A DNA stretch of 60,863 bases from Phycisphaerae bacterium (GTDB lineage: Bacteria > Planctomycetota > Phycisphaerae > Phycisphaerales > SM1A02), in the NCBI GenBank assembly GCA_002709295.1, contig PAQL01000042.1, positions 1-60,863 of the forward strand, in the 5' to 3' direction. The translations under genes were made by a program, and so were the position numbers. How positions within the stretch are numbered: the stretch's first letter is position 1; every line of letters starts with the position of its first letter. Below the pieces are notes generated by a model. The model worked only from the letters and a program-made list of their open reading frames with translations, had not been told where the DNA came from and ran no database searches. Shown piece by piece: positions 1-60,863 of the stretch.

Positions 1-212
1 CCAGTGATCAGAAGCTCGTGACGCATCCCGAGACCGGCGAGTCGGTCCGGTTGTATCGGACGCTTCGTCGGGAGTACGTGGTGCCCGGCGATCCGGTGAC
101 CCGCGGTTCGACGCCTCTCGGCCTGCATCCGAAGGCCAACCGGAGGGGCCCGGAATGTGAGTTCGAGTTCCAGATCAAGGGCAAGCCCGCCGGATGCTGG
201 ATCTATCGCTGA
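1..212 (+). CDS. C-terminal fragment of an unrecognised protein
   Basis: A reading frame enters from the left edge (first full codon at base 3) and stops at 210-212. About 69 residues are visible, rich in Arg, Pro and Gly, ending in a segment with the tail KGKPAGCWIYR. I recognise no family. A GTG at 18 could be an internal start, but the frame is open to the edge, so I read this as the end of a longer gene. A hairpin at 211-240 directly after the stop would serve as its terminator, which supports a real gene end here. Confidence 0.45.
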   Translation, partial: SDQKLVTHPETGESVRLYRTLRREYVVPGDPVTRGSTPLGLHPKANRRGPECEFEFQIKGKPAGCWIYR

Positions 213-240
213 TCAGGTCCGGGTTTTGGCCCTCCTGATC
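211..240 (+). terminator. Hairpin after the first gene
   Basis: GATCAGG at 211-217 pairs perfectly with CCTGATC at 234-240, with an inner GGG/CCC pairing around a TTTTGG loop. It overlaps the stop codon of the upstream gene and is followed at once by the -35 box of the rpmA promoter. There is no long T-run after it, so termination efficiency is uncertain. Confidence 0.5.
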
Positions 241-242
241 GG

Positions 243-270
243 TTGAATCCCGGCGTTCTTCTCGTATAAT
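243..270 (+). promoter_or_regulatory. Sigma-70-type promoter of rpmA
   Basis: TTGAAT at 243-248, a 16-base spacer, then a perfect TATAAT at 265-270. The predicted start of transcription is near 277, giving a leader of about 72 bases before the GTG of rpmA at 349. Confidence 0.75.
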
Positions 271-348
271 CCTCGATTCTCATCGGCGATCGATCGTCGA
301 CCATTCCCAGCCGTCCATCCACGGACGTCGATTCGAACGGAGCCAGTC

Positions 349-645
349 GTGGCACACAAGAAGGGCCAGGGATCGTCCAAGAACGGTCGCGACTCCAACG
401 CTCAGTACCGTGGCATCAAGCTGTACGGCGGTCAGGTCGCCAAGGCCGGTTCGATCATCGTCCGTCAGTGTGGAACCCGCTTCAAGCCGGGCTACCTCGT
501 GCAGCGATGCAAGGACGACACCCTCATGGCCCGCGTCGAAGGCACCGTCCGGTTCCGAGGACGCATGGTCGATGTGGTTCCCTCCGACCCCTCGATTCCT
601 CGCTACGAGGTCATCGACAAGGCGGTCGCGGCCAGGAAGAACTGA
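349..645 (+). CDS. rpmA: 50S ribosomal protein bL27
   Basis: bL27 sits near the peptidyl-transferase centre of the large ribosomal subunit, where its N-terminus contacts tRNA. The 98-residue product starts [16 protein letters not shown], the family signature, and continues with the conserved [14 protein letters not shown] core and FKPG turn. It is a little longer than the usual 85-94 residues because of a C-terminal extension. The start is GTG at 349, fixed by the N-terminal signature. In most bacteria rplU lies directly upstream; here it does not, and rpmA has its own strong promoter. obgE follows in the same direction, a common pairing. Confidence 0.97.
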
Positions 646-691
646 TCCGGTTCCCGGCTTCTCCCGGGCGCCGCTTCTCGCAGGACACCAT

Positions 692-719
692 GACGCCTCG
701 GGTCGACGCCCGGGGCGTC
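692..719 (+). terminator. Hairpin between rpmA and obgE
   Basis: GACGCCTCGGG (692-702) and CCCGGGGCGTC (709-719) form an 11-bp stem with one T-G wobble and a 6-base loop. It lies 47 bases after the rpmA stop and 37 bases before the obgE start. The tract that follows is only TTCGC, so it may be a partial attenuator rather than a full terminator. Confidence 0.5.
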
Positions 720-756
720 TTCGCATCCACCGAGGTCCCTCGCCGAGAGTCCCCCG

Positions 757-1770
757 ATGCATCTTCTGGATGAGGCCAAGATCTACGTCCGCAGCGGAAA
801 GGGTGGCGACGGTTGCGTCAGCCTGCGTCGGGAGAAGTACATCCCCAAGGGCGGGCCCGACGGCGGGGACGGAGGCAGGGGAGGCAGCGTCATCCTCGTC
901 GCCGATCCGCACCTGGACACCCTGCTTCCCTTTCGATACGCACCGCACTACTTCGCCCCCCACGGCCAGCAGGGTTCGGGCTCCAGCCGTCATGGACGGG
1001 ATGGAGAGGATCGTCGGGTGAAGATCCCCGTCGGGACCCAGGTCCGGGACGAGGAGACCGACGAGATCGTGGCCGACCTCGACGAACCCGGTCAGGAGGT
1101 CGTGGTCGCCAGGGGTGGACGCGGGGGGTACGGGAACGAGCATTTCAAGACTGCGACGAACCAGACGCCCCGGGAGGCCACTCCCGGCGAGCCGGTGGTC
1201 GAACGGACCCTGCTGCTCGAACTCAAGCTGATCGCCGATGTCGGCCTGGTGGGCCTGCCCAACGCCGGCAAGTCGACCCTGCTCTCCTCGATCAGCAAGG
1301 CCCGGCCCAAGGTGGCCGACTATCCATTCACGACCCTCGTCCCCCAGCCGGGGATCGCCGAACTTCCCGGGGATCGTCGACTGGTCGTCGCCGACATCCC
1401 CGGTCTCATCGAGGGGGCGGCGGATGGCGCGGGTCTGGGACACGACTTCCTGAAGCACATCGAGCGGACGCGGGTGATCGTGCATCTCATCGATCTGATG
1501 CCGATGGACGAGAGCGATCCGGTCCGGAACCACGAGGTGATCCGCCGCGAGCTCCACGCCTTCAGTCCGGAGCTGGCGAGCAAGCCCGAGGTGGTGGTGC
1601 TCAACAAGATCGATCTGGTCGATCCCGAGGAGCGGGAGGCGGTCGTCCGCCGGACCGCCCATGCGATCGGCCTCGGCGTCGACGAGCTGGTGGTGGCCAG
1701 CGGGGCGACGGGCGAGAACCTCCGGGAGGTTCTGGAGCGGGCGTGGGATCTGGTCCGCTCGGTCGATTGA
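757..1770 (+). CDS. obgE: Obg-family GTPase (ribosome assembly)
   Basis: Obg proteins bind the 50S subunit during late assembly and link GTP/ppGpp status to growth. The 337-residue protein has the glycine-rich Obg fold at residues 1-158 (repeats such as GGDGGRGG), then a G domain with G1 GLPNAGKS near 165, the G3 motif DIPG near 212, G4 NKID near 283 and G5 SGATGEN near 313. The variable C-terminal OCT domain is absent, as in many phyla. ATG start at 757, matching the family N-terminus (MHLLDEAKIYVRSGKGGDG). It converges on the VWA gene with only three bases between stops. Confidence 0.97.
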   Translation: MHLLDEAKIYVRSGKGGDGCVSLRREKYIPKGGPDGGDGGRGGSVILVADPHLDTLLPFRYAPHYFAPHGQQGSGSSRHGRDGEDRRVKIPVGTQVRDEETDEIVADLDEPGQEVVVARGGRGGYGNEHFKTATNQTPREATPGEPVVERTLLLELKLIADVGLVGLPNAGKSTLLSSISKARPKVADYPFTTLVPQPGIAELPGDRRLVVADIPGLIEGAADGAGLGHDFLKHIERTRVIVHLIDLMPMDESDPVRNHEVIRRELHAFSPELASKPEVVVLNKIDLVDPEEREAVVRRTAHAIGLGVDELVVASGATGENLREVLERAWDLVRSVD

Positions 1771-1773
1771 CGA

Positions 1774-3333
1774 TCAGCGGCAGAGGGCCATGTAGACCCT
1801 GAAGAACTCGATCATCGGGGCCTCGAAGTCGGTGCCGACGATGAGGCCCGCGATCTCGGGCACGAGTCGCTCGTCGCGGGCCAGGTTCACGACCCGGCCG
1901 CCGCCTGCGGCCGCGATCTCCGGGAAGAACTCGATGGCGCCTCGATCGCGGCTCCAGCGTCTTCTTCGCACGCCCTTGATCCCGTCGGGACCGTCCTCGC
2001 CCTCCACCTCGAGTTCCTCGGGTTCAGCCTGCGAGGGATCGTCGTCGTCCTCGATGGTCGGATCGCATCCGATCACGTGGGTGGTGACTCCTCGCAGTCG
2101 GGCCTCCCCGGCCATCTCGATGCAGCTGCCACCACGACCGGCGTGCGGGGGGGCGTCGCCCACGAGGATCAACACGCCCCGGTGAGCCGGGTTCCAGTTG
2201 AATCGTCCGTACGCGAGTTCGAGTCCCTCGTTGACCAGTTCGGGGCGGTCGCCGCCGCCCTCGGCACTCAGTCTCCAGAGGTTCGAGCGTGCGGTGTCGA
2301 TCGACGAGGTGAAGTCCCAGCCGACCTTCTCGAACTTCTCGCGCCGGTCCCGGTATCCGGCGATGCCGACCCGGACGCCGCCCGAGACGTCGCCCACGAA
2401 TCGCATGAGATCGTCGACTCCGCCCTGGGCCTCCGCGATCTCCCCGCTCATGCTGGCGGTGCAGTCGATCACGATCGCCAGGTCGAGGGGCTGGAGCGCG
2501 AGTGCCTCCAGATGGTCCGCGAGGGAGATGAACTCCTCGAGGGGAAGACCCGCCATCGTGCTGAGATCGTCTGGGTGGGACGGGGTCGGGAGGGACCGAT
2601 CGACCTCGCCCTCGGCGGGCATGTCGCGGGGGGGGAGGAACCGCGCGGAGTCCATGGGCGTCCGACGATGACGCTTCCACCAGTTCCGCCACTTGTAGGC
2701 GCGGCGCAGATCCTCTCCCTCGGTGATGCGGGCGAGTCTGGGACTCATGCTTCCGCATTCCTGGTCGTTCATCCGCAGCACCACGAGTTTCACGAGTTCG
2801 CTCGCGAGCTCCTGCAGTTCCTCGTCGTCGGAGAGCAGGGCGAGCTCGGCGGCCAGCAGCTTGTCCTGGAGTCTGGAGCTTCGTGAAAGGGCCGCCACGC
2901 CTCGCGAGAGACGGGCCGGATCCACGGCGTATCCGCACCGCAGCGCGGTTCGGATGATGGTGGGTTCCTCCTCCTCCACGAACCAGTCGGGATCCTGCCG
3001 GATGCCCCGGTGGGCGAGGACCAGGACGGCGAAGGATCGGACCGCCGGATGCTTGTCACGGAGGGCGGCGATCAGCATGCCGGCGGATTCCGGGCAGTCG
3101 AAACGCTGAAGCCGGAGCAGGGCGATCACCCGCCGTGGCCAGGCCAGGCTGCCCAGAAGATCCCGGATGGTCTCCTGCTCCCGAACCTCCGCCTCGACGA
3201 TCGGCTGAGCGGGCTTCGGCGGCTCCGGGGTCGGAGGGTCGGCGGTCGCGGAGCCGACCAGCAGGCTCATCAGGATGGGCAGGAGCAGACGGGTCACGAA
3301 TCGAGTGTAGGGACTGGACCGGGAGAACTTCAC
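1774..3333 (-). CDS. Secreted von Willebrand factor A domain protein
   Basis: 519 residues. Residues 1-31 form a signal peptide (basic start, LLLPILMSLLVG core, cleavage near ATA-DPP). Residues 50-215 look like HEAT-type helical repeats (phrases such as DKHPAVRSFAVLVLAHRG). A VWA domain follows from about residue 280: the MIDAS motif DCTASMS near 288, with the supporting segments GGGDRPELV and VGDAPPH. An acidic, low-complexity insert (about 430-450) precedes the last strand. VWA domains bind metal and protein ligands; the partner here is unknown. The protein is probably periplasmic or surface-exposed. Strongly supported as a gene; function unknown. Confidence 0.88.
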   Translation of the reverse strand: MKFSRSSPYTRFVTRLLLPILMSLLVGSATADPPTPEPPKPAQPIVEAEVREQETIRDLLGSLAWPRRVIALLRLQRFDCPESAGMLIAALRDKHPAVRSFAVLVLAHRGIRQDPDWFVEEEEPTIIRTALRCGYAVDPARLSRGVAALSRSSRLQDKLLAAELALLSDDEELQELASELVKLVVLRMNDQECGSMSPRLARITEGEDLRRAYKWRNWWKRHRRTPMDSARFLPPRDMPAEGEVDRSLPTPSHPDDLSTMAGLPLEEFISLADHLEALALQPLDLAIVIDCTASMSGEIAEAQGGVDDLMRFVGDVSGGVRVGIAGYRDRREKFEKVGWDFTSSIDTARSNLWRLSAEGGGDRPELVNEGLELAYGRFNWNPAHRGVLILVGDAPPHAGRGGSCIEMAGEARLRGVTTHVIGCDPTIEDDDDPSQAEPEELEVEGEDGPDGIKGVRRRRWSRDRGAIEFFPEIAAAGGGRVVNLARDERLVPEIAGLIVGTDFEAPMIEFFRVYMALCR

Positions 3334-3380
3334 CGGGGTTCTGGAACCCCTGATCCCGGGGCTCCGTAGGTTCTGTCAGC

Positions 3381-3403
3381 CATACCTTGCCAGGCATGGT
3401 ATG
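3381..3403. promoter_or_regulatory. 23-bp palindromic operator upstream of padR
   Basis: Two 11-base arms (left CATACCTTGCC, right GGCATGGTATG) flank a single central A at 3392, with only one mismatched pair. It lies 35 bases upstream of the padR start, in the gap between padR and the divergent VWA gene. PadR proteins are dimers that usually repress their own promoter through such inverted repeats, so autoregulation is the natural reading. Confidence 0.6.
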
Positions 3404-3437
3404 TTTCGCCTGCACTTGAACCCTCAGGAGATCGGCC

Positions 3438-3812
3438 GTGCGAATCGAACGTGAACTCATGCGAGGGGCGGGCCCGGTGGCGGTCCTGAGCCTGCTCTCC
3501 AACGGGGAGATGTACGGCTACGAACTGGTGGAGGCCCTCGCCGCCCGCACGGAAGGGGTGCTCGACATGGGACAGTCGACGCTCTACCCGTTGCTCTACA
3601 ACCTCGAGGCCAAGGGGCTGGTGGACAGCGAACGTCGCCGCTCGGATCATGGACGGGAGCGGAAGTACTACACCCTGACCGGTTCGGGCCGACGTCGCCT
3701 GGAGGCGGAGCGTGCCCAGTGGCAGGCGGTCACCGGCGCCATGCGCGAGCTCGGGGTCGTGGTGCGGGGTCTTCTTCAGCCCGCCCCCGTCGCGTTTCCC
3801 GCCGTCGCCTGA
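3438..3812 (+). CDS. PadR-family transcriptional regulator
   Basis: 124 residues. The winged-helix PadR domain fills residues 1-95: the segment GAGPVAVLSLLSNGEMYGYE, then GQSTLYPLLYNLEAKGLVDSE (recognition helix) and the wing RERKYYTLTGSGRRRLE. This is a short (PadR-s1-like) member with a brief C-terminal helix. Start is GTG at 3438. The inverted repeat at 3381-3403 is a likely self-operator. The next gene, 51 bases downstream on the same strand, begins with a HAAS-like domain, the class of partner commonly encoded beside short PadR regulators. Confidence 0.92.
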   Translation: MRIERELMRGAGPVAVLSLLSNGEMYGYELVEALAARTEGVLDMGQSTLYPLLYNLEAKGLVDSERRRSDHGRERKYYTLTGSGRRRLEAERAQWQAVTGAMRELGVVVRGLLQPAPVAFPAVA

Positions 3813-3863
3813 GCGGCATCGGGATCATCTGGACGACTCATCGACTTTCGGGGACCGACGATC

Positions 3864-5885
3864 ATGCAAGAGCACGAACACGATCACGAGATCGCCCACG
3901 ACGGACTGTGGCGCCGACTTCGACACACCCCGCTGACCGACACGCTGCGCGGTCGGGTGACGGGTTCCCTGGATCGAGAGGCGATCATCGCCCGGTCGGG
4001 GATTCCCCCGGCACTGGCGACCCTGGTACGGGAGACGGTCCGGAGCACCGGACTTCATCGTGACGAGAAGGCCGAGGTCGCCCGCGATCTCGCGGAACAC
4101 TTTCGAGACGGCATCGATCGTGGGGAGAGTCCGGAACGACTGGAGGAGGACTTCGGCGACCCGGCCGCGGCCGCGGCGTTGATTCGTCGCTCCATGATGC
4201 GCAAGCGTTCATGGTGTAGTCGACAGGCCGGCCTCGGGGTGAAGGTCTCGGCGGCCGCGTTGGTGCTGCTGATCTCGATCTACCTCGTGGTGGCGTTCAA
4301 CGACTGGAGACAGTCTCCGAACATCGCCGTCGACCACCTCGCGGCGATGAATGCGCCGATCGCCGCGACTCCGGTGTCGGAAAGGGCCTGGCCGCTGATT
4401 CGAGAGGGTCTGACCATGTCGCGTGGTCTGGTCGACCCGGAACCGCACCTGGAGATCGGCGTGCCGGCGGCGGAGACGCGGCGGGGTATCCACGCCGAGC
4501 TGGTGACCCATGCCCGCGAAGGGCTTCCGCATTGGTACGACGGCCCGGGGAATGATCGTGATTCCGGATCACGACTCTCGCCCGAGGAGATCGAGGCCTT
4601 CTTCGCCGGCCACGAGGAGGCTCGTCGCACGCTGCTGGCCGCCGCGACGCGGAGGAATCTCGGTTTCGAGATCATGCCCGGCGGGCCCGAAGATCCCCTT
4701 GATCGTGCGTTCCTCGACCTCGGCCCCTCGGTTCCCGCGAGTGCCGATGGCCCGGGCGCCGTCCCGGTCGACCCCTTCGAGGGCAGCCTGATCAACGCCT
4801 CGCTGCCTCACCTCGGTTCGGTCAGGGCCGCCGCCCGTCTCCTCGACGCCGACGCCCGGAAGGCGTTGATCGAAGGAGATGCCGCTCGGGCGATCGAGGA
4901 CTTCGAGGCGATGTTCGAGCTGGGTCGCATGGTTCGCGAGCCCTCGATCATCCTCAACCAGCTGGTGGGAGCGGCGATCGACCAGCTGGTCTTCCAGTCG
5001 ATCCTCGACGGGATCGCCACCATGCCCGGGTCCTTCACCGATGCGGATCTGAGGTCGGCCGTCGCGATGCTGGAGGGACTCGACGAGAGCCGCTTCGTCA
5101 TCGATCTCGAGGGCGAGCGTCTTCTCTTCGAGGACCTCGCCCAGAGGATCTACACCGATGATGGAGATGGAGACGGCCGACTCACCATGCGGGGCATGCA
5201 GGGCGTGAACGGCATCGGGACCGGAGGCGGCACCGGTGGCCCCTCGGTGCTGCAGTTCCTCGCCACCCCGATGTTCAGTCGGGTCATGCTCTCCCGTGCC
5301 GAGGCTCTCAGGCTCTGGAACGAGATCTTCGACGCCTACGAGGTGGCGGCCGGGGCGCCGGCGTGGGAGATCGATCGCGAGAGCATCTCGTCGATCGACG
5401 GCCGGAACCTCGACGACCTGGGCTCCAGCTCCCTGTCCTCGATGCGGTACTTCCCGCTGACCCTGCTGGTTCCTGCGATCGACAACGCGATCCTCATGGG
5501 TCACGTCGGCCGTGCCGATCGGGATCTCGCCACCGCGGTGGTGGGGGTGGAGGCGGCCAGACGACGACTCGGGGGATGGCCGACGTCCCTGGAGGAGGCG
5601 GAGCTCGCCCGGCTTCCGATCGATCCGGTGGACGGTCGACGACTCGCCTACGGCATCATCGAGGGCCGGCCATCGTTCTGGTCGATCGGTCCGGATCGGG
5701 ATGAGGACGGCGGAACGGCGATCACCACCACCTCGAAGGACCTCGCCGGCTGGGGCCCGCGTCGGAACGAAGCCGGGTTCGGATCGCTCACGGGATTCCT
5801 CGGGGCGGGGATCCCTCCGGAGGACGGTTACGACGGCGACGTCGTGGTCTGGCGGGGGGGCGACGGCGAGGTCAGTCCCCGTTGA
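3864..5885 (+). CDS. Membrane protein with N-terminal HAAS-like domain, PadR partner
   Basis: 673 residues. Residues 60-115 (DEKAEVARDLAEHFRDGI ... FGDPAAAAALIRRS) resemble the HAAS/DUF1700 domain found next to PadR regulators. One transmembrane segment lies at about 125-146 (AAALVLLISIYLVVAF). The remaining 500 residues are predicted extracytoplasmic and match no family I know. A second possible hydrophobic stretch near 530 is weak. The gene follows padR by 51 bases and probably shares its promoter, so it is probably a target of that repressor. Its last 14 bases overlap the convergent gene ending at 5872. Confidence 0.75.
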   Translation: MQEHEHDHEIAHDGLWRRLRHTPLTDTLRGRVTGSLDREAIIARSGIPPALATLVRETVRSTGLHRDEKAEVARDLAEHFRDGIDRGESPERLEEDFGDPAAAAALIRRSMMRKRSWCSRQAGLGVKVSAAALVLLISIYLVVAFNDWRQSPNIAVDHLAAMNAPIAATPVSERAWPLIREGLTMSRGLVDPEPHLEIGVPAAETRRGIHAELVTHAREGLPHWYDGPGNDRDSGSRLSPEEIEAFFAGHEEARRTLLAAATRRNLGFEIMPGGPEDPLDRAFLDLGPSVPASADGPGAVPVDPFEGSLINASLPHLGSVRAAARLLDADARKALIEGDAARAIEDFEAMFELGRMVREPSIILNQLVGAAIDQLVFQSILDGIATMPGSFTDADLRSAVAMLEGLDESRFVIDLEGERLLFEDLAQRIYTDDGDGDGRLTMRGMQGVNGIGTGGGTGGPSVLQFLATPMFSRVMLSRAEALRLWNEIFDAYEVAAGAPAWEIDRESISSIDGRNLDDLGSSSLSSMRYFPLTLLVPAIDNAILMGHVGRADRDLATAVVGVEAARRRLGGWPTSLEEAELARLPIDPVDGRRLAYGIIEGRPSFWSIGPDRDEDGGTAITTTSKDLAGWGPRRNEAGFGSLTGFLGAGIPPEDGYDGDVVVWRGGDGEVSPR

Positions 5886-6447
5886 GTTCGCGAAGACGCG
5901 GACTGACCCGGAGAAGCAGCTGGACGCGTTCGAACTCGTCGAGCCAGTCCTGAAGGGTGCCGGCGAGTTCGTCCTGGGGGACCGGGGCCCCGGGCAGCGG
6001 GCAGGATGGCCCGAGGTTGCGGGCCGCGATCGCCCGGTAGCGGGTGAGGGTTCGATCGCCCGCCACCGCGACCGGTTCGAAGTCCTCGCTCATGAACACG
6101 ACCATGGGGACGCGATCACCGCCGTTGATCCGGAGAGGCCTCGAGAACGCGGGGTGCTCGTCGCGATCGAGCCAGCGCAGATCGATCCGATCCGAGGCGG
6201 AGGCGATGCGTTGCAGAAGCGGGCCCTGCTGCACGCAGTCCCCGCACCAGATGCCGCTGGAGACCAGCACCGGCATGGTCCGGGTGAAACCCTCGACCAG
6301 TCTTCTCTGCGAGTCGTCGAGCGTGATGCGTTCGTGAATGCGTCGCCAGTCCTCGGCCAGTCGACGATCGGTCGCCAGGTAGTCCTCCCAGGACAGGCCC
6401 CGGTCATGAAATCCGGCGAGACTCTCGGCGTCGAGGGCACGGGTCAT
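5872..6447 (-). CDS. Thioredoxin-fold protein with CGDC motif
   Basis: 191 residues. A redox motif WCGDC sits near residues 67-71, after a strand MPVLVSSGIW, with a cis-Pro candidate in the segment DRVPMVVFM. The layout fits the thioredoxin family proteins of Gram-positive and planctomycete type, which begin with a long helical N-terminus (here residues 1-55). No signal peptide is seen, so it is probably cytoplasmic. It may reduce disulfides; the substrate is unknown. The downstream end overlaps the convergent HAAS-like gene by 14 bases. Confidence 0.8.
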   Translation of the reverse strand: MTRALDAESLAGFHDRGLSWEDYLATDRRLAEDWRRIHERITLDDSQRRLVEGFTRTMPVLVSSGIWCGDCVQQGPLLQRIASASDRIDLRWLDRDEHPAFSRPLRINGGDRVPMVVFMSEDFEPVAVAGDRTLTRYRAIAARNLGPSCPLPGAPVPQDELAGTLQDWLDEFERVQLLLRVSPRLRELNGD

Positions 6448-6513
6448 GCAGCGTCTTCCTGGTGGAGGGAGTTCGAATCGCGGGACGAGGGTTCACCGCT
6501 CGATCCGGTCGGG

Positions 6514-7219
6514 TCACGGTACTCCGGCCATTCGGATCATGGTGAGGATCGTGGGGAGGTCCTGACCGCCCACCATCTCGTGCAGGACCGTGCCGTCGGG
6601 AGCCAGCAGCCACATCGTGGGATACGCCCGCGCCGCGGTGGCGAGTTCCGGGAGGGGTCGGTCCGAGGTGATGATCGGATAGGTGGGGACGGCGATCGGC
6701 TTCAGAACGCCTTCGGCGACCCGGGCTCGACGAGCCTCGAGCCACGGTCCGACCACGCCGGCGGGTTCGGTCGCGATCGAGATCACCCGGACCTCGTCGG
6801 CGAGGTCGCGGTGGATCGCTTCGAGGGTCGGGATCGACTCGATGCACGGAGGACACCAGGTGGCCCAGACGTCGACCAGCACCGGTCGGTCGTCCACGCC
6901 TCCCAGACGGATGACGCTGCCGTCCATCGCGACATGGGTGCCGTCCTGCACGGTGCCCGTCGGATCCACGCGGTCGGCGGCGCGACCGGGGCCGACGAGC
7001 ATCGACGAGGCGATGCAGCTGCCCAGCAGCATCGAGCAGAACCCCAGCAGCACGGTGGCGAAGGCCCGCCGATCGTCGGTGCGACGCTTCAGCATGGGAC
7101 TGGCGATCGCGACCGCGGCGAGGCCGAGGAGGCCGCCGACGCCGTTGAAGAGGGACAGGGGCAGGCCGAGGACCGCGAGCCAGACGGCGACCCGGGCCGA
7201 GGTCCGGGAGCCCGGTGAC

Positions 7220-7227
<8 letters not shown>
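6514..7227 (-). CDS. TlpA-like membrane-anchored thioredoxin
   Basis: 237 residues. Two N-terminal hydrophobic segments (about 12-42 and 58-80) anchor the protein in the inner membrane. The C-terminal domain is TlpA/ResA-like: VLVDVWATWCPPC near 115-127 carries the CPPC redox pair, and the cis-Pro region is AYPTMWLLAPDG. Such proteins reduce periplasmic disulfides, for example during cytochrome c maturation. Its ATG lies inside the end of mutS: the eight bases ATGACTGA are shared by the mutS stop and this start, so translation is probably coupled. Confidence 0.88.
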
Positions 7228-9937
<2,710 letters not shown>

Positions 9938-10041
9938 AGCGACAAGTCTACGGGTCGAGCGGTCCGGAACCGTCCTGGAGTCCGAGTCCGGGTCTTCGTG
10001 GACAAGGTGTCGAAGGGGGGTGCGGACCCCGGGAGAGGCGT

Positions 10042-10575
10042 TCAACCGTCGCCGGTGGGGTCGGTCTTCCAGAGGATCCTGACCCGGCGCCGACCCCACT
10101 CCAGAGCGGCCTTTCGATCGAGGCCGTAGTAGAGGTCGATGCGGTCCTTCCATCGCTTCGCCATCTTGTCCAGCACGAGGTAGGGGCCTCGTTCCTCGCC
10201 GTCGACCTCGATCCAGACCGGAGTCCGGTGGACGAGGCCGAGGTCGAGGAGATCCCGACTCACCGCAATGCACTTCTCCCCGGGCTCGAGTCGATCTCCC
10301 CAGGCCGCGATGAACGGGTCGCCGTCGGTCTCCTCGGGTCGCGAGCAGTACGCCGTCGCGGTCACCCACATGGAGTGGCGTTCCCCATGCTCGGGGTGCG
10401 TCTCCGTGGTGCGAGTCGTCGAGCCGACCGCGGTCTCGGTCGCGGTCGTGGTGGTGGTCGTGGTGGTGGTCGTGGTGTCCGGGGACGCCGGGGGTTCTTC
10501 GGCGCAGCACCCGGCCAGCAGCAGGCACCCCAGCAGCGGGGCGAGCGTGATGCGGGCGGGGACCGGGCCGGTCAT
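10042..10575 (-). CDS. 3D-domain lipoprotein
   Basis: 177 residues with a lipobox LLLAGC after a short hydrophobic signal, so it is exported and lipidated. A run of about eleven Thr residues follows as a linker. The C-terminal domain (WVTATAYCSRPEETDGD ... YLVLDKMAKRWKDRIDLYYG) matches the 3D/double-psi barrel family related to lytic transglycosylases such as MltA and RlpA-like proteins, which act on peptidoglycan. The start is ATG at 10575, whose ATGA overlaps the stop of the upstream ThuA-like gene, so the two are probably translated together. Confidence 0.82.
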   Translation of the reverse strand: MTGPVPARITLAPLLGCLLLAGCCAEEPPASPDTTTTTTTTTTTATETAVGSTTRTTETHPEHGERHSMWVTATAYCSRPEETDGDPFIAAWGDRLEPGEKCIAVSRDLLDLGLVHRTPVWIEVDGEERGPYLVLDKMAKRWKDRIDLYYGLDRKAALEWGRRRVRILWKTDPTGDG

Positions 10576-11480
10576 CGTGCTTCGGTTCCGGCTTCGGTTC
10601 CGGCTTCGGTTCCGGCGTCCGGTCCGGTCTTCACGGTCTTCGGCTCGCCGGGAAGCGGTCGTCGCCCGGTCGACCACATGACGGCCTCGCCCAGATGGCG
10701 TCGGAACATCGGTTCCTCGAAGGACTCGTTGGTGTGTCCGCCGCCGGTGTAGAAGGCGCGGCCTCCGTCGTAGTCCTGGTACCAGGCGATCGGATGGTCG
10801 CCGTTCATGCCGCCACCCTCGAAGGTCGACTCGTCCAGGCTGAGGAGCACCTTGACGTTGGGACGTGGATTCTCGCGGTAGACGTACCACTCGTCGGTGC
10901 GCTTCCACTTCTCGGGCAGGAACCTCGTCGCCGGGAAGGTCCGGTTCTCGACGTTGATGGTCGCGGGCTGGATGCGGGGGTGCGTCTTGAAGTACGCCCC
11001 GACCAGCCGGCCGTACCAGGGCCAGTCGTACTCGGTGTCGGCCGCGCTGTGGATCCCCACGTAGCCGCCGCCCGCTCGGATGAACGCCTCGAACGCCTTC
11101 TGCTGTTCGTCGTCGAGCACGTCACCGGTGGTGTTGAGGAACACGACGCCGTCGAACGTCGCGAGCTTCTCCGGCTGGAACCAGGTCGGATCCTCGGTCG
11201 CCTGGACGTTGAAGCCGTGTTCCTTGCCGATGCCGCGCATCGCCTTGATCCCGGAGGGGATCGAACCGTGGCGGAAGCCCCTGGTGCGGGAGAAGACCAT
11301 CACCATGGGCTGGTCACCGCCGGCGGTGGGGCGGTTCGGGACCGGATCCGCTTCCTGGACGACCGGACGACTCGGCGCCGCGGCAGCGACGAGGACCACG
11401 GCGATGGCCAACCCCAGAACGGGGGCGGCCACGCGGCTGGGATCGAGCAGGAACGGACGTCGGTGGGTGGATCGGCTCAT
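10572..11480 (-). CDS. ThuA-like domain exported protein
   Basis: 302 residues. An N-terminal hydrophobic segment (VLGLAIAVVLVAAAAP) acts as signal peptide or anchor. Residues 58-275 form a ThuA-like (glutamine amidotransferase-fold) domain: MVMVFSRTRGFRHGSIPSG, FDGVVFLNTTGDVL, GGGYVGIHSAADTEYDWPWY, and the terminal GGRAFYTGGGHTNESF. The family is abundant in planctomycetes and is linked with sugar utilisation, but the reaction is unknown. The C-terminus ends in three GTEA repeats coded by a 12-bp triplication at 10579-10614. It overlaps the downstream lipoprotein by four bases. Confidence 0.88.
   Translation of the reverse strand: MSRSTHRRPFLLDPSRVAAPVLGLAIAVVLVAAAAPSRPVVQEADPVPNRPTAGGDQPMVMVFSRTRGFRHGSIPSGIKAMRGIGKEHGFNVQATEDPTWFQPEKLATFDGVVFLNTTGDVLDDEQQKAFEAFIRAGGGYVGIHSAADTEYDWPWYGRLVGAYFKTHPRIQPATINVENRTFPATRFLPEKWKRTDEWYVYRENPRPNVKVLLSLDESTFEGGGMNGDHPIAWYQDYDGGRAFYTGGGHTNESFEEPMFRRHLGEAVMWSTGRRPLPGEPKTVKTGPDAGTEAGTEAGTEAR
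10579..10614. repeat. Three exact 12-bp tandem repeats
   Basis: The unit GCTTCGGTTCCG occurs three times in a row on the plus strand. Read on the minus strand it codes the GTEA repeats at the end of the ThuA-like protein. In-frame repeats like this can expand or contract without breaking the gene. Confidence 0.85.
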
Positions 11481-11558
11481 GCCCCGATCCTAGCCGGAGA
11501 TGGCCCCCGGGCCATGTGGAAGTGGCCTGGTGGATCGCCCGCAGGGGTCTGCATGAAG

Positions 11559-11590
11559 AAAAAGCCACCCGACCTTCGATCGGCCGGGTG
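11559..11590 (-). terminator. Rho-independent terminator (minus strand)
   Basis: On the minus strand a hairpin with CACCCG/CGGGTG arms is followed directly by five T residues (complement of 11559-11563). It lies upstream of the ThuA-like gene and downstream of tRNA-Ala, about 330 bases after the tRNA hairpin, with no convincing protein gene between. It could end tRNA-Ala readthrough or a small RNA. The rest of 11481-11917 holds no supported gene. Confidence 0.6.
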
Positions 11591-11917
11591 ACTCGTCTCT
11601 CTCACCGGTGGATTGCCGAGCGTGGTCGTCGCCGTGCTCGGTGTCGTCCTGTCGTCGTTGATGGGGCCCCTGCGTGATGGATCGGCACGGGCTCTTGACG
11701 GGATCTGAATGGCCGGACACGACCTTCGGCCTGGCTCTTCGTTCCGGGGTCCTGGCGCCGGATGAGGATTCAACCGGCGTCACCCCCATCATGCGAAAAC
11801 CAGCTGCTCCAGCGCAGGACAAGGCGGGAAATCACGGCACTTGCCTGCTTCCGGGGCCGAGGCCGTCGGTTCATGGCGGAACAAGCCCTCGGAGGCGATC
11901 GGCGACCCCGGAACGAG

Positions 11918-11950
11918 CACCGCCCCCGATCCTGAGGATCGGGGGCGGTG
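11918..11950 (-). terminator. Perfect 15-bp hairpin after tRNA-Ala
   Basis: Arms 11918-11932 and 11936-11950 (CACCGCCCCCGATCC and its complement) close a 3-base loop. It begins five bases beyond the tRNA 3' end on the minus strand. No T-run follows, but the position and strength fit a processing or termination structure. The same core is seen at 17452-17481. Confidence 0.55.
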
Positions 11951-11955
11951 GGACA

Positions 11956-12028
11956 TGGAGCCGATCGGGGTCGAACCGACAACCTCCTCGATGCGACCGA
12001 GGCGCTCTCCCAATTGAGCTACGGCCCC
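11956..12028 (-). tRNA. tRNA-Ala (CGC anticodon)
   Basis: A full cloverleaf can be drawn in 73 nt: acceptor GGGGCCG/CGGCTCC with the G3-U70 pair that marks alanine tRNAs, D arm GCTC/GAGC, anticodon stem CCTCG/CGAGG with loop GTCGCAT (anticodon CGC, codon GCG), T arm with loop TTCGACC, discriminator A. The CCA end is not encoded. A possible promoter with TACACT at 12075-12080 (minus strand) lies about 47 bases upstream, but its -35 box is poor. Confidence 0.93.
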
Positions 12029-12145
12029 AATAGTGGGTCTGGACTGGTTCCCGCCAACCACCGCGGGACCGCGAAGTGTACCGACCTCCCGGGCGGTCGG
12101 CCAGAGCCGATCGCGTGGCCTGGAGGCCGATTTCGCGGTTCGCCC

Positions 12146-12526
12146 TCAGGCGCAGGTCGAGCAGCGGCCGGAGAGCGTCAATTCGTGGTGCTCGAGCTTG
12201 AATCCCTCGGGGAGGAGCTTCTTGAGGCCGCCGGCACAGCCCGCGACGTCGTAGATGCGGTCGCACACCGTGCAGTGGAAGTGGTGGTGGTGGGTGGCGG
12301 CGACGCTGGTGAGCTCGTAACGGTCCGCCCCGCCCGGGATCGGGACCGTGGTGATCTCGTTGTCCTCCTGAAGCCGTCGGACCACGCGGTAGACCGTCCG
12401 CACGCCCAGACTCGGAACGGTCACGGCGGCTTTCTCGTGGATCTCCTCGATCGAGAGCGGGCGGCCCGCATTCTCGATCGCGGCTCGGATCGCCTCGGTC
12501 TGCCTGGTGGTGCGTTGCTGGGGCAT
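12146..12526 (-). CDS. Fur-family metal regulator, possibly Zur-like
   Basis: 126 residues. The winged helix (RTTRQTEAIRAAIENAGRPL ... VRTVYRVVRRLQEDNEI) is followed by the dimerisation domain with the metal-ligand stretch HHHHFHCTVCD near 79-88 and a second Cys pair CSTC at the C-terminus, which together form the structural zinc site. The start is ATG at 12526 (PQQRTTRQ); the frame extends upstream but a promoter at 12543-12571 lies inside that extension. It is divergent from a ZIP metal transporter, so sensing of zinc, or another divalent metal, is the best guess. Confidence 0.88.
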   Translation of the reverse strand: MPQQRTTRQTEAIRAAIENAGRPLSIEEIHEKAAVTVPSLGVRTVYRVVRRLQEDNEITTVPIPGGADRYELTSVAATHHHHFHCTVCDRIYDVAGCAGGLKKLLPEGFKLEHHELTLSGRCSTCA

Positions 12527-12542
12527 GGGGGACTCGTCCCGA

Positions 12543-12571
12543 AGGATAGCCACGAGACCATCGGATGCCAA
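12543..12571 (-). promoter_or_regulatory. Promoter of the Fur-family gene
   Basis: On the minus strand TTGGCA (12571-12566), a 17-base spacer and TATCCT (12548-12543). The predicted start is near 12536, only about ten bases before the ATG, so the leader is very short and has no clear ribosome binding site. Confidence 0.6.
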
Positions 12572-12579
12572 CAGCAGCG

Positions 12580-12603
12580 TACAATTCCCGGGTCGAGCGA
12601 CCC
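12580..12603 (+). promoter_or_regulatory. Possible promoter and operator of the ZIP gene
   Basis: TACAAT at 12580-12585 is a fair -10 box, though its -35 box is weak. Just after it, at the expected transcription start, GGGTCG and CGACCC (12590-12595, 12598-12603) form an inverted repeat around AG. A regulator bound here would block transcription; the Fur-family protein next door is the obvious candidate. Confidence 0.3.
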
Positions 12604-12665
12604 CGTGATCCCGGAATCCGAGGCTCCGTCTCGGGCGTGCGAACCCACCGTCGGCGGAACCTCTC

Positions 12666-13721
12666 ATGGATGCGCTGCCCACCCTCGTCGTCTACAGCCT
12701 GGTGATCCTCGTCGTCTCGGTGGCGGGGGGGCTGGTCCCGTCCCTGATCACTCTCAACCACCGACGGATGCAGCTCGCACTCTCCCTGGTCTCCGGGGTG
12801 ATGCTCGGAGTCGGTCTGCTGCACATGCTCGGCCATGCGGTCGAGATGCCGCTTCATGCCCCGCCGGGATCCGATCCGCCCTCGATCCACGTGGTGATGC
12901 TCGCCGCGGTGGGGGGGTTCCTCGTGATGTTCCTGCTGGAACGCTTCTTCTGCTTCCATCACCACGAGACCCCGGAGGAACATGGCCCGGTCGGTGGTGA
13001 GGATCACGCTCCCGGCGATGAAGGCGGCCACGGGACGACGGGCTCGAGGCACCGACTGCACTGGGTCGGGGCTTTCATCGGGCTGACCGTCCATACGCTG
13101 CTTGCCGGTCTCGCCCTGGGCGCGGCGGTGGGGGCGGGGGTCGCGAGTCTGGACCGGCTCGAGGCCGGTGGCGAGGTTCATGCCGCGACCTGGCTGGGGA
13201 TTCCCGGCTTCGCGGTCTTTCTCGGCATCGTGCTGCACAAACCCTTCGACTCCTTCACGATCATCGCGCTCATGCGTCACTCCGGCCGGGCGGGCCTCGT
13301 GGTGCACCTCGTGAACATCGCCTTCGCCCTCGTGATCCCCATCGGGGTGGGCCTCTACTTCGCGGGTGCCGACCTCGCGGGTGATTCGATCGCCTTCACC
13401 TCGCTCGCCCTCGCCTTCAGTGCCGGGACGTTCATCTGCATCGCGGCCAGCGACGTGCTTCCGGAGCTTCAGTTCCACCGCCACGACCGCGTCGCGCTGA
13501 CCGCGATGCTGGTGCTGGGACTGGCGATCGCCTGGGGGAGCGGGATCTTCGAGGCCGCAGGGCATGACCACGGCCACGCCGGGCATGGTCATGACCACGG
13601 CCATCAGGGTCACGATCATCACGGTCACGACCACCACGGTCACGACCACCACGGTCACGACCACCACGGTCACGACCACGATCCGGGACCGATGCAGGGG
13701 CCACTCCCTGAGGGCTCTTGA
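12666..13721 (+). CDS. ZIP-family divalent metal transporter
   Basis: 351 residues with about eight membrane segments. The ZIP core is visible in the second half: AFIGLTVHTLLAGLALGAA and VFLGIVLHKPFDSFTIIALM, where His residues within the helices form the metal site. Two His-rich cytoplasmic-loop-like tracts are present, one near 100-125 and a C-terminal tail made of GHDHH repeats. ZIP proteins move zinc, iron or manganese into the cytoplasm. The gene is divergent from a Fur-family regulator, 139 bases away, which suggests metal-responsive control. Confidence 0.9.
   Translation: MDALPTLVVYSLVILVVSVAGGLVPSLITLNHRRMQLALSLVSGVMLGVGLLHMLGHAVEMPLHAPPGSDPPSIHVVMLAAVGGFLVMFLLERFFCFHHHETPEEHGPVGGEDHAPGDEGGHGTTGSRHRLHWVGAFIGLTVHTLLAGLALGAAVGAGVASLDRLEAGGEVHAATWLGIPGFAVFLGIVLHKPFDSFTIIALMRHSGRAGLVVHLVNIAFALVIPIGVGLYFAGADLAGDSIAFTSLALAFSAGTFICIAASDVLPELQFHRHDRVALTAMLVLGLAIAWGSGIFEAAGHDHGHAGHGHDHGHQGHDHHGHDHHGHDHHGHDHHGHDHDPGPMQGPLPEGS
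13620..13679 (+). repeat. Four exact 15-bp tandem repeats in the ZIP gene
   Basis: The unit CACGGTCACGACCAC is repeated four times without change and codes HGHDH units of the C-terminal histidine-rich tail. Less regular copies precede it. Identity at the DNA level suggests recent slippage expansion. Confidence 0.9.
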
Positions 13722-13744
13722 GACGACGACCACCGGACCGCGGA

Positions 13745-13980
13745 AACATGATTATAGGACTATGGCGACGGGTTGCCACAAACCCGGCCCCGGTATCAAA
13801 CAATCGCTTAGTTTGGGCAAGCTTCCGTGAATCGAGAGGACCGGGGTTTACGATTCCTGGTGAATTGATATGGTGCGTGGAACAACTCGTCCAAGGGCTG
13901 TGCGGCCAAGGAGGAGAGTCGCCCAGCACCCGCGAGATTGATGTGAACCGCCGGCAGAGATGACCGGCGGTTCATCTTTT
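13745..13980 (+). ncRNA. Candidate structured RNA ending in a strong terminator
   Basis: The region between the ZIP gene and the small gene at 14171 is less GC-rich than its neighbours and has no convincing protein. Several helices can be drawn: CGGGTT/AACCCG near 13770, CCCCGGT/ACCGGGG enclosing CAAAC/GTTTG (about 13788-13845), and GGTGC/GCACC (about 13872-13930). It ends in the terminator at 13945-13980. I could not match it to tmRNA, RNase P, SRP or any riboswitch consensus I know. Start point near 13765 is a guess from a TATAGG-like -10 at about 13754. Confidence 0.35.
13945..13980 (+). terminator. Rho-independent terminator
   Basis: GAACCGCCGG (13945-13954) pairs perfectly with CCGGCGGTTC (13964-13973) around a 9-base loop, followed by ATCTTTT. 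This is the best plus-strand terminator between the ZIP gene and ileS. The remaining bases to 14170 show no feature I can support. Confidence 0.8.
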
Positions 13981-14170
13981 GCCCCACCTCCCTGGCCCCA
14001 CCTCCGGGGCTGATCCCTGCATGCCAGCCTCGACCCGGGCCGGGGGCCTCCGGTCCGGGATCCGGTGGCGGTGGCACGGACAGGGTTGAAATCCGCGATC
14101 CCGGTCGAGAATCCGCTCTCCACGCGGGCATCTCCACCCCGTGAGGGGGGACCGGGGATAGGCTCCGCCC

Positions 14171-14353
14171 ATGAAGTCAGAAAAGCTCCTCGCCGAACTC
14201 AACCGCCTCCGTCAGGATCTGGACAAGGATCCGAGCGATCTGGAGTGGTTCACCCTCCATCACGTGTTCTGCTTCGTCAGCTACAAGCATGGCGAGTTCC
14301 AGCAGTATCTCGACGAGGTGATCAAGCCCGGGGACGAGGTCCCCGAGGACTGA
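14171..14353 (+). CDS. Small acidic protein of unknown function
   Basis: 60 residues, starting MKSEKLLAELNRLRQDLDKD and continuing with an amphipathic, aromatic-rich middle (WFTLHHVFCFVSYKHGEF) and an acidic tail. No family is recognised. Codon use fits the neighbours and the composition is that of a real folded protein. It lies 61 bases upstream of ileS on the same strand. The ribosome binding site is not well defined (GGGGATAGG, about 10 bases upstream). Confidence 0.6.
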   Translation: MKSEKLLAELNRLRQDLDKDPSDLEWFTLHHVFCFVSYKHGEFQQYLDEVIKPGDEVPED

Positions 14354-14414
14354 GGCATCGGGTCGTGGTGGGGTATCCTGGTGCGATTCTCCGTGATCCC
14401 GGAAGCCTGCCCCC

Positions 14415-17234
14415 ATGTCTGAGCCAGCCTCCAAGCCCCGGTCCTTCAAGGACACCCTCAATCTTCCCTCCACCTCGTTTCCGATGCGGGCGAACCTCGC
14501 TCAGAACGAGGCCTCCAGCGTGTCCCGCTGGGAGAAGGAAGGTCTGTACCAGGCGATCGAGGAGGCCCGGGCGGAGGCGCCGATCTTCCGTTTTCACGAC
14601 GGCCCGCCGTATGCCAACGGCGCCATCCACGTCGGGCACCTGCTCAACAAGGTGTTGAAGGACATGGTGGTCCGCTCGCGGATCCTCGAGGGCATGAAGT
14701 GTGCCTACACCCCGGGTTGGGACTGTCACGGTCTTCCGATCGAGCATCGGGTGATGACCGAACTCCACGAGAAGGGCAAGGCGGAGAAGCTCGCCTCGCT
14801 CGATGACGACACCCGACGCATCGCCATCCGCCGGGAGTGCGCGAGCTACGCGGAGAAGTTCATCAAGCTCCAGTCGGGGCAGATGAAGCGGCTTCTCACC
14901 CTCGCCGACTACGACCATCCCTACCTCACCATGGATCCGGTCTTCGAGGCGCGGACCCTCGAGGTCTTCGCCGACATGGTCGAGCAGGGCATCGTGTATC
15001 GCGATCTCAAGCCGGTGCACTGGTCGATCGAGAACCGGACCGCGCTGGCCGAGGCCGAACTCGAGTACGAGGACCGCGAGGATCCGCAGGTCTTCGTGGA
15101 CTTCGAGGCCGCCGACCGCGAGGCGGTCGGACGCGCCTTCGATCTCGAGCTCGATGCGACGCCGAGCTTCATGATCTGGACCACCACTCCGTGGACCCTG
15201 CCTGCGAACCTCGCGATCGCGGTCGGGCCCCGCTACCGCTACGCCCTCGCCCGACTCGACGGACAGGAGACGGTGATCGCCCGGGAGCTTCTCGAGAAGG
15301 TGGTCGAGCAGTGCGGGATCGAGGAGGTGGAGGTGCTCGCCGAGTGCACCGGCAGCGAGCTGCTCGGCCTGGAGTACCGGCATCCGTTCATCGAACGGAC
15401 CGGACGGATACTCGAAGCCGACTACGTCACCCTCGAGGACGGCACGGGCCTCGTCCACACCGCCCCCGGTCACGGCCAGGAGGACTATCGCACCGGCCAG
15501 CGGGAGGGACTCGACGTCTACTGCCCGGTCCGGGGAGACGGCACCTACGACGACACCGTGCCAGAGTGGCTGGTGGGGAGGTCGATCTGGGAAGGCAACG
15601 AACTGGTCACCGCGAAGCTTCGGGAGAGCGGACACCTCGCCTACCACGAGATGTTCAACCACAGCTATCCCCACGACTGGCGATCGAAGACCCCGGTCAT
15701 CTTCCGCAGCACCGAGCAGTGGTTCGTCGCGGTGGACCGACCGACGAAGCGCGATCAGCGAAGCCTCCGCGACCTCGCGATGGACGCGACCCGCGAGGAC
15801 GTCGGTTTCATCCCCGAGTGGGGGCGGAACCGGATGCGGGGGATGCTCGAGTCCCGTCCCGACTGGTGCCTCTCCCGTCAGCGGGCCTGGGGCCTGCCGA
15901 TCCCCGCCTTCCGGGACGCCGAGGGACGCGTGTTGATGACCCCGGCCTCGGTCCGTTCGGTCGCCTCGGTCTTCGAGACCCGGGGTTCGGACGCCTGGTT
16001 CACCGACTCGCCCGCTGAACTCCTCGCGGGGTGGAACGCCGCCGACGATCCGGATGCGCCGGAGGGCATCGAGGTCTCCGGACTCGAGAAGATGTACGAC
16101 ATCTTCGACGTCTGGTTCGAGTCGGGCTCCAGCTGGGCGGCGGTCATGCGGGCCCGAGGTCAGGGGATCCCCGCGGATCTCTATCTCGAGGGAAGCGACC
16201 AGCACCGCGGATGGTTCCAGCTCTCGCTGCTGCCCGCCCTCGGAGCCACCGGGGCCCCGCCCTACCGCACCCTGCTGACGCACGGGTTCATGGTCGACAA
16301 GGACGGCCGGAAGATGTCCAAGTCCAGCGGCAACGCGCTGGTCGTCGACGATCTCCTCAAGGACTTCGGGGCCGACGTCTGTCGGTGGTGGGTCTCGTCC
16401 CTGCCCTTCGAGAACGACATCAAGGTCGATCTGGACTTCTTCAAGGTCGCGGGCGAGGGGTATCGCAAGATCCGCAACACCCTGCGGTTCCTGCTCGGCA
16501 ACCTGGCCGACTTCGATCCCGCGAAGGACGACATTCCGCTCTCGGAGGTCGATCCCGGCTCGATCGACGGCTGGATCCTCGCCGAGGCGGTGCGGGTGGA
16601 GCAGGCGGTGCGTCTGGCCTACCGTGAATACCGCTTCCGTGACGCCAACCAGCTCATCTACGACTTCTGCAACGACGCCCTCAGCTCGATCTACCTGGTC
16701 GCGACCAAGGACCGCCTCTACTGCGATGCGAAGGATTCCACGCGTCGTCGTCGAACCCGGGTGGTCATGCACAGGCTCGCCGAACTCCTATGTCGCCTGC
16801 TCGCACCGATCCTGCCGCACACCGCGGACGAGGCGTACCGGTCGATGCACGGTGAGGACGCGACGATCCACATGCAGGGTCCGCTGGACCTCTCCTACGA
16901 GTGCGACCACGAATGGATCGCGGTTCTGAATCTGCGAGAAGCCGCCTTGAAGCAGCTCGAGGCGGCCAAGGCCGACGGTCTGGACAACCCGCTGGATGCG
17001 GGGATCGTGGTGCCGGATCCCGAAGGAACCTTCGAGCGATTCGCCGACGATCTCGCCGATGCCTGCGGAGTGAGCCGGGCTCGCATGGTGCGGGAGCTCG
17101 GCGAGGTCGAGGTCGAGGATCTCCGCGAGGAGCCCCGCTGCGAGCGAAGTCGCAAGCGTGATGGAACGGTTCGAGCTCGATCCGATGGGACGATGCTCTC
17201 GGATCGCGACGCCGCGGCGATCGGACTCGAATAG
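14415..17234 (+). CDS. ileS: Isoleucine-tRNA ligase
   Basis: IleS charges tRNA-Ile and edits valine. The 939-residue class I synthetase has the HIGH signature as HVGH at 72-75, the CP1 editing domain (WTTTPWTLPANLAIAVGP, GTGLVHTAPGHG), the KMSKS loop near 632 and an anticodon-binding helix bundle. The bacterial C-terminal zinc ribbon is recognisable by spacing but has lost its ligands: the four Cys positions read C909, S912, S929 and D932. ATG start at 14415. It converges on the 17529 gene. Confidence 0.96.
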   Translation: MSEPASKPRSFKDTLNLPSTSFPMRANLAQNEASSVSRWEKEGLYQAIEEARAEAPIFRFHDGPPYANGAIHVGHLLNKVLKDMVVRSRILEGMKCAYTPGWDCHGLPIEHRVMTELHEKGKAEKLASLDDDTRRIAIRRECASYAEKFIKLQSGQMKRLLTLADYDHPYLTMDPVFEARTLEVFADMVEQGIVYRDLKPVHWSIENRTALAEAELEYEDREDPQVFVDFEAADREAVGRAFDLELDATPSFMIWTTTPWTLPANLAIAVGPRYRYALARLDGQETVIARELLEKVVEQCGIEEVEVLAECTGSELLGLEYRHPFIERTGRILEADYVTLEDGTGLVHTAPGHGQEDYRTGQREGLDVYCPVRGDGTYDDTVPEWLVGRSIWEGNELVTAKLRESGHLAYHEMFNHSYPHDWRSKTPVIFRSTEQWFVAVDRPTKRDQRSLRDLAMDATREDVGFIPEWGRNRMRGMLESRPDWCLSRQRAWGLPIPAFRDAEGRVLMTPASVRSVASVFETRGSDAWFTDSPAELLAGWNAADDPDAPEGIEVSGLEKMYDIFDVWFESGSSWAAVMRARGQGIPADLYLEGSDQHRGWFQLSLLPALGATGAPPYRTLLTHGFMVDKDGRKMSKSSGNALVVDDLLKDFGADVCRWWVSSLPFENDIKVDLDFFKVAGEGYRKIRNTLRFLLGNLADFDPAKDDIPLSEVDPGSIDGWILAEAVRVEQAVRLAYREYRFRDANQLIYDFCNDALSSIYLVATKDRLYCDAKDSTRRRRTRVVMHRLAELLCRLLAPILPHTADEAYRSMHGEDATIHMQGPLDLSYECDHEWIAVLNLREAALKQLEAAKADGLDNPLDAGIVVPDPEGTFERFADDLADACGVSRARMVRELGEVEVEDLREEPRCERSRKRDGTVRARSDGTMLSDRDAAAIGLE

Positions 17235-17278
17235 TCCGGCGTTCTTTCGGACGACGATCCCGGGTAGTGACAACTCCC

Positions 17279-17313
17279 GAAAAAGACACCCCCGAGCCTT
17301 CAGCCCGGGGGTG
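17279..17313 (-). terminator. Terminator for the minus-strand operon ending at 17529
   Basis: CACCCCCG (17287-17294) pairs with CGGGGGTG (17306-17313), with a small inner GC/GC helix. On the minus strand it is followed by five T residues (17280-17284). It would end transcription coming from the tRNA-binding protein gene; on the plus strand it also lies 52 bases after the ileS stop. Confidence 0.65.
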
Positions 17314-17451
17314 CGGTGGAACCGATTGCAGGGTGGATGCGTCGGTCCCCCCAGGAAGGTGCTTCGAATCGGTCGGCACGGGTGGTGCCTCCCCTCCAGG
17401 TAGGTGGCGGGAGGCCGCGTGTGACGCTAGTTCATCACCGATGGGGTGAAG

Positions 17452-17481
17452 ACCGCCCCCGGATCGGAATCCGGGGGCGGT
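17452..17481. terminator. Perfect 13-bp GC hairpin between convergent genes
   Basis: ACCGCCCCCGGAT (17452-17464) and its exact complement (17469-17481) close a CGGA loop. It stands between the convergent ileS and tRNA-binding-protein genes and shares its ACCGCCCCCG core with the hairpin after tRNA-Ala. No T-run follows on either strand. A weaker stem (GCCTCCC/GGGAGGC) lies near 17388-17416. Otherwise 17235-17528 appears empty. Confidence 0.5.
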
Positions 17482-17528
17482 GGTTCGAGGGGTTCGATCG
17501 GATGGAGATGTCGGGGGGGGGAATCCGC

Positions 17529-17984
17529 TCAGCTGACCCGGGAGCCGGCGGCGACCGGCTTCTCGATCGTCACCACCACCACGTCGCGCTCATCGGGACC
17601 GGGCCTGCCCTCGGCGTCCGCGGGCGGCTCGGCCTTGAGATCGCTGGCCGCGAGGATCATGCCCTGGCTGATCTCGCCGCGAAGCTTGCGGGGTTCCAGG
17701 TTCGCCACGATGACGACCTGCCTGCCGACCAGGCTCTCCGGTTCATACCACGCCTTCACGCCCGCACAGACCTGACGGCCCTCGGGGGTTCCGTCGTCGA
17801 GGGTCACCTTGAGAAGCTTGTCCGCGTTGGGATGGGCCTCGCAGGCCGTCACGGTGGCGACTCGCAGGTCCAGCTTCGAGAAGTGTTCGAAGTCGATGTT
17901 GGGCAGGGCCTCTTCGGTGCTCAAGGACGTCTCCGCGGCTGGGGGTGGGGAGGGATCGATCTCAACTGGTCGTGGTGTCGGCAT
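17529..17984 (-). CDS. tRNA-binding domain protein (MetG C-terminus/Trbp111-like)
   Basis: 151 residues. After a short proline-rich lead, residues 40-150 form the OB-fold EMAP-II-type tRNA-binding domain: FSKLDLRVATVTACEAHPNADKL is the classic entry, followed by GRQVVIVANLEPRKLRGEISQGM. Such domains occur at the end of MetRS or free-standing (Trbp111, CsaA), where they bind the tRNA elbow. No synthetase is attached here. ATG at 17984 is preferred; it overlaps the end of the upstream gene by 23 bases, suggesting coupled translation. A TTG near 17925 is an alternative start. Confidence 0.82.
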   Translation of the reverse strand: MPTPRPVEIDPSPPPAAETSLSTEEALPNIDFEHFSKLDLRVATVTACEAHPNADKLLKVTLDDGTPEGRQVCAGVKAWYEPESLVGRQVVIVANLEPRKLRGEISQGMILAASDLKAEPPADAEGRPGPDERDVVVVTIEKPVAAGSRVS

Positions 17985-19917
17985 CCGGAGCGTCGGACTC
18001 CTCCTCGGCCCCGTCCTCCTCGTCGTCCTGGGAGGCGCGGGTGAGCATGAAGTCGTGACGTTCGGTGAGGGCGTCGATCCCGAAGACCTCCGCGGGATCG
18101 AACTCACCGAGGTCCCGGGAGAACGCCGCCTGCAGGGGAGCGAGGTTGCCGGAGAGCCGTCTCCAGTCCTCGATCGTGAGCGGGCTGATCCGTTCGACCG
18201 AAACCAGCAGCACCGCGAGTCGCTCGGGGAGCGGAATCGCGAAGATCCGGCCTTCCGCGGGCTGGTCGAGGAGCGGAGAGGTCGGATCGATTTCGATGGC
18301 CCGGTCGATGACGCCCGAGATCGCATCGGGATCGCTGCCAAGGCCGGGGATCTGCGAGGAGATCTCGAGGCCGTACTGGATCAGGAACTCGAGATTCGCC
18401 TCGCGGATGTCCGCGGCGAACTCGACCGGAACGTCGTACTCGTTGGCGACGGCACGCACCCCTTCGGTTCGCGCGGTCGCCTCGATCGAGGAGAGTCGAT
18501 CCAGCAGGGTCTCGTAGCGGACCACGGCCTGAAGGTCGGACACGACCTCGTCCCGCACCATCTCGAGATCCTCCGGAGCGTGGGAGGGATCGGCGTCGGT
18601 GACCCGGGCGACGACCAGGTCGCCGTCCGTGGTGGTCAGGGCGGGGAAGGCCACACCGTTCTGGATCGGAATGGTGTCGGTTCCACCGAACTCCCTGAGG
18701 TTCGGGGCGAGCTGGCTGACCGTGCTTCGGTTCCTGCCGAACAGCTCGGTGCCGGCGTCGGCGAGGGGGCCGAAGCGATCGGCATCCGCGAGGTCCTCGG
18801 AGACGACCCACTCGTCGCCGGTGGAGTCCACGGTCGGGGCGGGGATCGCGAAATCGGAGGCGATCTGCGAGGCGAGATCGGTGAGCGAGGTCCGCTGATC
18901 CGCCCAGTCCTCGGGCAGGATGTAGTGAAGGCCGCTTCTCTTCAGGCTCCGGCGGGGGAACTGCAGCCGGTCGTCGGAGAACTTGGCGATCGCCCGCATC
19001 CGTTCGTCGACCAGCTCCTTCAGCAGGGTCGAGCGGACCGCCTCCTCGTTCTCGCTGAAGGTGGGGGGGTTCACGCTGGTGCTGATCGCACCGCCGCCGA
19101 ACTTCTCGGGGTTCCGCTGGTAGGCCTTGCGGAGTTCGATCGGTCCGAGGGCGGGATCGTTCTCGAGGGAGGCCTCGACCTCCGCCCGGGGGATCGTGAA
19201 CCACTCGATCCGGAGTCGATCGGGGACGCGGTATCCGAAGCCTCGATCACCCTCGCCGGAGAGATCCTCGGCGTGGGCTTCGAGCTGGCTGCGGATCGCT
19301 GCCTCGTCCTGTTCGGGGACCTCGATCGTGGTGTCGGTCCGGGCGTCGAGGAGCACGACGTCGGCGGAGACACCGAGCGACTTGCGGGCCGCGGTGCCGC
19401 GAAGGCGGGTGTCGCTGAATCGACCGGCGGTCGAGACCAGGGCGATCAGACGGGAGACGCCCTGGATGTCGGCGAGGGTCTCGAGGGCCTGGTCGTAGTT
19501 GAGGCCGGCGCGGGAGCCCAGCAGGCTCACCACCTGTTCGGGCGACACGCCCTCGCCTCCGTTGCTGGCCATCTGGGCGGCGAGTTCGTATCCACTCGCC
19601 GGTCCGCCCACGAGTCCGGCCTCCTCGGCCTCGCGGAGGAGGAGGTACCAGTGGGCCGGATCGCCGCCGGCGCCGAGCTGGTTCAGGAAGGCGTTGGGCC
19701 CCATGCTGTCGATGAGCCTGGCCTGGCGGCGGAGCATGTCAGCCTCGCCCTGGGTGATCTTCTGGCCCGACTTGCCCACCGTCGCCCAGGAGGCGCCGGT
19801 CTGGGCGCTGTACTCGGACAGTCCCTGGATCGCCTGGGGGACCAGGAAGGTGATCAGCAGCAGGGAGCCGCCGATCGCGAGGATCCACTTGTCGTACTTG
19901 CGGAGGAACTTGAACAT
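17962..19917 (-). CDS. SurA/PpiD-like membrane-anchored chaperone
   Basis: 651 residues. One N-terminal membrane anchor (WILAIGGSLLLITFLVPQAI, about 11-30) is followed by a large periplasmic region. Residues 45-180 match the SurA N-terminal/PpiD type of chaperone region (GKSGQKITQGEADMLRRQA), and later segments recall degenerate parvulin domains, though I cannot find a clear catalytic set. PpiD-like proteins assist folding of exported proteins at the SecYEG exit. The acidic, Asp/Glu-rich C-terminus overlaps the next gene. Gene reality is clear; catalytic activity is doubtful. Confidence 0.8.
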   Translation of the reverse strand: MFKFLRKYDKWILAIGGSLLLITFLVPQAIQGLSEYSAQTGASWATVGKSGQKITQGEADMLRRQARLIDSMGPNAFLNQLGAGGDPAHWYLLLREAEEAGLVGGPASGYELAAQMASNGGEGVSPEQVVSLLGSRAGLNYDQALETLADIQGVSRLIALVSTAGRFSDTRLRGTAARKSLGVSADVVLLDARTDTTIEVPEQDEAAIRSQLEAHAEDLSGEGDRGFGYRVPDRLRIEWFTIPRAEVEASLENDPALGPIELRKAYQRNPEKFGGGAISTSVNPPTFSENEEAVRSTLLKELVDERMRAIAKFSDDRLQFPRRSLKRSGLHYILPEDWADQRTSLTDLASQIASDFAIPAPTVDSTGDEWVVSEDLADADRFGPLADAGTELFGRNRSTVSQLAPNLREFGGTDTIPIQNGVAFPALTTTDGDLVVARVTDADPSHAPEDLEMVRDEVVSDLQAVVRYETLLDRLSSIEATARTEGVRAVANEYDVPVEFAADIREANLEFLIQYGLEISSQIPGLGSDPDAISGVIDRAIEIDPTSPLLDQPAEGRIFAIPLPERLAVLLVSVERISPLTIEDWRRLSGNLAPLQAAFSRDLGEFDPAEVFGIDALTERHDFMLTRASQDDEEDGAEEESDAPDADTTTS

Positions 19918-20041
19918 GAGTGTGCTCGACGTCCGGGTGCAGTGGGGCCTTTGCGAGACACGGGCCGTCTCGTCGAACCCCGTTGAAGGCTGGTGCCTCG
20001 GGTGGGGTGGACGGGACGACCCGTGGCGTGGGGCCGTGCCA

Positions 20042-20060
20042 CGTCGCCCGAGGGGCGACG
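20042..20060 (-). terminator. Hairpin after rpsD
   Basis: CGTCGCCC (20042-20049) and GGGCGACG (20053-20060) form an 8-bp perfect stem with a 3-base loop, ten bases beyond the rpsD stop. No T-run follows, so it may be a processing or stability element rather than a terminator. Confidence 0.4.
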
Positions 20061-20070
20061 CATCACGGAA

Positions 20071-20670
20071 TCAGCGGTAGAACTCGACGATCAGGTTGGT
20101 GTTCACGTCGAAGGGGATCTGGTCGGAGGTGGGCTGAGCGACGACCTTGGTCGTGAGCTCGGCGGGGTTCACCGCGAGCCAGCCGGGCACCACGTGACCG
20201 GCGAGAGATTCCATGTTCTCGCGAGCGAGGTTGTGGACCTTCTCACGGATGGTGATCTCGTCGCCGACCTTGACGGCGAAGCTCGGTCGGTCGACCTTCC
20301 TGCCGTTGACCATCACGTGACCGTGAGTGACCATCTGGCGGGCCGCCCAGACCGTGCGGGTCAGGCCCGCGCGGCGGAGGACGTTGTCCAGTCGGCACTC
20401 GAGCAGCTGAAGGAGGAGTTCTCCGGTGTTGCCCGGGCGTCGGGTCGCCTCGTCGACGTAGCGACGGAACTGCTTCTCCATCACGTTGTAGTGATAGCGA
20501 AGCTTCTGCTTCTCATCCTTGCGGATGCCGTAGTCCTTGGGACGACGACCACGGAAACCGTGCTGTCCCGGCGGGTTGAGCTGCCGCTTGGAGGTGTGCT
20601 TCGGAATGTCCGCGATCGGGACACCGACGCGACGGGAGAGCTTGACCTTGGGGCCGAGGTAACGGGCCAT
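20071..20670 (-). CDS. rpsD: 30S ribosomal protein uS4
   Basis: uS4 is a primary 16S rRNA binder and a regulator of its own synthesis in several phyla. The 199-residue product starts MARYLGPKVKLSRRVGVPI, has the basic N-terminal domain and the S4 RNA-binding domain (CRLDNVLRRAGLTRTVWAARQMVTHGHVMVNGRKVD). Start is ATG at 20670. No alpha-operon neighbours (rpsK, rpsM, rpoA) are present; the gene is alone with its own promoter at 20799-20827 and a leader of about 120 bases. Confidence 0.97.
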   Translation of the reverse strand: MARYLGPKVKLSRRVGVPIADIPKHTSKRQLNPPGQHGFRGRRPKDYGIRKDEKQKLRYHYNVMEKQFRRYVDEATRRPGNTGELLLQLLECRLDNVLRRAGLTRTVWAARQMVTHGHVMVNGRKVDRPSFAVKVGDEITIREKVHNLARENMESLAGHVVPGWLAVNPAELTTKVVAQPTSDQIPFDVNTNLIVEFYR

Positions 20671-20691
20671 TGAAGCGTCCGACGAGGTGGA

Positions 20692-20714
20692 GATCCCCTT
20701 CCTGGAAAGGGATC
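20692..20714 (-). promoter_or_regulatory. Leader hairpin of rpsD mRNA
   Basis: In the minus-strand transcript GATCCC and GGGATC arms extend inward through a U-G wobble and a UUCC/GGAA pairing, giving a long near-perfect stem 22-44 bases before the rpsD start. Such leaders can be autoregulatory S4 targets, but I see no match to the known S4 leader consensus. Confidence 0.35.
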
Positions 20715-20798
20715 GGAGCTGGCTGGTGGGACGCCGTCGCGGCGTCCACCGACGAATCACCGTCACCCCTGGATGAGGGTTTCCGGTGGGAATCGAGT

Positions 20799-20827
20799 AG
20801 TAGACCAGCCCTCGGCTCGACCGTCAA
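20799..20827 (-). promoter_or_regulatory. Promoter of rpsD
   Basis: On the minus strand TTGACG (20827-20822), a 17-base spacer and TCTACT (20804-20799). The predicted start is near 20792, leaving a 120-base leader. The -35 box is nearly perfect, as expected for a ribosomal protein gene. Confidence 0.65.
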
Positions 20828-20854
20828 GGGTACGCCACCCGTCTTCCCGAGCTC

Positions 20855-21052
20855 TCAGGCGGGATCGAGCCCGTTCAAGAGCTCCCGGCGGTAGGTGGAT
20901 CCGACCGCTTCCAGGCCCGGTAAGCAGGCAAGGGTCAGAAGATCACGTCTGATCGCCTCGCTGACGAGCTCGGAAGGGCGTCGCTCGACTGTGGAGGCAT
21001 GCCCCATGTCGGGGGTGAAATCGAGGGGTTCTTCGGGGTGGGGGGTTCCCAT
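20855..21052 (-). CDS. Small hypothetical protein
   Basis: 65 residues (MGTPHPEEPLDFTPDMGH ... SELVSEAIRRDLLTLACLPG ... RRELLNGLDPA). The C-terminal half looks like two amphipathic helices. No family is recognised. A good ribosome binding site (GGGAG) lies seven bases before the ATG and codon use is typical. It lies 120 bases downstream of purF in the same direction and just upstream of the rpsD promoter. The ribosome site sits in an inverted-repeat region that could control access to it. Confidence 0.5.
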   Translation of the reverse strand: MGTPHPEEPLDFTPDMGHASTVERRPSELVSEAIRRDLLTLACLPGLEAVGSTYRRELLNGLDPA

Positions 21053-21069
21053 GGCGTGCTCCCGAGGAG

Positions 21070-21103
21070 CTCGGGCGGGGATCCGACGGATCCCGCTCCC
21101 GAG
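21070..21103 (-). terminator. Strong hairpin after purF
   Basis: GGGATCCG (21078-21085) and CGGATCCC (21087-21094) form an 8-bp stem around one base, enclosed by CTCGGG (21070-21075) and CCCGAG (21098-21103). It lies 70 bases beyond the purF stop on the minus strand. No T-run follows. It also overlaps an alternative pairing that could hide the ribosome site of the small gene downstream. Confidence 0.5.
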
Positions 21104-21172
21104 CCTTCATCCGGGGCATCGGTCCGGAACCGGAGCCTCTTGAGGCCGACCGGCTTGAATCGGATCGAGGCC

Positions 21173-23089
21173 TCAATAGGCTCGACGCTCGTCCTGCCGT
21201 CGCCAGTTCAGATAGGCGGTGTTGAGCACCCGGTACCCGCCGGGGGTCGGGTACCGCCCGGTGAAGTACCAGTCACCGGTGTGTGAGGGCATCGCTTCCC
21301 GGAGTCCTTCGATCGACTGGTAGACGACCGAGATCTCCCCGTCCCATTCCAGACGATCGCTGCGGATGAGGGTGGCGATTCGATCCTCGATCTCCTCGAG
21401 GGTGAATCGCTCGTAGATCCGGGCGACGTGATTCACCATCCGCTCGGTCGGGAGCTCCGCCTGTTCCCGACAGGCGTCCTCGACCTCCTGGAGCAGTCCC
21501 TCCTCCCCCCGGTCGTGCAGGAGGGCGACCGCGGCCTCGAAGGCGATGAAGCGACCGAGCTGGCTCATGTCGATTCCGTAGCAGTCGGGGTACATGATCG
21601 GTGGAGCGCTGGAGACCACGATGATCCGTCGGGGCTCCAGGCGGGCGAGCATCGTGATGATCGACTCCCGCAGGGTGGTGCCTCGGACGATCGAGTCGTC
21701 GAGCATCACCAGGGAGTCCCGGGGCGTGACCGTGCCGCGGGTCACGTCGTAGATGTGGGAGACCAGATCGTTGCGGGCTCCGTCGTGCGTGATGAAGGTT
21801 CGAAGTCGCTGGTCCTTGTGGGCGACCTTCTCGGTCCGGGCGCGGGTGCGGATGAGACGATCCACATCGTCCCGGGTGACCGTGCCGTCCTCGATGCGGG
21901 TCCAGAGCTCCTCGCCGTTGCGTCGTCGGAGGATCGCGTCGATCTCCTCGCGCAGTCCCATGAAGGCGGTCTCGGCGGTGTTGGGCACGAAACCGAAGAC
22001 CGTGCGACCGATGTCCCAGTCGATCTTCTCCATGACCCGGGTCGCGACATTGGCTCCCAGACGCTTCCGCTCGAGATAGATGTCCCGGTCGTTGCCTCGA
22101 CTGAAGTAGATGCGTTCGAAGGTGCACTGACGCTCGGAGATCGGTTCGGTGTAGGGCTCGATGCGGACTCGCCCGTCCTGCTTCACCTCGAGGGCGTGGG
22201 CGGGGGGGAGTTCCTCGATCTCCTCGGGCGGCACGTTGAACGCCGTCACCAGGGCCGCTCGTTCGCTCGCGACCGCGACCACCGCCTCGTCCCGATAGAT
22301 GAAGCCGGGGCGGATCCCGGCGGGATCGCGACAGACGAAGAGATCGCCGTTGCCCACGAGGCCGGAGAAGACGAAGCCGCCGTCGAAGCGGTCGGTGGCG
22401 TTGCGAAGCACGCGGATGAGATCGATCTCCTTCGAGATCTCGTCCGCCAGTTCACGGCCCTCGAGATTCCTGAACGACCCGTCGCCCATGGTGGCGGAGA
22501 GGGTCTCGTGTTCGCGGTCGAGGTAGAAGCCGATCTTCTCGAGGACCACCTGGGTGTCGGAATCGCCGACGGGATCGAGTCCGTAGCTCAGGAGCTCCTC
22601 GAAGATGTCGCGGGAGTTGGTGAGGTTGAAGTTGCCCGCGACCGCGAGGTTCCGGCTCGCGACGATGTTCTTGCGGAGGTACGGATGGCATACTTCGGTG
22701 GAGCGTCCACCATGAGTGCCGTATCGCAGGTGTCCCAGCATCAGTTCGCCCAGCAGCGGGAGCCGTGCCTTGAGCGATTCGCCGTCGAGGGCGTCGATCT
22801 CCTCGGCGGACAGTCCGTCGAGCGGTCGGATCACCTCGTCGAAGAGCCGCTCGATCGGATTGCGCTGGGCGCTGCGGGTGCGGTCGATGAACAGCTCCCC
22901 GGGCGGCATGTTGAAGCGCACCGTGCCGATGCCGGCGCCGTCCTGGCCTCGATTGTGCTGCTTCTCCATGAGCAGGAAGAGCCTGCGGAGACCCCAGAGG
23001 AGGTCTCCCCGGTGTTCTCGATACCAGTCGAGCGGCTGGAGCAGCCGGACGACGGCGAGTCCGCACTCATGCAGGATGCGATCACTCAT
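21173..23089 (-). CDS. purF: PurF-like amidophosphoribosyltransferase
   Basis: PurF makes phosphoribosylamine from PRPP and glutamine, the first committed step of purine synthesis. The 638-residue protein has a class II glutaminase domain with Cys9 as nucleophile after a short propeptide (SDRILHECGLA), then a PRTase domain with the PRPP loop VMLDDSIVRGTT near 460. At 638 residues it is longer than E. coli PurF (about 505) because of inserts in the glutaminase domain and a C-terminal extension; this long form is typical of some phyla including planctomycetes, to my knowledge. ATG at 23089. Divergent from the gene at 23148. Confidence 0.88.
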   Translation of the reverse strand: MSDRILHECGLAVVRLLQPLDWYREHRGDLLWGLRRLFLLMEKQHNRGQDGAGIGTVRFNMPPGELFIDRTRSAQRNPIERLFDEVIRPLDGLSAEEIDALDGESLKARLPLLGELMLGHLRYGTHGGRSTEVCHPYLRKNIVASRNLAVAGNFNLTNSRDIFEELLSYGLDPVGDSDTQVVLEKIGFYLDREHETLSATMGDGSFRNLEGRELADEISKEIDLIRVLRNATDRFDGGFVFSGLVGNGDLFVCRDPAGIRPGFIYRDEAVVAVASERAALVTAFNVPPEEIEELPPAHALEVKQDGRVRIEPYTEPISERQCTFERIYFSRGNDRDIYLERKRLGANVATRVMEKIDWDIGRTVFGFVPNTAETAFMGLREEIDAILRRRNGEELWTRIEDGTVTRDDVDRLIRTRARTEKVAHKDQRLRTFITHDGARNDLVSHIYDVTRGTVTPRDSLVMLDDSIVRGTTLRESIITMLARLEPRRIIVVSSAPPIMYPDCYGIDMSQLGRFIAFEAAVALLHDRGEEGLLQEVEDACREQAELPTERMVNHVARIYERFTLEEIEDRIATLIRSDRLEWDGEISVVYQSIEGLREAMPSHTGDWYFTGRYPTPGGYRVLNTAYLNWRRQDERRAY

Positions 23090-23147
23090 GGAGCCGGGAC
23101 GGTACCGGAGGAGACCGTTCCCCGTCGGTCCGGCGTATGCTCGTCCC

Positions 23148-23987
23148 GTGTCGGATTCCAGACCGAGTCGAGTCCCGCCCGGTGACGGGTCGGATCTGCC
23201 CACCGCAGTGGTGACCTGGGCGACCCTTCTGGCCCGCTGGACCGCGCTGGTCAAGGCGGGGGAGGGGCTGGTCATGGCCGCTCCCGATGACGCCGATGCC
23301 CGGCGGTGGAGAGCCTCGATTCCGGACATCGTGACCCTCCAGTCGGTCACCTTCGCCCTCGGGGATCTGGAGAGCGTGGCCGACGTCGATCGCTCGATCG
23401 CCCGGGACCGGGCGGATCTGGCGGTGACCGAGTCGTGTGGTCGGCTGGATGAGCTCTGGCGGGGTCTGGAGATGCCGCCCGCGTTGCTCGAGGTGGCGTC
23501 CGATGCCAGGCAGGCGGTGCAACTGGCGGTCTACGCAGGACTTCAATGGGTGGTCAACGCCACCGCGGTCCCCTGGCGGATGCCGGAGATCGAACCGGAT
23601 CTCGACCGGTCGATGGGCACCCTTGCCCTCATGCAGCCCGGGACCCTGGCCCTGCCAGGCTCGCCGGTGGCCTGGTGGACCGAGTGCGAGCTGCCGGCCG
23701 GTCTGCGGGACGAGATCGAGTCGGGGCAAGGGACGCTCGAGGTTCGGAGCGGACCACCGGTCCAGGTCTACCGACAGGTGGACGAGCAGGGGCGGCTGGT
23801 TCGAGACGTGGTGGAGGGACTGGACACCCTTCCGGTGGGAATGCCGCTGCTGGTCCCGATCTGCCTGGACGGGGAGCCGATCGGACGGTTCACCGTGGAG
23901 GCCGGAGCCTGGGCGAAGGTCAACGACGCGGCACTGGCCGGAGTGGATCCGCTGCCCGTGATCTCCGAGGGTGACCCCCGGGGCTGA
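23148..23987 (+). CDS. Hypothetical cytoplasmic protein
   Basis: 279 residues, no signal peptide or membrane segment. I recognise no family. The composition (alternating helices such as DARQAVQLAVYAGLQWVVNA, then a beta-rich C-terminal half with PVQVYRQVDEQGRLVRDVVEG) suggests a folded two-domain protein. GTG at 23148 is the first start after the divergent purF; a TATGCT -10-like box lies just before it. The C-terminus ends close to the convergent gene at 24018. Confidence 0.7.
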   Translation: MSDSRPSRVPPGDGSDLPTAVVTWATLLARWTALVKAGEGLVMAAPDDADARRWRASIPDIVTLQSVTFALGDLESVADVDRSIARDRADLAVTESCGRLDELWRGLEMPPALLEVASDARQAVQLAVYAGLQWVVNATAVPWRMPEIEPDLDRSMGTLALMQPGTLALPGSPVAWWTECELPAGLRDEIESGQGTLEVRSGPPVQVYRQVDEQGRLVRDVVEGLDTLPVGMPLLVPICLDGEPIGRFTVEAGAWAKVNDAALAGVDPLPVISEGDPRG

Positions 23988-24017
23988 GCCCGGATCCCGG
24001 GTCGGCGTCGTCCCGCC

Positions 24018-24917
24018 TCAGGCGAACAGGGATTCGGTGAACGGGTCGGTGGGGGCCTTCTGCGAGGGATCGTTCCCCGGCTTCAGGGGCAGGGCGGGCG
24101 ACGGCACGGTCGCATCGGCGAGATGCACCCTGGCGGCCAGATCAGGAGCCCGATCCTCCCAGAGACGCTGCACCATGTCCGGGTGATTGCAGTCCCTGGA
24201 CAGATGGATGAGGGCGATCAGCGACGGTTCCCGCCGAAGAGCCAGGCGAAGCACGGCCTCCAGCGCCTCCTCGTTGGAGAGGTGGCCGTGTCCTCCGGTG
24301 ATCCGACGCTTGAGGAAGGGAGGCCTGGTCGATCTCGACTGGAGCCCGGGGTCGTAGTTGGACTCCATGGCGAGGGCGTCGCAGTCCTCGAGCAGGCGTT
24401 CGACCGGGGGCGTGAACCGACCGAGGTCCGTCGCCCATCCCAGCGAGACGCTGGTGCCGTCGGGCGAGGTGATCCGGATGCGGTACGCGCTGGTGCCATG
24501 GTCGTCGTGCGGGGCGATCGCCGCGGAGACCGCGACGCCGGGGACGATCTCGACCGATCGACCCAGGTCCGGCACCGCATGAAGACGGGCGGCCGGCACG
24601 CCGAGTCGGGCGAGCCCGGGGTGATGACTCGGGCTGGCGAAGACCGGCCAGCGGTGGCAGGTGATGGTGTGAGCCCAGCTGGGACGCAGATGATCCTGGT
24701 CGGCGTGGGTGGCGAGGACGCCGATCACCTTCTCCGGGACGAGCTCGCCGCCGTGTCGGGTCAGTCTGGTGCGGGTGGTCCGGGGGCCCAGCCCGAGATC
24801 GATCAGCAGGTGCCGCGGGGGTTCGTCACCGCCGGCCGGGTCGGGAAGGTCGAGGATCGCGAGATTGCCGGAGGATCCGCTGCCGAGGATGCGGAGGGAC
24901 GGGGTGGTGCGACTCAT
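24018..24917 (-). CDS. MBL-fold metallohydrolase (YycJ/WalJ-like)
   Basis: 299 residues. The fold begins LRILGSGSSGNLAIL, typical of the YycJ group of metallo-beta-lactamase proteins. The metal motif is THADQDH, where the second His of HxHxDH is Asp; further ligand candidates are APHDDHG and the segment GHGHLSNEEALE. YycJ proteins are linked to DNA double-strand exonuclease activity and cell-wall co-ordination in Firmicutes. The C-terminal tail is proline-rich. The ATG overlaps the stop of lpxA (ATGA), so the two are co-translated. Confidence 0.82.
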   Translation of the reverse strand: MSRTTPSLRILGSGSSGNLAILDLPDPAGGDEPPRHLLIDLGLGPRTTRTRLTRHGGELVPEKVIGVLATHADQDHLRPSWAHTITCHRWPVFASPSHHPGLARLGVPAARLHAVPDLGRSVEIVPGVAVSAAIAPHDDHGTSAYRIRITSPDGTSVSLGWATDLGRFTPPVERLLEDCDALAMESNYDPGLQSRSTRPPFLKRRITGGHGHLSNEEALEAVLRLALRREPSLIALIHLSRDCNHPDMVQRLWEDRAPDLAARVHLADATVPSPALPLKPGNDPSQKAPTDPFTESLFA

Positions 24918-25744
24918 CGATCCTTCGAGGAGTCGTCCTCGTCGTCCTCGTCGCCCTCGATCCGCCCCTTCATGGTGCAGATCGGTCGTGTGGATTCCTC
25001 GATGAAGCGGAGGTAGTCGTCGACGATCCGGTCGCCACGGCGTTCCTCGAGCCGCTCGGTCGCCTCGCCGACGGTGAGGCCCTCGCGGCAGAACTGCCGG
25101 TAGACCCAGCGGACGGTGTGGATCTCCTCGCGGGAGAAGCCGTGTCGCTTGAGGCCGATGACGTTGAAGCTTCCGGCCACGTTGAGGCGTGTCACCATGA
25201 ACCACGGCATGACGTCGAGGGCGGAGCCGGCGAGGCCGCTGAGCATGGCACCTCGCCCGATCCGGACGAACTGGTGGACGGCGGCGTTCCCTCCGATGAT
25301 CACGTCGTTCTCGACGATCACGTGTCCACCCAGGGCGGAACCGTTGGCCAGCACGATGCCGTCGCCCATCACCACGTCGTGGCCGGCATGGGCGGAATCC
25401 ATGAACAGGTTCCGATCGCCGATGCGGGTGGGATCGGTCTCGTGGATCGATCGATGGACCGATGAGTGTTCGCGGAAGACGTTGCGGTCTCCGATCACCG
25501 TCCCGGGTCCCTCCATGTCGGGATCGAAGTGGAGGGTCTGGGGCGCCACTCCGATGCAGGAGAAGGGCCAGAAGTCGTTCCCTTCGCCGATCTCCATCGG
25601 CCCCTGCATGAAGCAGTGGCCTCGAAGTCTGGTTCCTGCGCCGATCCGGATCCTGCCTTCAAGCAGGCAGTAGGGACCGATTTCGACGTCTTCGGCGAGT
25701 TCGACCTGCGAGTCGAGGATGGCCGTGGGGTGAATGCGGGGCAT
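24914..25744 (-). CDS. lpxA: Acyl-ACP:UDP-GlcNAc O-acyltransferase
   Basis: LpxA carries out the first step of lipid A synthesis. The 276-residue protein is a left-handed beta helix of hexapeptide repeats (IHPTAILDSQVELAEDVEIG onward), with the catalytic His region DSAHAGHDVVMGD near 130-140 and the C-terminal helical domain GLKRHGFSREEIHTVRWVYR typical of LpxA. An acidic tail is extra. ATG at 25744. Presence of lpxA indicates an outer membrane with lipid A. It is divergent from lipB and coupled to the MBL hydrolase; lpxD, fabZ and lpxB are not nearby. Confidence 0.94.
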   Translation of the reverse strand: MPRIHPTAILDSQVELAEDVEIGPYCLLEGRIRIGAGTRLRGHCFMQGPMEIGEGNDFWPFSCIGVAPQTLHFDPDMEGPGTVIGDRNVFREHSSVHRSIHETDPTRIGDRNLFMDSAHAGHDVVMGDGIVLANGSALGGHVIVENDVIIGGNAAVHQFVRIGRGAMLSGLAGSALDVMPWFMVTRLNVAGSFNVIGLKRHGFSREEIHTVRWVYRQFCREGLTVGEATERLEERRGDRIVDDYLRFIEESTRPICTMKGRIEGDEDDEDDSSKDR

Positions 25745-25811
25745 GATGCTGGATCGTGGGGTCCTGGGGGCCTTGGACGTCCTCTCGTCCGATTCCGCGT
25801 ACCGTACTCCG

Positions 25812-26588
25812 ATGTCCGATCCTGTGCCGCCCATCCCCCCCGAAAACGGCCTTCCCGGGGTCGAGAGACCCGGCCTTGGCGGGCCGGAATGGCTTCGGAT
25901 CCGAGACCTCGGGCGGATCGGGTACGCGGACGCTCTCGTGATCCAGAAGCGGCTGCAGGGGGAGGTCATCGCGGACCGGGGAGGGGAGGACTCGGTGGGT
26001 CATCTCCTTCTGCTCGAGCATGATCCGCCCGTCATCACGGTCACCCGACGGCCCGGGGCCGCGGCCCATGTCCTGGCCGACGAATCGACCCTCGCTCGAC
26101 ACGGCGTGGAACGACACGAGACCGATCGCGGGGGTGACGTGACCTATCACGGTCCCGGTCAGCTGGTCGTCTATCCCATCATCGATCTGGAACGACTCGG
26201 CATCCGGATCCACGAGTGGATCCGGATGCTCGAGCAGGCGATCATCGACACCATGGCCGATCTCGGAGTCGCCGCCGATCGTGATCCCGGTGCCACCGGA
26301 GTCTGGGTCGGTCGCCGGACCGACGACCCGGACGGACAGGGGGGACGGAAGATCGCCGCGATCGGGGTCCGGGTCTCGAGATGGGTGACCATGCACGGAC
26401 TGGCGCTCAACGTCGATCCCGATCTCGGGCACTTCGACCTGATCGTGCCGTGCGGACTTCAGGGAAGACCGGTCACCAGCATCGCCCGCGAGCTCGGGGA
26501 GCCGGCACCGACCATCGACCGGGTCGGCGGTCTTCTGGCGGGGCATCTCGCGAACGCGATGCAGGGACTCGAGAACGAGACCGGGTGA
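25812..26588 (+). CDS. lipB: Octanoyl-ACP:protein octanoyltransferase
   Basis: LipB moves octanoate from ACP to lipoyl domains, the first step of lipoate attachment. The 258-residue protein has the signature RGGDVTYHGPGQLVVYPI near 107, the catalytic Lys in GRKIAAIGVRVSRWVTMHG and the catalytic Cys in VPCGLQG near 213. ATG at 25812 (SDPVPPIPP); the frame is open upstream but overlaps lpxA. lipA is not in the window. It converges on the Skp-like gene. Confidence 0.94.
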   Translation: MSDPVPPIPPENGLPGVERPGLGGPEWLRIRDLGRIGYADALVIQKRLQGEVIADRGGEDSVGHLLLLEHDPPVITVTRRPGAAAHVLADESTLARHGVERHETDRGGDVTYHGPGQLVVYPIIDLERLGIRIHEWIRMLEQAIIDTMADLGVAADRDPGATGVWVGRRTDDPDGQGGRKIAAIGVRVSRWVTMHGLALNVDPDLGHFDLIVPCGLQGRPVTSIARELGEPAPTIDRVGGLLAGHLANAMQGLENETG

Positions 26589-26607
26589 TGGTGCTCGGGG
26601 AGCGGAT

Positions 26608-27324
26608 CTAGAGTCCGAGTTCGGTCTCGACCCGCGAAGTCAGGTCGATCGCGTCGGGATAGCGAAGAAGCAGACGGCGTCGGACCTGGTCGCTGGCGAG
26701 GTCGAGGTCGTCGGTCTCGAAAGGATCCGAGACGGGGACGAACCGGATCACGATCTCCACTCCCTCGCGTTCGGCGACGATGTCGACGGCCTCGACCAGT
26801 TCGCGGTACGCGGTCTCGACCTGCTCGGCTCCGAGCTTCTGCTGGATCGCCATCGTGCCCTTCTGCCAGTCCTGGTACTCCTGCATCATCGCCTGCCAGG
26901 TGCCCTGGGCGGTCGGGAACTCGGGATCCTCGGGCGTGAGCTCGCCGTATTCGTCGCGGAAGGCCTCGAACCGCTCCTCGAAGTCGCGGTTCTGGGCCTC
27001 GGCCTCCTCCTGCAGGGCCTTGCGGTCGTCGGCGAACCGTTCGGAATCCATGAGGGTTCCCATCAGTCGCGGGACGTCCACGGCGCCGAGGGACCACGAT
27101 CGTGCAGTGGGCTGCTTCCCCCATGCGAGTCCGTTGCCGGGAGCCGAGACCTCGATCTCGTCGCCGTTGCGCAGAAGCACCAGACCGTCGGCGGGCCCGA
27201 GGACCTCCTCGGCCCGCGACGGCTCCGCGTCCGCGGTGGTGCCGGGGAAGGGGCGGTCGGCGAAGACCGCGATCAGGAGCACTCCGAGGAGGACGTGGAC
27301 GACGATGCGTTCGACTCGATTCAT
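26608..27324 (-). CDS. Skp/OmpH-like periplasmic chaperone
   Basis: 238 residues with an N-terminal hydrophobic segment (VVHVLLGVLLIAVFA) as signal or anchor. Residues 100-185 form a charged coiled coil (DRKALQEEAEAQNRDFEERFEAF) as in Skp/OmpH, which escorts unfolded outer membrane proteins. The end of the protein (residues 190-238) follows the family pattern IVIRFVPV. The homology is at the level of architecture, so confidence in function is moderate. It lies 76 bases downstream of lepA on the same strand. Confidence 0.72.
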   Translation of the reverse strand: MNRVERIVVHVLLGVLLIAVFADRPFPGTTADAEPSRAEEVLGPADGLVLLRNGDEIEVSAPGNGLAWGKQPTARSWSLGAVDVPRLMGTLMDSERFADDRKALQEEAEAQNRDFEERFEAFRDEYGELTPEDPEFPTAQGTWQAMMQEYQDWQKGTMAIQQKLGAEQVETAYRELVEAVDIVAEREGVEIVIRFVPVSDPFETDDLDLASDQVRRRLLLRYPDAIDLTSRVETELGL

Positions 27325-27400
27325 GGTTGTGGATCCGGGAGCGGTGCGGTGCCTTGTTCGATGGTGATCCGGGAATGGGCGGCCGAAGGCGATCGGGGAC

Positions 27401-29202
<1,802 letters not shown>

Positions 29203-29206
<4 letters not shown>

Positions 29207-29724
29207 CGCGAGGGATCCTCCGAGTCGTGGGCCGCGGGGTCGTCGATCGACGCCGTCCGGTCCGAGTCACGCATCGTAGCGGACGACCCGGCACCCCCGC
29301 ACTCCGGACACGCCGCTTCGGGAGTGTGAGGGGGCAGGAGGTTGGCGCACCGGGGGCAGACCGGGACGCCCCGGGCACGCAGCTCCGCTCGCACGTGGTG
29401 GGTGTAGGTGAGGTTCATGGCCAGCACGAAGGCGAGGTGTTGAAGGACCAGGAAGATCATGAAGGTCACCACCGTGGTGAACATCAGGGGGGCCATGTCG
29501 ATGGTCGGGGTCGCGCCACCGGTGGAGGTGGCGGTGTAGAGCCCGGGAAACAGCGTCATGAAGCCGAAGAGCAGGGCCAGGGGAGCGAAGGAGATCAGGG
29601 TGAAGAGGACCATGTCCCGAGGGCTTCGGAGCATCCTCAGATTGGCCTGCCAGTGGAAGGACAGCCGCTCCGGGAGGGATGGCTGGTACGCCGGATCGTG
29701 GAAGACTGGCCAGAGGTGGTTCAT
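29203..29724 (-). CDS. Membrane protein with C-terminal zinc ribbon
   Basis: 173 residues. Two or three membrane segments (MVLFTLISFAPLALLFGFM and MFTTVVTFMIFLVLQHLAFVL) are followed by a zinc-ribbon-like unit CPRCANLLPP ... CPECGG. No family is recognised. ATG at 29724 overlaps the mutM stop (ATGA), and its own stop overlaps the lepA start (GTGA), so the three are translated as a unit. A related layout, membrane segments then a CxxC pair, is found in the gene at 31347. Confidence 0.75.
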
Positions 29725-30518
29725 CGCTGGACCAACGGTACCCACGCCGTGGTGCGTCCGGCCACCGTCGTGATCTCGATCTGCTCCCCCCGCCGGGTCC
29801 GGGCGTCCTCGGGCCGACCCCATCGATGATGGAAAAGCCAGGTCCTCGGGAACTTCGCGGAGACCGAGTCGACCTCCACCGCCTTCGAGACGATGGAGCC
29901 GAGTCGACGACGGATCGTCTCGAGTTCCCGGTCCTCGAGATCGGCCACCCGGCGATGGGGGGCGACCCGGGCCTGGTAGAGGATCTCGTCCGCGATCCAG
30001 TTGCCCACGCCGGCGGCGAAGGACTGGTCGAGCAGGCGGCCCTTGATGGTCACCCTTCCCCGGCCGATGAGTTCGCGGAAGCGGGCCGGAGTCGGAAGCT
30101 CGAGGAGCGGATCGAATCCGAGCTTCGAGACCGGTGGTTCGCCTCGCGGGTCGTCCCTCATCCGGATGCGGCCGAACCGACGGGGATCCGGCATCGCCAG
30201 TCTTCGTCCGTCCTCGAACTCGAGCTCTATCTTCCAGAATCGCGGCCGATCGGCCTCGTCCGTGTAGCCGTGGAGGGCGCCCGTCATCCCGAAGTGCAGA
30301 AGCAGGGCCGGTCCCGAATCGAATTCCAGCCAGAGCTGCTTGCCGTGCCGGCAGGCCGCGGTGACGGTCCGCCCTCGGAGTCTCCTCGAGATCGTGGCCG
30401 GGGTCTGATCGTCGAAGACGATTCGATCGTTCGCGCAGCGGGTGCGTCGCACCGTGCGGCCGAGGGCGACCGCCTCGGCGATCACCCGTCCGCGTTCGAC
30501 TTCGGGAAGTTCGGGCAT
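29721..30518 (-). CDS. mutM: Formamidopyrimidine-DNA glycosylase, zinc-finger ligands lost
   Basis: Fpg/MutM removes oxidised purines and cuts the abasic site. The 265-residue protein has the N-terminal PELPEVE (Pro and Glu catalytic), the Lys of HGKQLWLEF, and the H2TH helix (LLDQSFAAGVGNWIADEIL). At the C-terminus the four zinc-finger cysteines are absent: the segment runs HHRWGRPEDARTRRGEQ and ends AGRTTAWVPLVQR, keeping the Arg that contacts DNA. This is the zincless-finger form known in NEIL1 and plant/fungal Fpg. It may prefer different lesions than classic Fpg. Confidence 0.92.
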   Translation of the reverse strand: MPELPEVERGRVIAEAVALGRTVRRTRCANDRIVFDDQTPATISRRLRGRTVTAACRHGKQLWLEFDSGPALLLHFGMTGALHGYTDEADRPRFWKIELEFEDGRRLAMPDPRRFGRIRMRDDPRGEPPVSKLGFDPLLELPTPARFRELIGRGRVTIKGRLLDQSFAAGVGNWIADEILYQARVAPHRRVADLEDRELETIRRRLGSIVSKAVEVDSVSAKFPRTWLFHHRWGRPEDARTRRGEQIEITTVAGRTTAWVPLVQR

Positions 30519-30561
30519 GGGTCGAACGCCGTTCCTGTTCTCTGGGGTCCGAGGGGCTCGT

Positions 30562-31317
30562 TCAGGAGGTGGTGGAGGCCTCGGCCTTCTTCTCCGACCT
30601 CTGGGATTTCATCTTCGTCGCATCCCCATCGACCGATTCAGCAGGTGCCGGTGGCGGTCTTCGAGTCAGGATGCCTGCCGGAGATCGCAGGCCGACGATC
30701 CGTCCCTTTCCGTCCCGGGTGGCGACGGTGATCACCGGTTCCCGGGTGGCGAGCATCGGGGTGATGGCGAGTCGCCCTTCGGGACCGAGACTCCAGATGC
30801 CCCGCTGACCGGCAAGCATCGCGGGGAGGTCCGCCTCGGGAGCCGACCATCGATAGCGACGATCCGGGGTGAACTCGAGGATCCCGCCCTCACCCTCCCA
30901 GATGCCGATCAGGTCGTCAGCGGGGATCGAAGGGGGGGTCTTGCGCCATGCGAAGGGGCGGTCGTCGCCCGAGAGATCCGTCATCAACGCATCGTCGCGA
31001 AGCCACAGCGCGGCTCGGCGTCGAGGCACCTTCGGAATCGTGTAGGGCTCGAGCCAGAACACCGCGTGATTCTCCCGGTGCCAGCGGCCGTGCTCCTGCG
31101 GAACCGCGAAGCGGTCCACGGTCGGCCAGCGTCGGTAGCGACCGTCCGAAGAGACCTCGATCATTCCTTCCGGACCGACCCACCACCCGATGATCTCTCT
31201 CGGCTTCTCCGGATTCATGTGAAGAGTGCGCACGATGACCGGAGGTCGGGCGTCTGGAGACTCGTCGGTCGGGGGCGCCGAGGCGACCAGCGTGAGCAGG
31301 ATGACTGGAACGATCAT
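30562..31317 (-). CDS. Secreted protein of unknown function
   Basis: 251 residues with a short signal peptide (MIVPVILLTLVASAPP). Two similar segments are visible, one with GWWVGPEGMIEVSSDGRYRR and one with GIWEGEGGILEFTPDRRYRW, which look like an internal repeat of a small beta-sheet unit of about 100 residues each. The C-terminal tail is Pro- then Lys-rich. No family recognised. ATG at 31317; it ends 43 bases before the start of mutM on the same strand. Confidence 0.75.
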   Translation of the reverse strand: MIVPVILLTLVASAPPTDESPDARPPVIVRTLHMNPEKPREIIGWWVGPEGMIEVSSDGRYRRWPTVDRFAVPQEHGRWHRENHAVFWLEPYTIPKVPRRRAALWLRDDALMTDLSGDDRPFAWRKTPPSIPADDLIGIWEGEGGILEFTPDRRYRWSAPEADLPAMLAGQRGIWSLGPEGRLAITPMLATREPVITVATRDGKGRIVGLRSPAGILTRRPPPAPAESVDGDATKMKSQRSEKKAEASTTS

Positions 31318-31346
31318 GTGACACTCCCGGATGATCGGGTCGGGGA

Positions 31347-31970
31347 TCAGGACTTCTCGTAGCGGATGCTCTGGATGTCTTTGCGTCGTCGACGCATGTC
31401 GACGACCGTCTCGTCCTCCTCCGGCGGCGGAAAGTTCTCCTCCGGGAGCTCGGCCATCGGAGCGCCGCATTCCGAGCACGCCTGCTCCAGCTCGTGGTCG
31501 AGGTTGTAGTAGCCGCAGAAGAGGCAGACCGGATGCCCGGTCTCCACCGCCGCGGCCCGGGTCAGACTTCGGCGACGGTCACGGTAGACCACCGAGAGGA
31601 TGCCGGCTTCGGCGAGGAAGGTCATGCCGAAGGCGAAGGCGGCATTGGGACTGCCGGCAAGGATAAGGCCGAGCACCGAGAGGATGCACGCCACCGGGAT
31701 GACGCCGAGCAGGAGGATGGTCCAGCCGGTCCTCCCCATCCTGGGGATCCCGGGGGGGTAGCCCGACCAGTCGGTCCGCCCGAACATCGAGAGCCGACGT
31801 TCGGAGATCCGTCGACGATCCCGTTCGTCGATGGGCCAGGAATGGAGCTCGGCGTCGAGCAGTTTCGGCAACCGTCGTGCCTCCCTGTGGCCTTCCCATC
31901 CCCGGCTGCCCGTGAGGACGGTCCGGACCGGGCCTTTCACCGACTCGTCGGTGTCGGACGGGGGAAACAC
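31347..31970 (-). CDS. Membrane protein with zinc ribbon
   Basis: 207 residues. Two membrane segments (TGWTILLLGVIPVACILSVLG and FAFGMTFLAEAGILSVVY) are followed by CLFCGYYNLDHELEQACSEC, a zinc ribbon, and an acidic tail. Function unknown. The start at 31970 is the first ATG of the frame; the charged first 60 residues may be non-coding, and an internal Met near residue 62 is an alternative. The gap 31971-32110 holds the terminator of the upstream gene. Confidence 0.65.
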   Translation of the reverse strand: MFPPSDTDESVKGPVRTVLTGSRGWEGHREARRLPKLLDAELHSWPIDERDRRRISERRLSMFGRTDWSGYPPGIPRMGRTGWTILLLGVIPVACILSVLGLILAGSPNAAFAFGMTFLAEAGILSVVYRDRRRSLTRAAAVETGHPVCLFCGYYNLDHELEQACSECGAPMAELPEENFPPPEEDETVVDMRRRRKDIQSIRYEKS

Positions 31971-32035
31971 CGTCCGAGGGATGGGGCTTCGTCCTCGACG
32001 CTATCCGGGAAACACCAAGCGGAACACCAGATACG

Positions 32036-32069
32036 CAAAAAAAGACCCGTCATTCAGGGAATGGGGCCC
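32036..32069 (-). terminator. Terminator for the gene at 32111
   Basis: On the minus strand a hairpin (CATTC/GAATG with an outer CCC/GGG pairing) is followed by seven T residues (complement of 32037-32043). It lies about 40 bases beyond the stop of the gene at 32111. Confidence 0.65.
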
Positions 32070-32110
32070 TTGATCGCTATCAGGGATGGGAGGCGGGGTC
32101 CCGGGCGGGG

Positions 32111-32554
32111 TCAGCTGCCGATTTCCATCTCTTCGTTCAGCTCCGGGCGGTCGATTTCGGCGGACACCCGACCATTTGCGGCCGTGCCCGGGGGTGAGAT
32201 CATCACGGTCCGGACCGACTGGTGGATGTCGAGCACCACCACCGCGAGCTGGACGAACCAGATCGTCACCGTGGTGAAGACCATGGCGGTGGTGCCGCCA
32301 CCGGCCTGCATGCCGAGGAACACCGCGCCCAGGAACTGAGCGGCGAAGAGCGTGAGGGCGAGGACCAGACCGAACATCAGATCGACCGAGCGAGGCAGAC
32401 CGATCGCGGCACAGAGACCCAGGAGTCCGAGGCCGAACACCATGCCGACCACGCCGAAGGGGACTCCGAACGGCCAGAGGGCGATGAGGGTCACCACGGC
32501 CAGAACCGGGGCGAAGCGGAATCGAAGGGAGACTTCGGGCATCTGCGGGTTCAC
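32111..32554 (-). CDS. Small membrane protein
   Basis: 147 residues with four hydrophobic segments (FAPVLAVVTLIALWPFGV, VVGMVFGLGLLGLCAAIG, LMFGLVLALTLFAAQFLGAV, TAMVFTTVTIWFVQLAVVVL) and a short polar C-terminus. No family recognised. The start at 32554 is ATG. It ends in a good terminator at 32036-32069. Confidence 0.68.
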   Translation of the reverse strand: MNPQMPEVSLRFRFAPVLAVVTLIALWPFGVPFGVVGMVFGLGLLGLCAAIGLPRSVDLMFGLVLALTLFAAQFLGAVFLGMQAGGGTTAMVFTTVTIWFVQLAVVVLDIHQSVRTVMISPPGTAANGRVSAEIDRPELNEEMEIGS

Positions 32555-32881
32555 TGCAGGCTCCAGGCGGTCGGCCGAAGAGGGGGGGGAGGATCACACG
32601 CATCCGGCGATGTGACCGGGCATGCAAGGGTCGGGGTTGTGTGGGGGTCGTCTCTGGCGGGTCGGCGGAACGTCTTGTCGAATCGCGAAAGGATGGGTGG
32701 AAGACGACGGTTCAGATCTGGAATTGGTGGCAGGGCCGGGGCCCGGCCAGTCGATCGAGAATCGCAAAATAGCCTGATCCCCGGCTCTTGGGAAGGGCTC
32801 GGAGATCACTTTCGTGAATAAGATCACGAGGCCCTCGGCCGGATTTCCTCATCCCGTGAGCCGGTTGCGTCACATGACCGT
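32555..32881. other. Gene-free stretch
   Basis: No convincing gene, tRNA or terminator was found between the gene at 32111 and the stop of the nucleosidase-NadD gene. It must contain the promoter of the 32111 gene on the minus strand; I could not identify a clear -35/-10 pair. A patch near 32764-32825 is comparatively AT-rich. Confidence 0.4.
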
Positions 32882-34327
32882 TCAGAACCTGCCGGGAGCG
32901 GAGTCGTGGGGCGGGGTGGGGCGATAAAGCCCGCGTTCGCGGATCACCTGAAGCACGCCGTCGGGCAGCAGTTCCTCGACATTTTCATTCCCGAGCATCC
33001 TTTCCCTGACCTCGGTGCTGCTGACCCCGGTGGTGGGAAGGTCCAGGGTCCACGTCGCCCATCGGCTGGCGAGGTTCGAGGGAAAACGCTCCCGGTAGGC
33101 GGCGGCGAGCGTGGTGCGGGTCTCGGGGGGGCGAGGCATGACCGCGGGAGGCGCGAGCTCGAGGATGGCTCGCCAGTCCTTCCAGCGATCGAACTCCAGG
33201 GCCTGGTCGCTGCCGATGAGCAGACGGAGTCTGGGTCGAATGGGAGGACCGTCCTCGGGGTCCTCCGGTTCGATCGCGAGGGTCCGGTGAAGCTCCCGAA
33301 GCGTGTCGATCATGAAGCTCGGCCCGTCCCGATCGATCTCGAGCCGGGAGATCCTCGTCCGGATCCGAGGTTCGGTTCCCGCCGCTTTCCGGGCGAGCAG
33401 CGCGGCCTTGAGCATCGCGAATCGATCGTCACCCGGACACGGGGGCGTGTCCTGCTTCAGCGGGTTGACCCGGGCTGGGACGAAGACGACCTGGTCGCAG
33501 TCGAGCCGGCGGGCCGCCTCGAACGCCAGATCGATGTGGCCCCGATGCGGAGGGTCGAAGGAGCCGCCGAAGACCAGCACCTGCTTCGGGCCGACCCGGT
33601 CGGTGCGGCCCGCATGGCGAGGTGGTTCGGTCAGTTCAGCAGGGTCGATCGAGAGTTCTCTGATCGACCGGGCGAGGTTGGACAACGCGGATCGTGACCG
33701 CTGATTGATGCGCCGAAGCACGGGCAGCAGGGATGGTCGCTGGAAGATCTCGCCCGCCACGTTTCGGAGCCGGGTCCGTCCCTCATGATCGACGAATCGT
33801 TCCAGGGCGGTGGGAACGGCCTCGGTCGCGGTGTCGGCGACGACCCGCATGACGCCCCACACCCAGCCCTTGGAACGGGCGATCTCCGCGAAGTGTTCGG
33901 ATTCCTGATCGACGATCGCGGCGCCGGTCGAACGGCCGAGGGCGAGCTTGGCCTCCTGGCTGGCCACCAGTCGGCCCGCGGTGGCCACCCGGCCGCGTCT
34001 TCCGGGAGCGGTCATCGCCGAAGCGAGGGGGGGGACGACGGTTCGACCGTGGTTGTCGATGACGCCGTCGACGACGACCACCTCACCGGTCTCGAGCTCC
34101 TCGGTCAGTCCTCCGGCCAGCCCGGCGAGGATCACGGGTCGGGAGAGGCCGGGGTGACGGTCGGCCCAGCGACAGACGCCCTCTCGACCCGGGCCGCAGG
34201 TCGAGATTCGATCGGCCGGAACGCCTCCGGCCACGAGCGCCTTGCGTTCGTGTTCGAGTGGAACGACGAAGATCGGTTCCCGATCCGCGACATCGACGGC
34301 CGACGGATGAGGTGCTGCCTCGTCCAT
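32882..34327 (-). CDS. Fusion of a nucleoside phosphorylase-type domain and NadD
   Basis: 481 residues in one uninterrupted frame. Residues 15-235 are a PNP/UDP-phosphorylase-fold domain (VVPLEHERKALVAGG, VILAGLAGGLTEELETGEVVVV, IVDQESEHFAEIA, GVMRVVADTATEAVP), closest in style to MTA/SAH nucleosidases and the hopanoid-linked HpnG. From about 247 a complete nicotinate-mononucleotide adenylyltransferase follows: VFGGSFDPPHRGHIDLAFEA (nucleotidyl transfer), LLIGSDQALEFDRWKDW and GVSSTEVRERM. NadD activity is strongly predicted; the substrate of the first domain is unknown. ATG at 34327. Confidence 0.88.
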   Translation of the reverse strand: MDEAAPHPSAVDVADREPIFVVPLEHERKALVAGGVPADRISTCGPGREGVCRWADRHPGLSRPVILAGLAGGLTEELETGEVVVVDGVIDNHGRTVVPPLASAMTAPGRRGRVATAGRLVASQEAKLALGRSTGAAIVDQESEHFAEIARSKGWVWGVMRVVADTATEAVPTALERFVDHEGRTRLRNVAGEIFQRPSLLPVLRRINQRSRSALSNLARSIRELSIDPAELTEPPRHAGRTDRVGPKQVLVFGGSFDPPHRGHIDLAFEAARRLDCDQVVFVPARVNPLKQDTPPCPGDDRFAMLKAALLARKAAGTEPRIRTRISRLEIDRDGPSFMIDTLRELHRTLAIEPEDPEDGPPIRPRLRLLIGSDQALEFDRWKDWRAILELAPPAVMPRPPETRTTLAAAYRERFPSNLASRWATWTLDLPTTGVSSTEVRERMLGNENVEELLPDGVLQVIRERGLYRPTPPHDSAPGRF

Positions 34328-34359
34328 GCGTTGAGCCTACATCCTGGGCGGGTTCCGGG

Positions 34360-34724
34360 TCAGTCCTCGATCGACCGGATCGGGACGTCGGCATGCAGTC
34401 GGCCGGGATCGGGGATCCGGTGTTCGGTCTCCGGGATCGAGGGATCCTCGACCGTGATGTTCTCGCGACCGGACTCATCGAGGAGTCGGAATCGCGGACC
34501 GGAGTCACCGGGGAGGATCTCGATGGTCCTCCCGTCCGGCCCCGAGAGCGTTCCGAGCGTGGATTCGGGGGTGGTGATCGTCCTGACCTCCCGCAGGCGG
34601 GGGGCGTCGGCCTTCATCGAATCGGGCTCGATCATCCAGGCGAGGGGCAGGGCCGCCATGATCACGGTCGGCGCGGCCAGACCGCTGAAGAACCCGGAAT
34701 GCCCTCGAAGACGTCACGGTTCAT
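34360..34724 (-). pseudogene. Small membrane-anchored protein with apparent frameshift
   Basis: On the minus strand an ATG at 34724 opens MNRDVFEGIPG, then the frame must shift by one base within a G-run (complement of 34693-34695) to continue FFSGLAAPTVIMAALPLAWM, a membrane segment, and a 75-residue polar domain ending IRSIED at 34360. Either part alone lacks a good start or membrane anchor, so I read one gene of about 122 residues missing one G. Sequencing error is as likely as a true mutation. If no shift exists, a GTG at 34665 would start a 101-residue protein. Confidence 0.5.
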
Positions 34725-34872
34725 GAAATCCGTCGATGGAGGGACTGGTGGCGGCCGACCGCCCGATTTCCGGGGATGTCGAATCGAACGGGCGGATCGT
34801 GTCGATGATCCCGGACGGGCCGTCGAACCGGGGTCGTTTCTCGGACCCGTCCGGCGGATCGGGGTCCTTCGG

Positions 34873-34900
34873 TTGCCCTGTGACCGAAGCCCGCTACCAT
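34873..34900 (+). promoter_or_regulatory. Promoter of tRNA-Glu
   Basis: TTGCCC (34873-34878), 16-base spacer, TACCAT (34895-34900). The expected transcription start is near 34907, three bases before the mature tRNA 5' end. Confidence 0.6.
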
Positions 34901-34909
34901 GCCCGCGAC

Positions 34910-34984
34910 GGCCCCATCGTCTAGTCAGGTCCAGGACACCAGGTTTTCATCCTGGGAACAGGGGTTCGAATCCCCTTGGGGTCA
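34910..34984 (+). tRNA. tRNA-Glu (TTC anticodon)
   Basis: 75 nt. Acceptor GGCCCCA/TGGGGTC (one G-T pair), anticodon stem CCAGG/CCTGG with loop TTTTCAT (anticodon TTC, reading GAA/GAG), T arm with loop TTCGAAT, discriminator A. CCA is not encoded at the expected position. A perfect hairpin follows at 34993. Confidence 0.95.
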
Positions 34985-34992
34985 CTGCCACA

Positions 34993-35033
34993 ACTCGGGC
35001 CGATCGATCGAAACCCGATCGATCGGCCCGAGT
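34993..35033 (+). terminator. Perfect 18-bp hairpin after tRNA-Glu
   Basis: Arms 34993-35010 and 35016-35033 are exact complements (beginning ACTCGGGCCGATCG) around a 5-base loop AAACC, followed by CCTTTCC. It ends nine bases after the tRNA and is the natural terminator, although the T-run is short. Confidence 0.75.
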
Positions 35034-35059
35034 CCTTTCCATCACCCGGGAGCCTGCCC

Positions 35060-35899
35060 ATGCCTCGGTGTCGATCGAACCGCTCCGGTGGCTCCGTGCC
35101 ACGGATCCCCTCGTCCGGGGTCGCCATGGTCGCCGCGGTCCTGGTCGCTTCGGTCCCGATGGGATGTCAGAGCGTCTCGGGGACCGGTCGCAGCCAGTTC
35201 AACGCCTACTCGGTGGAGGAGGAGATCGCGCTCGGCGATCGGGCGTTCGACGAGATGCTCGAGGTGGTGGACGTGATCACGAGTGGTCCCCGGCATGAGA
35301 TGGTGATCGAGGTGACCGAACGGATCGCGGCGGCGGCCGAACGACTGCATCCGGACATCGCGGGACGGTTCGACTGGGAGGTCGTGCTCATCGACGACGA
35401 CGAGATCGTCAACGCCTGGGCGTTGCCCGGTGGCAAGATGGCGGTCTACACCGGGATCCTGCCCTACACCCTCGATGCCGACGGACTGGCCGCGGTCATG
35501 GGGCACGAGGCCGCGCATGCGATCGCCCGCCACGGCGGTGAGAACATGACCAGGCAAGGGTTGGTCGGCATCCTCGCGATCGGGGCGGCGGCCGCCCTTG
35601 ATGTCGAGGATCATTCCATCGTGGCCGCCGCGGCCAACGCGTACGGTCTGCTGGGCGAGCCCGCCTTCAGCCGCGGTCAGGAGACGGAGGCCGACGAACT
35701 CGGGCTCTTCATCGCGGCGGAAGCGGGCTACGACCCCCGGGAGGCGATCTCGCTCTGGGAGCGGATGGGCGCCGCCGGCGGTGAGCCACCGGAGTTCCTC
35801 TCGACCCATCCCAGCAGCGACACCCGGATCCGTCAGCTGGAGGCCCTGATGCCCCTGGCCCTGGAGATCCGTCGTCGCCGACTCGCGGACGCGCCCTGA
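35060..35899 (+). CDS. M48-family metalloprotease, lipoprotein
   Basis: 279 residues. A signal with lipobox VPMGC places it at the membrane surface in the periplasm. The zinc motif HEAAH lies at 149-153 (AVMGHEAAHAIARHGGENM), the third ligand in ETEADELGLFIAAEAGYDP, and the closing motif STHPSSDTRIRQL is typical of the LoiP/BepA/Oma1-like group that handles misfolded envelope proteins. ATG at 35060 is preceded by a fair ribosome site (CGGGAG). It follows the tRNA-Glu terminator. Confidence 0.93.
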   Translation: MPRCRSNRSGGSVPRIPSSGVAMVAAVLVASVPMGCQSVSGTGRSQFNAYSVEEEIALGDRAFDEMLEVVDVITSGPRHEMVIEVTERIAAAAERLHPDIAGRFDWEVVLIDDDEIVNAWALPGGKMAVYTGILPYTLDADGLAAVMGHEAAHAIARHGGENMTRQGLVGILAIGAAAALDVEDHSIVAAAANAYGLLGEPAFSRGQETEADELGLFIAAEAGYDPREAISLWERMGAAGGEPPEFLSTHPSSDTRIRQLEALMPLALEIRRRRLADAP

Positions 35900-36030
35900 G
35901 CCGACGCGCCGGAACCTCCGGGCCACACGAGATTGTCCGCGATCGTCATACTGTCCAGTGACGGATCGGAGGCGGACTCCCGACTCGATCCTCGAATCCC
36001 CGGTCATCGACCGGGTACCGGAGCCACCGC

Positions 36031-37929
36031 GTGCGGTCCCCACGATCCCCCCACGAAGTCCATTTCTCGAACCCCGGGCGGAACCGGTTCGAGCGAGCCT
36101 GCTTCGCGGCGGTGCGACCGACGTTGGAGTGGGTGATCGGGATGAACGGTCTGAATCGCCTCTACGTCGACGAGGTTCTCAAGACCGATCCCGAGCTGCC
36201 ACCGGGAAGACGGTTCCTGATGGGGTTCGGCTGCGGCTACCTGGTCTCCGACGAGGAGATCGAGCGCATCCCGAAGGAGGGGCCGCTGGTGGTGGTGGCG
36301 AACCATCCCTTCGGCGGGCTGGATGCGATGATCCTCGACGACCTCATCTCCAGGGTCCGGCCGGACGTGCGGTTTCTCGCCAACGGCATCCTCGCCAACG
36401 TTCCCGCGATCAAGGATCGCTTCTTCAATGTCGATCCCTTCGGGGGCAAGGGGGCGCCGAGCCGGAACGCCCGATCGATCCGCCGGGCGATGGACTGGAT
36501 CCGCGACGGCCACATCCTCGGGGTCTTTCCCGCGGGTGAGGTCTCCTCGATCGCCTGGAACCGGTTCACCCCGACCGACGGCCCCTGGAATCCGATCATC
36601 GCCAAGATGATCAAGCAGACCGGGGCCACGGTGCTTCCGGTGTTCTTCGAGGGGTCCAACTCCCCGCGCTTCCATGCGGCGGGTCTTCTCTCTCCGTACC
36701 TGCGCACGCTGCTGCTGGGACGCGAGCTTCTGAAGGTCCGGGGTCGACGGGTCCGGGTGGCCATCGGTTCTCCGCTGCCGGTCCAGCAGCTCGATCGCTT
36801 CTCCGATCCCGCGGACCTCACCAGCTTCCTGCGGATGCGGACCTTCGTCCTTCGATCCCGACTCGAGCGTGAGGAACCCATCCGAAGCTCGCGGCTGCGG
36901 CGCATCCTTCGTGGAGACCCCGCCAGTTCCCGACGTCAGCCCGTCAGCATGGAGCCGGTGCCCACGGTGCCGGTGGATCCCCCCGACAAGCTCGCCGCGG
37001 AGATCCTCTCGCTGCCGCCCGAACAGGTGCTTCTGCGTCGTGGCGACCAGCGGGTGATCTTCGCCGAAGCGGATCAGATCCCCCGGGGTCTGCGGGAGAT
37101 CGGACGACTTCGGGAGATCAGCTTCCGAGCCGCCGGAGAGGGCACCGGAAAGGCGTGCGACCTCGACCGCTTCGACGACTGGTATCTCCACCTGATCCAC
37201 TGGAACGACGCGACCGGCGAGATCGTGGGGGCGTATCGACTCGGACCGACGGATCGGATTCTGGAGCGGCAGGGCGTGGACGGTCTCTACACCCGGACGC
37301 TCTTCCACTTCGACACCCAGCTCATCGAGGAGCTCGGTCCGTCGCTGGAGATGGGGCGGTCCTTCATCCGACCCGAATACCAGCGTCGATCCGAGCCGTT
37401 GATGCTTCTCTGGAAGGGCATCGGCCGCTTTGCGAGTCTGCATCCCCGGTACCGGAAGCTCTTCGGGCCGGTCTCGATCAGCGCCGACTATCACGCGACC
37501 TCGACTCGTCTGCTGCTGTCGTTCCTCAAGGCCAGCCAGTCGGTCTCCGGTCTCTCCCGGCTGGTGCGACCTCGAAAGCCGGTGCGGAACGTCAAGCCTC
37601 GCGACTGGGATCCGTCCACGATCGGTTCGATCCGGAACCTCGAGGACGTCGACGAGCTGGTCCGGGAGATCGAGCGGAACGAACGGGCGGTCCCGGTCCT
37701 CGTCCGTCAGTATCTGAAGCTCGGGGGGGTGTTCCTCGGCTTCAACGTCGATCCGGACTTCAGCGACGTCGTCGACGGCCTCGTGCTCGTGGATCTCCTG
37801 AAGATGAGTCGGCGACTGCTCCGCTTCTACTTCGGTGAGGAGGGGGCGGTTCGCTTCGTCGACCACCATGCCGAGGCGGACAAGGGGCTGCAGCAGGCCG
37901 CCGCGGCGTCGGCGGAGTCGGCCTCGTGA
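36031..37929 (+). CDS. Bifunctional acyltransferase, OlsF-like
   Basis: 632 residues. The first half is a PlsC-type acyltransferase: VVVANHPFGGLDAMIL is the NHxxxxD active site, FPAGEVSSI the acceptor motif. The second half (about 345-600) is an OlsB-like GNAT-type N-acyltransferase: FRAAGEGTGKACDLDRFDDWYLHLI, then GAYRLGPTDRIL and SLEMGRSFIRPEYQRR. This order matches OlsF, which builds ornithine lipids alone, adding the amide-linked and then the ester-linked acyl chain. The acceptor amino acid is not proven. GTG at 36031 is assumed. It is coupled to the next gene by GTGA. Confidence 0.85.
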   Translation: MRSPRSPHEVHFSNPGRNRFERACFAAVRPTLEWVIGMNGLNRLYVDEVLKTDPELPPGRRFLMGFGCGYLVSDEEIERIPKEGPLVVVANHPFGGLDAMILDDLISRVRPDVRFLANGILANVPAIKDRFFNVDPFGGKGAPSRNARSIRRAMDWIRDGHILGVFPAGEVSSIAWNRFTPTDGPWNPIIAKMIKQTGATVLPVFFEGSNSPRFHAAGLLSPYLRTLLLGRELLKVRGRRVRVAIGSPLPVQQLDRFSDPADLTSFLRMRTFVLRSRLEREEPIRSSRLRRILRGDPASSRRQPVSMEPVPTVPVDPPDKLAAEILSLPPEQVLLRRGDQRVIFAEADQIPRGLREIGRLREISFRAAGEGTGKACDLDRFDDWYLHLIHWNDATGEIVGAYRLGPTDRILERQGVDGLYTRTLFHFDTQLIEELGPSLEMGRSFIRPEYQRRSEPLMLLWKGIGRFASLHPRYRKLFGPVSISADYHATSTRLLLSFLKASQSVSGLSRLVRPRKPVRNVKPRDWDPSTIGSIRNLEDVDELVREIERNERAVPVLVRQYLKLGGVFLGFNVDPDFSDVVDGLVLVDLLKMSRRLLRFYFGEEGAVRFVDHHAEADKGLQQAAAASAESAS

Positions 37930-38675
37930 GCATGACTCCGGGCGGGGGATGGAGATGCTTCATCCCCGTCCTGCTGACGGCATGCATCCTCACGGCCATG
38001 GGCGGATCCGCGACGGCCTCGATGCCGCCATCCGCATCCACCCACGCGATCGAGGATCTTCCGGTCGTGGATCGAGTGACCGCGCCGGAGCTGGAGTCGG
38101 GGTGGAGGAATCTCCGGATCATCGAGGAGGAGGCGGAACGAGCGCCGCGTCCGCCCCACGTCACCCTCGAGGGAGTGCTCGAACAGGAGTCGGTCCTGGT
38201 CCGCCCGCTCGCCGAGGGCGGCGGGAGGGTCGGGGAGTGGTTCATCCGCGCCGATGACGGAACGATCGTGGCCTGCGCGGTGGAATCGCCGCCGTCACCA
38301 CCCCCTGCGGTCGGTGAGCGGGTGGTGATGAGCGTGGCGACCGCGGGCCTCCTCGAGGCGGTCGGTCGCGACGGGAAGAAGAGAACCTGGCCCCTGAATG
38401 CGGCACGATTCCTCGCGACCGGGCCCGCCGCATCGGGATTCTCCGGTCCGAGATGGGTCGTGGGGCCGATTCTGGTGCTGCTGATCGTCTGGATGGTCCT
38501 GGCGGTCCGGATCAGGCGCTCAAGTCCCGCCCGGGTGACGGTCGACCGACCCGGCCCGGTGACCGGACCCGGGGAGGAGGACCTGCCCGATGACCCTGCG
38601 GAGGCTCTGTCGAGGCTGGCCGCCCTTCATGATGGCGAGTCGGGTGAGGATCAGACGAAGAAGTCTTCGCCATGA
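37926..38675 (+). CDS. Exported membrane-anchored protein of unknown function
   Basis: 249 residues. An N-terminal signal (CFIPVLLTACILTAMGGSATA) and a C-terminal membrane segment (WVVGPILVLLIVWMVLAVRI, about 178-197) flank a periplasmic domain with the phrase TLEGVLEQESVLVRPLAEGGG, reminiscent of small OB-type envelope domains. The remaining C-terminal tail is cytoplasmic. Start GTG at 37926 overlaps the olsF-like stop; its own stop overlaps the aroB start. Function unknown. Confidence 0.75.
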   Translation: MSMTPGGGWRCFIPVLLTACILTAMGGSATASMPPSASTHAIEDLPVVDRVTAPELESGWRNLRIIEEEAERAPRPPHVTLEGVLEQESVLVRPLAEGGGRVGEWFIRADDGTIVACAVESPPSPPPAVGERVVMSVATAGLLEAVGRDGKKRTWPLNAARFLATGPAASGFSGPRWVVGPILVLLIVWMVLAVRIRRSSPARVTVDRPGPVTGPGEEDLPDDPAEALSRLAALHDGESGEDQTKKSSP

Positions 38676-39811
38676 GTGATCACCAGCGTCTGGAACTCGA
38701 CCTGCCCGGTACCGATCAGCGATCCACGATGATCGTCGGTCGAGGTCTGCTGTCTCAGGCTGGAGACCTTGTCCGCGAGGAGGCCGGGCGGGCCTCGGGG
38801 GACCGGGTGCACCTGGTGGTCGATCGAGGTCCCGGCGACGTGGTCGCGACCCGACACGCCGCGGTGCTCGAAGCGGCGCTTCGAGGGGACGGCGGGGTGT
38901 CACTGGGGCTGGTGGAGGCCAGTGAGTCCAACAAGTCGATCGAGACGATCGTGCAGGGATGGGACCGGCTGGCCGACGCCGGTGTCGATCGAAAGGGGCT
39001 GGTGGTCGGCATCGGTGGCGGCATCGTGTGCGACCTCGCGGGATACCTGGCGTCCAGCTGGATGCGAGGGGTCCGGCTGGCCCTGGTGCCGACCACGCTG
39101 TTGTCCATGGTGGATGCGGGCCTCGGTGGCAAGACCGGCATCAACCGACCTCTGCCCGGTGGCGGCCTGGGGAAGAACCTGGTCGGTGCCTTCTGGCCGG
39201 CCCGTCTGGTGGTCTGTGACACCGACACCCTGGAGACCCTGGGGGAGCGTGAGTTCCGCGCCGGCCTCGCCGAGTGCGTCAAGCACGGGTTGATCGAGGG
39301 AGAAGAGACCCTGGCCGCGCTGGATGCCGATCTTCCCGGGGTGCTGGGCCGCGATCCGGAGGTCATGCCTCGATTCGTGGCCCGCTCCGCATCGGTCAAG
39401 GCCGAGGTGGTGCGTCGCGATTTCAGGGAGGGCGGGGAGCGGGCGCTGCTGAATCTCGGGCACACCTACGCCCACGCGATCGAAAGCCGGTCCGAGCTCG
39501 GTCTGTTGCACGGAGAGGCGGTCTCGATCGGCCTGGTTGCCGCGGCCAGCGCCTCGGAGGCGGCGGGGCTGGCTTCACCGGGGCTGGCGGCCCGGGTGAG
39601 CCGGATTCTCCAGGGATGCGGTCTGCCGGTCTCCATTCCGGGGGGTGGAGGGGGGCTCGTGGCCGACTTGCGAGGAGCGATGCAGCTGGACAAGAAGAAC
39701 TCGGGGGGGCGATTGACCCTTGTTCTGCCCGTCTCGCCCGGAGACTGTCGGATCGTCCCGGATCCCGAGGAGGGGGTCGTGATGGCGGGCTGGAGCGCGG
39801 TCACGGACTGA
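38672..39811 (+). CDS. aroB: 3-dehydroquinate synthase
   Basis: AroB converts DAHP to 3-dehydroquinate, step two of the shikimate pathway, using NAD and zinc. The 379-residue protein has the NAD-binding GIGGGIVCDLAGYLASSWMRG, the PTTLLSMVDAGLGGKTGIN active-site segment, and the zinc ligands in EFRAGLAECVKHGLIEG, NLGHTYAHAIE and LLHGEAVSIGL. ATG at 38672 overlaps the upstream stop (ATGA), so it is coupled with the 37926 gene. No other aro gene is nearby. Confidence 0.96.
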   Translation: MSDHQRLELDLPGTDQRSTMIVGRGLLSQAGDLVREEAGRASGDRVHLVVDRGPGDVVATRHAAVLEAALRGDGGVSLGLVEASESNKSIETIVQGWDRLADAGVDRKGLVVGIGGGIVCDLAGYLASSWMRGVRLALVPTTLLSMVDAGLGGKTGINRPLPGGGLGKNLVGAFWPARLVVCDTDTLETLGEREFRAGLAECVKHGLIEGEETLAALDADLPGVLGRDPEVMPRFVARSASVKAEVVRRDFREGGERALLNLGHTYAHAIESRSELGLLHGEAVSIGLVAAASASEAAGLASPGLAARVSRILQGCGLPVSIPGGGGGLVADLRGAMQLDKKNSGGRLTLVLPVSPGDCRIVPDPEEGVVMAGWSAVTD

Positions 39812-40016
39812 TCGATTCCGGGGGGCTCGGGCGTCGGCCCGGACATCGCCAAGCCGCAGGGCCCCGGAACAGCGAAACGTGGAGAGGAAGCGTCGGAACC
39901 GCCGATGCTGACGTGACGGATCCTTCCGGCCGGGCGTCATGGCTGCGCGGATCGATCCGACGATTCATCGTGTCCCTCCATCACCTTCCTCCTCCTCCAA
40001 GCCGACACGCCACGAC

Positions 40017-41336
40017 ATGCGGATCATCTCGATCGTGAACCAGAAGGGCGGCTGCGGAAAGACCACCACCTCGGTCAATCTCGCGGCGATGCTCGCTTCC
40101 ATGGGTCGACGGGTCATGCTCGTCGATCTGGATCCCCAGTCCCACTGCGCCGCGGCCCTCGGCGTTCCCGAGGAGGAGATCGAGTACAGCACCATCGATC
40201 TGCTGCTCGACCCTCCGGTCGAACGGATGACGCCGCCGAAGATCGCCGCTCGGACCTGGGAGGTGGTTCACGGTCTCCGGCTCCTTCCCAGCACCGTCAG
40301 TCTGGCCCGGGCCGAGGCGCCCGGGGGCGGGCTCATGGAGGCGGGGGATCGTGATCGTCGACTGCGACGGGGGCTCGAGGTCTTCTCGGAGTCCCTCGAC
40401 TACTGCATCGTCGACTGTCCGCCGACCATCGGTCTTCTGACCTTCAACGCCCTGCGAGCCGCCGACGAGGTCCTGGTTCCGGTGGAGACCGGTTTTCTCG
40501 CGGCTCGAGGCGCCCAGAGGCAGTGGGCCACCCTTCGGGCGATGGCCGCTCGGATCGGGCAGCCGATGAAGGTCAGGGTCCTGCCGAATCTGCTGCATCC
40601 CGAGCGGGCTCTGGATCGCGAGCTGCTGGCCGGACTCAAGGATCGCTTCGGCCGTGGGGTCTCCCCGGAGCCGATTCGGGATCACATCGCCATCCGGGAA
40701 GCCACCGCCTTCGGCCGTGCGGTCGTCGAGCATGCCCCGGAGTCCGACGCCGCCGAGGACTATCGACGGCTCGCGGCCTGGATCGAGAACGGAGAGGCGG
40801 CGACCGTCGAGCCCGAGGTCGAGCCTTTGCAGGAAGAAGTCGCGCCGACCGGAGCCCCGCGGTCCGAGCCGGCGGCATCACCGGTGGCCGGGGGGGTCAG
40901 ATCGGTCGAGGTCTCCGCGCGAGCCGCGGAGCTCGTTCAGCGGATGCGTCCTCGCACCGGTCCCGGACCGGTCGCCGGAGGGCAGCCCATGCCGCCCGCG
41001 ATGCCTCGACCTTTCGACCGCAGGGTGCGTATCTCGGTTCCCGCGGCCCTCGGGCGAACCATCCGGATCGTCGGGGATCTGAACCACTGGCAGCCCGACG
41101 GTGTCCCGTTGGCGGGGATCCCCGGTCTGGCCGACGATTTCGTGGGGATCGACCTTCCGGCCAACGGTCCCCTCCGATATCGCCTGCTCGTCGATGGCAA
41201 GGTGATGCTTGATCCGGTCAACCCGGTCGTCGCCGAAGGGCCCGACGGCCAGCCGGCCAGCGTGATCGCACTGGAACGGGAGTCCGCTCTGGTTCCTGAA
41301 TCGCCCGGAGGCGACCCCACCCGTCGCCCCCTCTGA
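40017..41336 (+). CDS. ParA-type ATPase fused to a CBM48 glycogen-binding module
   Basis: 439 residues. Residues 1-260 are a ParA/Soj ATPase: deviant Walker A KGGCGKTTT at 10-18, LVDLDPQSHCAAALG, Walker B YCIVDCPPTIG near 129. A Pro/Glu-rich linker (265-335) leads to an AMPK/isoamylase-type E-set module at about 337-418: RIVGDLNHWQPDGVPLAGI and LRYRLLVDGKVMLDPVNPVV match the carbohydrate-binding consensus. No ParB or parS is seen beside it. ParA proteins position DNA, chemoreceptors or carboxysomes; here cargo could be storage polysaccharide. ATG at 40017. Confidence 0.9.
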   Translation: MRIISIVNQKGGCGKTTTSVNLAAMLASMGRRVMLVDLDPQSHCAAALGVPEEEIEYSTIDLLLDPPVERMTPPKIAARTWEVVHGLRLLPSTVSLARAEAPGGGLMEAGDRDRRLRRGLEVFSESLDYCIVDCPPTIGLLTFNALRAADEVLVPVETGFLAARGAQRQWATLRAMAARIGQPMKVRVLPNLLHPERALDRELLAGLKDRFGRGVSPEPIRDHIAIREATAFGRAVVEHAPESDAAEDYRRLAAWIENGEAATVEPEVEPLQEEVAPTGAPRSEPAASPVAGGVRSVEVSARAAELVQRMRPRTGPGPVAGGQPMPPAMPRPFDRRVRISVPAALGRTIRIVGDLNHWQPDGVPLAGIPGLADDFVGIDLPANGPLRYRLLVDGKVMLDPVNPVVAEGPDGQPASVIALERESALVPESPGGDPTRRPL

Positions 41337-41400
41337 CCGCCCCTTGATCGTCTCGGCATCCGCCGAGAATCCCGTCCGCCCGGTTTCGGAGAGTGAAGCC

Positions 41401-42792
41401 ATGGAGACCGCCCATGACCCTTTCGACGAACTGACGTCGCTCTATCTGGGCGGCGCCCCGGGGACATCGCCGGTGGCTCCGGTGACGATGCCGGAGTCGA
41501 TCGCCCGCGAGGAGGACCGGACCACGGACATCGCGGTGAATGACATCGGGGTGACGGTCGCGTTGTGTGGTCATCTGCCGGTGATGGCCGGTCTCTGGGT
41601 GACCCAGTACGCCGAGAAGATCGCCGCCGCCCACGGCCCCACCGGGTTGGTCCGGCTCGAGGGAGGACGGTGTCTGCTGGAGATCCTCCGTCCCGATGCG
41701 AAGACCACGGACCTTGCGGAGAACCGTCGGCCGGTCGATCTGCTGGAGCACGTCTCCCAGCTCGCCGCCGGCCGCATCCGCCGTTGGATCGTCTGCGTGG
41801 ATGACCGGGATGCCGCGGCTTCGGTGCGGGCGGGGGCCGAGGAGGTGGTGATTCTCACCGCGGCGGACAAGCCCGCGGTCATCGAGGCCTACCGCCTTGC
41901 CAAGAGTGCCGCCGCGAGGGTCGCGGATCCCGATTCGCTTGAACTCGGACTGGTGCTGGTCGGCATGGACGACGACAAGGCGGAGAACCTCTCGGAGCGT
42001 CTGGCGCCGGTGACGGCCCGGCATCTGGACCGGGAGCTTCCGGTGCGGGCCACGGTGCGACGCATCGACGTGGTCGAGGGGTCGATTCGCCAGGTGTTCG
42101 ACGAAGCCTCGCGGGTGCCCGCCGAGGAGGTCGTGGAAGCGATTCTGGAGGCGATCTCGGTCGCCGCATCGGTCCGCAGCGAGGAGGACGAGGATCCATG
42201 GAGCTCGGTCGTTCCGCCGGCCTCCGACGGGCCTCGACTGCGGATCGCGACCGACGATGCTCTGGAGGAGATCCGGCAGCCGATTCGTCTGGCTCCGGCT
42301 CCGGTCCTCGAGGAGCCGGCCGTGGACGAGCGTGAGATCGTGATGTCCGGACTCGAGGAGGCTCCCGGGGAGGTCGAGGAGTCGATCCCGGTGATGGAGG
42401 CCTCGTCCGTCACGTCGGATCCCGATGTCGAGGGCGAAGGCCTTTCGGATCTGCTCGGTCTCCGGGCCGTCGACTGGCATCTTCCCAACGCCGGTGGTGT
42501 CGAGTACGCCTGTGACGCGGATGGAAGGCTGCACCTGCTGGCGATGGATGGTGATGTCACCGGCCTGCACGTGGCGGCGGCCTGGATCGGCGGTCAGCAG
42601 CGTCAGTTCGCGGCGGCGAGCGGGCTCGATGCCGAGTCGGTCGGCGACCCCTGCCTTCATGTCATCACCGAGCATCCCCCTCGAGTGGCCGATCTTCATC
42701 GAACCGGACTCCACCTTCATCTTCTGACGAAGGTCGGTCCGGGCGCGGTCCTGGTGCCGCTCAATGACGAGTCCAACAGGACCTCCGGCTGA
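41401..42792 (+). CDS. ParA/FlhG-like protein without Walker A, partner of the ParA-CBM48 gene
   Basis: 463 residues. Residues 40-260 resemble a SIMIBI-type fold: VTVALCGHLPVMAGLWVTQYAEKIAAAHG stands where the P-loop would be, but no GKT/GKS is present; later strands LGLVLVGMDDDKAENLSERLAP and RATVRRIDVVEGS fit the same fold. A long acidic linker (270-370) and a C-terminal domain of unknown type (VDWHLPNAGGVEYACDADG) follow. Start ATG at 41401 has a ribosome site GGAGAG; 64 bases after the ParA-CBM48 stop. Probably a pseudo-ATPase working with that protein. Confidence 0.6.
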   Translation: METAHDPFDELTSLYLGGAPGTSPVAPVTMPESIAREEDRTTDIAVNDIGVTVALCGHLPVMAGLWVTQYAEKIAAAHGPTGLVRLEGGRCLLEILRPDAKTTDLAENRRPVDLLEHVSQLAAGRIRRWIVCVDDRDAAASVRAGAEEVVILTAADKPAVIEAYRLAKSAAARVADPDSLELGLVLVGMDDDKAENLSERLAPVTARHLDRELPVRATVRRIDVVEGSIRQVFDEASRVPAEEVVEAILEAISVAASVRSEEDEDPWSSVVPPASDGPRLRIATDDALEEIRQPIRLAPAPVLEEPAVDEREIVMSGLEEAPGEVEESIPVMEASSVTSDPDVEGEGLSDLLGLRAVDWHLPNAGGVEYACDADGRLHLLAMDGDVTGLHVAAAWIGGQQRQFAAASGLDAESVGDPCLHVITEHPPRVADLHRTGLHLHLLTKVGPGAVLVPLNDESNRTSG

Positions 42793-42988
42793 CCGGGGGT
42801 CGGGGTTTCAGGAACAGAAGCCGCACCCGGAAGCGGATGGTCCGGTCGCCGGCCGCATCCGGCTCGATCGCTTTGCCGCAGGTCTGCAGATGGATGTCGA
42901 CCGGAGGAGTCCCGATCCGGGCGACCTTGACGATGCGTCTTCAGGGTTCGGATGGCGGCTCCGGATTAGGAATGCTGATGAGGGTGGC

Positions 42989-43996
42989 TCAGCGACCTTG
43001 CCTGAGGGCGGGCAGCTCCTCGAGCCACCGACGCCAGTTCCCGGATCGGAAGCCGGCGATCTCCTCGCTCGACCAGCCTCGGGCCTCGAGGCCATGGGCG
43101 AGTCTCGGAAGGTTCTCGAGACGCCGGAGTTCGACGGGGAGGGCTTCGACGCCGAATCCGCCGTCGGCATCGGACCCCAGGGCGACCCGATGGCGACCGA
43201 TGATGCCGGCGGCGTGTTCGACGTGATCGAGGCAGTCCTCGAGGGTCGCCTCGCGATCACGGGCCAGGAATCGACCGAAGAGGTTGAGCCCGACGATGCC
43301 GTCACGATCCGCGATGGCCGAGTACTGCTCGTCGGTCAGGTGCCGTGGATCGTCTCCGATGATGGAGGCCGCATTGGAGTGGGTGGCGCAGACCGGTCCG
43401 GTGGTCGCCGTCATGAGATCGTCGAAGGCCTTCCGGGACAGGTGCGAGAGGTCGTGTCCGACACCACGGGCCTCGAGAGCTTCGACGAGGTCACGGCCCT
43501 CGGCGGTGAGTCCTCCGGAAACGGCGTTGCCCCCCGCGTGCCTCGAGCCGAGGGCCCAGGAGAGCCCGACCAGTCGGAGGCCGCGATCGACCCACCATTC
43601 CAGATCATCTGGCTCGACGATCGGATCGGCGCATTCCATGAGGAGGACCACCGCGGGGACGTCCGAACACGGGTCGAGATCCGAGAGGGTGCGTGCGATG
43701 CGGAGGCGTCCGCTCCCCTCCATCGACTCGTACCACGCCATCTGGGTGCGGCCCACTCGTGCCGCGGCGTCTCGATCCCCCTTCGGATAGGAGGCGGGAT
43801 CGTCCTGCGGCCCGTCCAGCTGGGTGAAGATGGTGCCGAAGGCGATCCCGATGCGTGATTCGCGGAGGGTCGGCCATGAGACCGTTCCGGACGGAGGTGG
43901 GGGTCGGTCGAAGTCCCGGCCCGCGACCCCGAGCCAGGCGAGATCGAGGTGGCCGTCGATCCAGGTGTCGTTTCGGTGAAGGGGCTGGTGAGGCAT
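42989..43996 (-). CDS. M19 membrane dipeptidase-type amidohydrolase
   Basis: 335 residues. The zinc ligands of renal-dipeptidase family enzymes are visible: the HxD pair in WIDGHLDLAWLG, the bridging Glu in VLLMECADPIVE, and His residues in GVGHDLSHLSRKAFDD and VCATHSNAASIIGD, with the Asp in ALGSDADGGFG. M19 enzymes cut dipeptides, often with D-residues at the C-terminus. No signal peptide is seen, so it is probably cytoplasmic. ATG at 43996. It converges on the 41401 gene with 196 bases between; that gap holds no feature I can support. Confidence 0.9.
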   Translation of the reverse strand: MPHQPLHRNDTWIDGHLDLAWLGVAGRDFDRPPPPSGTVSWPTLRESRIGIAFGTIFTQLDGPQDDPASYPKGDRDAAARVGRTQMAWYESMEGSGRLRIARTLSDLDPCSDVPAVVLLMECADPIVEPDDLEWWVDRGLRLVGLSWALGSRHAGGNAVSGGLTAEGRDLVEALEARGVGHDLSHLSRKAFDDLMTATTGPVCATHSNAASIIGDDPRHLTDEQYSAIADRDGIVGLNLFGRFLARDREATLEDCLDHVEHAAGIIGRHRVALGSDADGGFGVEALPVELRRLENLPRLAHGLEARGWSSEEIAGFRSGNWRRWLEELPALRQGR

Positions 43997-44057
43997 GGTC
44001 GCAAGAGGCTATCAGCGGCGTTTCCATTGCAGATTCGCCGCTTGAAATCCACATTTT

Positions 44058-44086
44058 TTGCCTCGTGAGGTCGGCCTCGATAGCCT
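44058..44086 (+). promoter_or_regulatory. Promoter of the DUF2752 gene, leaderless
   Basis: TTGCCT (44058-44063), 17-base spacer, TAGCCT (44081-44086). The expected transcription start is at 44093-44094, that is, at the ATG itself, so the mRNA is probably leaderless. Confidence 0.45.
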
Positions 44087-44093
44087 ATGAGCG

Positions 44094-44615
44094 ATGGCAG
44101 GGACGGCCCCAGCATCGGAATCGAACTCCGAACACCCAACCCCGCCGGCCGATTGGGCGGCCGCCGGGCGTTCGCCGGTGAATGCTGCCGTTGCGCCCTC
44201 GTCGACCAGGATCCTTTCTGCGGTCCTCGCCGCGGGATGCCTGGCCGTCCTGATCGTGGCCTGGCTGCTGAACCCCTCCAGCGAGGGTCTCGGCACCCAT
44301 CAGCAGCTCGGCATGCCCGAGTGCGGGTGGATCACCGCGGCCGACATGCCGTGTCCGAGCTGCGGAATGACCACCGCGTTCAGTCACGCGGCTCACGGGG
44401 ACCTGCTCGGTTCCTTCCTCGCCCAGCCGATGGGCATGCTGCTCGCGGTCGGAGCGGCGGTGACGGTGGTGGTCGGAACCTACACGGCGGTGACCGGTTC
44501 GATGCTGGCACCGTTTCTCGGGGGCATGCTCACGACCCGGGTCGCCTGGATCCTCGTGGCCCTTGGATTCCTCGCCTGGATCTGGAAGATCATCGATCAT
44601 CGAGGCATTCTTTGA
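44094..44615 (+). CDS. DUF2752-family membrane protein
   Basis: 173 residues. After a polar start, three membrane segments follow (ILSAVLAAGCLAVLIVAWLL, GMLLAVGAAVTVVVGTYTAV, TTRVAWILVALGFLAWIWK). The motif MPCPSCGMTTAFSHAAHGDLLGS is the DUF2752 signature. The family has no settled role; the Cys pair near a membrane face suggests a redox or metal function. ATG at 44094. It is followed 20 bases later by a lipoprotein gene. Confidence 0.88.
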   Translation: MAGTAPASESNSEHPTPPADWAAAGRSPVNAAVAPSSTRILSAVLAAGCLAVLIVAWLLNPSSEGLGTHQQLGMPECGWITAADMPCPSCGMTTAFSHAAHGDLLGSFLAQPMGMLLAVGAAVTVVVGTYTAVTGSMLAPFLGGMLTTRVAWILVALGFLAWIWKIIDHRGIL

Positions 44616-44635
44616 ACCGGCGGGAGCCGCTCACC

Positions 44636-45316
44636 ATGACGTTGAACCCTTCAATCGACATCATCCGGACCTCGGCCGCCGCGGTCGTCCTGATCGGCGG
44701 CATCCCGCTTCTCTCCGGATGCCAGATCTTCGGGGTCGCCGGAGTCATCGGGCAGAACATCGAACGCGAGAAGAAGGTCGAGGTCCTCGCCGAATACGAC
44801 GGCCTTCGGGAATCCACGGTGGCGGTCCTCGTCGACACCGACATGATGGTCATGTACGAGTATCCGACCGCGGTCGCCAACATCTGCGTGAACCTCAGCC
44901 GGCGTCTGGCTCAGAACGTGGAGGGGATCGGCGTGCTCGATCCGACCTACGTGCTCGACTGGCAGTACCAGACGCCGGGCTGGCAGTCGCTTCCCTACGG
45001 TGACATGTGCGACGAGCTCGGCGTGGATCGGGTGGTCTGGATCGACCTGTTCGAGTTCCGACTCAACCCTCCGGGCAATCGCTGGCAGTGGGACGGTGCG
45101 GCCAGCGCCAATGTCGGCATCGTGGAGATCGACGGCTTCGACTCCGACTCCTTCGCCGAGAGCTACGACGTCACCGCCACCTTCCCGAACATCCCCGAAC
45201 TCGGCCGGGAGAGCGCCACCGCGAGCTCGATCGAGACCGGTCTGCTGGCCACCTTCGTGCAGGAGGCGGGCTGGCTCTTCTACGACCACATCGAGGACAA
45301 GTATCCCGATGACTGA
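44636..45316 (+). CDS. Lipoprotein, first of a related pair
   Basis: 226 residues with signal and lipobox LLSGC. The mature part starts with AEYDGLRESTVAVLVDTDMM and later has a recurring pattern DELGVDRVVWIDLFEFRL. It ends in EAGWLFYDHIEDKY. The second gene of the pair has the same arrangement (EYDLRQASTAVFIDD, REAGVEQVIYVKLEGFSL, AQLFYEHE), so the two are paralogues, perhaps from tandem duplication. Family resembles CsgG/GNA1162-like envelope lipoproteins only loosely. ATG at 44636; ribosome site CGGGAG. Confidence 0.78.
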   Translation: MTLNPSIDIIRTSAAAVVLIGGIPLLSGCQIFGVAGVIGQNIEREKKVEVLAEYDGLRESTVAVLVDTDMMVMYEYPTAVANICVNLSRRLAQNVEGIGVLDPTYVLDWQYQTPGWQSLPYGDMCDELGVDRVVWIDLFEFRLNPPGNRWQWDGAASANVGIVEIDGFDSDSFAESYDVTATFPNIPELGRESATASSIETGLLATFVQEAGWLFYDHIEDKYPDD

Positions 45317-46013
45317 TCCACACACCGACACCGTCCCCGCGACCCGGGGTTCCAGGTTCGTCTCGGCCTGCGCGGGATTCCTGCTGGTCCTCGCCGCGGG
45401 AATCGCGGGCTGCAACATCGTGGTCCCGGTGGCCTACGTGATCGAGGGTCCCGGCACGATCCCCGCGGAATACGACCTCCGGCAGGCCAGCACCGCGGTC
45501 TTCATCGACGACTCGGAGAACAAGTTTCCCCGTACGTCGCTCCGAGGCGTCCTCGGCGTCGAGATCACCCAGCTCCTGATCGACAACAAGGTCATGCCCG
45601 CGTCGATGTTCGTGGACGCCCGCGACATGATCGGTCTGGTCCGTGCCATCGAGACCAACGGACGTCGGGCCAGCATCGAACGGATCGGACGCGAGGCGGG
45701 CGTCGAGCAGGTGATCTACGTGAAGCTCGAGGGCTTCTCGCTGACCCTGGATGGAGTGACGCCCCGGCCCACCGCGGTCTGCTCGGTGAAGGTGCTCGAC
45801 CTCGCCGCGGGAACCCGGGTCTTCCCGCTCGATGATTCCAAGGGTCGCGAGACCGTCGGTCAGCTTCGCGAAGTGGACCCCGCTCGATTCGATGCGTTCG
45901 CCAAGATGCGGATCATCGAGGACGATCTGGCGGTCCGTCTCGGAAGAAACGTGGCCCAGCTCTTCTACGAGCACGAACGAGTCAATCTCGGCGAGAACCT
46001 CGGCATTCGTTGA
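45309..46013 (+). CDS. Lipoprotein, second of a related pair
   Basis: 234 residues with lipobox IAGC. It shares order of motifs with the gene before it. The start ATG at 45309 lies inside the end of the previous gene (ATGACTGA shared), so the two are co-translated and probably act together in the envelope. No known family assigned with confidence. The glycosyltransferase-like gene follows 55 bases later. Confidence 0.78.
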   Translation: MTDPHTDTVPATRGSRFVSACAGFLLVLAAGIAGCNIVVPVAYVIEGPGTIPAEYDLRQASTAVFIDDSENKFPRTSLRGVLGVEITQLLIDNKVMPASMFVDARDMIGLVRAIETNGRRASIERIGREAGVEQVIYVKLEGFSLTLDGVTPRPTAVCSVKVLDLAAGTRVFPLDDSKGRETVGQLREVDPARFDAFAKMRIIEDDLAVRLGRNVAQLFYEHERVNLGENLGIR

Positions 46014-46068
46014 CGTGCAGCATGCCGATCCGCCTGAAGACCGGCTCGTCCGGCCGGAGTCACGCGAC

Positions 46069-47202
46069 ATGAGTGGAAGAATGGAGCTGCTCGATCCGGG
46101 AGCCCCCGGAGTCGATGATGCGCTTCTGGACGCGTTGATCGCGACCGGGGTGCATCGTCGGGTGGTCGTGATCGGCGACCGTCGCACCGCAGACTCCCTC
46201 TCCGCGATGGGTTTCGAGGTCCTCGGTCGCGTGGCGGCGTCGCCCGGAGAATCGGGCATGTCGGCATGGTCGGTCGGAAGACGCGTCCGTCGAGTGCTCT
46301 CCGGGATCATCGATGACCATGAGACCGTCGTGGGGACCTGGTCCGAGCACGCTCTCGCCGCGGCGCTGTACGCGGGTCTGCCGGCGGACTCCATCGATCC
46401 GGTGGTCGTCGCTGCATCGGGGCCGCCGGTCTCGCCTCCCCTGGCCTCTCGCATCCTCGGGGCCACGCCGCGCAGCGCGGTCGAGGTTCGAGCGGTGGGG
46501 CAGGCAGCGGGACCGGCATTGTCGCGCCGAGGCTGGCGACTCGGTCCGGCGATCGATCCTCGAAGCTTCGCCCCCGTGATTCCCCGTCCGGCCCCGTCGG
46601 TCGTCGATCGAGGCGACATGGATCTGGTGGTCGGATTGTCGGCCGGCCCTCCCGAGCTCGCCGACGCACGGTTCGCCTGCCAGGCCATGATCTCGCTTGC
46701 CGCGGCAGGCTGTGCCGGGGAGATCGTGATCTCCTCCCGGGCAGGGGGCGTGAGGGAGGCCGCGCGGTGGATGGCCTCCGCGGTGGAGGCGTTGCCTGGC
46801 AGTCGTCCGCGGCTCCGGATCGACGACCGCATCGATCGTCCGGGGTCGCTGGCCTCCGAACTCGACGTGGTGCTGGTGACCGCCCCCGGTCGTCCGTGGG
46901 AGGTCTCCTCCTCTCTCACCCTGAGGAGCTGGCTTGCCGCGGGGGTGCCGGCCATCGCTCCCGACGACCGAACGCTGCGAGGACTCGTGCAGGACGGCGT
47001 CGATGCCCGGGTGGTCCCGGCCGGGGATCGCAACGCGGTGGTCCGTGCGATGATCAGGCTTGCGGAGGATCCCGAACTCAGGGTGGAGATGAGCCACGCC
47101 GCCGCGTCGCGTCATCTGCGGCGGGTCCGGGGTGGGACGCAACCGGCATCCGATCAGGGAAGCGGCAGCTTCGAAGCGAAGTCCAGGGCCGCCTCGCGAT
47201 AG
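46069..47202 (+). CDS. Glycosyltransferase family 4-like protein
   Basis: 377 residues. The C-terminal half is like a GT-B glycosyltransferase: SLTLRSWLAAGVPAIAPDDRTLRGLVQDGVDARVVPAGDRNAVVRAMIRLAEDPELRVEM is the group 1 donor-site pattern, here with weak conservation of the Glu-x7-Glu motif. The N-terminal half is divergent. Substrates unknown; activity may be lost. ATG at 46069 is preferred to an upstream in-frame GTG at 46015. The last 49 bases overlap the convergent amidohydrolase gene. Confidence 0.7.
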   Translation: MSGRMELLDPGAPGVDDALLDALIATGVHRRVVVIGDRRTADSLSAMGFEVLGRVAASPGESGMSAWSVGRRVRRVLSGIIDDHETVVGTWSEHALAAALYAGLPADSIDPVVVAASGPPVSPPLASRILGATPRSAVEVRAVGQAAGPALSRRGWRLGPAIDPRSFAPVIPRPAPSVVDRGDMDLVVGLSAGPPELADARFACQAMISLAAAGCAGEIVISSRAGGVREAARWMASAVEALPGSRPRLRIDDRIDRPGSLASELDVVLVTAPGRPWEVSSSLTLRSWLAAGVPAIAPDDRTLRGLVQDGVDARVVPAGDRNAVVRAMIRLAEDPELRVEMSHAAASRHLRRVRGGTQPASDQGSGSFEAKSRAASR

Positions 47203-48251
47203 AACGACGCGAGCAGCTCCCGGGGAAGCGACATCCCGCGAAGACGCGGTGCCGACATCTCGTCGTGACGGTCGGGTTCGATCATCGCGAGGTCGGGATC
47301 CGCGATCGGACTCTCCCCGTCGTGGTCGGTCTCCCAGAGGGTTCGCAGCGCCCAGTACCGGCTGGCGTAGAGATCGAAGGCCTCCTCCCGACTGCCCGCC
47401 TTCCGATTCATCTCGTTGTCGTCCTCGGGTCTTCCCGACTCCAGATGTTCGTCGAGGGTGACGATGTCGGAACCGAAGAGGATCCGCCCTCGCCACTTCC
47501 CGAGAAAGGCAAGGACTCGCTGCGGGTCGTGTCGCGAGATCTCCCGGACGATCCACTTGGTCGCACTGGCGTCGAGACTGAGCAGGGGGTGCCGCTCCAG
47601 CAGCCCGTCGAGGAAGTCCAGATCCTCCGGCCACCCTCCCATGTGAGCCACCATGAAGGGGACCTGGTAGTCGCGAAGCACCGCTTCGAGCGGCTCGTAC
47701 TGTTCGGCCTTGGTTCCGTAGATGGAGGCGTCCGCGTACCGGGTGCGGAACCAGGTGTCGGGATCGGCGATGTGGACCATGATGCCCATCCCCAGTTCGA
47801 CCGCCAGCTCCATGCCGGCCCGTCGGACCGGCCCGTCGAGGCGGAACATCTCCGGATCACCCGCCTCCCGGCCCACATCGACGATTCTCGGAGCGGACCA
47901 GAACTTCGCCAGCCGCGCCCCGGCATCCCGATAGGCCCGGATCCGATCCAGGTAGCCGTCCCCATGAGCGTGACGACGATCCGCGGCCCGGAAGTCCGGG
48001 ACCGCGATCGGCTCGAGGTGTCCGTCGAGTCGGTCTCGAACCTCGGCCACGATCTCCAGCGAGGTCATCGACCAGACGGATTCGACGCCGTGGATGGCCA
48101 TCGCCTCGGCGAAGACATCGACCGCATCGGTGCCGTTGATGTGGGTGTGGGCATCGATGATCGGCACCACGGGAGGACCGAGCCGAGCGGCCTCGGCGCG
48201 GTAGTCGAGCCCGATTCTGTTGGCGGGGGTGATCGGCGTGCTGGATGACAT
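47154..48251 (-). CDS. Amidohydrolase-2 family metal hydrolase
   Basis: 365 residues, TIM-barrel. The metal motif IIDAHTHINGTDA opens strand 1, VPFMVAHMGGWPEDLDFLDGLLERH gives the histidine of a later strand, and ILFGSDIVTLDEHL the terminal Asp. This is the COG2159-type family, which includes decarboxylases as well as hydrolases; substrate unknown. ATG at 48251. The gene overlaps the convergent glycosyltransferase-like gene by 49 bases and follows the flavin-reductase-like gene by 42 bases. Confidence 0.85.
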   Translation of the reverse strand: MSSSTPITPANRIGLDYRAEAARLGPPVVPIIDAHTHINGTDAVDVFAEAMAIHGVESVWSMTSLEIVAEVRDRLDGHLEPIAVPDFRAADRRHAHGDGYLDRIRAYRDAGARLAKFWSAPRIVDVGREAGDPEMFRLDGPVRRAGMELAVELGMGIMVHIADPDTWFRTRYADASIYGTKAEQYEPLEAVLRDYQVPFMVAHMGGWPEDLDFLDGLLERHPLLSLDASATKWIVREISRHDPQRVLAFLGKWRGRILFGSDIVTLDEHLESGRPEDDNEMNRKAGSREEAFDLYASRYWALRTLWETDHDGESPIADPDLAMIEPDRHDEMSAPRLRGMSLPRELLASFYREAALDFASKLPLP

Positions 48252-48293
48252 GCCCGGATGGTAGGGGGTCCGGGCGATCTCGAGCGGGTCCGT

Positions 48294-48917
48294 TCAGACG
48301 GACGCTCGTCGGTTCCGCCTGGTGTCCTTGCCGCCGGCATCCGAGGGGACGTTGTCGGTGCCGGGCCGATCGGTCTTGGCGGACCGCTTCGACGCGGCCT
48401 CCTGCTCCATGCCGGCCGGAAGAATCCCCGATTCGAGGATGCGGCCGATGTAGATCTCGAAGTCCGCCTCGATGTCCAGATGTCGAAGGAGCTCGCACAT
48501 CATCCACGAGGCGCTGCACGCGGGGATGGGTGCGTTGCCGCTGGTGGTCGTCACCAGCTGATGCCCGAGGAACGGATCCTCGTCCTGCAGATCCGTCGGC
48601 CGATTGAAGAGGCGGGTCAGGATGCGATCGTTGGTCGCGACCTCGCACAGGCCGAACGTCGCCGCATCCCGGATGAGGGGACTCAGGGCGTGACCCTTGC
48701 GGACGGAGACCAGAATGGTCGGTGGTTCATCGGCGCAGTGCTGGACCCGTTCGACCAGCAGGCCGCGTCGGGCGCCGCCGTGCGCCGCGGTGAGCAGATA
48801 TCGGCCGACAGGCATTCGGCAGGCCACCTCTTGATGAGGGTGCTCATGCATGCCGTTCTGGTCGATCATCCGCATCTTGGTGCTGCCTGGAAAGCCGAGG
48901 TCGTCGGTCGGATCCAT
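48294..48917 (-). CDS. Flavin reductase-like (FMN-binding split barrel) protein
   Basis: 207 residues. Residues 35-160 follow the flavin reductase pattern: MPVGRYLLTAAHGGARRGLLVERVQ, EPPTILVSVRKGHALSPLIRDAATFGLCEVA, then FNRPTDLQDEDPFLGHQ. Such proteins bind FMN and reduce it or carry it for partner oxygenases. The C-terminus is basic. The start is uncertain: ATG 48917 is the longest, with alternatives at 48875 and near 48816. It is divergent from mraZ, with an AT-rich patch (two TTAAAGC repeats, 20 bases apart, at 48993 and 49013) between them. Confidence 0.75.
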   Translation of the reverse strand: MDPTDDLGFPGSTKMRMIDQNGMHEHPHQEVACRMPVGRYLLTAAHGGARRGLLVERVQHCADEPPTILVSVRKGHALSPLIRDAATFGLCEVATNDRILTRLFNRPTDLQDEDPFLGHQLVTTTSGNAPIPACSASWMMCELLRHLDIEADFEIYIGRILESGILPAGMEQEAASKRSAKTDRPGTDNVPSDAGGKDTRRNRRASV

Positions 48918-49068
48918 CCGGGTGGACGAGGTCGGTGGACTCTTGGTGGAAAGATGCGCTCCAATTCGCAGAAATCCATAAGCCTTTGCCAGTTAAAGCC
49001 TTGATGGCACTTTTAAAGCTCGGGGAGGGGGTTGTGGGGGGTGACAGGGGGCCAAAATGCCACCAAAG

Positions 49069-49109
49069 TGGGGGAAAGTGTTGAAGAGTGGGGCGTTGTG
49101 GGGTATTGT
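49069..49109 (+). promoter_or_regulatory. mraZ promoter with phased MraZ boxes
   Basis: TGGGG occurs at 49069, 49089 and 49099, with a degenerate copy TGTTG at 49079; all four are spaced by exactly ten bases, the known MraZ operator pattern. They overlap a promoter made of TTGAAG (49081-49086), a 17-base spacer and TATTGT (49104-49109), with start near 49116. Binding of MraZ would block RNA polymerase, so this is an autoregulatory site. Confidence 0.75.
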
Positions 49110-49146
49110 CCGCCCGGCAGGATGACACTTCCCGGAGCCCGCATGC

Positions 49147-49623
49147 GTGTTCTTCTTCGGACAGCACCAGCACACGATCGACGCGAAGCAGCGGCTGGCG
49201 ATCCCAGCGGCGATTCGCGACGTGCTGTCCGAGGAGGTTCACGGCTCGGTGTTCTGGGCCGCTCCCGGTCCGAACGATCAGCTCTGGCTCTGGCCCGAGA
49301 AGACCTTCGAACGCTACGCCGCGAATCTCGAGGGATCCCTGCTGCCTCAGCAGGAGTCCATGGACTACGAGCAGATGCTGTTCGCCCAGTCGCAGCGATG
49401 TCCGGTGGATGCGGCGGGGAGGGGCAGACTCCCCGAGACGCTGTTGAACAGGTTCGATCTCTCCGGGAGCGTGATCGTGCTCGGGGTCAAGGATCACCTC
49501 GAGGTGGTGGACCCCGGCACCTGGGAGCGACTGCAGAGCGGCAAGTGGACGGATCCGCAGATTCTCGAGCGGGCACGGCAGGCTCACCGGGCGCTTCGGG
49601 CATCGGATCGAGGTGGCTCGTGA
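49147..49623 (+). CDS. mraZ: Transcriptional regulator MraZ
   Basis: MraZ is an AbrB-like DNA-binding protein that controls the division and cell wall cluster. The 158-residue product starts MFFFGQHQHTIDAKQRLAIPAAIRD and contains the two SpoVT-AbrB modules (second at about 85-125, RCPVDAAGRGRLPETLLNRFDLSGSVIVLG). Start is GTG at 49147; ribosome site GGAG nine bases upstream. The usual rsmH, ftsL and ftsI do not follow. Instead a terminator and a hairpin-rich region do. Its own operator boxes are at 49069-49103. Confidence 0.93.
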   Translation: MFFFGQHQHTIDAKQRLAIPAAIRDVLSEEVHGSVFWAAPGPNDQLWLWPEKTFERYAANLEGSLLPQQESMDYEQMLFAQSQRCPVDAAGRGRLPETLLNRFDLSGSVIVLGVKDHLEVVDPGTWERLQSGKWTDPQILERARQAHRALRASDRGGS

Positions 49624-49721
49624 GCCGTTCACCAGTCGACAGGACACGGATCAACGATGGCCACGGATCGGCCATCGGTTCCAACATCGGCACGCGGTCG
49701 AGTCGATGCTGGACGAATAGA

Positions 49722-49763
49722 GGGTTGCGACGCTCAAGGACGAGCGTCGCACCCCGCATTTTC
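49722..49763 (+). terminator. Terminator of mraZ
   Basis: TGCGACGCTC (49726-49735) pairs perfectly with GAGCGTCGCA (49742-49751), extended by GGG/CCC, followed by GCATTTTCTTC. It lies about 100 bases after the mraZ stop and shows that mraZ is transcribed alone. Confidence 0.8.
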
Positions 49764-50020
49764 TTCGTCGAAGTCGGCTCTTCGCAGTCGGAGTTCGATG
49801 GGGCGCGACCAGGGGGGCATCCTGTTCGCATCAGCCCGGCCAGGGACGGCCAGGTGAGTAGGAGGTCGATCGGCAGGGATGCCGTCGGCATCGGAGGGTC
49901 ATGACCCTTCGTCGTCCTCGACCCGGTTCGACCGGATCGAGGACATTCGGCCAATGAGCGGGGGCTCAGTGGCTGCTTCGCTTCGTCGCCCGCGTCGTCG
50001 AAAGACGACGCGGGCGTTTT
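49764..50020 (+). ncRNA. Candidate structured RNA between mraZ and csrA
   Basis: The stretch between two strong terminators holds no convincing protein but contains consecutive hairpins: GATGCCG/CGGCATC around one base (about 49879-49893), a 14-base perfect palindrome AGGGTCATGACCCT (49896-49909), and a long stem GTCCTCGA/TCGAGGAC enclosing CCGGT/ACCGG (about 49915-49946), then a terminator. It has several GGA triplets and lies tail to tail with csrA. A CsrA-titrating RNA is one hypothesis. The promoter was not identified. Confidence 0.4.
49987..50020 (+). terminator. Strong terminator with GAAA tetraloop
   Basis: CGCCCGCGTCGTC (49987-49999) and GACGACGCGGGCG (50004-50016) form a perfect 13-bp stem with a GAAA tetraloop, followed by TTTTCTT. 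It terminates plus-strand transcription; no protein gene precedes it closely, which implies a non-coding transcript. Confidence 0.85.
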
Positions 50021-50114
50021 CTTGCAAGGGGTGCATGAAGCCACGCGGGACCGACGGCGCGTTCAGCGTCGGGTCGAGGGCGGTCATGGAGTGTCGGGTG
50101 GGGCGGTGCCGGAC

Positions 50115-50339
50115 TCAGGCTTCGGACGCGGGACGGATCTGACCGGCGACCGACGGGGTCTCCTCATCGGCCATGATCTGATCGGCGATCTCGCGACGGT
50201 GCACGTCGACTTCACGCGGGAACTCGAAGGCGAGCCTCACTCGATCCCCCTTGATGACGGCGACACGCACGACCCCGAGCGGGGACGAGGGATCTCCGAT
50301 CACGACTTCTTCGCCTTCACGTCGGGTGATGACCAGCAT
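50115..50339 (-). CDS. csrA: Carbon storage regulator CsrA
   Basis: CsrA is a small dimeric RNA-binding protein that masks ribosome sites by binding GGA motifs. The 74-residue protein starts MLVITRREGEEVVIGD and continues VRVAVIKGDRVRLAFEFPREVDVHRREI, covering the usual five-strand fold. A near-perfect ribosome site AGGAGG lies about 9 bases before the ATG at 50339 and itself contains GGA, the usual autoregulatory arrangement. The 215 bases upstream, to the nfuA-like stop, hold no other gene. Confidence 0.95.
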   Translation of the reverse strand: MLVITRREGEEVVIGDPSSPLGVVRVAVIKGDRVRLAFEFPREVDVHRREIADQIMADEETPSVAGQIRPASEA

Positions 50340-50554
50340 CGCCAGGACCTCCTGCCTGAGATCGTCGTCTCGATCCTCGCGCATCGGCGTCCGGATCATG
50401 AGGTCGTTCGGAATCCGCTTCCGTCCGCCGGAAGACCGGTCGGGGGACCTCGACGTCACCATGGAGTGACGATCGGCCGAGATCATTCGGCCGACATGAT
50501 TGTATCCAACCCCGGGATCCAGGTGAAGTGATTTCCAGATCGAGGCGGCAGGAT

Positions 50555-50854
50555 TCAGTCGACGGCGATGACCTCGGACACCCCGGGGACTCGCTCGCGC
50601 AGATTCCGCGCGATCCCCTCCCGAAGGGTGATTTCGCTCGAAGGACACCCGATACAGGCCCCTAGAAAGCGAATACTGACCTTTCCATCGCTATCGACTT
50701 CGACCAGTTCGATGTCCCCGCCATCCTGCTGAACGGCGGGACGGATGAGCTCGAGGACGGAGAGAACCTGCTCTCGCAGGGTTCCGGAGGCTTCGGATTC
50801 GGAGTGGGAATCACCAGAGCCCTGTGGCGATTCACTGGAGGCGGGGGGGGACAT
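50555..50854 (-). CDS. NifU C-terminal domain protein (iron-sulfur carrier)
   Basis: 99 residues. After a Ser-rich lead of 25 residues the NifU-like/Nfu domain follows: VLELIRPAVQQDGGDIELVEVD and GACIGCPSSEITLREGIARNL, with the CxxC pair that binds a bridging 4Fe-4S cluster. Such proteins deliver clusters to target enzymes. ATG at 50854; a ribosome site GGAG lies about 9 bases upstream. Divergent from the lipoprotein at 51014; the gap has AT-rich TATA-like patches but no clear promoter. Confidence 0.9.
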   Translation of the reverse strand: MSPPASSESPQGSGDSHSESEASGTLREQVLSVLELIRPAVQQDGGDIELVEVDSDGKVSIRFLGACIGCPSSEITLREGIARNLRERVPGVSEVIAVD

Positions 50855-51013
50855 GGGGCTGGCTCCTCGAGCGGTTGAATACGGTACGACCGTTTCCAGA
50901 CCGTGATCATATAGATTGAACGGGGTCCGGGGGAAGGAGTCCAGTTCCAGAGTTCTCGGGATCGTGGTGACCGTGGGTGCCCGACTCGAGGATGCGACGG
51001 CAGGGAGGCCGGC

Positions 51014-52477
51014 GTGATCACGCTTGATTTGAATCTCACGACTCGGAAGTCGTCGGTCCCATGCGGCCTCCTCGGCCTCGGCATCGTCCTCATGCTCGCC
51101 GGATGCGGAGGGCCCACGGTCACCGATCCCTCCCGGATCCTCGCCGATCCCGGGGAGGTGCCGGCCCGTCACCGGGCCGCCGTCGGCATCGCCCAGGGGC
51201 AGCTCGGGGACAAGGAGACCGAACGCCTGCTTCGCCGGATGATCGTCTCCCCCGGGTACACCGTGGAGAGCAGGGAGGTGGCATGGGACGCGCTCGTCCG
51301 GATGAACCGGGAGTCGCTCGGGCGTCAGCTCGAGGTCGACCTGCCGAGACTCGACAGCCCGATGTGGCGGGCGAGAGTGTGCGAGTTGATCGTCGAGGAG
51401 ACGTGGATCGAGATGACCCCGACCCTGATCCGGGCCTGGGCTCGACCGAGCCCGGGATTCGACGGGGAGCCCGAGGATCGTCCCGAACGAAAGGCGCTGA
51501 TCGCGATGTACGGGGAGGAGCAGCTGCCCAGGGTCCTGGTGCAGGTGATGCTCGATGCGGATCCGATCGTCGCGGCGAACCTGAGGGCCAGGTGCTGGGA
51601 GCTTCTGATCGCCGAGGGCCGTCGGGACATGGTCGTCGAACTGCTGGGCACGGCACAGGTCGATGAGAAGGACGGCCTCTTCCGCGACCTGCGCACGATC
51701 ACCTCGCGCACCGGTGTCGTGCCGTCCAATCGCGAGGAGATCCTCTGGGCAAGGGCGCTCTGCAAGCCTGAGAATCGCGAGTATCTCGACGAGATCGTCG
51801 CGATCGTCGAATCCCTGCCGACCGATCGCCGCAAGGGGATTCTCGAGATGCGGGACCTCGGAATCCTGGTCGGTGCATCACGCCTGGATCCCGGGCTGCT
51901 GGAGCTCGATGCCCCGGAACTGGCATCCCGACTGGCCACGATGGTCGATGCTCCCGGGCGTCGCCTCTACACCGCCGACTTCACCGGGTATCGCGGCAGT
52001 CACACCGAACGTCTGAGGGAGGTGCTCGACCGGCTCGACTGGGGCGACCTGCTTGCGATCATGGTGGCGGTCGAGGCCCTGAAGATCCAGCCGATGCTCT
52101 CGCATCTCTTCGATCACGCCGAACGCGATCTCATGGACAAGGGCACCGAGTTCGGCGGCATCATCGGGATCGACGATCGGGGCCGGTTCGAGGTGCTGGA
52201 GTTCCCCCCGAGGATCCGCAAGGGCGACATCCGATTCGAGGCGCCGCAGGAGATGTTCGATGCGGGCTACTCCGGGCTCTTTCACTTCCATCACCACGCG
52301 CAGAAGTACGAGAACCGGGATTACGCGGGCCCTCACCTCGGTGACTTCCAGTACGCGGACGGAACCCGGGCCAACTGCCTCGTGTTCACCTTCATCGACA
52401 GCCGCACCCTGAATGCCGACTGGTACCGGCACGGAGGCGTCGTGGTCGATCTCGGGGTGTTCCGGAGACCGGACTGA
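51014..52477 (+). CDS. Lipoprotein with JAMM-like C-terminal domain
   Basis: 487 residues. The signal ends in the lipobox LMLAGC. Residues 30-300 are helical repeats of HEAT-like type. The last 130 residues resemble a JAB1/MPN metallo-domain: GTEFGGIIGID supplies a Glu in the position of the JAMM glutamate, and GLFHFHHHAQKYENRDYAGPHLGDF gives HxH and a downstream Asp. The usual Ser is missing, so catalysis is uncertain. The start GTG at 51014 has a good ribosome site GGGAGG. First gene of the long plus-strand run. Confidence 0.75.
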   Translation: MITLDLNLTTRKSSVPCGLLGLGIVLMLAGCGGPTVTDPSRILADPGEVPARHRAAVGIAQGQLGDKETERLLRRMIVSPGYTVESREVAWDALVRMNRESLGRQLEVDLPRLDSPMWRARVCELIVEETWIEMTPTLIRAWARPSPGFDGEPEDRPERKALIAMYGEEQLPRVLVQVMLDADPIVAANLRARCWELLIAEGRRDMVVELLGTAQVDEKDGLFRDLRTITSRTGVVPSNREEILWARALCKPENREYLDEIVAIVESLPTDRRKGILEMRDLGILVGASRLDPGLLELDAPELASRLATMVDAPGRRLYTADFTGYRGSHTERLREVLDRLDWGDLLAIMVAVEALKIQPMLSHLFDHAERDLMDKGTEFGGIIGIDDRGRFEVLEFPPRIRKGDIRFEAPQEMFDAGYSGLFHFHHHAQKYENRDYAGPHLGDFQYADGTRANCLVFTFIDSRTLNADWYRHGGVVVDLGVFRRPD

Positions 52478-52481
52478 TCCG

Positions 52482-53918
52482 GTGCAGGTCCTGCTGCTCA
52501 TCCTGGTGGCGGTGGTGCTGCTTCCATCCGGTCTGCAGACCGGCGGAGAGAGCGTCGCGGTCCCCTTCACCATCGCGGGGACCCTCGCCCTCATCGTGGC
52601 GGCGGCGATGCTCTCCATGGCGCTTCGTCGAGGTCTTCACGGCCCGGATCCCCGATCCACGCTGCAGCGGGCGGCAAGGATCCAGCGGGTGTTCCTGTGG
52701 ATGGCGGTGCTGCTGGTCGTGATCGCGGTTCTGGGATTCGGATGGCACGATGTGATCAGGGGGGCGATCGGCGACCCGCCGCTGCTCGACGAGATGCTGG
52801 CCATCGCGCCGGCTCTGATGGTGATCGTGGCGACCTGGTGGGTGTTCCATCCCTTCGAGCGACATGCGCGGGAGTCGATGATCCTCCGTCAGCTCGACGA
52901 GGGGATCGCGGTCCAGGCGCCTCCGGGACGAGTCGCGTGGCTGTCCATGCAGATACGGACGCAGATGCTGGTGCTGCTGGTCCCCCTTGCGCTGCTGGCT
53001 CTCGTGGGAGAGATCGTCCGCGGACTGCTCGAGGGTCGAGGCGGCGATCCGGTCTGGCTGCCCGCCGCGGTCTCGGGTCTTGCGATCGTGCCGGTGCTGA
53101 TCCTCGCGCCCTGGCTGGTGGTCCGCATCGTCGGAGCCCGACCGCTTCCCGCCGGCGAGGTTCGATCGACCCTGCAGGGAATGTGTCGGGAGGCGGGGGT
53201 GAGGGTTCGAGATCTGCTTCTCTGGCCGACCGGCGGGGCGGTCATCAACGCCGGGGTCACCGGCGTCCTCGCGCCTCTGAGATGGGTCATGCTCACCGAC
53301 GGCCTGCTCGAGACCCTGCGGCGGGAGCAGGTCATGGCGGTGATGGCTCATGAACTGGCCCATGCCCGTCGGCATCACATGCCGTGGATGGTGGTCTCGG
53401 TGATCGCCCTTGCGTGCGGCCTCGCCTTCCTGGTCGATCCCCTGGTGATGGAGATCCGTCACTGGAGGATCGAACTCGGCGGCGCCTCGGAGGCCGTCCG
53501 GCGTGATCTCGGAGTGATGGACCTCGCCGCGACCGTCCTCGTGCTGGGAGGCACACTCGTCGGATTCGGCTGGGTCTCCCGTCGATTCGAACGTCAGGCC
53601 GATGCCTTCGCGGCATGCACCCTCTCGACCGATTCCGGGGAGCGGCCGCTTCCCGTCGTGACCGCCGAGGGCGTCGAGGCGATGGGATCCGCCCTCATGG
53701 AGGTGAGTGCCTCCAACGGCGTCCCCGCCGGACGCTTCAGCTGGCGTCATGGTTCGATCGAATCGCGGGTCCGTCATCTCCGGTCGTTGATCGACATCGG
53801 GGTCGGGGAGATTCCGATCGATCGAACCGTGCGGAGGATCAACCTCGCCTCGATCCTGTCGGTCGTGCTGGTCGGTGGATGGTGGGTGTTCCAGCTGATG
53901 GGGGAGGCGGGGCCGTGA
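52482..53918 (+). CDS. M48-family integral membrane protease
   Basis: 478 residues with six to eight membrane segments. The zinc motif HELAHARRHH lies at about 290, in the cytoplasmic or periplasmic loop between membrane segments, with the Glu ligand further on in RRFERQADAFAA. This is the Ste24/HtpX-like topology. Such proteases degrade damaged membrane proteins. GTG at 52482, five bases after the previous stop; its own stop overlaps the dapF start. Confidence 0.88.
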   Translation: MQVLLLILVAVVLLPSGLQTGGESVAVPFTIAGTLALIVAAAMLSMALRRGLHGPDPRSTLQRAARIQRVFLWMAVLLVVIAVLGFGWHDVIRGAIGDPPLLDEMLAIAPALMVIVATWWVFHPFERHARESMILRQLDEGIAVQAPPGRVAWLSMQIRTQMLVLLVPLALLALVGEIVRGLLEGRGGDPVWLPAAVSGLAIVPVLILAPWLVVRIVGARPLPAGEVRSTLQGMCREAGVRVRDLLLWPTGGAVINAGVTGVLAPLRWVMLTDGLLETLRREQVMAVMAHELAHARRHHMPWMVVSVIALACGLAFLVDPLVMEIRHWRIELGGASEAVRRDLGVMDLAATVLVLGGTLVGFGWVSRRFERQADAFAACTLSTDSGERPLPVVTAEGVEAMGSALMEVSASNGVPAGRFSWRHGSIESRVRHLRSLIDIGVGEIPIDRTVRRINLASILSVVLVGGWWVFQLMGEAGP

Positions 53919-54868
53919 ACATCCCTTTCGTCAAGATGCACGGCCTCGAGAACGACTATCTGTTCATCGATGCCCGTCCGGCTTCATCGTTCGATCCCTT
54001 CGCCGCGGCGCCTCGGGCCTGCGATCGTCGACACGGGATCGGTGCGGACGGGATCATCATGCACGGGCCGCCCCGGGATCCGGCGAACCACGCGGTCATG
54101 ACCGTCGTGAACGCCGACGGATCCGATGGCGGAGTCTGCGGGAACGGACTCCGGTGTCTCGGAATGCTGTTGACCGAGGATCGGGGGGCGGGTGAGCATG
54201 AAGTCCGGGTGGAGACCCCGGGCGGCGTGGTGCGCCTTCTGGTGAGTCGCCCGGTCGACGACGCTCCGGTGATGATCGAAGCGGACATGGGATCACCCCG
54301 ACTGGAACTCGGTTCGATTCCCGCGGTGGTTCCGGGCCGTGATTCCGCCGCCACGATCATCGATCGAACGCTGAGCGATCTCGAGATCGATTCATCGTCG
54401 CTCGGTCTGCCTGCGGATGCCCGTCTCTCTCTGGTCTCGATGGGGAACCCGCATCTCCTGATCCGACTGCCGGAGGGCGGATCCCGGTCGATGCTCGACG
54501 AGGGTGTCCGCCGCGTCGGTCCGATGCTCGAGAGTCATCCCTGGTTCCCCGAGAGGATCAACGTGCACCTCATGACCATCGATGCTCCGGGACGGATCCG
54601 TCTGTCGACCTGGGAGCGGGGAAGTGGTCCGACCCGGGCCTGCGGGACCGGAGCCTGCGCCGGGGCGGTGGCTGCACGATCGTCCGGGGAGGCACCGGAG
54701 TGGCAGACGGTCGAACTGCCCGGGGGTGGTCTGGAGATCGGCTGGAACGGTTCTCCGGACGATCCGGTGCGACAGAGGGGGCCCGCGGAGGAGGTCCGTC
54801 GGGGCGTGCTCGACCCGGCGACGGGGCTGGAACCGGATCGCGATTCCGGAGATGATGACGATCGATGA
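53915..54868 (+). CDS. dapF: Diaminopimelate epimerase
   Basis: DapF converts LL- to meso-diaminopimelate for lysine and peptidoglycan. The 317-residue protein opens PFVKMHGLENDYLFID and carries both catalytic cysteines: GVCGNGLRCLG (Cys75) and RACGTGACAGA (near 243). The symmetry of the two domains is normal. Start GTG at 53915 overlaps the previous stop. It is followed by an M20 hydrolase gene with a 4-base overlap, which raises the question of whether that enzyme belongs to the same pathway. Confidence 0.95.
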   Translation: MNIPFVKMHGLENDYLFIDARPASSFDPFAAAPRACDRRHGIGADGIIMHGPPRDPANHAVMTVVNADGSDGGVCGNGLRCLGMLLTEDRGAGEHEVRVETPGGVVRLLVSRPVDDAPVMIEADMGSPRLELGSIPAVVPGRDSAATIIDRTLSDLEIDSSSLGLPADARLSLVSMGNPHLLIRLPEGGSRSMLDEGVRRVGPMLESHPWFPERINVHLMTIDAPGRIRLSTWERGSGPTRACGTGACAGAVAARSSGEAPEWQTVELPGGGLEIGWNGSPDDPVRQRGPAEEVRRGVLDPATGLEPDRDSGDDDDR

Positions 54869-56190
54869 GCGATGATCATCACGAGATCGACCCGTTCGAA
54901 CGACGAATCCTCGCCGAGATCGAGACTCGGGAGCCCGGGTTGCGACGTGACCTGGCCGAGCTGGTCGCGATGCCCACCGGACACAACCACGTGGAGGGTC
55001 TCGACCGGATTCGTGACTGGTTCGCCACGCGTCTGGGCGGACTCGGCGCGGAGGTGACGCTGGTGCCCGGTCGTCCTCGACCCGACTGGCTCGCCATCCG
55101 CCGGGACCCCGAGGATGCGCCCGATCCCGATGCCTCCGGGAACGCGGTCTCCAGTGAGACGATTCCTCCGATGCTCCTGGCGACCCACCGGGTCGAGGAC
55201 GGTGCCGAGGCGGTCCGTCCCTACCTCTGCGGTCATCTGGACACCGTGCACGATCCCGCCGGATCGTTCCAGTCGCTGGAGGTGGTGAAGGACGGGATCG
55301 CGAGCGGGCCCGGCGCCATGGACATGAAGGGCGGACTGGTCGTCGCCCTCGGAGCCCTGGAGGCGCTCGCCGCCCTCGGTCGGCGGATCGACTGGACGAT
55401 GGGACTGGTCAGCGACGAGGAGACCGGGACCTACTTCGGGGAGCACGCGCTGATCGATTCGGCCCGAGGTCATGATGTCGGCCTGGTCTTCGAGCCCGCC
55501 CTCGCCGATGGATCGCTGGTCGTCGAGCGGATGGGTTCCGGCACGTTCATGATCGAGGCGTTCGGACGGGCCGCCCACGTGGGGCGAGCCTTCCATGAGG
55601 GCCGTTCGGCGGTGGTCGCCCTCTCGAGGGCCATCGTCGAGGTGTCCGCCCTCGCCGATCCGGCGAACGGTCGGATCGTCAACATCGGACCGGTTCACGG
55701 CGGGGGCGTGACCAACGCGGTGCCGCATCACGCCCGATGCTGGGGGAACGCCCGCTACGCCGATCCGGCGAGTCAGTCGGGTCTGGAGGCGGACATTCAT
55801 CGCGTCGTCGAGGAGCTCGACCGTCGCCTCGCCGAGGAGATCGACGAGCCGGCGAGGATCCGCGTCCGGACGTCGTTCATCAGACCGGCCAAGCCGAGCA
55901 CGCCGGAGGTCCTCGCCCTGGCCGACTGCGCCCGACGCGTCAGCGAGGCCCTCGGGCATCCGATGCCCTACGCCTCCACCGGCGGGGCCTGCGACGGCAA
56001 TCTGCTCCAGGCGGCGGGGGTGCCCACCATCGACACCCTGGGGGTCCGTGGGGGCGGGATGCACCGGCCCGACGAGTACCTGGAACTCGACAGCATCGGG
56101 GAACGGACGGCCCTGCTGGCGATTCTGCTCCATCGCCTCGATCGTGACGGTTTCGGGGAACGGAAGGGGTCCGGTCGACCGATACCATGA
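54865..56190 (+). CDS. M20-family metallohydrolase
   Basis: 441 residues. Zinc-site motifs of M20 peptidases/deacylases: YLCGHLDTVHDPA, ASGPGAMDMKGGLVVALGAL, LVSDEETGTYFG and, at the end, GVRGGGMHRPDEYLELDS. Members include ArgE, DapE and carboxypeptidase G2-like enzymes that cut amide bonds of acyl amino acids. In this neighbourhood (AstA, AstD and an aminotransferase follow) it could release succinate from succinylglutamate, replacing AstE, or act as DapE beside dapF. It overlaps dapF by four bases. Confidence 0.85.
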   Translation: MSDDHHEIDPFERRILAEIETREPGLRRDLAELVAMPTGHNHVEGLDRIRDWFATRLGGLGAEVTLVPGRPRPDWLAIRRDPEDAPDPDASGNAVSSETIPPMLLATHRVEDGAEAVRPYLCGHLDTVHDPAGSFQSLEVVKDGIASGPGAMDMKGGLVVALGALEALAALGRRIDWTMGLVSDEETGTYFGEHALIDSARGHDVGLVFEPALADGSLVVERMGSGTFMIEAFGRAAHVGRAFHEGRSAVVALSRAIVEVSALADPANGRIVNIGPVHGGGVTNAVPHHARCWGNARYADPASQSGLEADIHRVVEELDRRLAEEIDEPARIRVRTSFIRPAKPSTPEVLALADCARRVSEALGHPMPYASTGGACDGNLLQAAGVPTIDTLGVRGGGMHRPDEYLELDSIGERTALLAILLHRLDRDGFGERKGSGRPIP

Positions 56191-56233
56191 GGTCCGACCA
56201 CCCGCCGACGCCCGTCGATCCAGGAGACCCCTC

Positions 56234-57682
56234 GTGCCCAGTTCCGATCCCGATCCCACCCTCGCCGCCACCTTCCGGAACGCTCCGGAGACGAGGTCCG
56301 CGATCGATGCGATCGTGGCCGGTCTGGAGTCGGCGCAGGCGGGGATCGATGGGGCGCGTCCGCCCCGGCCGGGCGGGGTCGAGAGCCTCGCGGGCTGGCT
56401 CGAGCGATTCAAGGACTCGCGTGGTCGCCCCCCGCTCTACCCATACGTGGGAAGCGGACTGGGTCGCGGTCCGCTGGTGGAGCTGGTCGACGGTTCGGTC
56501 AAGTGGGATCTGATCAACGGCATCGGCGTGCACATGTTCGGTCACTCCGATCCGGGGATGGTGAGGGCCGCCCTCGAGTCCGCGCTGGAAGACGTGGTGA
56601 TGGAGGGCAACCTCCAGTTCAATTCCGGCAGCATCAGGTTCGGCGAGCTGCTCGTCCAGCAGGCCTCCCGGGGTTCGAACCTGCGGCACGTCTTCCTGAC
56701 CAACTCGGGGGCGATGGCGAACGAGAACGCGCTCAAGGTCTGCCAGCAGCATGCCGCAGGAGCTCCGAGGGTGATCGCCTTCGAGGACTGCTTCATGGGT
56801 CGCACCACCACCATGGCCCAGATCGGCGACTCCGCCGGAGGCCGGGTCGGCATCCCGCTCAACGTCCAGGTCGACTACATGCCGTTCCACGATCCGACCC
56901 TCGGGGAGGCGGAGTCGATCGACAGGGCGGTGCGGCACCTTGACCAGCTCGTCGCGAGGTATCCGGGACAGCATTCCTGCTTCATCTTCGAACTGGTCCA
57001 GGGCGAGGGCGGCTTCCGGACCGCCCCCCGGGAGTTCTTCGTCCCCCTGATGGAACGCTGTCGCGAGGCGGGGATCCCGGTGTGGGACGACGAGGTGCAG
57101 ACCTTCGGACGCAACACCGAGATGTTCATGTACGACGTGCTGGATCTCGGCAGCTACGTCGACGTGGTCGCCATCGGGAAGATGAGCCAGGCGTGCGCGA
57201 TCCTCTTCACGGAGGAGTTCGCTCCGAAGCCGGGCCTCCTGTCTGGGACCTTCATCGGTTCCGCCAGCGCCTTCCATGTCGGGCATGCCGCCCTGTCCCG
57301 GCTTCGTGACGGCGGCCACTACGGGCCCGACGGTCGCATCGCACGCCTGCAGGAGGCCTTCCGGGAGCATGCGGGGCGTCTGGTCGAGGCCCACCCGGAG
57401 TGGTTCCCTCCCGTGCCGCTGCCATCCGGACGCCACGACGAGGAGTGGTTCGGAGGCACCGGCGGCATGTGCCGGATCACGCCCTTCGGGGGCGACCGTG
57501 AACGCATCATGACCTGTCTCAAGCATCTGTTCGACGAGGGGGTGATCGCCTTCCTCTGCGGGCATGGTCCGTACCACATCCGTTTCCTTCCTCCCGTCGG
57601 AGTCATGGAGCCCGGGCATTTCGGGCCGGTGTTCGAGATTCTCGAACGGGCGATGGCCCTCACCGGGGACGCCGGCGACTGA
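56234..57682 (+). CDS. Class III PLP aminotransferase, AstC/ArgD type
   Basis: 482 residues. The fold-type I pattern is clear: FLTNSGAMANENALKVC binds the cofactor phosphate, DDEVQTFGR supplies the Asp, and GKMSQACAILFTEEF the Schiff-base Lys. The long N-terminus and insertions differ from ordinary ArgD. By context with AstA and AstD it likely transaminates a succinylated ornithine or lysine. GTG at 56234 with ribosome site AGGAG; 43 bases after the M20 stop. Confidence 0.82.
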   Translation: MPSSDPDPTLAATFRNAPETRSAIDAIVAGLESAQAGIDGARPPRPGGVESLAGWLERFKDSRGRPPLYPYVGSGLGRGPLVELVDGSVKWDLINGIGVHMFGHSDPGMVRAALESALEDVVMEGNLQFNSGSIRFGELLVQQASRGSNLRHVFLTNSGAMANENALKVCQQHAAGAPRVIAFEDCFMGRTTTMAQIGDSAGGRVGIPLNVQVDYMPFHDPTLGEAESIDRAVRHLDQLVARYPGQHSCFIFELVQGEGGFRTAPREFFVPLMERCREAGIPVWDDEVQTFGRNTEMFMYDVLDLGSYVDVVAIGKMSQACAILFTEEFAPKPGLLSGTFIGSASAFHVGHAALSRLRDGGHYGPDGRIARLQEAFREHAGRLVEAHPEWFPPVPLPSGRHDEEWFGGTGGMCRITPFGGDRERIMTCLKHLFDEGVIAFLCGHGPYHIRFLPPVGVMEPGHFGPVFEILERAMALTGDAGD

Positions 57683-57727
57683 TCGCGAACCCGCCCCTCG
57701 ATTCCCTCTCGAAACCCCGGAGTCACG

Positions 57728-58870
57728 ATGTTCATCATCAGGCAGATCCGGATAGAGGACGTGCCTGCCGTACTGAAGCTGGCCCGACTCGTCCACTCCT
57801 TCAACCTTCCCGCGGATCGCGACTCGATCGCGACCAAGGTCCAGCGCAGTCGCCGGAGCTTCAGTGGTCGCCTGGAGGATCCGAAGGAACGGCTTCACAT
57901 GTTCGTGCTGGAGGACGTGGAGACCGGCAACATCATCGGGACCAGCATGATCATCGGCTGCATCTCCTCGCCGGGGAGGCCGCACGTCTACCTGGAGGTC
58001 TCGAAGAAGTCGTTCTGGAGCGAGGATCTCCAGCAGGGACAGGCCCACAAGGTGCTCACCCTCGGCACCGACGAGACCGGCCCCAGTGAACTCGCCGGTC
58101 TGATTCTCGCTCCGGGCTACCGGGGACATCGTGAACGCCTCGGCGGCTTCCTCTCCAGCATCCGTTTCCACTATCTCGGTCTGCACCGGAGGAGTTTCGA
58201 CAAGCGGGTGATCGCGGAGGTGATGGGATCGCTCACCCCCGACAGTCGCAACATCCTCTGGGACTACCTCGGCGGACGCTTCATCAATCTCTCCTACCTC
58301 GAGGCGGACGTCTTCTGCCAGCACTCGAAGGAGTTCATCACCTCCCTCTTCCCGAAGGAACCGATCTACGCATCGCTGCTGCCTCCGGAGGCCCGCAACC
58401 TGATCGGTCGGGTGGGGGACGAGGCTCGTCCCGCCCGGGCGATGCTGGAGCGGCAGGGGTTCGAGTACCACGGCCACATCGATCCCTTCGACGGCGGTCC
58501 CTACCTCGAGGCCCGGCTGGACCGCATTCCCCTGGTCAAGGCCACGTCAAGGGTGAGGGTCGTCGGAACCGGGCGGGTCCCCTCCAGCCGCACCGGCATC
58601 CTCAGCGTGGAGGGTGGTTCGCTGCCCGACGGGCCGGGCGCCTTCCGGGCGGTTCAGGCGCCGTACGCCGAGGTCGAAGGCGGCATCCAGCTCGCTCGCA
58701 GGACGATCCAGGCGCTCGGCATCGAGGTGGGAGACAAGGTCGGTCTCACCCCGATCAGGGTTCCGAGCGACGGGAAGGACAAGGGCCCGAAGAAGGGCGG
58801 CGTGAAGGACAAGGCGTCCAGGAAGCAGTCCGGTCGGAAGAGGAGCTCCAAGGGCGGAAAGGGAGCGTGA
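57728..58870 (+). CDS. astA: Arginine/ornithine N-succinyltransferase (AstA-like)
   Basis: AstA transfers succinate from succinyl-CoA to arginine or ornithine. The 380-residue protein opens FIIRQIRIEDVPAVLKLARL, then GTSMIIGCISSPGRPHVYLEV, GPSELAGLILAPGYRG and a run RFHYLGLHRRSFDKRVIAEVMG, as in the family. The last 35 residues form a Lys-rich tail (KDKASRKQSGRKRSSKGGK) not typical of AstA; it may bind nucleic acid or polyanion, or be harmless. Overlaps the AstD start by four bases (GTGA). Confidence 0.9.
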   Translation: MFIIRQIRIEDVPAVLKLARLVHSFNLPADRDSIATKVQRSRRSFSGRLEDPKERLHMFVLEDVETGNIIGTSMIIGCISSPGRPHVYLEVSKKSFWSEDLQQGQAHKVLTLGTDETGPSELAGLILAPGYRGHRERLGGFLSSIRFHYLGLHRRSFDKRVIAEVMGSLTPDSRNILWDYLGGRFINLSYLEADVFCQHSKEFITSLFPKEPIYASLLPPEARNLIGRVGDEARPARAMLERQGFEYHGHIDPFDGGPYLEARLDRIPLVKATSRVRVVGTGRVPSSRTGILSVEGGSLPDGPGAFRAVQAPYAEVEGGIQLARRTIQALGIEVGDKVGLTPIRVPSDGKDKGPKKGGVKDKASRKQSGRKRSSKGGKGA

Positions 58871-60399
58871 CCGTGACCGAGGGCACCGCTGCAACACCGG
58901 CCTCGAACGATCGAGGCCCGGCCGACTTCATCGATGGTCGATGGATGCCGCTGCCGGAGGGCTCGGGGATCCGATCTGCCGATCCGGCTCGTCCCGATCA
59001 GGTGGTCTGGTCGGCCGACGGCGTGGAGGCCCACGTCGCGGATGCGGTGGAGGCGGCTCGACGCGCCTTTCCCGGCTGGCGATCGATCGGGCACGAGGCG
59101 AGGGTGGAGTCGCTGGAGCGATGGAAGCGGGCGGCCGCCGATCGCGTCGAACGACTGGCCGGACTGATCGTTCGGGAGACCGGAAAGATCGCCAGCGAGG
59201 CCCGTGCCGAGGCGGGGCTCGTCGCGACGAAGGTCGACATCACCCTCGGGCCGCATTCCAGCGGCCGGGTCGCGGGTTACGACGTCGCGGCTGGGGAGAC
59301 CAGGATCGGACGATGCAGTTTCCGGCCCCATGGCGTGATGGCGGTGCTGGGTCCCTTCAACTTCCCCGCCCACCTTCCCAACGGGCACATCGTGCCGGCC
59401 CTGCTGGCCGGGAACACCATCGTCTTCAAGCCGAGCGATCGCACCCCCGCGGTCGGACAGCTGCTCGCCGAGATCGCCGAGGCCGCGGAGCTGCCTCCCG
59501 GCGTCTTCAATCTCGTCCAGGGTGGGGCGGACCCCGCCTCCCGGCTGGTCGCCGATCCCGGCGTGGACGGGATCCTCTTCACCGGGAGCTGGCCGGTCGG
59601 CCGCCGGATCCTCGAGGCCAATCTCGACTCCCCGGGACGGATCGTGGCCCTCGAGCTCGGGGGGTCGAATCCATCGGTGATCATGCCCGACGCCGATCTT
59701 CGACAGGCGGTCGTCGAGTGTGCTCGAGCCGCCTTTGCGACCACCGGACAACGCTGCACCTGCACGCGACGCATCGTGCTGCATGCGGACATCGCGGACG
59801 CGTTCATCGAGGTCTTCTGCAAGGTGGCCAGCACCATCGTGGTGGGACCGGGGGATTCCACCGGTCCGGTGTTCATGGGGCCCCTCATCAGCGCCGACGC
59901 GGTCGATTCCGTGCTCGCCTTCCAGGACGACCTTCACGAACGAGGCGGCCGGGTGCTGGTGCAGTCGACCCGCATCGACGGCGAGGGGCATTTCGTCACC
60001 CCGGGCGTCGTGCTGGTGGATCGCTTCCGGGCCGAGGATGATCGCGAGTGCTTCGGTCCCCTCGTGCAGATCGCGATCGCCTCGGATCTCGACGATGCGA
60101 TCGATCAGGCCAACGCGACGCGATACGGTCTCGCGGCCTCGATCTTCACGCGTGACGACGCGATCTGGAACCGGTTCCTGGCCGAGTGCCGGGCCGGGTG
60201 CGTGAACCGGAACTGCGGCACCGCGGGGGCCAGCGGCACGCTGCCCTTCGGGGGACTGGGTCTCAGCGGGAACCATCGACCGGCGGGAGCCTTCAGCATC
60301 GACTACTGCGCCCACCCCGTGGCGAGCATGATCGAATCGGGTGACGAGGTTGCGGTGCCCCCCGGGATGCTGGTCGAGGATCGGTGGTTGACCTCCTGA
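58867..60399 (+). CDS. astD: Succinylglutamate-semialdehyde dehydrogenase (AstD-like)
   Basis: AstD oxidises N-succinylglutamate semialdehyde to N-succinylglutamate with NAD. The 510-residue aldehyde dehydrogenase has the NAD site (LGPFNFPAHLPNGHIVPALL), general base Glu in ALELGGSNPSVIM, and catalytic Cys near 296 in GQRCTCTRR. Start GTG at 58867 overlaps the AstA stop; a second GTG lies six bases on. It is the last gene of the plus-strand run; no terminator was recognised before the next promoter at 60438. Confidence 0.92.
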   Translation: MTVTEGTAATPASNDRGPADFIDGRWMPLPEGSGIRSADPARPDQVVWSADGVEAHVADAVEAARRAFPGWRSIGHEARVESLERWKRAAADRVERLAGLIVRETGKIASEARAEAGLVATKVDITLGPHSSGRVAGYDVAAGETRIGRCSFRPHGVMAVLGPFNFPAHLPNGHIVPALLAGNTIVFKPSDRTPAVGQLLAEIAEAAELPPGVFNLVQGGADPASRLVADPGVDGILFTGSWPVGRRILEANLDSPGRIVALELGGSNPSVIMPDADLRQAVVECARAAFATTGQRCTCTRRIVLHADIADAFIEVFCKVASTIVVGPGDSTGPVFMGPLISADAVDSVLAFQDDLHERGGRVLVQSTRIDGEGHFVTPGVVLVDRFRAEDDRECFGPLVQIAIASDLDDAIDQANATRYGLAASIFTRDDAIWNRFLAECRAGCVNRNCGTAGASGTLPFGGLGLSGNHRPAGAFSIDYCAHPVASMIESGDEVAVPPGMLVEDRWLTS

Positions 60400-60437
60400 A
60401 ATCCAGGTATCAGGCCTGAAACGGACATAAACGACCG

Positions 60438-60466
60438 TTGCATGCACTGAGTGCATATGCTATCCT
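60438..60466 (+). promoter_or_regulatory. Promoter with operator-like palindromes
   Basis: TTGCAT (60438-60443), 17-base spacer, TATCCT (60461-60466); start near 60473. The spacer contains the perfect palindrome ATGCACTGAGTGCAT (60442-60456). A second inverted repeat, ATCCTG/CAGGAT around TCT (60462-60476), covers the -10 box and the start point. The placement is that of a repressed promoter. Confidence 0.65.
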
Positions 60467-60529
60467 GTCTCAGGATGGCCTGTTCCGGACGCCTCGTTCC
60501 GGAATTCATTCCTAGTCAGGAGCTCAATC

Positions 60530-60863
60530 ATGCTTCCCATCGGATCTGGCATTGGTGTCCTGCTTTCCCTCTCGATCGGGCTTCTCCCTGTGGTGGCCGT
60601 CGCCGATGAGGTGATCGACGTGCCCCGGTTCGAAGGTGCCGTGCAGGTGAGTTCCGGCAGCATCCCCAACTGCTGTTCGAGCCACTCGTTGAGCTCCGTC
60701 AACGCGATCCAGCTCTCCATGAAGGGCTGTACCACCATGGGTGGCTACTGCATGGGATCGCGGAACAACGCCTACGTGACCTTCGATCTCTCCTGGATCC
60801 CCGAAGGAGCCACCATCGAGTCGGTGCGGCTGATCGGCAGCAGGAACGTGCCCCGTTCCGCCG
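60530..60863 (+). CDS. N-terminus of an exported Cys-rich protein (partial)
   Basis: The gene runs off the right edge; 111 codons are visible. A signal peptide (GIGVLLSLSIGLLPVVAVAD) is followed by a mature start with several cysteines (SIPNCCSSHSLSSVN, KGCTTMGGYCMGS) and the segment AYVTFDLSWIPEGATIESVRL, which resembles the beta-sandwich carbohydrate-binding-like units found in large planctomycete surface proteins. ATG at 60530 has a good ribosome site AGGAG seven bases upstream. The promoter at 60438-60466 drives it. Confidence 0.75.
   Translation, partial: MLPIGSGIGVLLSLSIGLLPVVAVADEVIDVPRFEGAVQVSSGSIPNCCSSHSLSSVNAIQLSMKGCTTMGGYCMGSRNNAYVTFDLSWIPEGATIESVRLIGSRNVPRSA

Follow-up and report, generated by a model that had tools for sequence, protein, structure and literature searches.

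A conserved ParA-adaptor gene pair with a CBM48-type domain in a planctomycete order and several other phyla

The window, a 60.9-kb stretch of planctomycete DNA, contains a ParA-family ATPase gene with a C-terminal CBM48-type domain, followed on the same strand after a spacing of 64 bases by the gene for a second protein, hereafter the partner or adaptor (Table 1). The ParA reading frame extends from an ATG at 40017 to a stop at 41336. Its product was matched to AAA_31 (Pfam, E = 6.6e-41) with the full set of ATPase motifs present, and sequence matches to the PDB identified Soj/ParA as the closest solved relatives. The start of the partner at the ATG at 41401 is supported by a GGAG sequence nine bases upstream. 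In agreement with the initial annotation, neither ParB nor parS was found in the window, which was searched for parS-like sites with up to 4 mismatches and for the ParB arginine-patch motif.

Table 1. Coordinates of the ParA-adaptor pair, its domains and motifs, and the upstream neighbour within the window.
Feature	Position	Strand	Basis or remark
aroB (3-dehydroquinate synthase)	38672..39811	+	syntenic neighbour upstream of the pair
ParA-family ATPase with C-terminal CBM48-type domain, 439 aa	40017..41336	+	translation, Pfam, PDB sequence matches, AlphaFold, VIA-align
ParA/Soj ATPase core, residues 1-262; Walker A KGGCGKTT, Walker A' VDLDPQ, Walker B CIVDCPP	40017..40802	+	sequence and structure comparison
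Linker motif in ParA, SARAAELVQRMRP	40914..40952	+	alignment of the ParA proteins of the order
CBM48/AMPK-beta-type E-set domain, about residues 334-418, degenerate	41016..41270	+	Pfam, orthologue alignment, AlphaFold
GGAG, ribosome-binding-like sequence, nine bases before the partner ATG	41388..41391	+	
Partner (adaptor) protein, 463 aa	41401..42792	+	translation, profile searches
N-terminal motif HDPFDELTSLYLGG, the order's version of the LFLS motif	41413..41454	+	in register with LSEISHLFLSS of relatives
FlhG/MinD-fold domain without Walker A, residues 47-262	41539..42186	+	AlphaFold, Foldseek, VIA, profile comparison, partner alignment
C-terminal domain, residues 345-463, related to a NucS-like protein separately encoded in other phyla	42433..42789	+	hhalign, AlphaFold

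The AlphaFold model of the ParA core was closest to Soj, with a VIA-align Z of 36.8 at 1.8 Å over 250 residues, versus Z values of 27 and 26 for FleN and BcsQ. The pattern KGG.GKT was present in the ParA of all 31 genomes sampled from the order, with Walker A' and Walker B likewise found among the invariant columns of the alignment, and the linker motif SARAAELVQRMRP was retained by most of these proteins, including several that have no CBM. Two arginines of Caulobacter ParA, R195 and R224, are needed for nonspecific DNA binding (PMC7229837). Equivalents were present as R and R/K, respectively, in most members of family f4 and in most non-planctomycete members; in the window ParA they are less clearly kept, the basic residues being shifted or replaced relative to these exact columns. 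When compared with five canonical ParA proteins, 56 module-associated ParA domains formed one clade (support 0.997), and the window ParA grouped with three CBM-less ParA proteins of its own family (support 0.976). A second, canonical ParA is encoded in the same genome (L115, 4913-5914), with no ParB within the 10 kb examined there.

The C-terminal region of ParA had been described as a close match to CBM48/AMPK-beta, a claim of which the homology stands and the closeness does not. The window domain scored 13 bits against the Pfam AMPK1_CBM profile, below the cut-off of 26.8, and "close match" is therefore too strong for this protein. Profile searches at the family level gave a clearer result: 15 of the 19 aligned orthologue domains matched AMPK1_CBM at E = 0.01 or better (best 5.8e-16), 10 of the 19 matched CBM_48, and the domain of one orthologue matched AMPK beta structures at E = 5e-10. 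These matches make the CBM48 homology of the window domain secure. At W100, K/R126, W133 and N150, the glycan-contact residues of AMPK-beta, the window domain has W, R, V and A, having lost the second tryptophan and the asparagine. The AMPK-type glycan site (both tryptophans, the basic residue and the asparagine) was intact in 18 of the 31 ParA proteins of the order; the CBM was degenerate in six, including that of the window, and absent from five, while the domains of L043 and L047 have both tryptophans with His in place of Asn. Because the window ParA groups with CBM-less relatives, the CBM is read as decaying in this lineage while ParA and the partner persist. A glycan-binding reading misfits the window.

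Searched by itself, the partner had no Pfam or NCBIfam match. Its AlphaFold model, with pLDDT above 90 across most of both domains, had its best fold matches in FlhG and FleN, with FlhG at the top (4rz2, Foldseek E = 2.5e-5; 4rz3, VIA Z = 11.2, 3.7 Å, 158 residues), and the Walker A pattern G....GK[ST] was absent from all 44 partner proteins. These results bear out the initial annotation of the downstream gene as a ParA/FlhG-fold protein without Walker A. The partner profile also detected MinD/FlhG-like proteins in other planctomycetes, several with DQAxxLR-type starts, the matches lying in the second half of the domain. The C-terminal domain gave a moderate match to the separate NucS-like homologues (hhalign P = 1.2e-4, probability 54%), and a separate homologue from Omnitrophota matched NucS_C weakly (E = 0.05). 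No clear catalytic ExK of the NucS or PD-(D/E)XK type was seen in the alignment examined. The adaptor body of the order is a P-loop-less FlhG fold joined to a NucS-like domain.

ParA and the partner were adjacent in 29 of the 31 sampled genomes of the order, in line with the expected co-occurrence of the downstream gene. In the remaining two, ParA was present and the partner was not recognised by profile search; such absences are soft, since the search has limited sensitivity for a divergent partner and missed a real adaptor in another genome (G057). Genes neighbouring the module in the order were aroB, maf, dnaJ-clpB or flagellar genes, with no glucan genes. In the window's own family, and in part of another, the upstream gene is often aroB, which we regard as a syntenic neighbour outside the module. 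The usual first gene of the dcw cell-division cluster, mraZ (49147-49623), lies some 6 kb downstream of the two genes, and homologues of mraZ also occur near the pair in some relatives. A single open reading frame at 36031-37926 combines Acyltransf_2 and Acetyltransf_5 (acyltransferase and GNAT), recalling ornithine-lipid synthesis fusions.

A restriction of ParA-CBM48 to the order was considered and rejected, as f6 and f8, both sister families, a single genome from another class and other phyla were found to have the architecture as well. An adaptor homologue adjoined ParA-CBM48 in f6, and in f8 ParA-CBM occurred without an adjoining adaptor. A scan of public genomes queried with the CBM alone yielded 80 loci, of which 51 were single-ORF ParA-CBM48 fusions, extending the architecture beyond planctomycetes: the sources were Planctomycetota, Omnitrophota, Desulfobacterota, Rokubacteria, Acidobacteria, Auribacter, a Thiogranum MAG and one Methanomassiliicoccales MAG. 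Both tryptophans and the basic residue were present in all 51 fusions and the asparagine in 47, values obtained with scan patterns that were biased to the first tryptophan or the asparagine region, not to the second tryptophan, and with a ranking that favours similar sequences generally. No account of this architecture was found in the open-access full-text literature searched. The ParA-adaptor module is conserved, being found across several phyla and almost universally within one order of planctomycetes; as a proposed variant of ParA-based positioning it appears to be undescribed.

Several further observations were made on the distribution of these domains. The ParA-CBM of the Methanomassiliicoccales MAG (L135) groups with Desulfobacterota, and its GlgB gene is much like that of a Desulfobacterota locus (L148); misassignment by a binning error, or transfer, is possible. 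Short proteins (about 90-130 aa) consisting of CBM48 alone were encoded at L160 (3953-4240), L149, L154, L164, L165 and L168, and a ParA-CBM gene lies 1.3 kb from one of these. One contig of a viral collection (L229) encodes a CBM48 relative, the sole CBM48 match among the viral contigs, and a plasmid collection yielded three CBM48 matches only, none under an annotated ParA.

Comparison of the genes following ParA-CBM48 revealed a common N-terminal element. In 13 of 15 non-planctomycete fusions the following gene starts with (R/K)xLxx(I/V)..(L/F)FLS, as in KLGKGLEDISYLFLS, PLGRGLEDVSHLFLS and SKRGLEEISHLFLS. The bodies behind this motif vary and comprise a P-loop-less MinD domain, a NucS-like domain, or an HTH with a coiled coil and RodZ_C; the MinD-like domain of the L176 adaptor has a broken P-loop (CbiA match, 1.5e-7). 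Across the six-frame ORFs of the 80 loci (510,150 residues), the motif was counted 17 times, on each occasion in the gene that follows ParA-CBM or otherwise within that locus, counts that describe specificity and constitute no blind test because the expression was composed after inspection of these genes. A genome-wide search with a DNA pattern for the motif, the more independent check, gave matches in 7 of 27 genomes, all carrying ParA-CBM, versus 0 for the reversed control.

The motif and the domains behind it connect other adaptors with that of the window. Two adaptors (L181 and L190) matched the partner profile of the order at E = 1e-39 and 3e-35, with LSEISHLFLSS in register with the window motif HDPFDELTSLYLGG. 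Profile-profile comparison by hhalign linked planctomycete adaptors to the others through their pseudo-MinD domains (P = 6.6e-7) and their NucS-like domains (P = 1.2e-4), versus P = 0.36 and 0.68 for the cross controls. The partner of the order is therefore a fusion of parts encoded separately elsewhere, and that of the window combines the motif, the pseudo-FlhG domain and the NucS-like domain. The N-terminal peptide of ParB, which is hydrophobic with one central Arg/Lys, is sufficient to bind the ParA dimer and to stimulate ParA (PMC12462528). Compared by eye over about ten residues, the adaptor motif (KLGKGLEDISYLFLS, PLGRGLEDVSHLFLS) resembles this peptide, e.g. RLGRGLSSLM (L056), from a true ParB in genome G242; the comparison is weaker for the window and several relatives, whose motifs have no Arg/Lys. 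Two adaptor genes are of separate note. The LFLS-motif protein of L148 (1614-2969) has a MerR-type HTH, a coiled coil and RodZ_C (4.6e-13), a domain content that suggests a membrane-anchored adaptor, and at the second locus of an Acidobacteria MAG (L224, 5163-6913) the gene order is reversed, with the LFLS and NucS-like gene preceding ParA.

The module-associated ParA proteins are a single clade in which the AMPK-type CBM48 is ancestral, and the constant element of the adaptors is the short N-terminal motif. With about even confidence, we read the pair as the form taken in one lineage by a widespread module for ParA-based positioning that dispenses with ParB and uses a pseudo-ATPase as adaptor. 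Points that weigh against this reading are the f8 ParA-CBM genes with no adjoining adaptor, the shifted or replaced basic residues of the window ParA, the by-eye character of the ParB resemblance, the missing Arg/Lys of the window motif and the moderate match of the C-terminal domain. ATP-bound ParA dimers would sit on the nucleoid, and the N-terminal motif of the adaptor would dock at the ParA dimer and stimulate hydrolysis, like the N-terminal peptide of ParB. The adaptor body, assisted by the CBM in most lineages, would tie ParA to a cargo and so bring about the spreading or partition of that cargo. The contact made by the CBM in most lineages may be with an alpha-glucan or with a complex that handles glucan; the lineage of the window would be losing this contact, with selection remaining only on the ParA-adaptor core.

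A more specific proposal, made in the initial annotation, was the positioning or partition of alpha-glucan (glycogen) granules, with CBM48 on the granule surface and ParA spreading the granules over the nucleoid. We consider it unlikely, although several observations point towards it. Both tryptophans persist in every fusion, inside and outside Planctomycetota, and glucan enzymes adjoin the module in a number of loci, namely branching or GH57 enzymes in Omnitrophota (L200, L222 and L223) and GlgB in Desulfobacterota (L148) and in the MAG of L135, amounting to about three independent cases because L222/L223 and L148/L135 are related pairs. At L222 (2892-4430) an Omnitrophota protein combining the LFLS motif, DUF4912 and a Glucodextran_B-like stretch adjoins a GH57 branching enzyme. 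These neighbours support, without proving, a carbohydrate-related cargo in those non-planctomycete lineages. Within the order, phosphorylase was found in 27 of the 31 genomes by TIGR02094 (PF00343 at E = 1e-20 in 14 of the 31), but GlgA was found in only one and GlgB above cut-off in five, and the state of the CBM does not track glucan enzymes. The complete one-contig genome G368 has an intact CBM site, yet had no match to GlgA, GlgB, phosphorylase or GH13. The lost glycan site of the window, its CBM-less nearest relatives and the glucan-free gene neighbourhoods of the order also argue against granule positioning. A correlation between intact CBMs and glycogen genes (17/20 vs 3/11) was dropped because TIGR02094 placed phosphorylase in most genomes. 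Since alpha-glucan branching enzymes adjoin several non-planctomycete loci, a glycan link for the module family appears plausible from gene context; for the organism of the window, glycogen positioning is unlikely.

It is also doubtful that the pair acts as a nucleotide- and glycan-regulated switch and does no positioning, with a ParA/pseudo-FlhG complex toggling a target in the manner of BcsQ, FlhG/FleN or AMPK and with CBM48 as the sensor. FlhG/FleN, the best fold matches of the partner, and BcsQ are regulatory members of the fold, AMPK-beta senses with the same kind of CBM, and MerR genes lie immediately upstream in L205 and L212, but the ParA domain is closest to Soj, with FleN and BcsQ more distant, and no enzyme or regulator that could serve as the target is conserved across lineages. 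A divergent DNA partition system with the adaptor in place of ParB is very unlikely: the ParB-like peptide of the adaptors, the excisionase/MerR-type HTH in those of L148 and L160 and the proximity of the window locus to mraZ would fit it, but the adaptors of the window and of most other loci have no recognised DNA-binding domain, the window has no ParB, G242 encodes a genuine ParB that itself has an LGRGL motif, and the glycan residues would be left unexplained.

ATPases of the ParA/MinD group position chromosomes, plasmids, carboxysomes, flagella and chemoreceptors. Under the reading of the pair as a ParB-less positioning module, a conserved ParA with a fused starch-binding-type domain would extend this list to carbohydrate stores or to another unsuspected cargo. 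Only tentatively can it be proposed that many phyla have a dedicated system for positioning or partition of an alpha-glucan store or glucan-making complex, based on a glycogen-binding ParA and on adaptors with ParB-like peptides, one of them with a dead FlhG scaffold. The adaptor motif would provide a handle, since different proteins bearing this ten-residue N-terminal tag would be recognisable as likely clients of one ParA, and the adaptor itself would exemplify the reuse of an ATPase fold without its nucleotide site, partnering an active ATPase from the same superfamily.

Comparison with known systems revealed partial likeness to each. As in ParABS and Soj-Spo0J, the ParA core, nearest to Soj, is accompanied by an adjacent partner with a hydrophobic-rich N-terminal peptide, containing Arg/Lys in many lineages; unlike those systems, the partner has a P-loop-less FlhG fold and no ParB_N/HTH, parS is missing from the window and ParA carries CBM48. 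McdA/McdB of carboxysomes and similar protein-body systems likewise pair a ParA with a dedicated adjacent non-ParB partner, and McdA structures match the model (Z = 29.5), but other ParA proteins are nearer than McdA, no partner resembling McdB was recognised and the ATPase of the module is fused to a carbohydrate module. The N-terminal domain of the partner shares the fold of FlhG/FleN (MinD-like), from which the protein differs in having neither Walker A nor the DQAxxLR start and in its additional C-terminal domain. The C-terminal model has a strand-helix order compatible with the NucS C-terminal or PD-(D/E)XK nuclease-like domain, although no clear ExK motif was seen and the profile link to the window domain is only moderate. 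In contrast to the glycogen-binding domains of AMPK-beta and CBM48, the domain of the module is fused to ParA and in the window has lost two of the four positions, yet the family domain aligns with them and retains W100, the basic residue at 126, W133 and N150.
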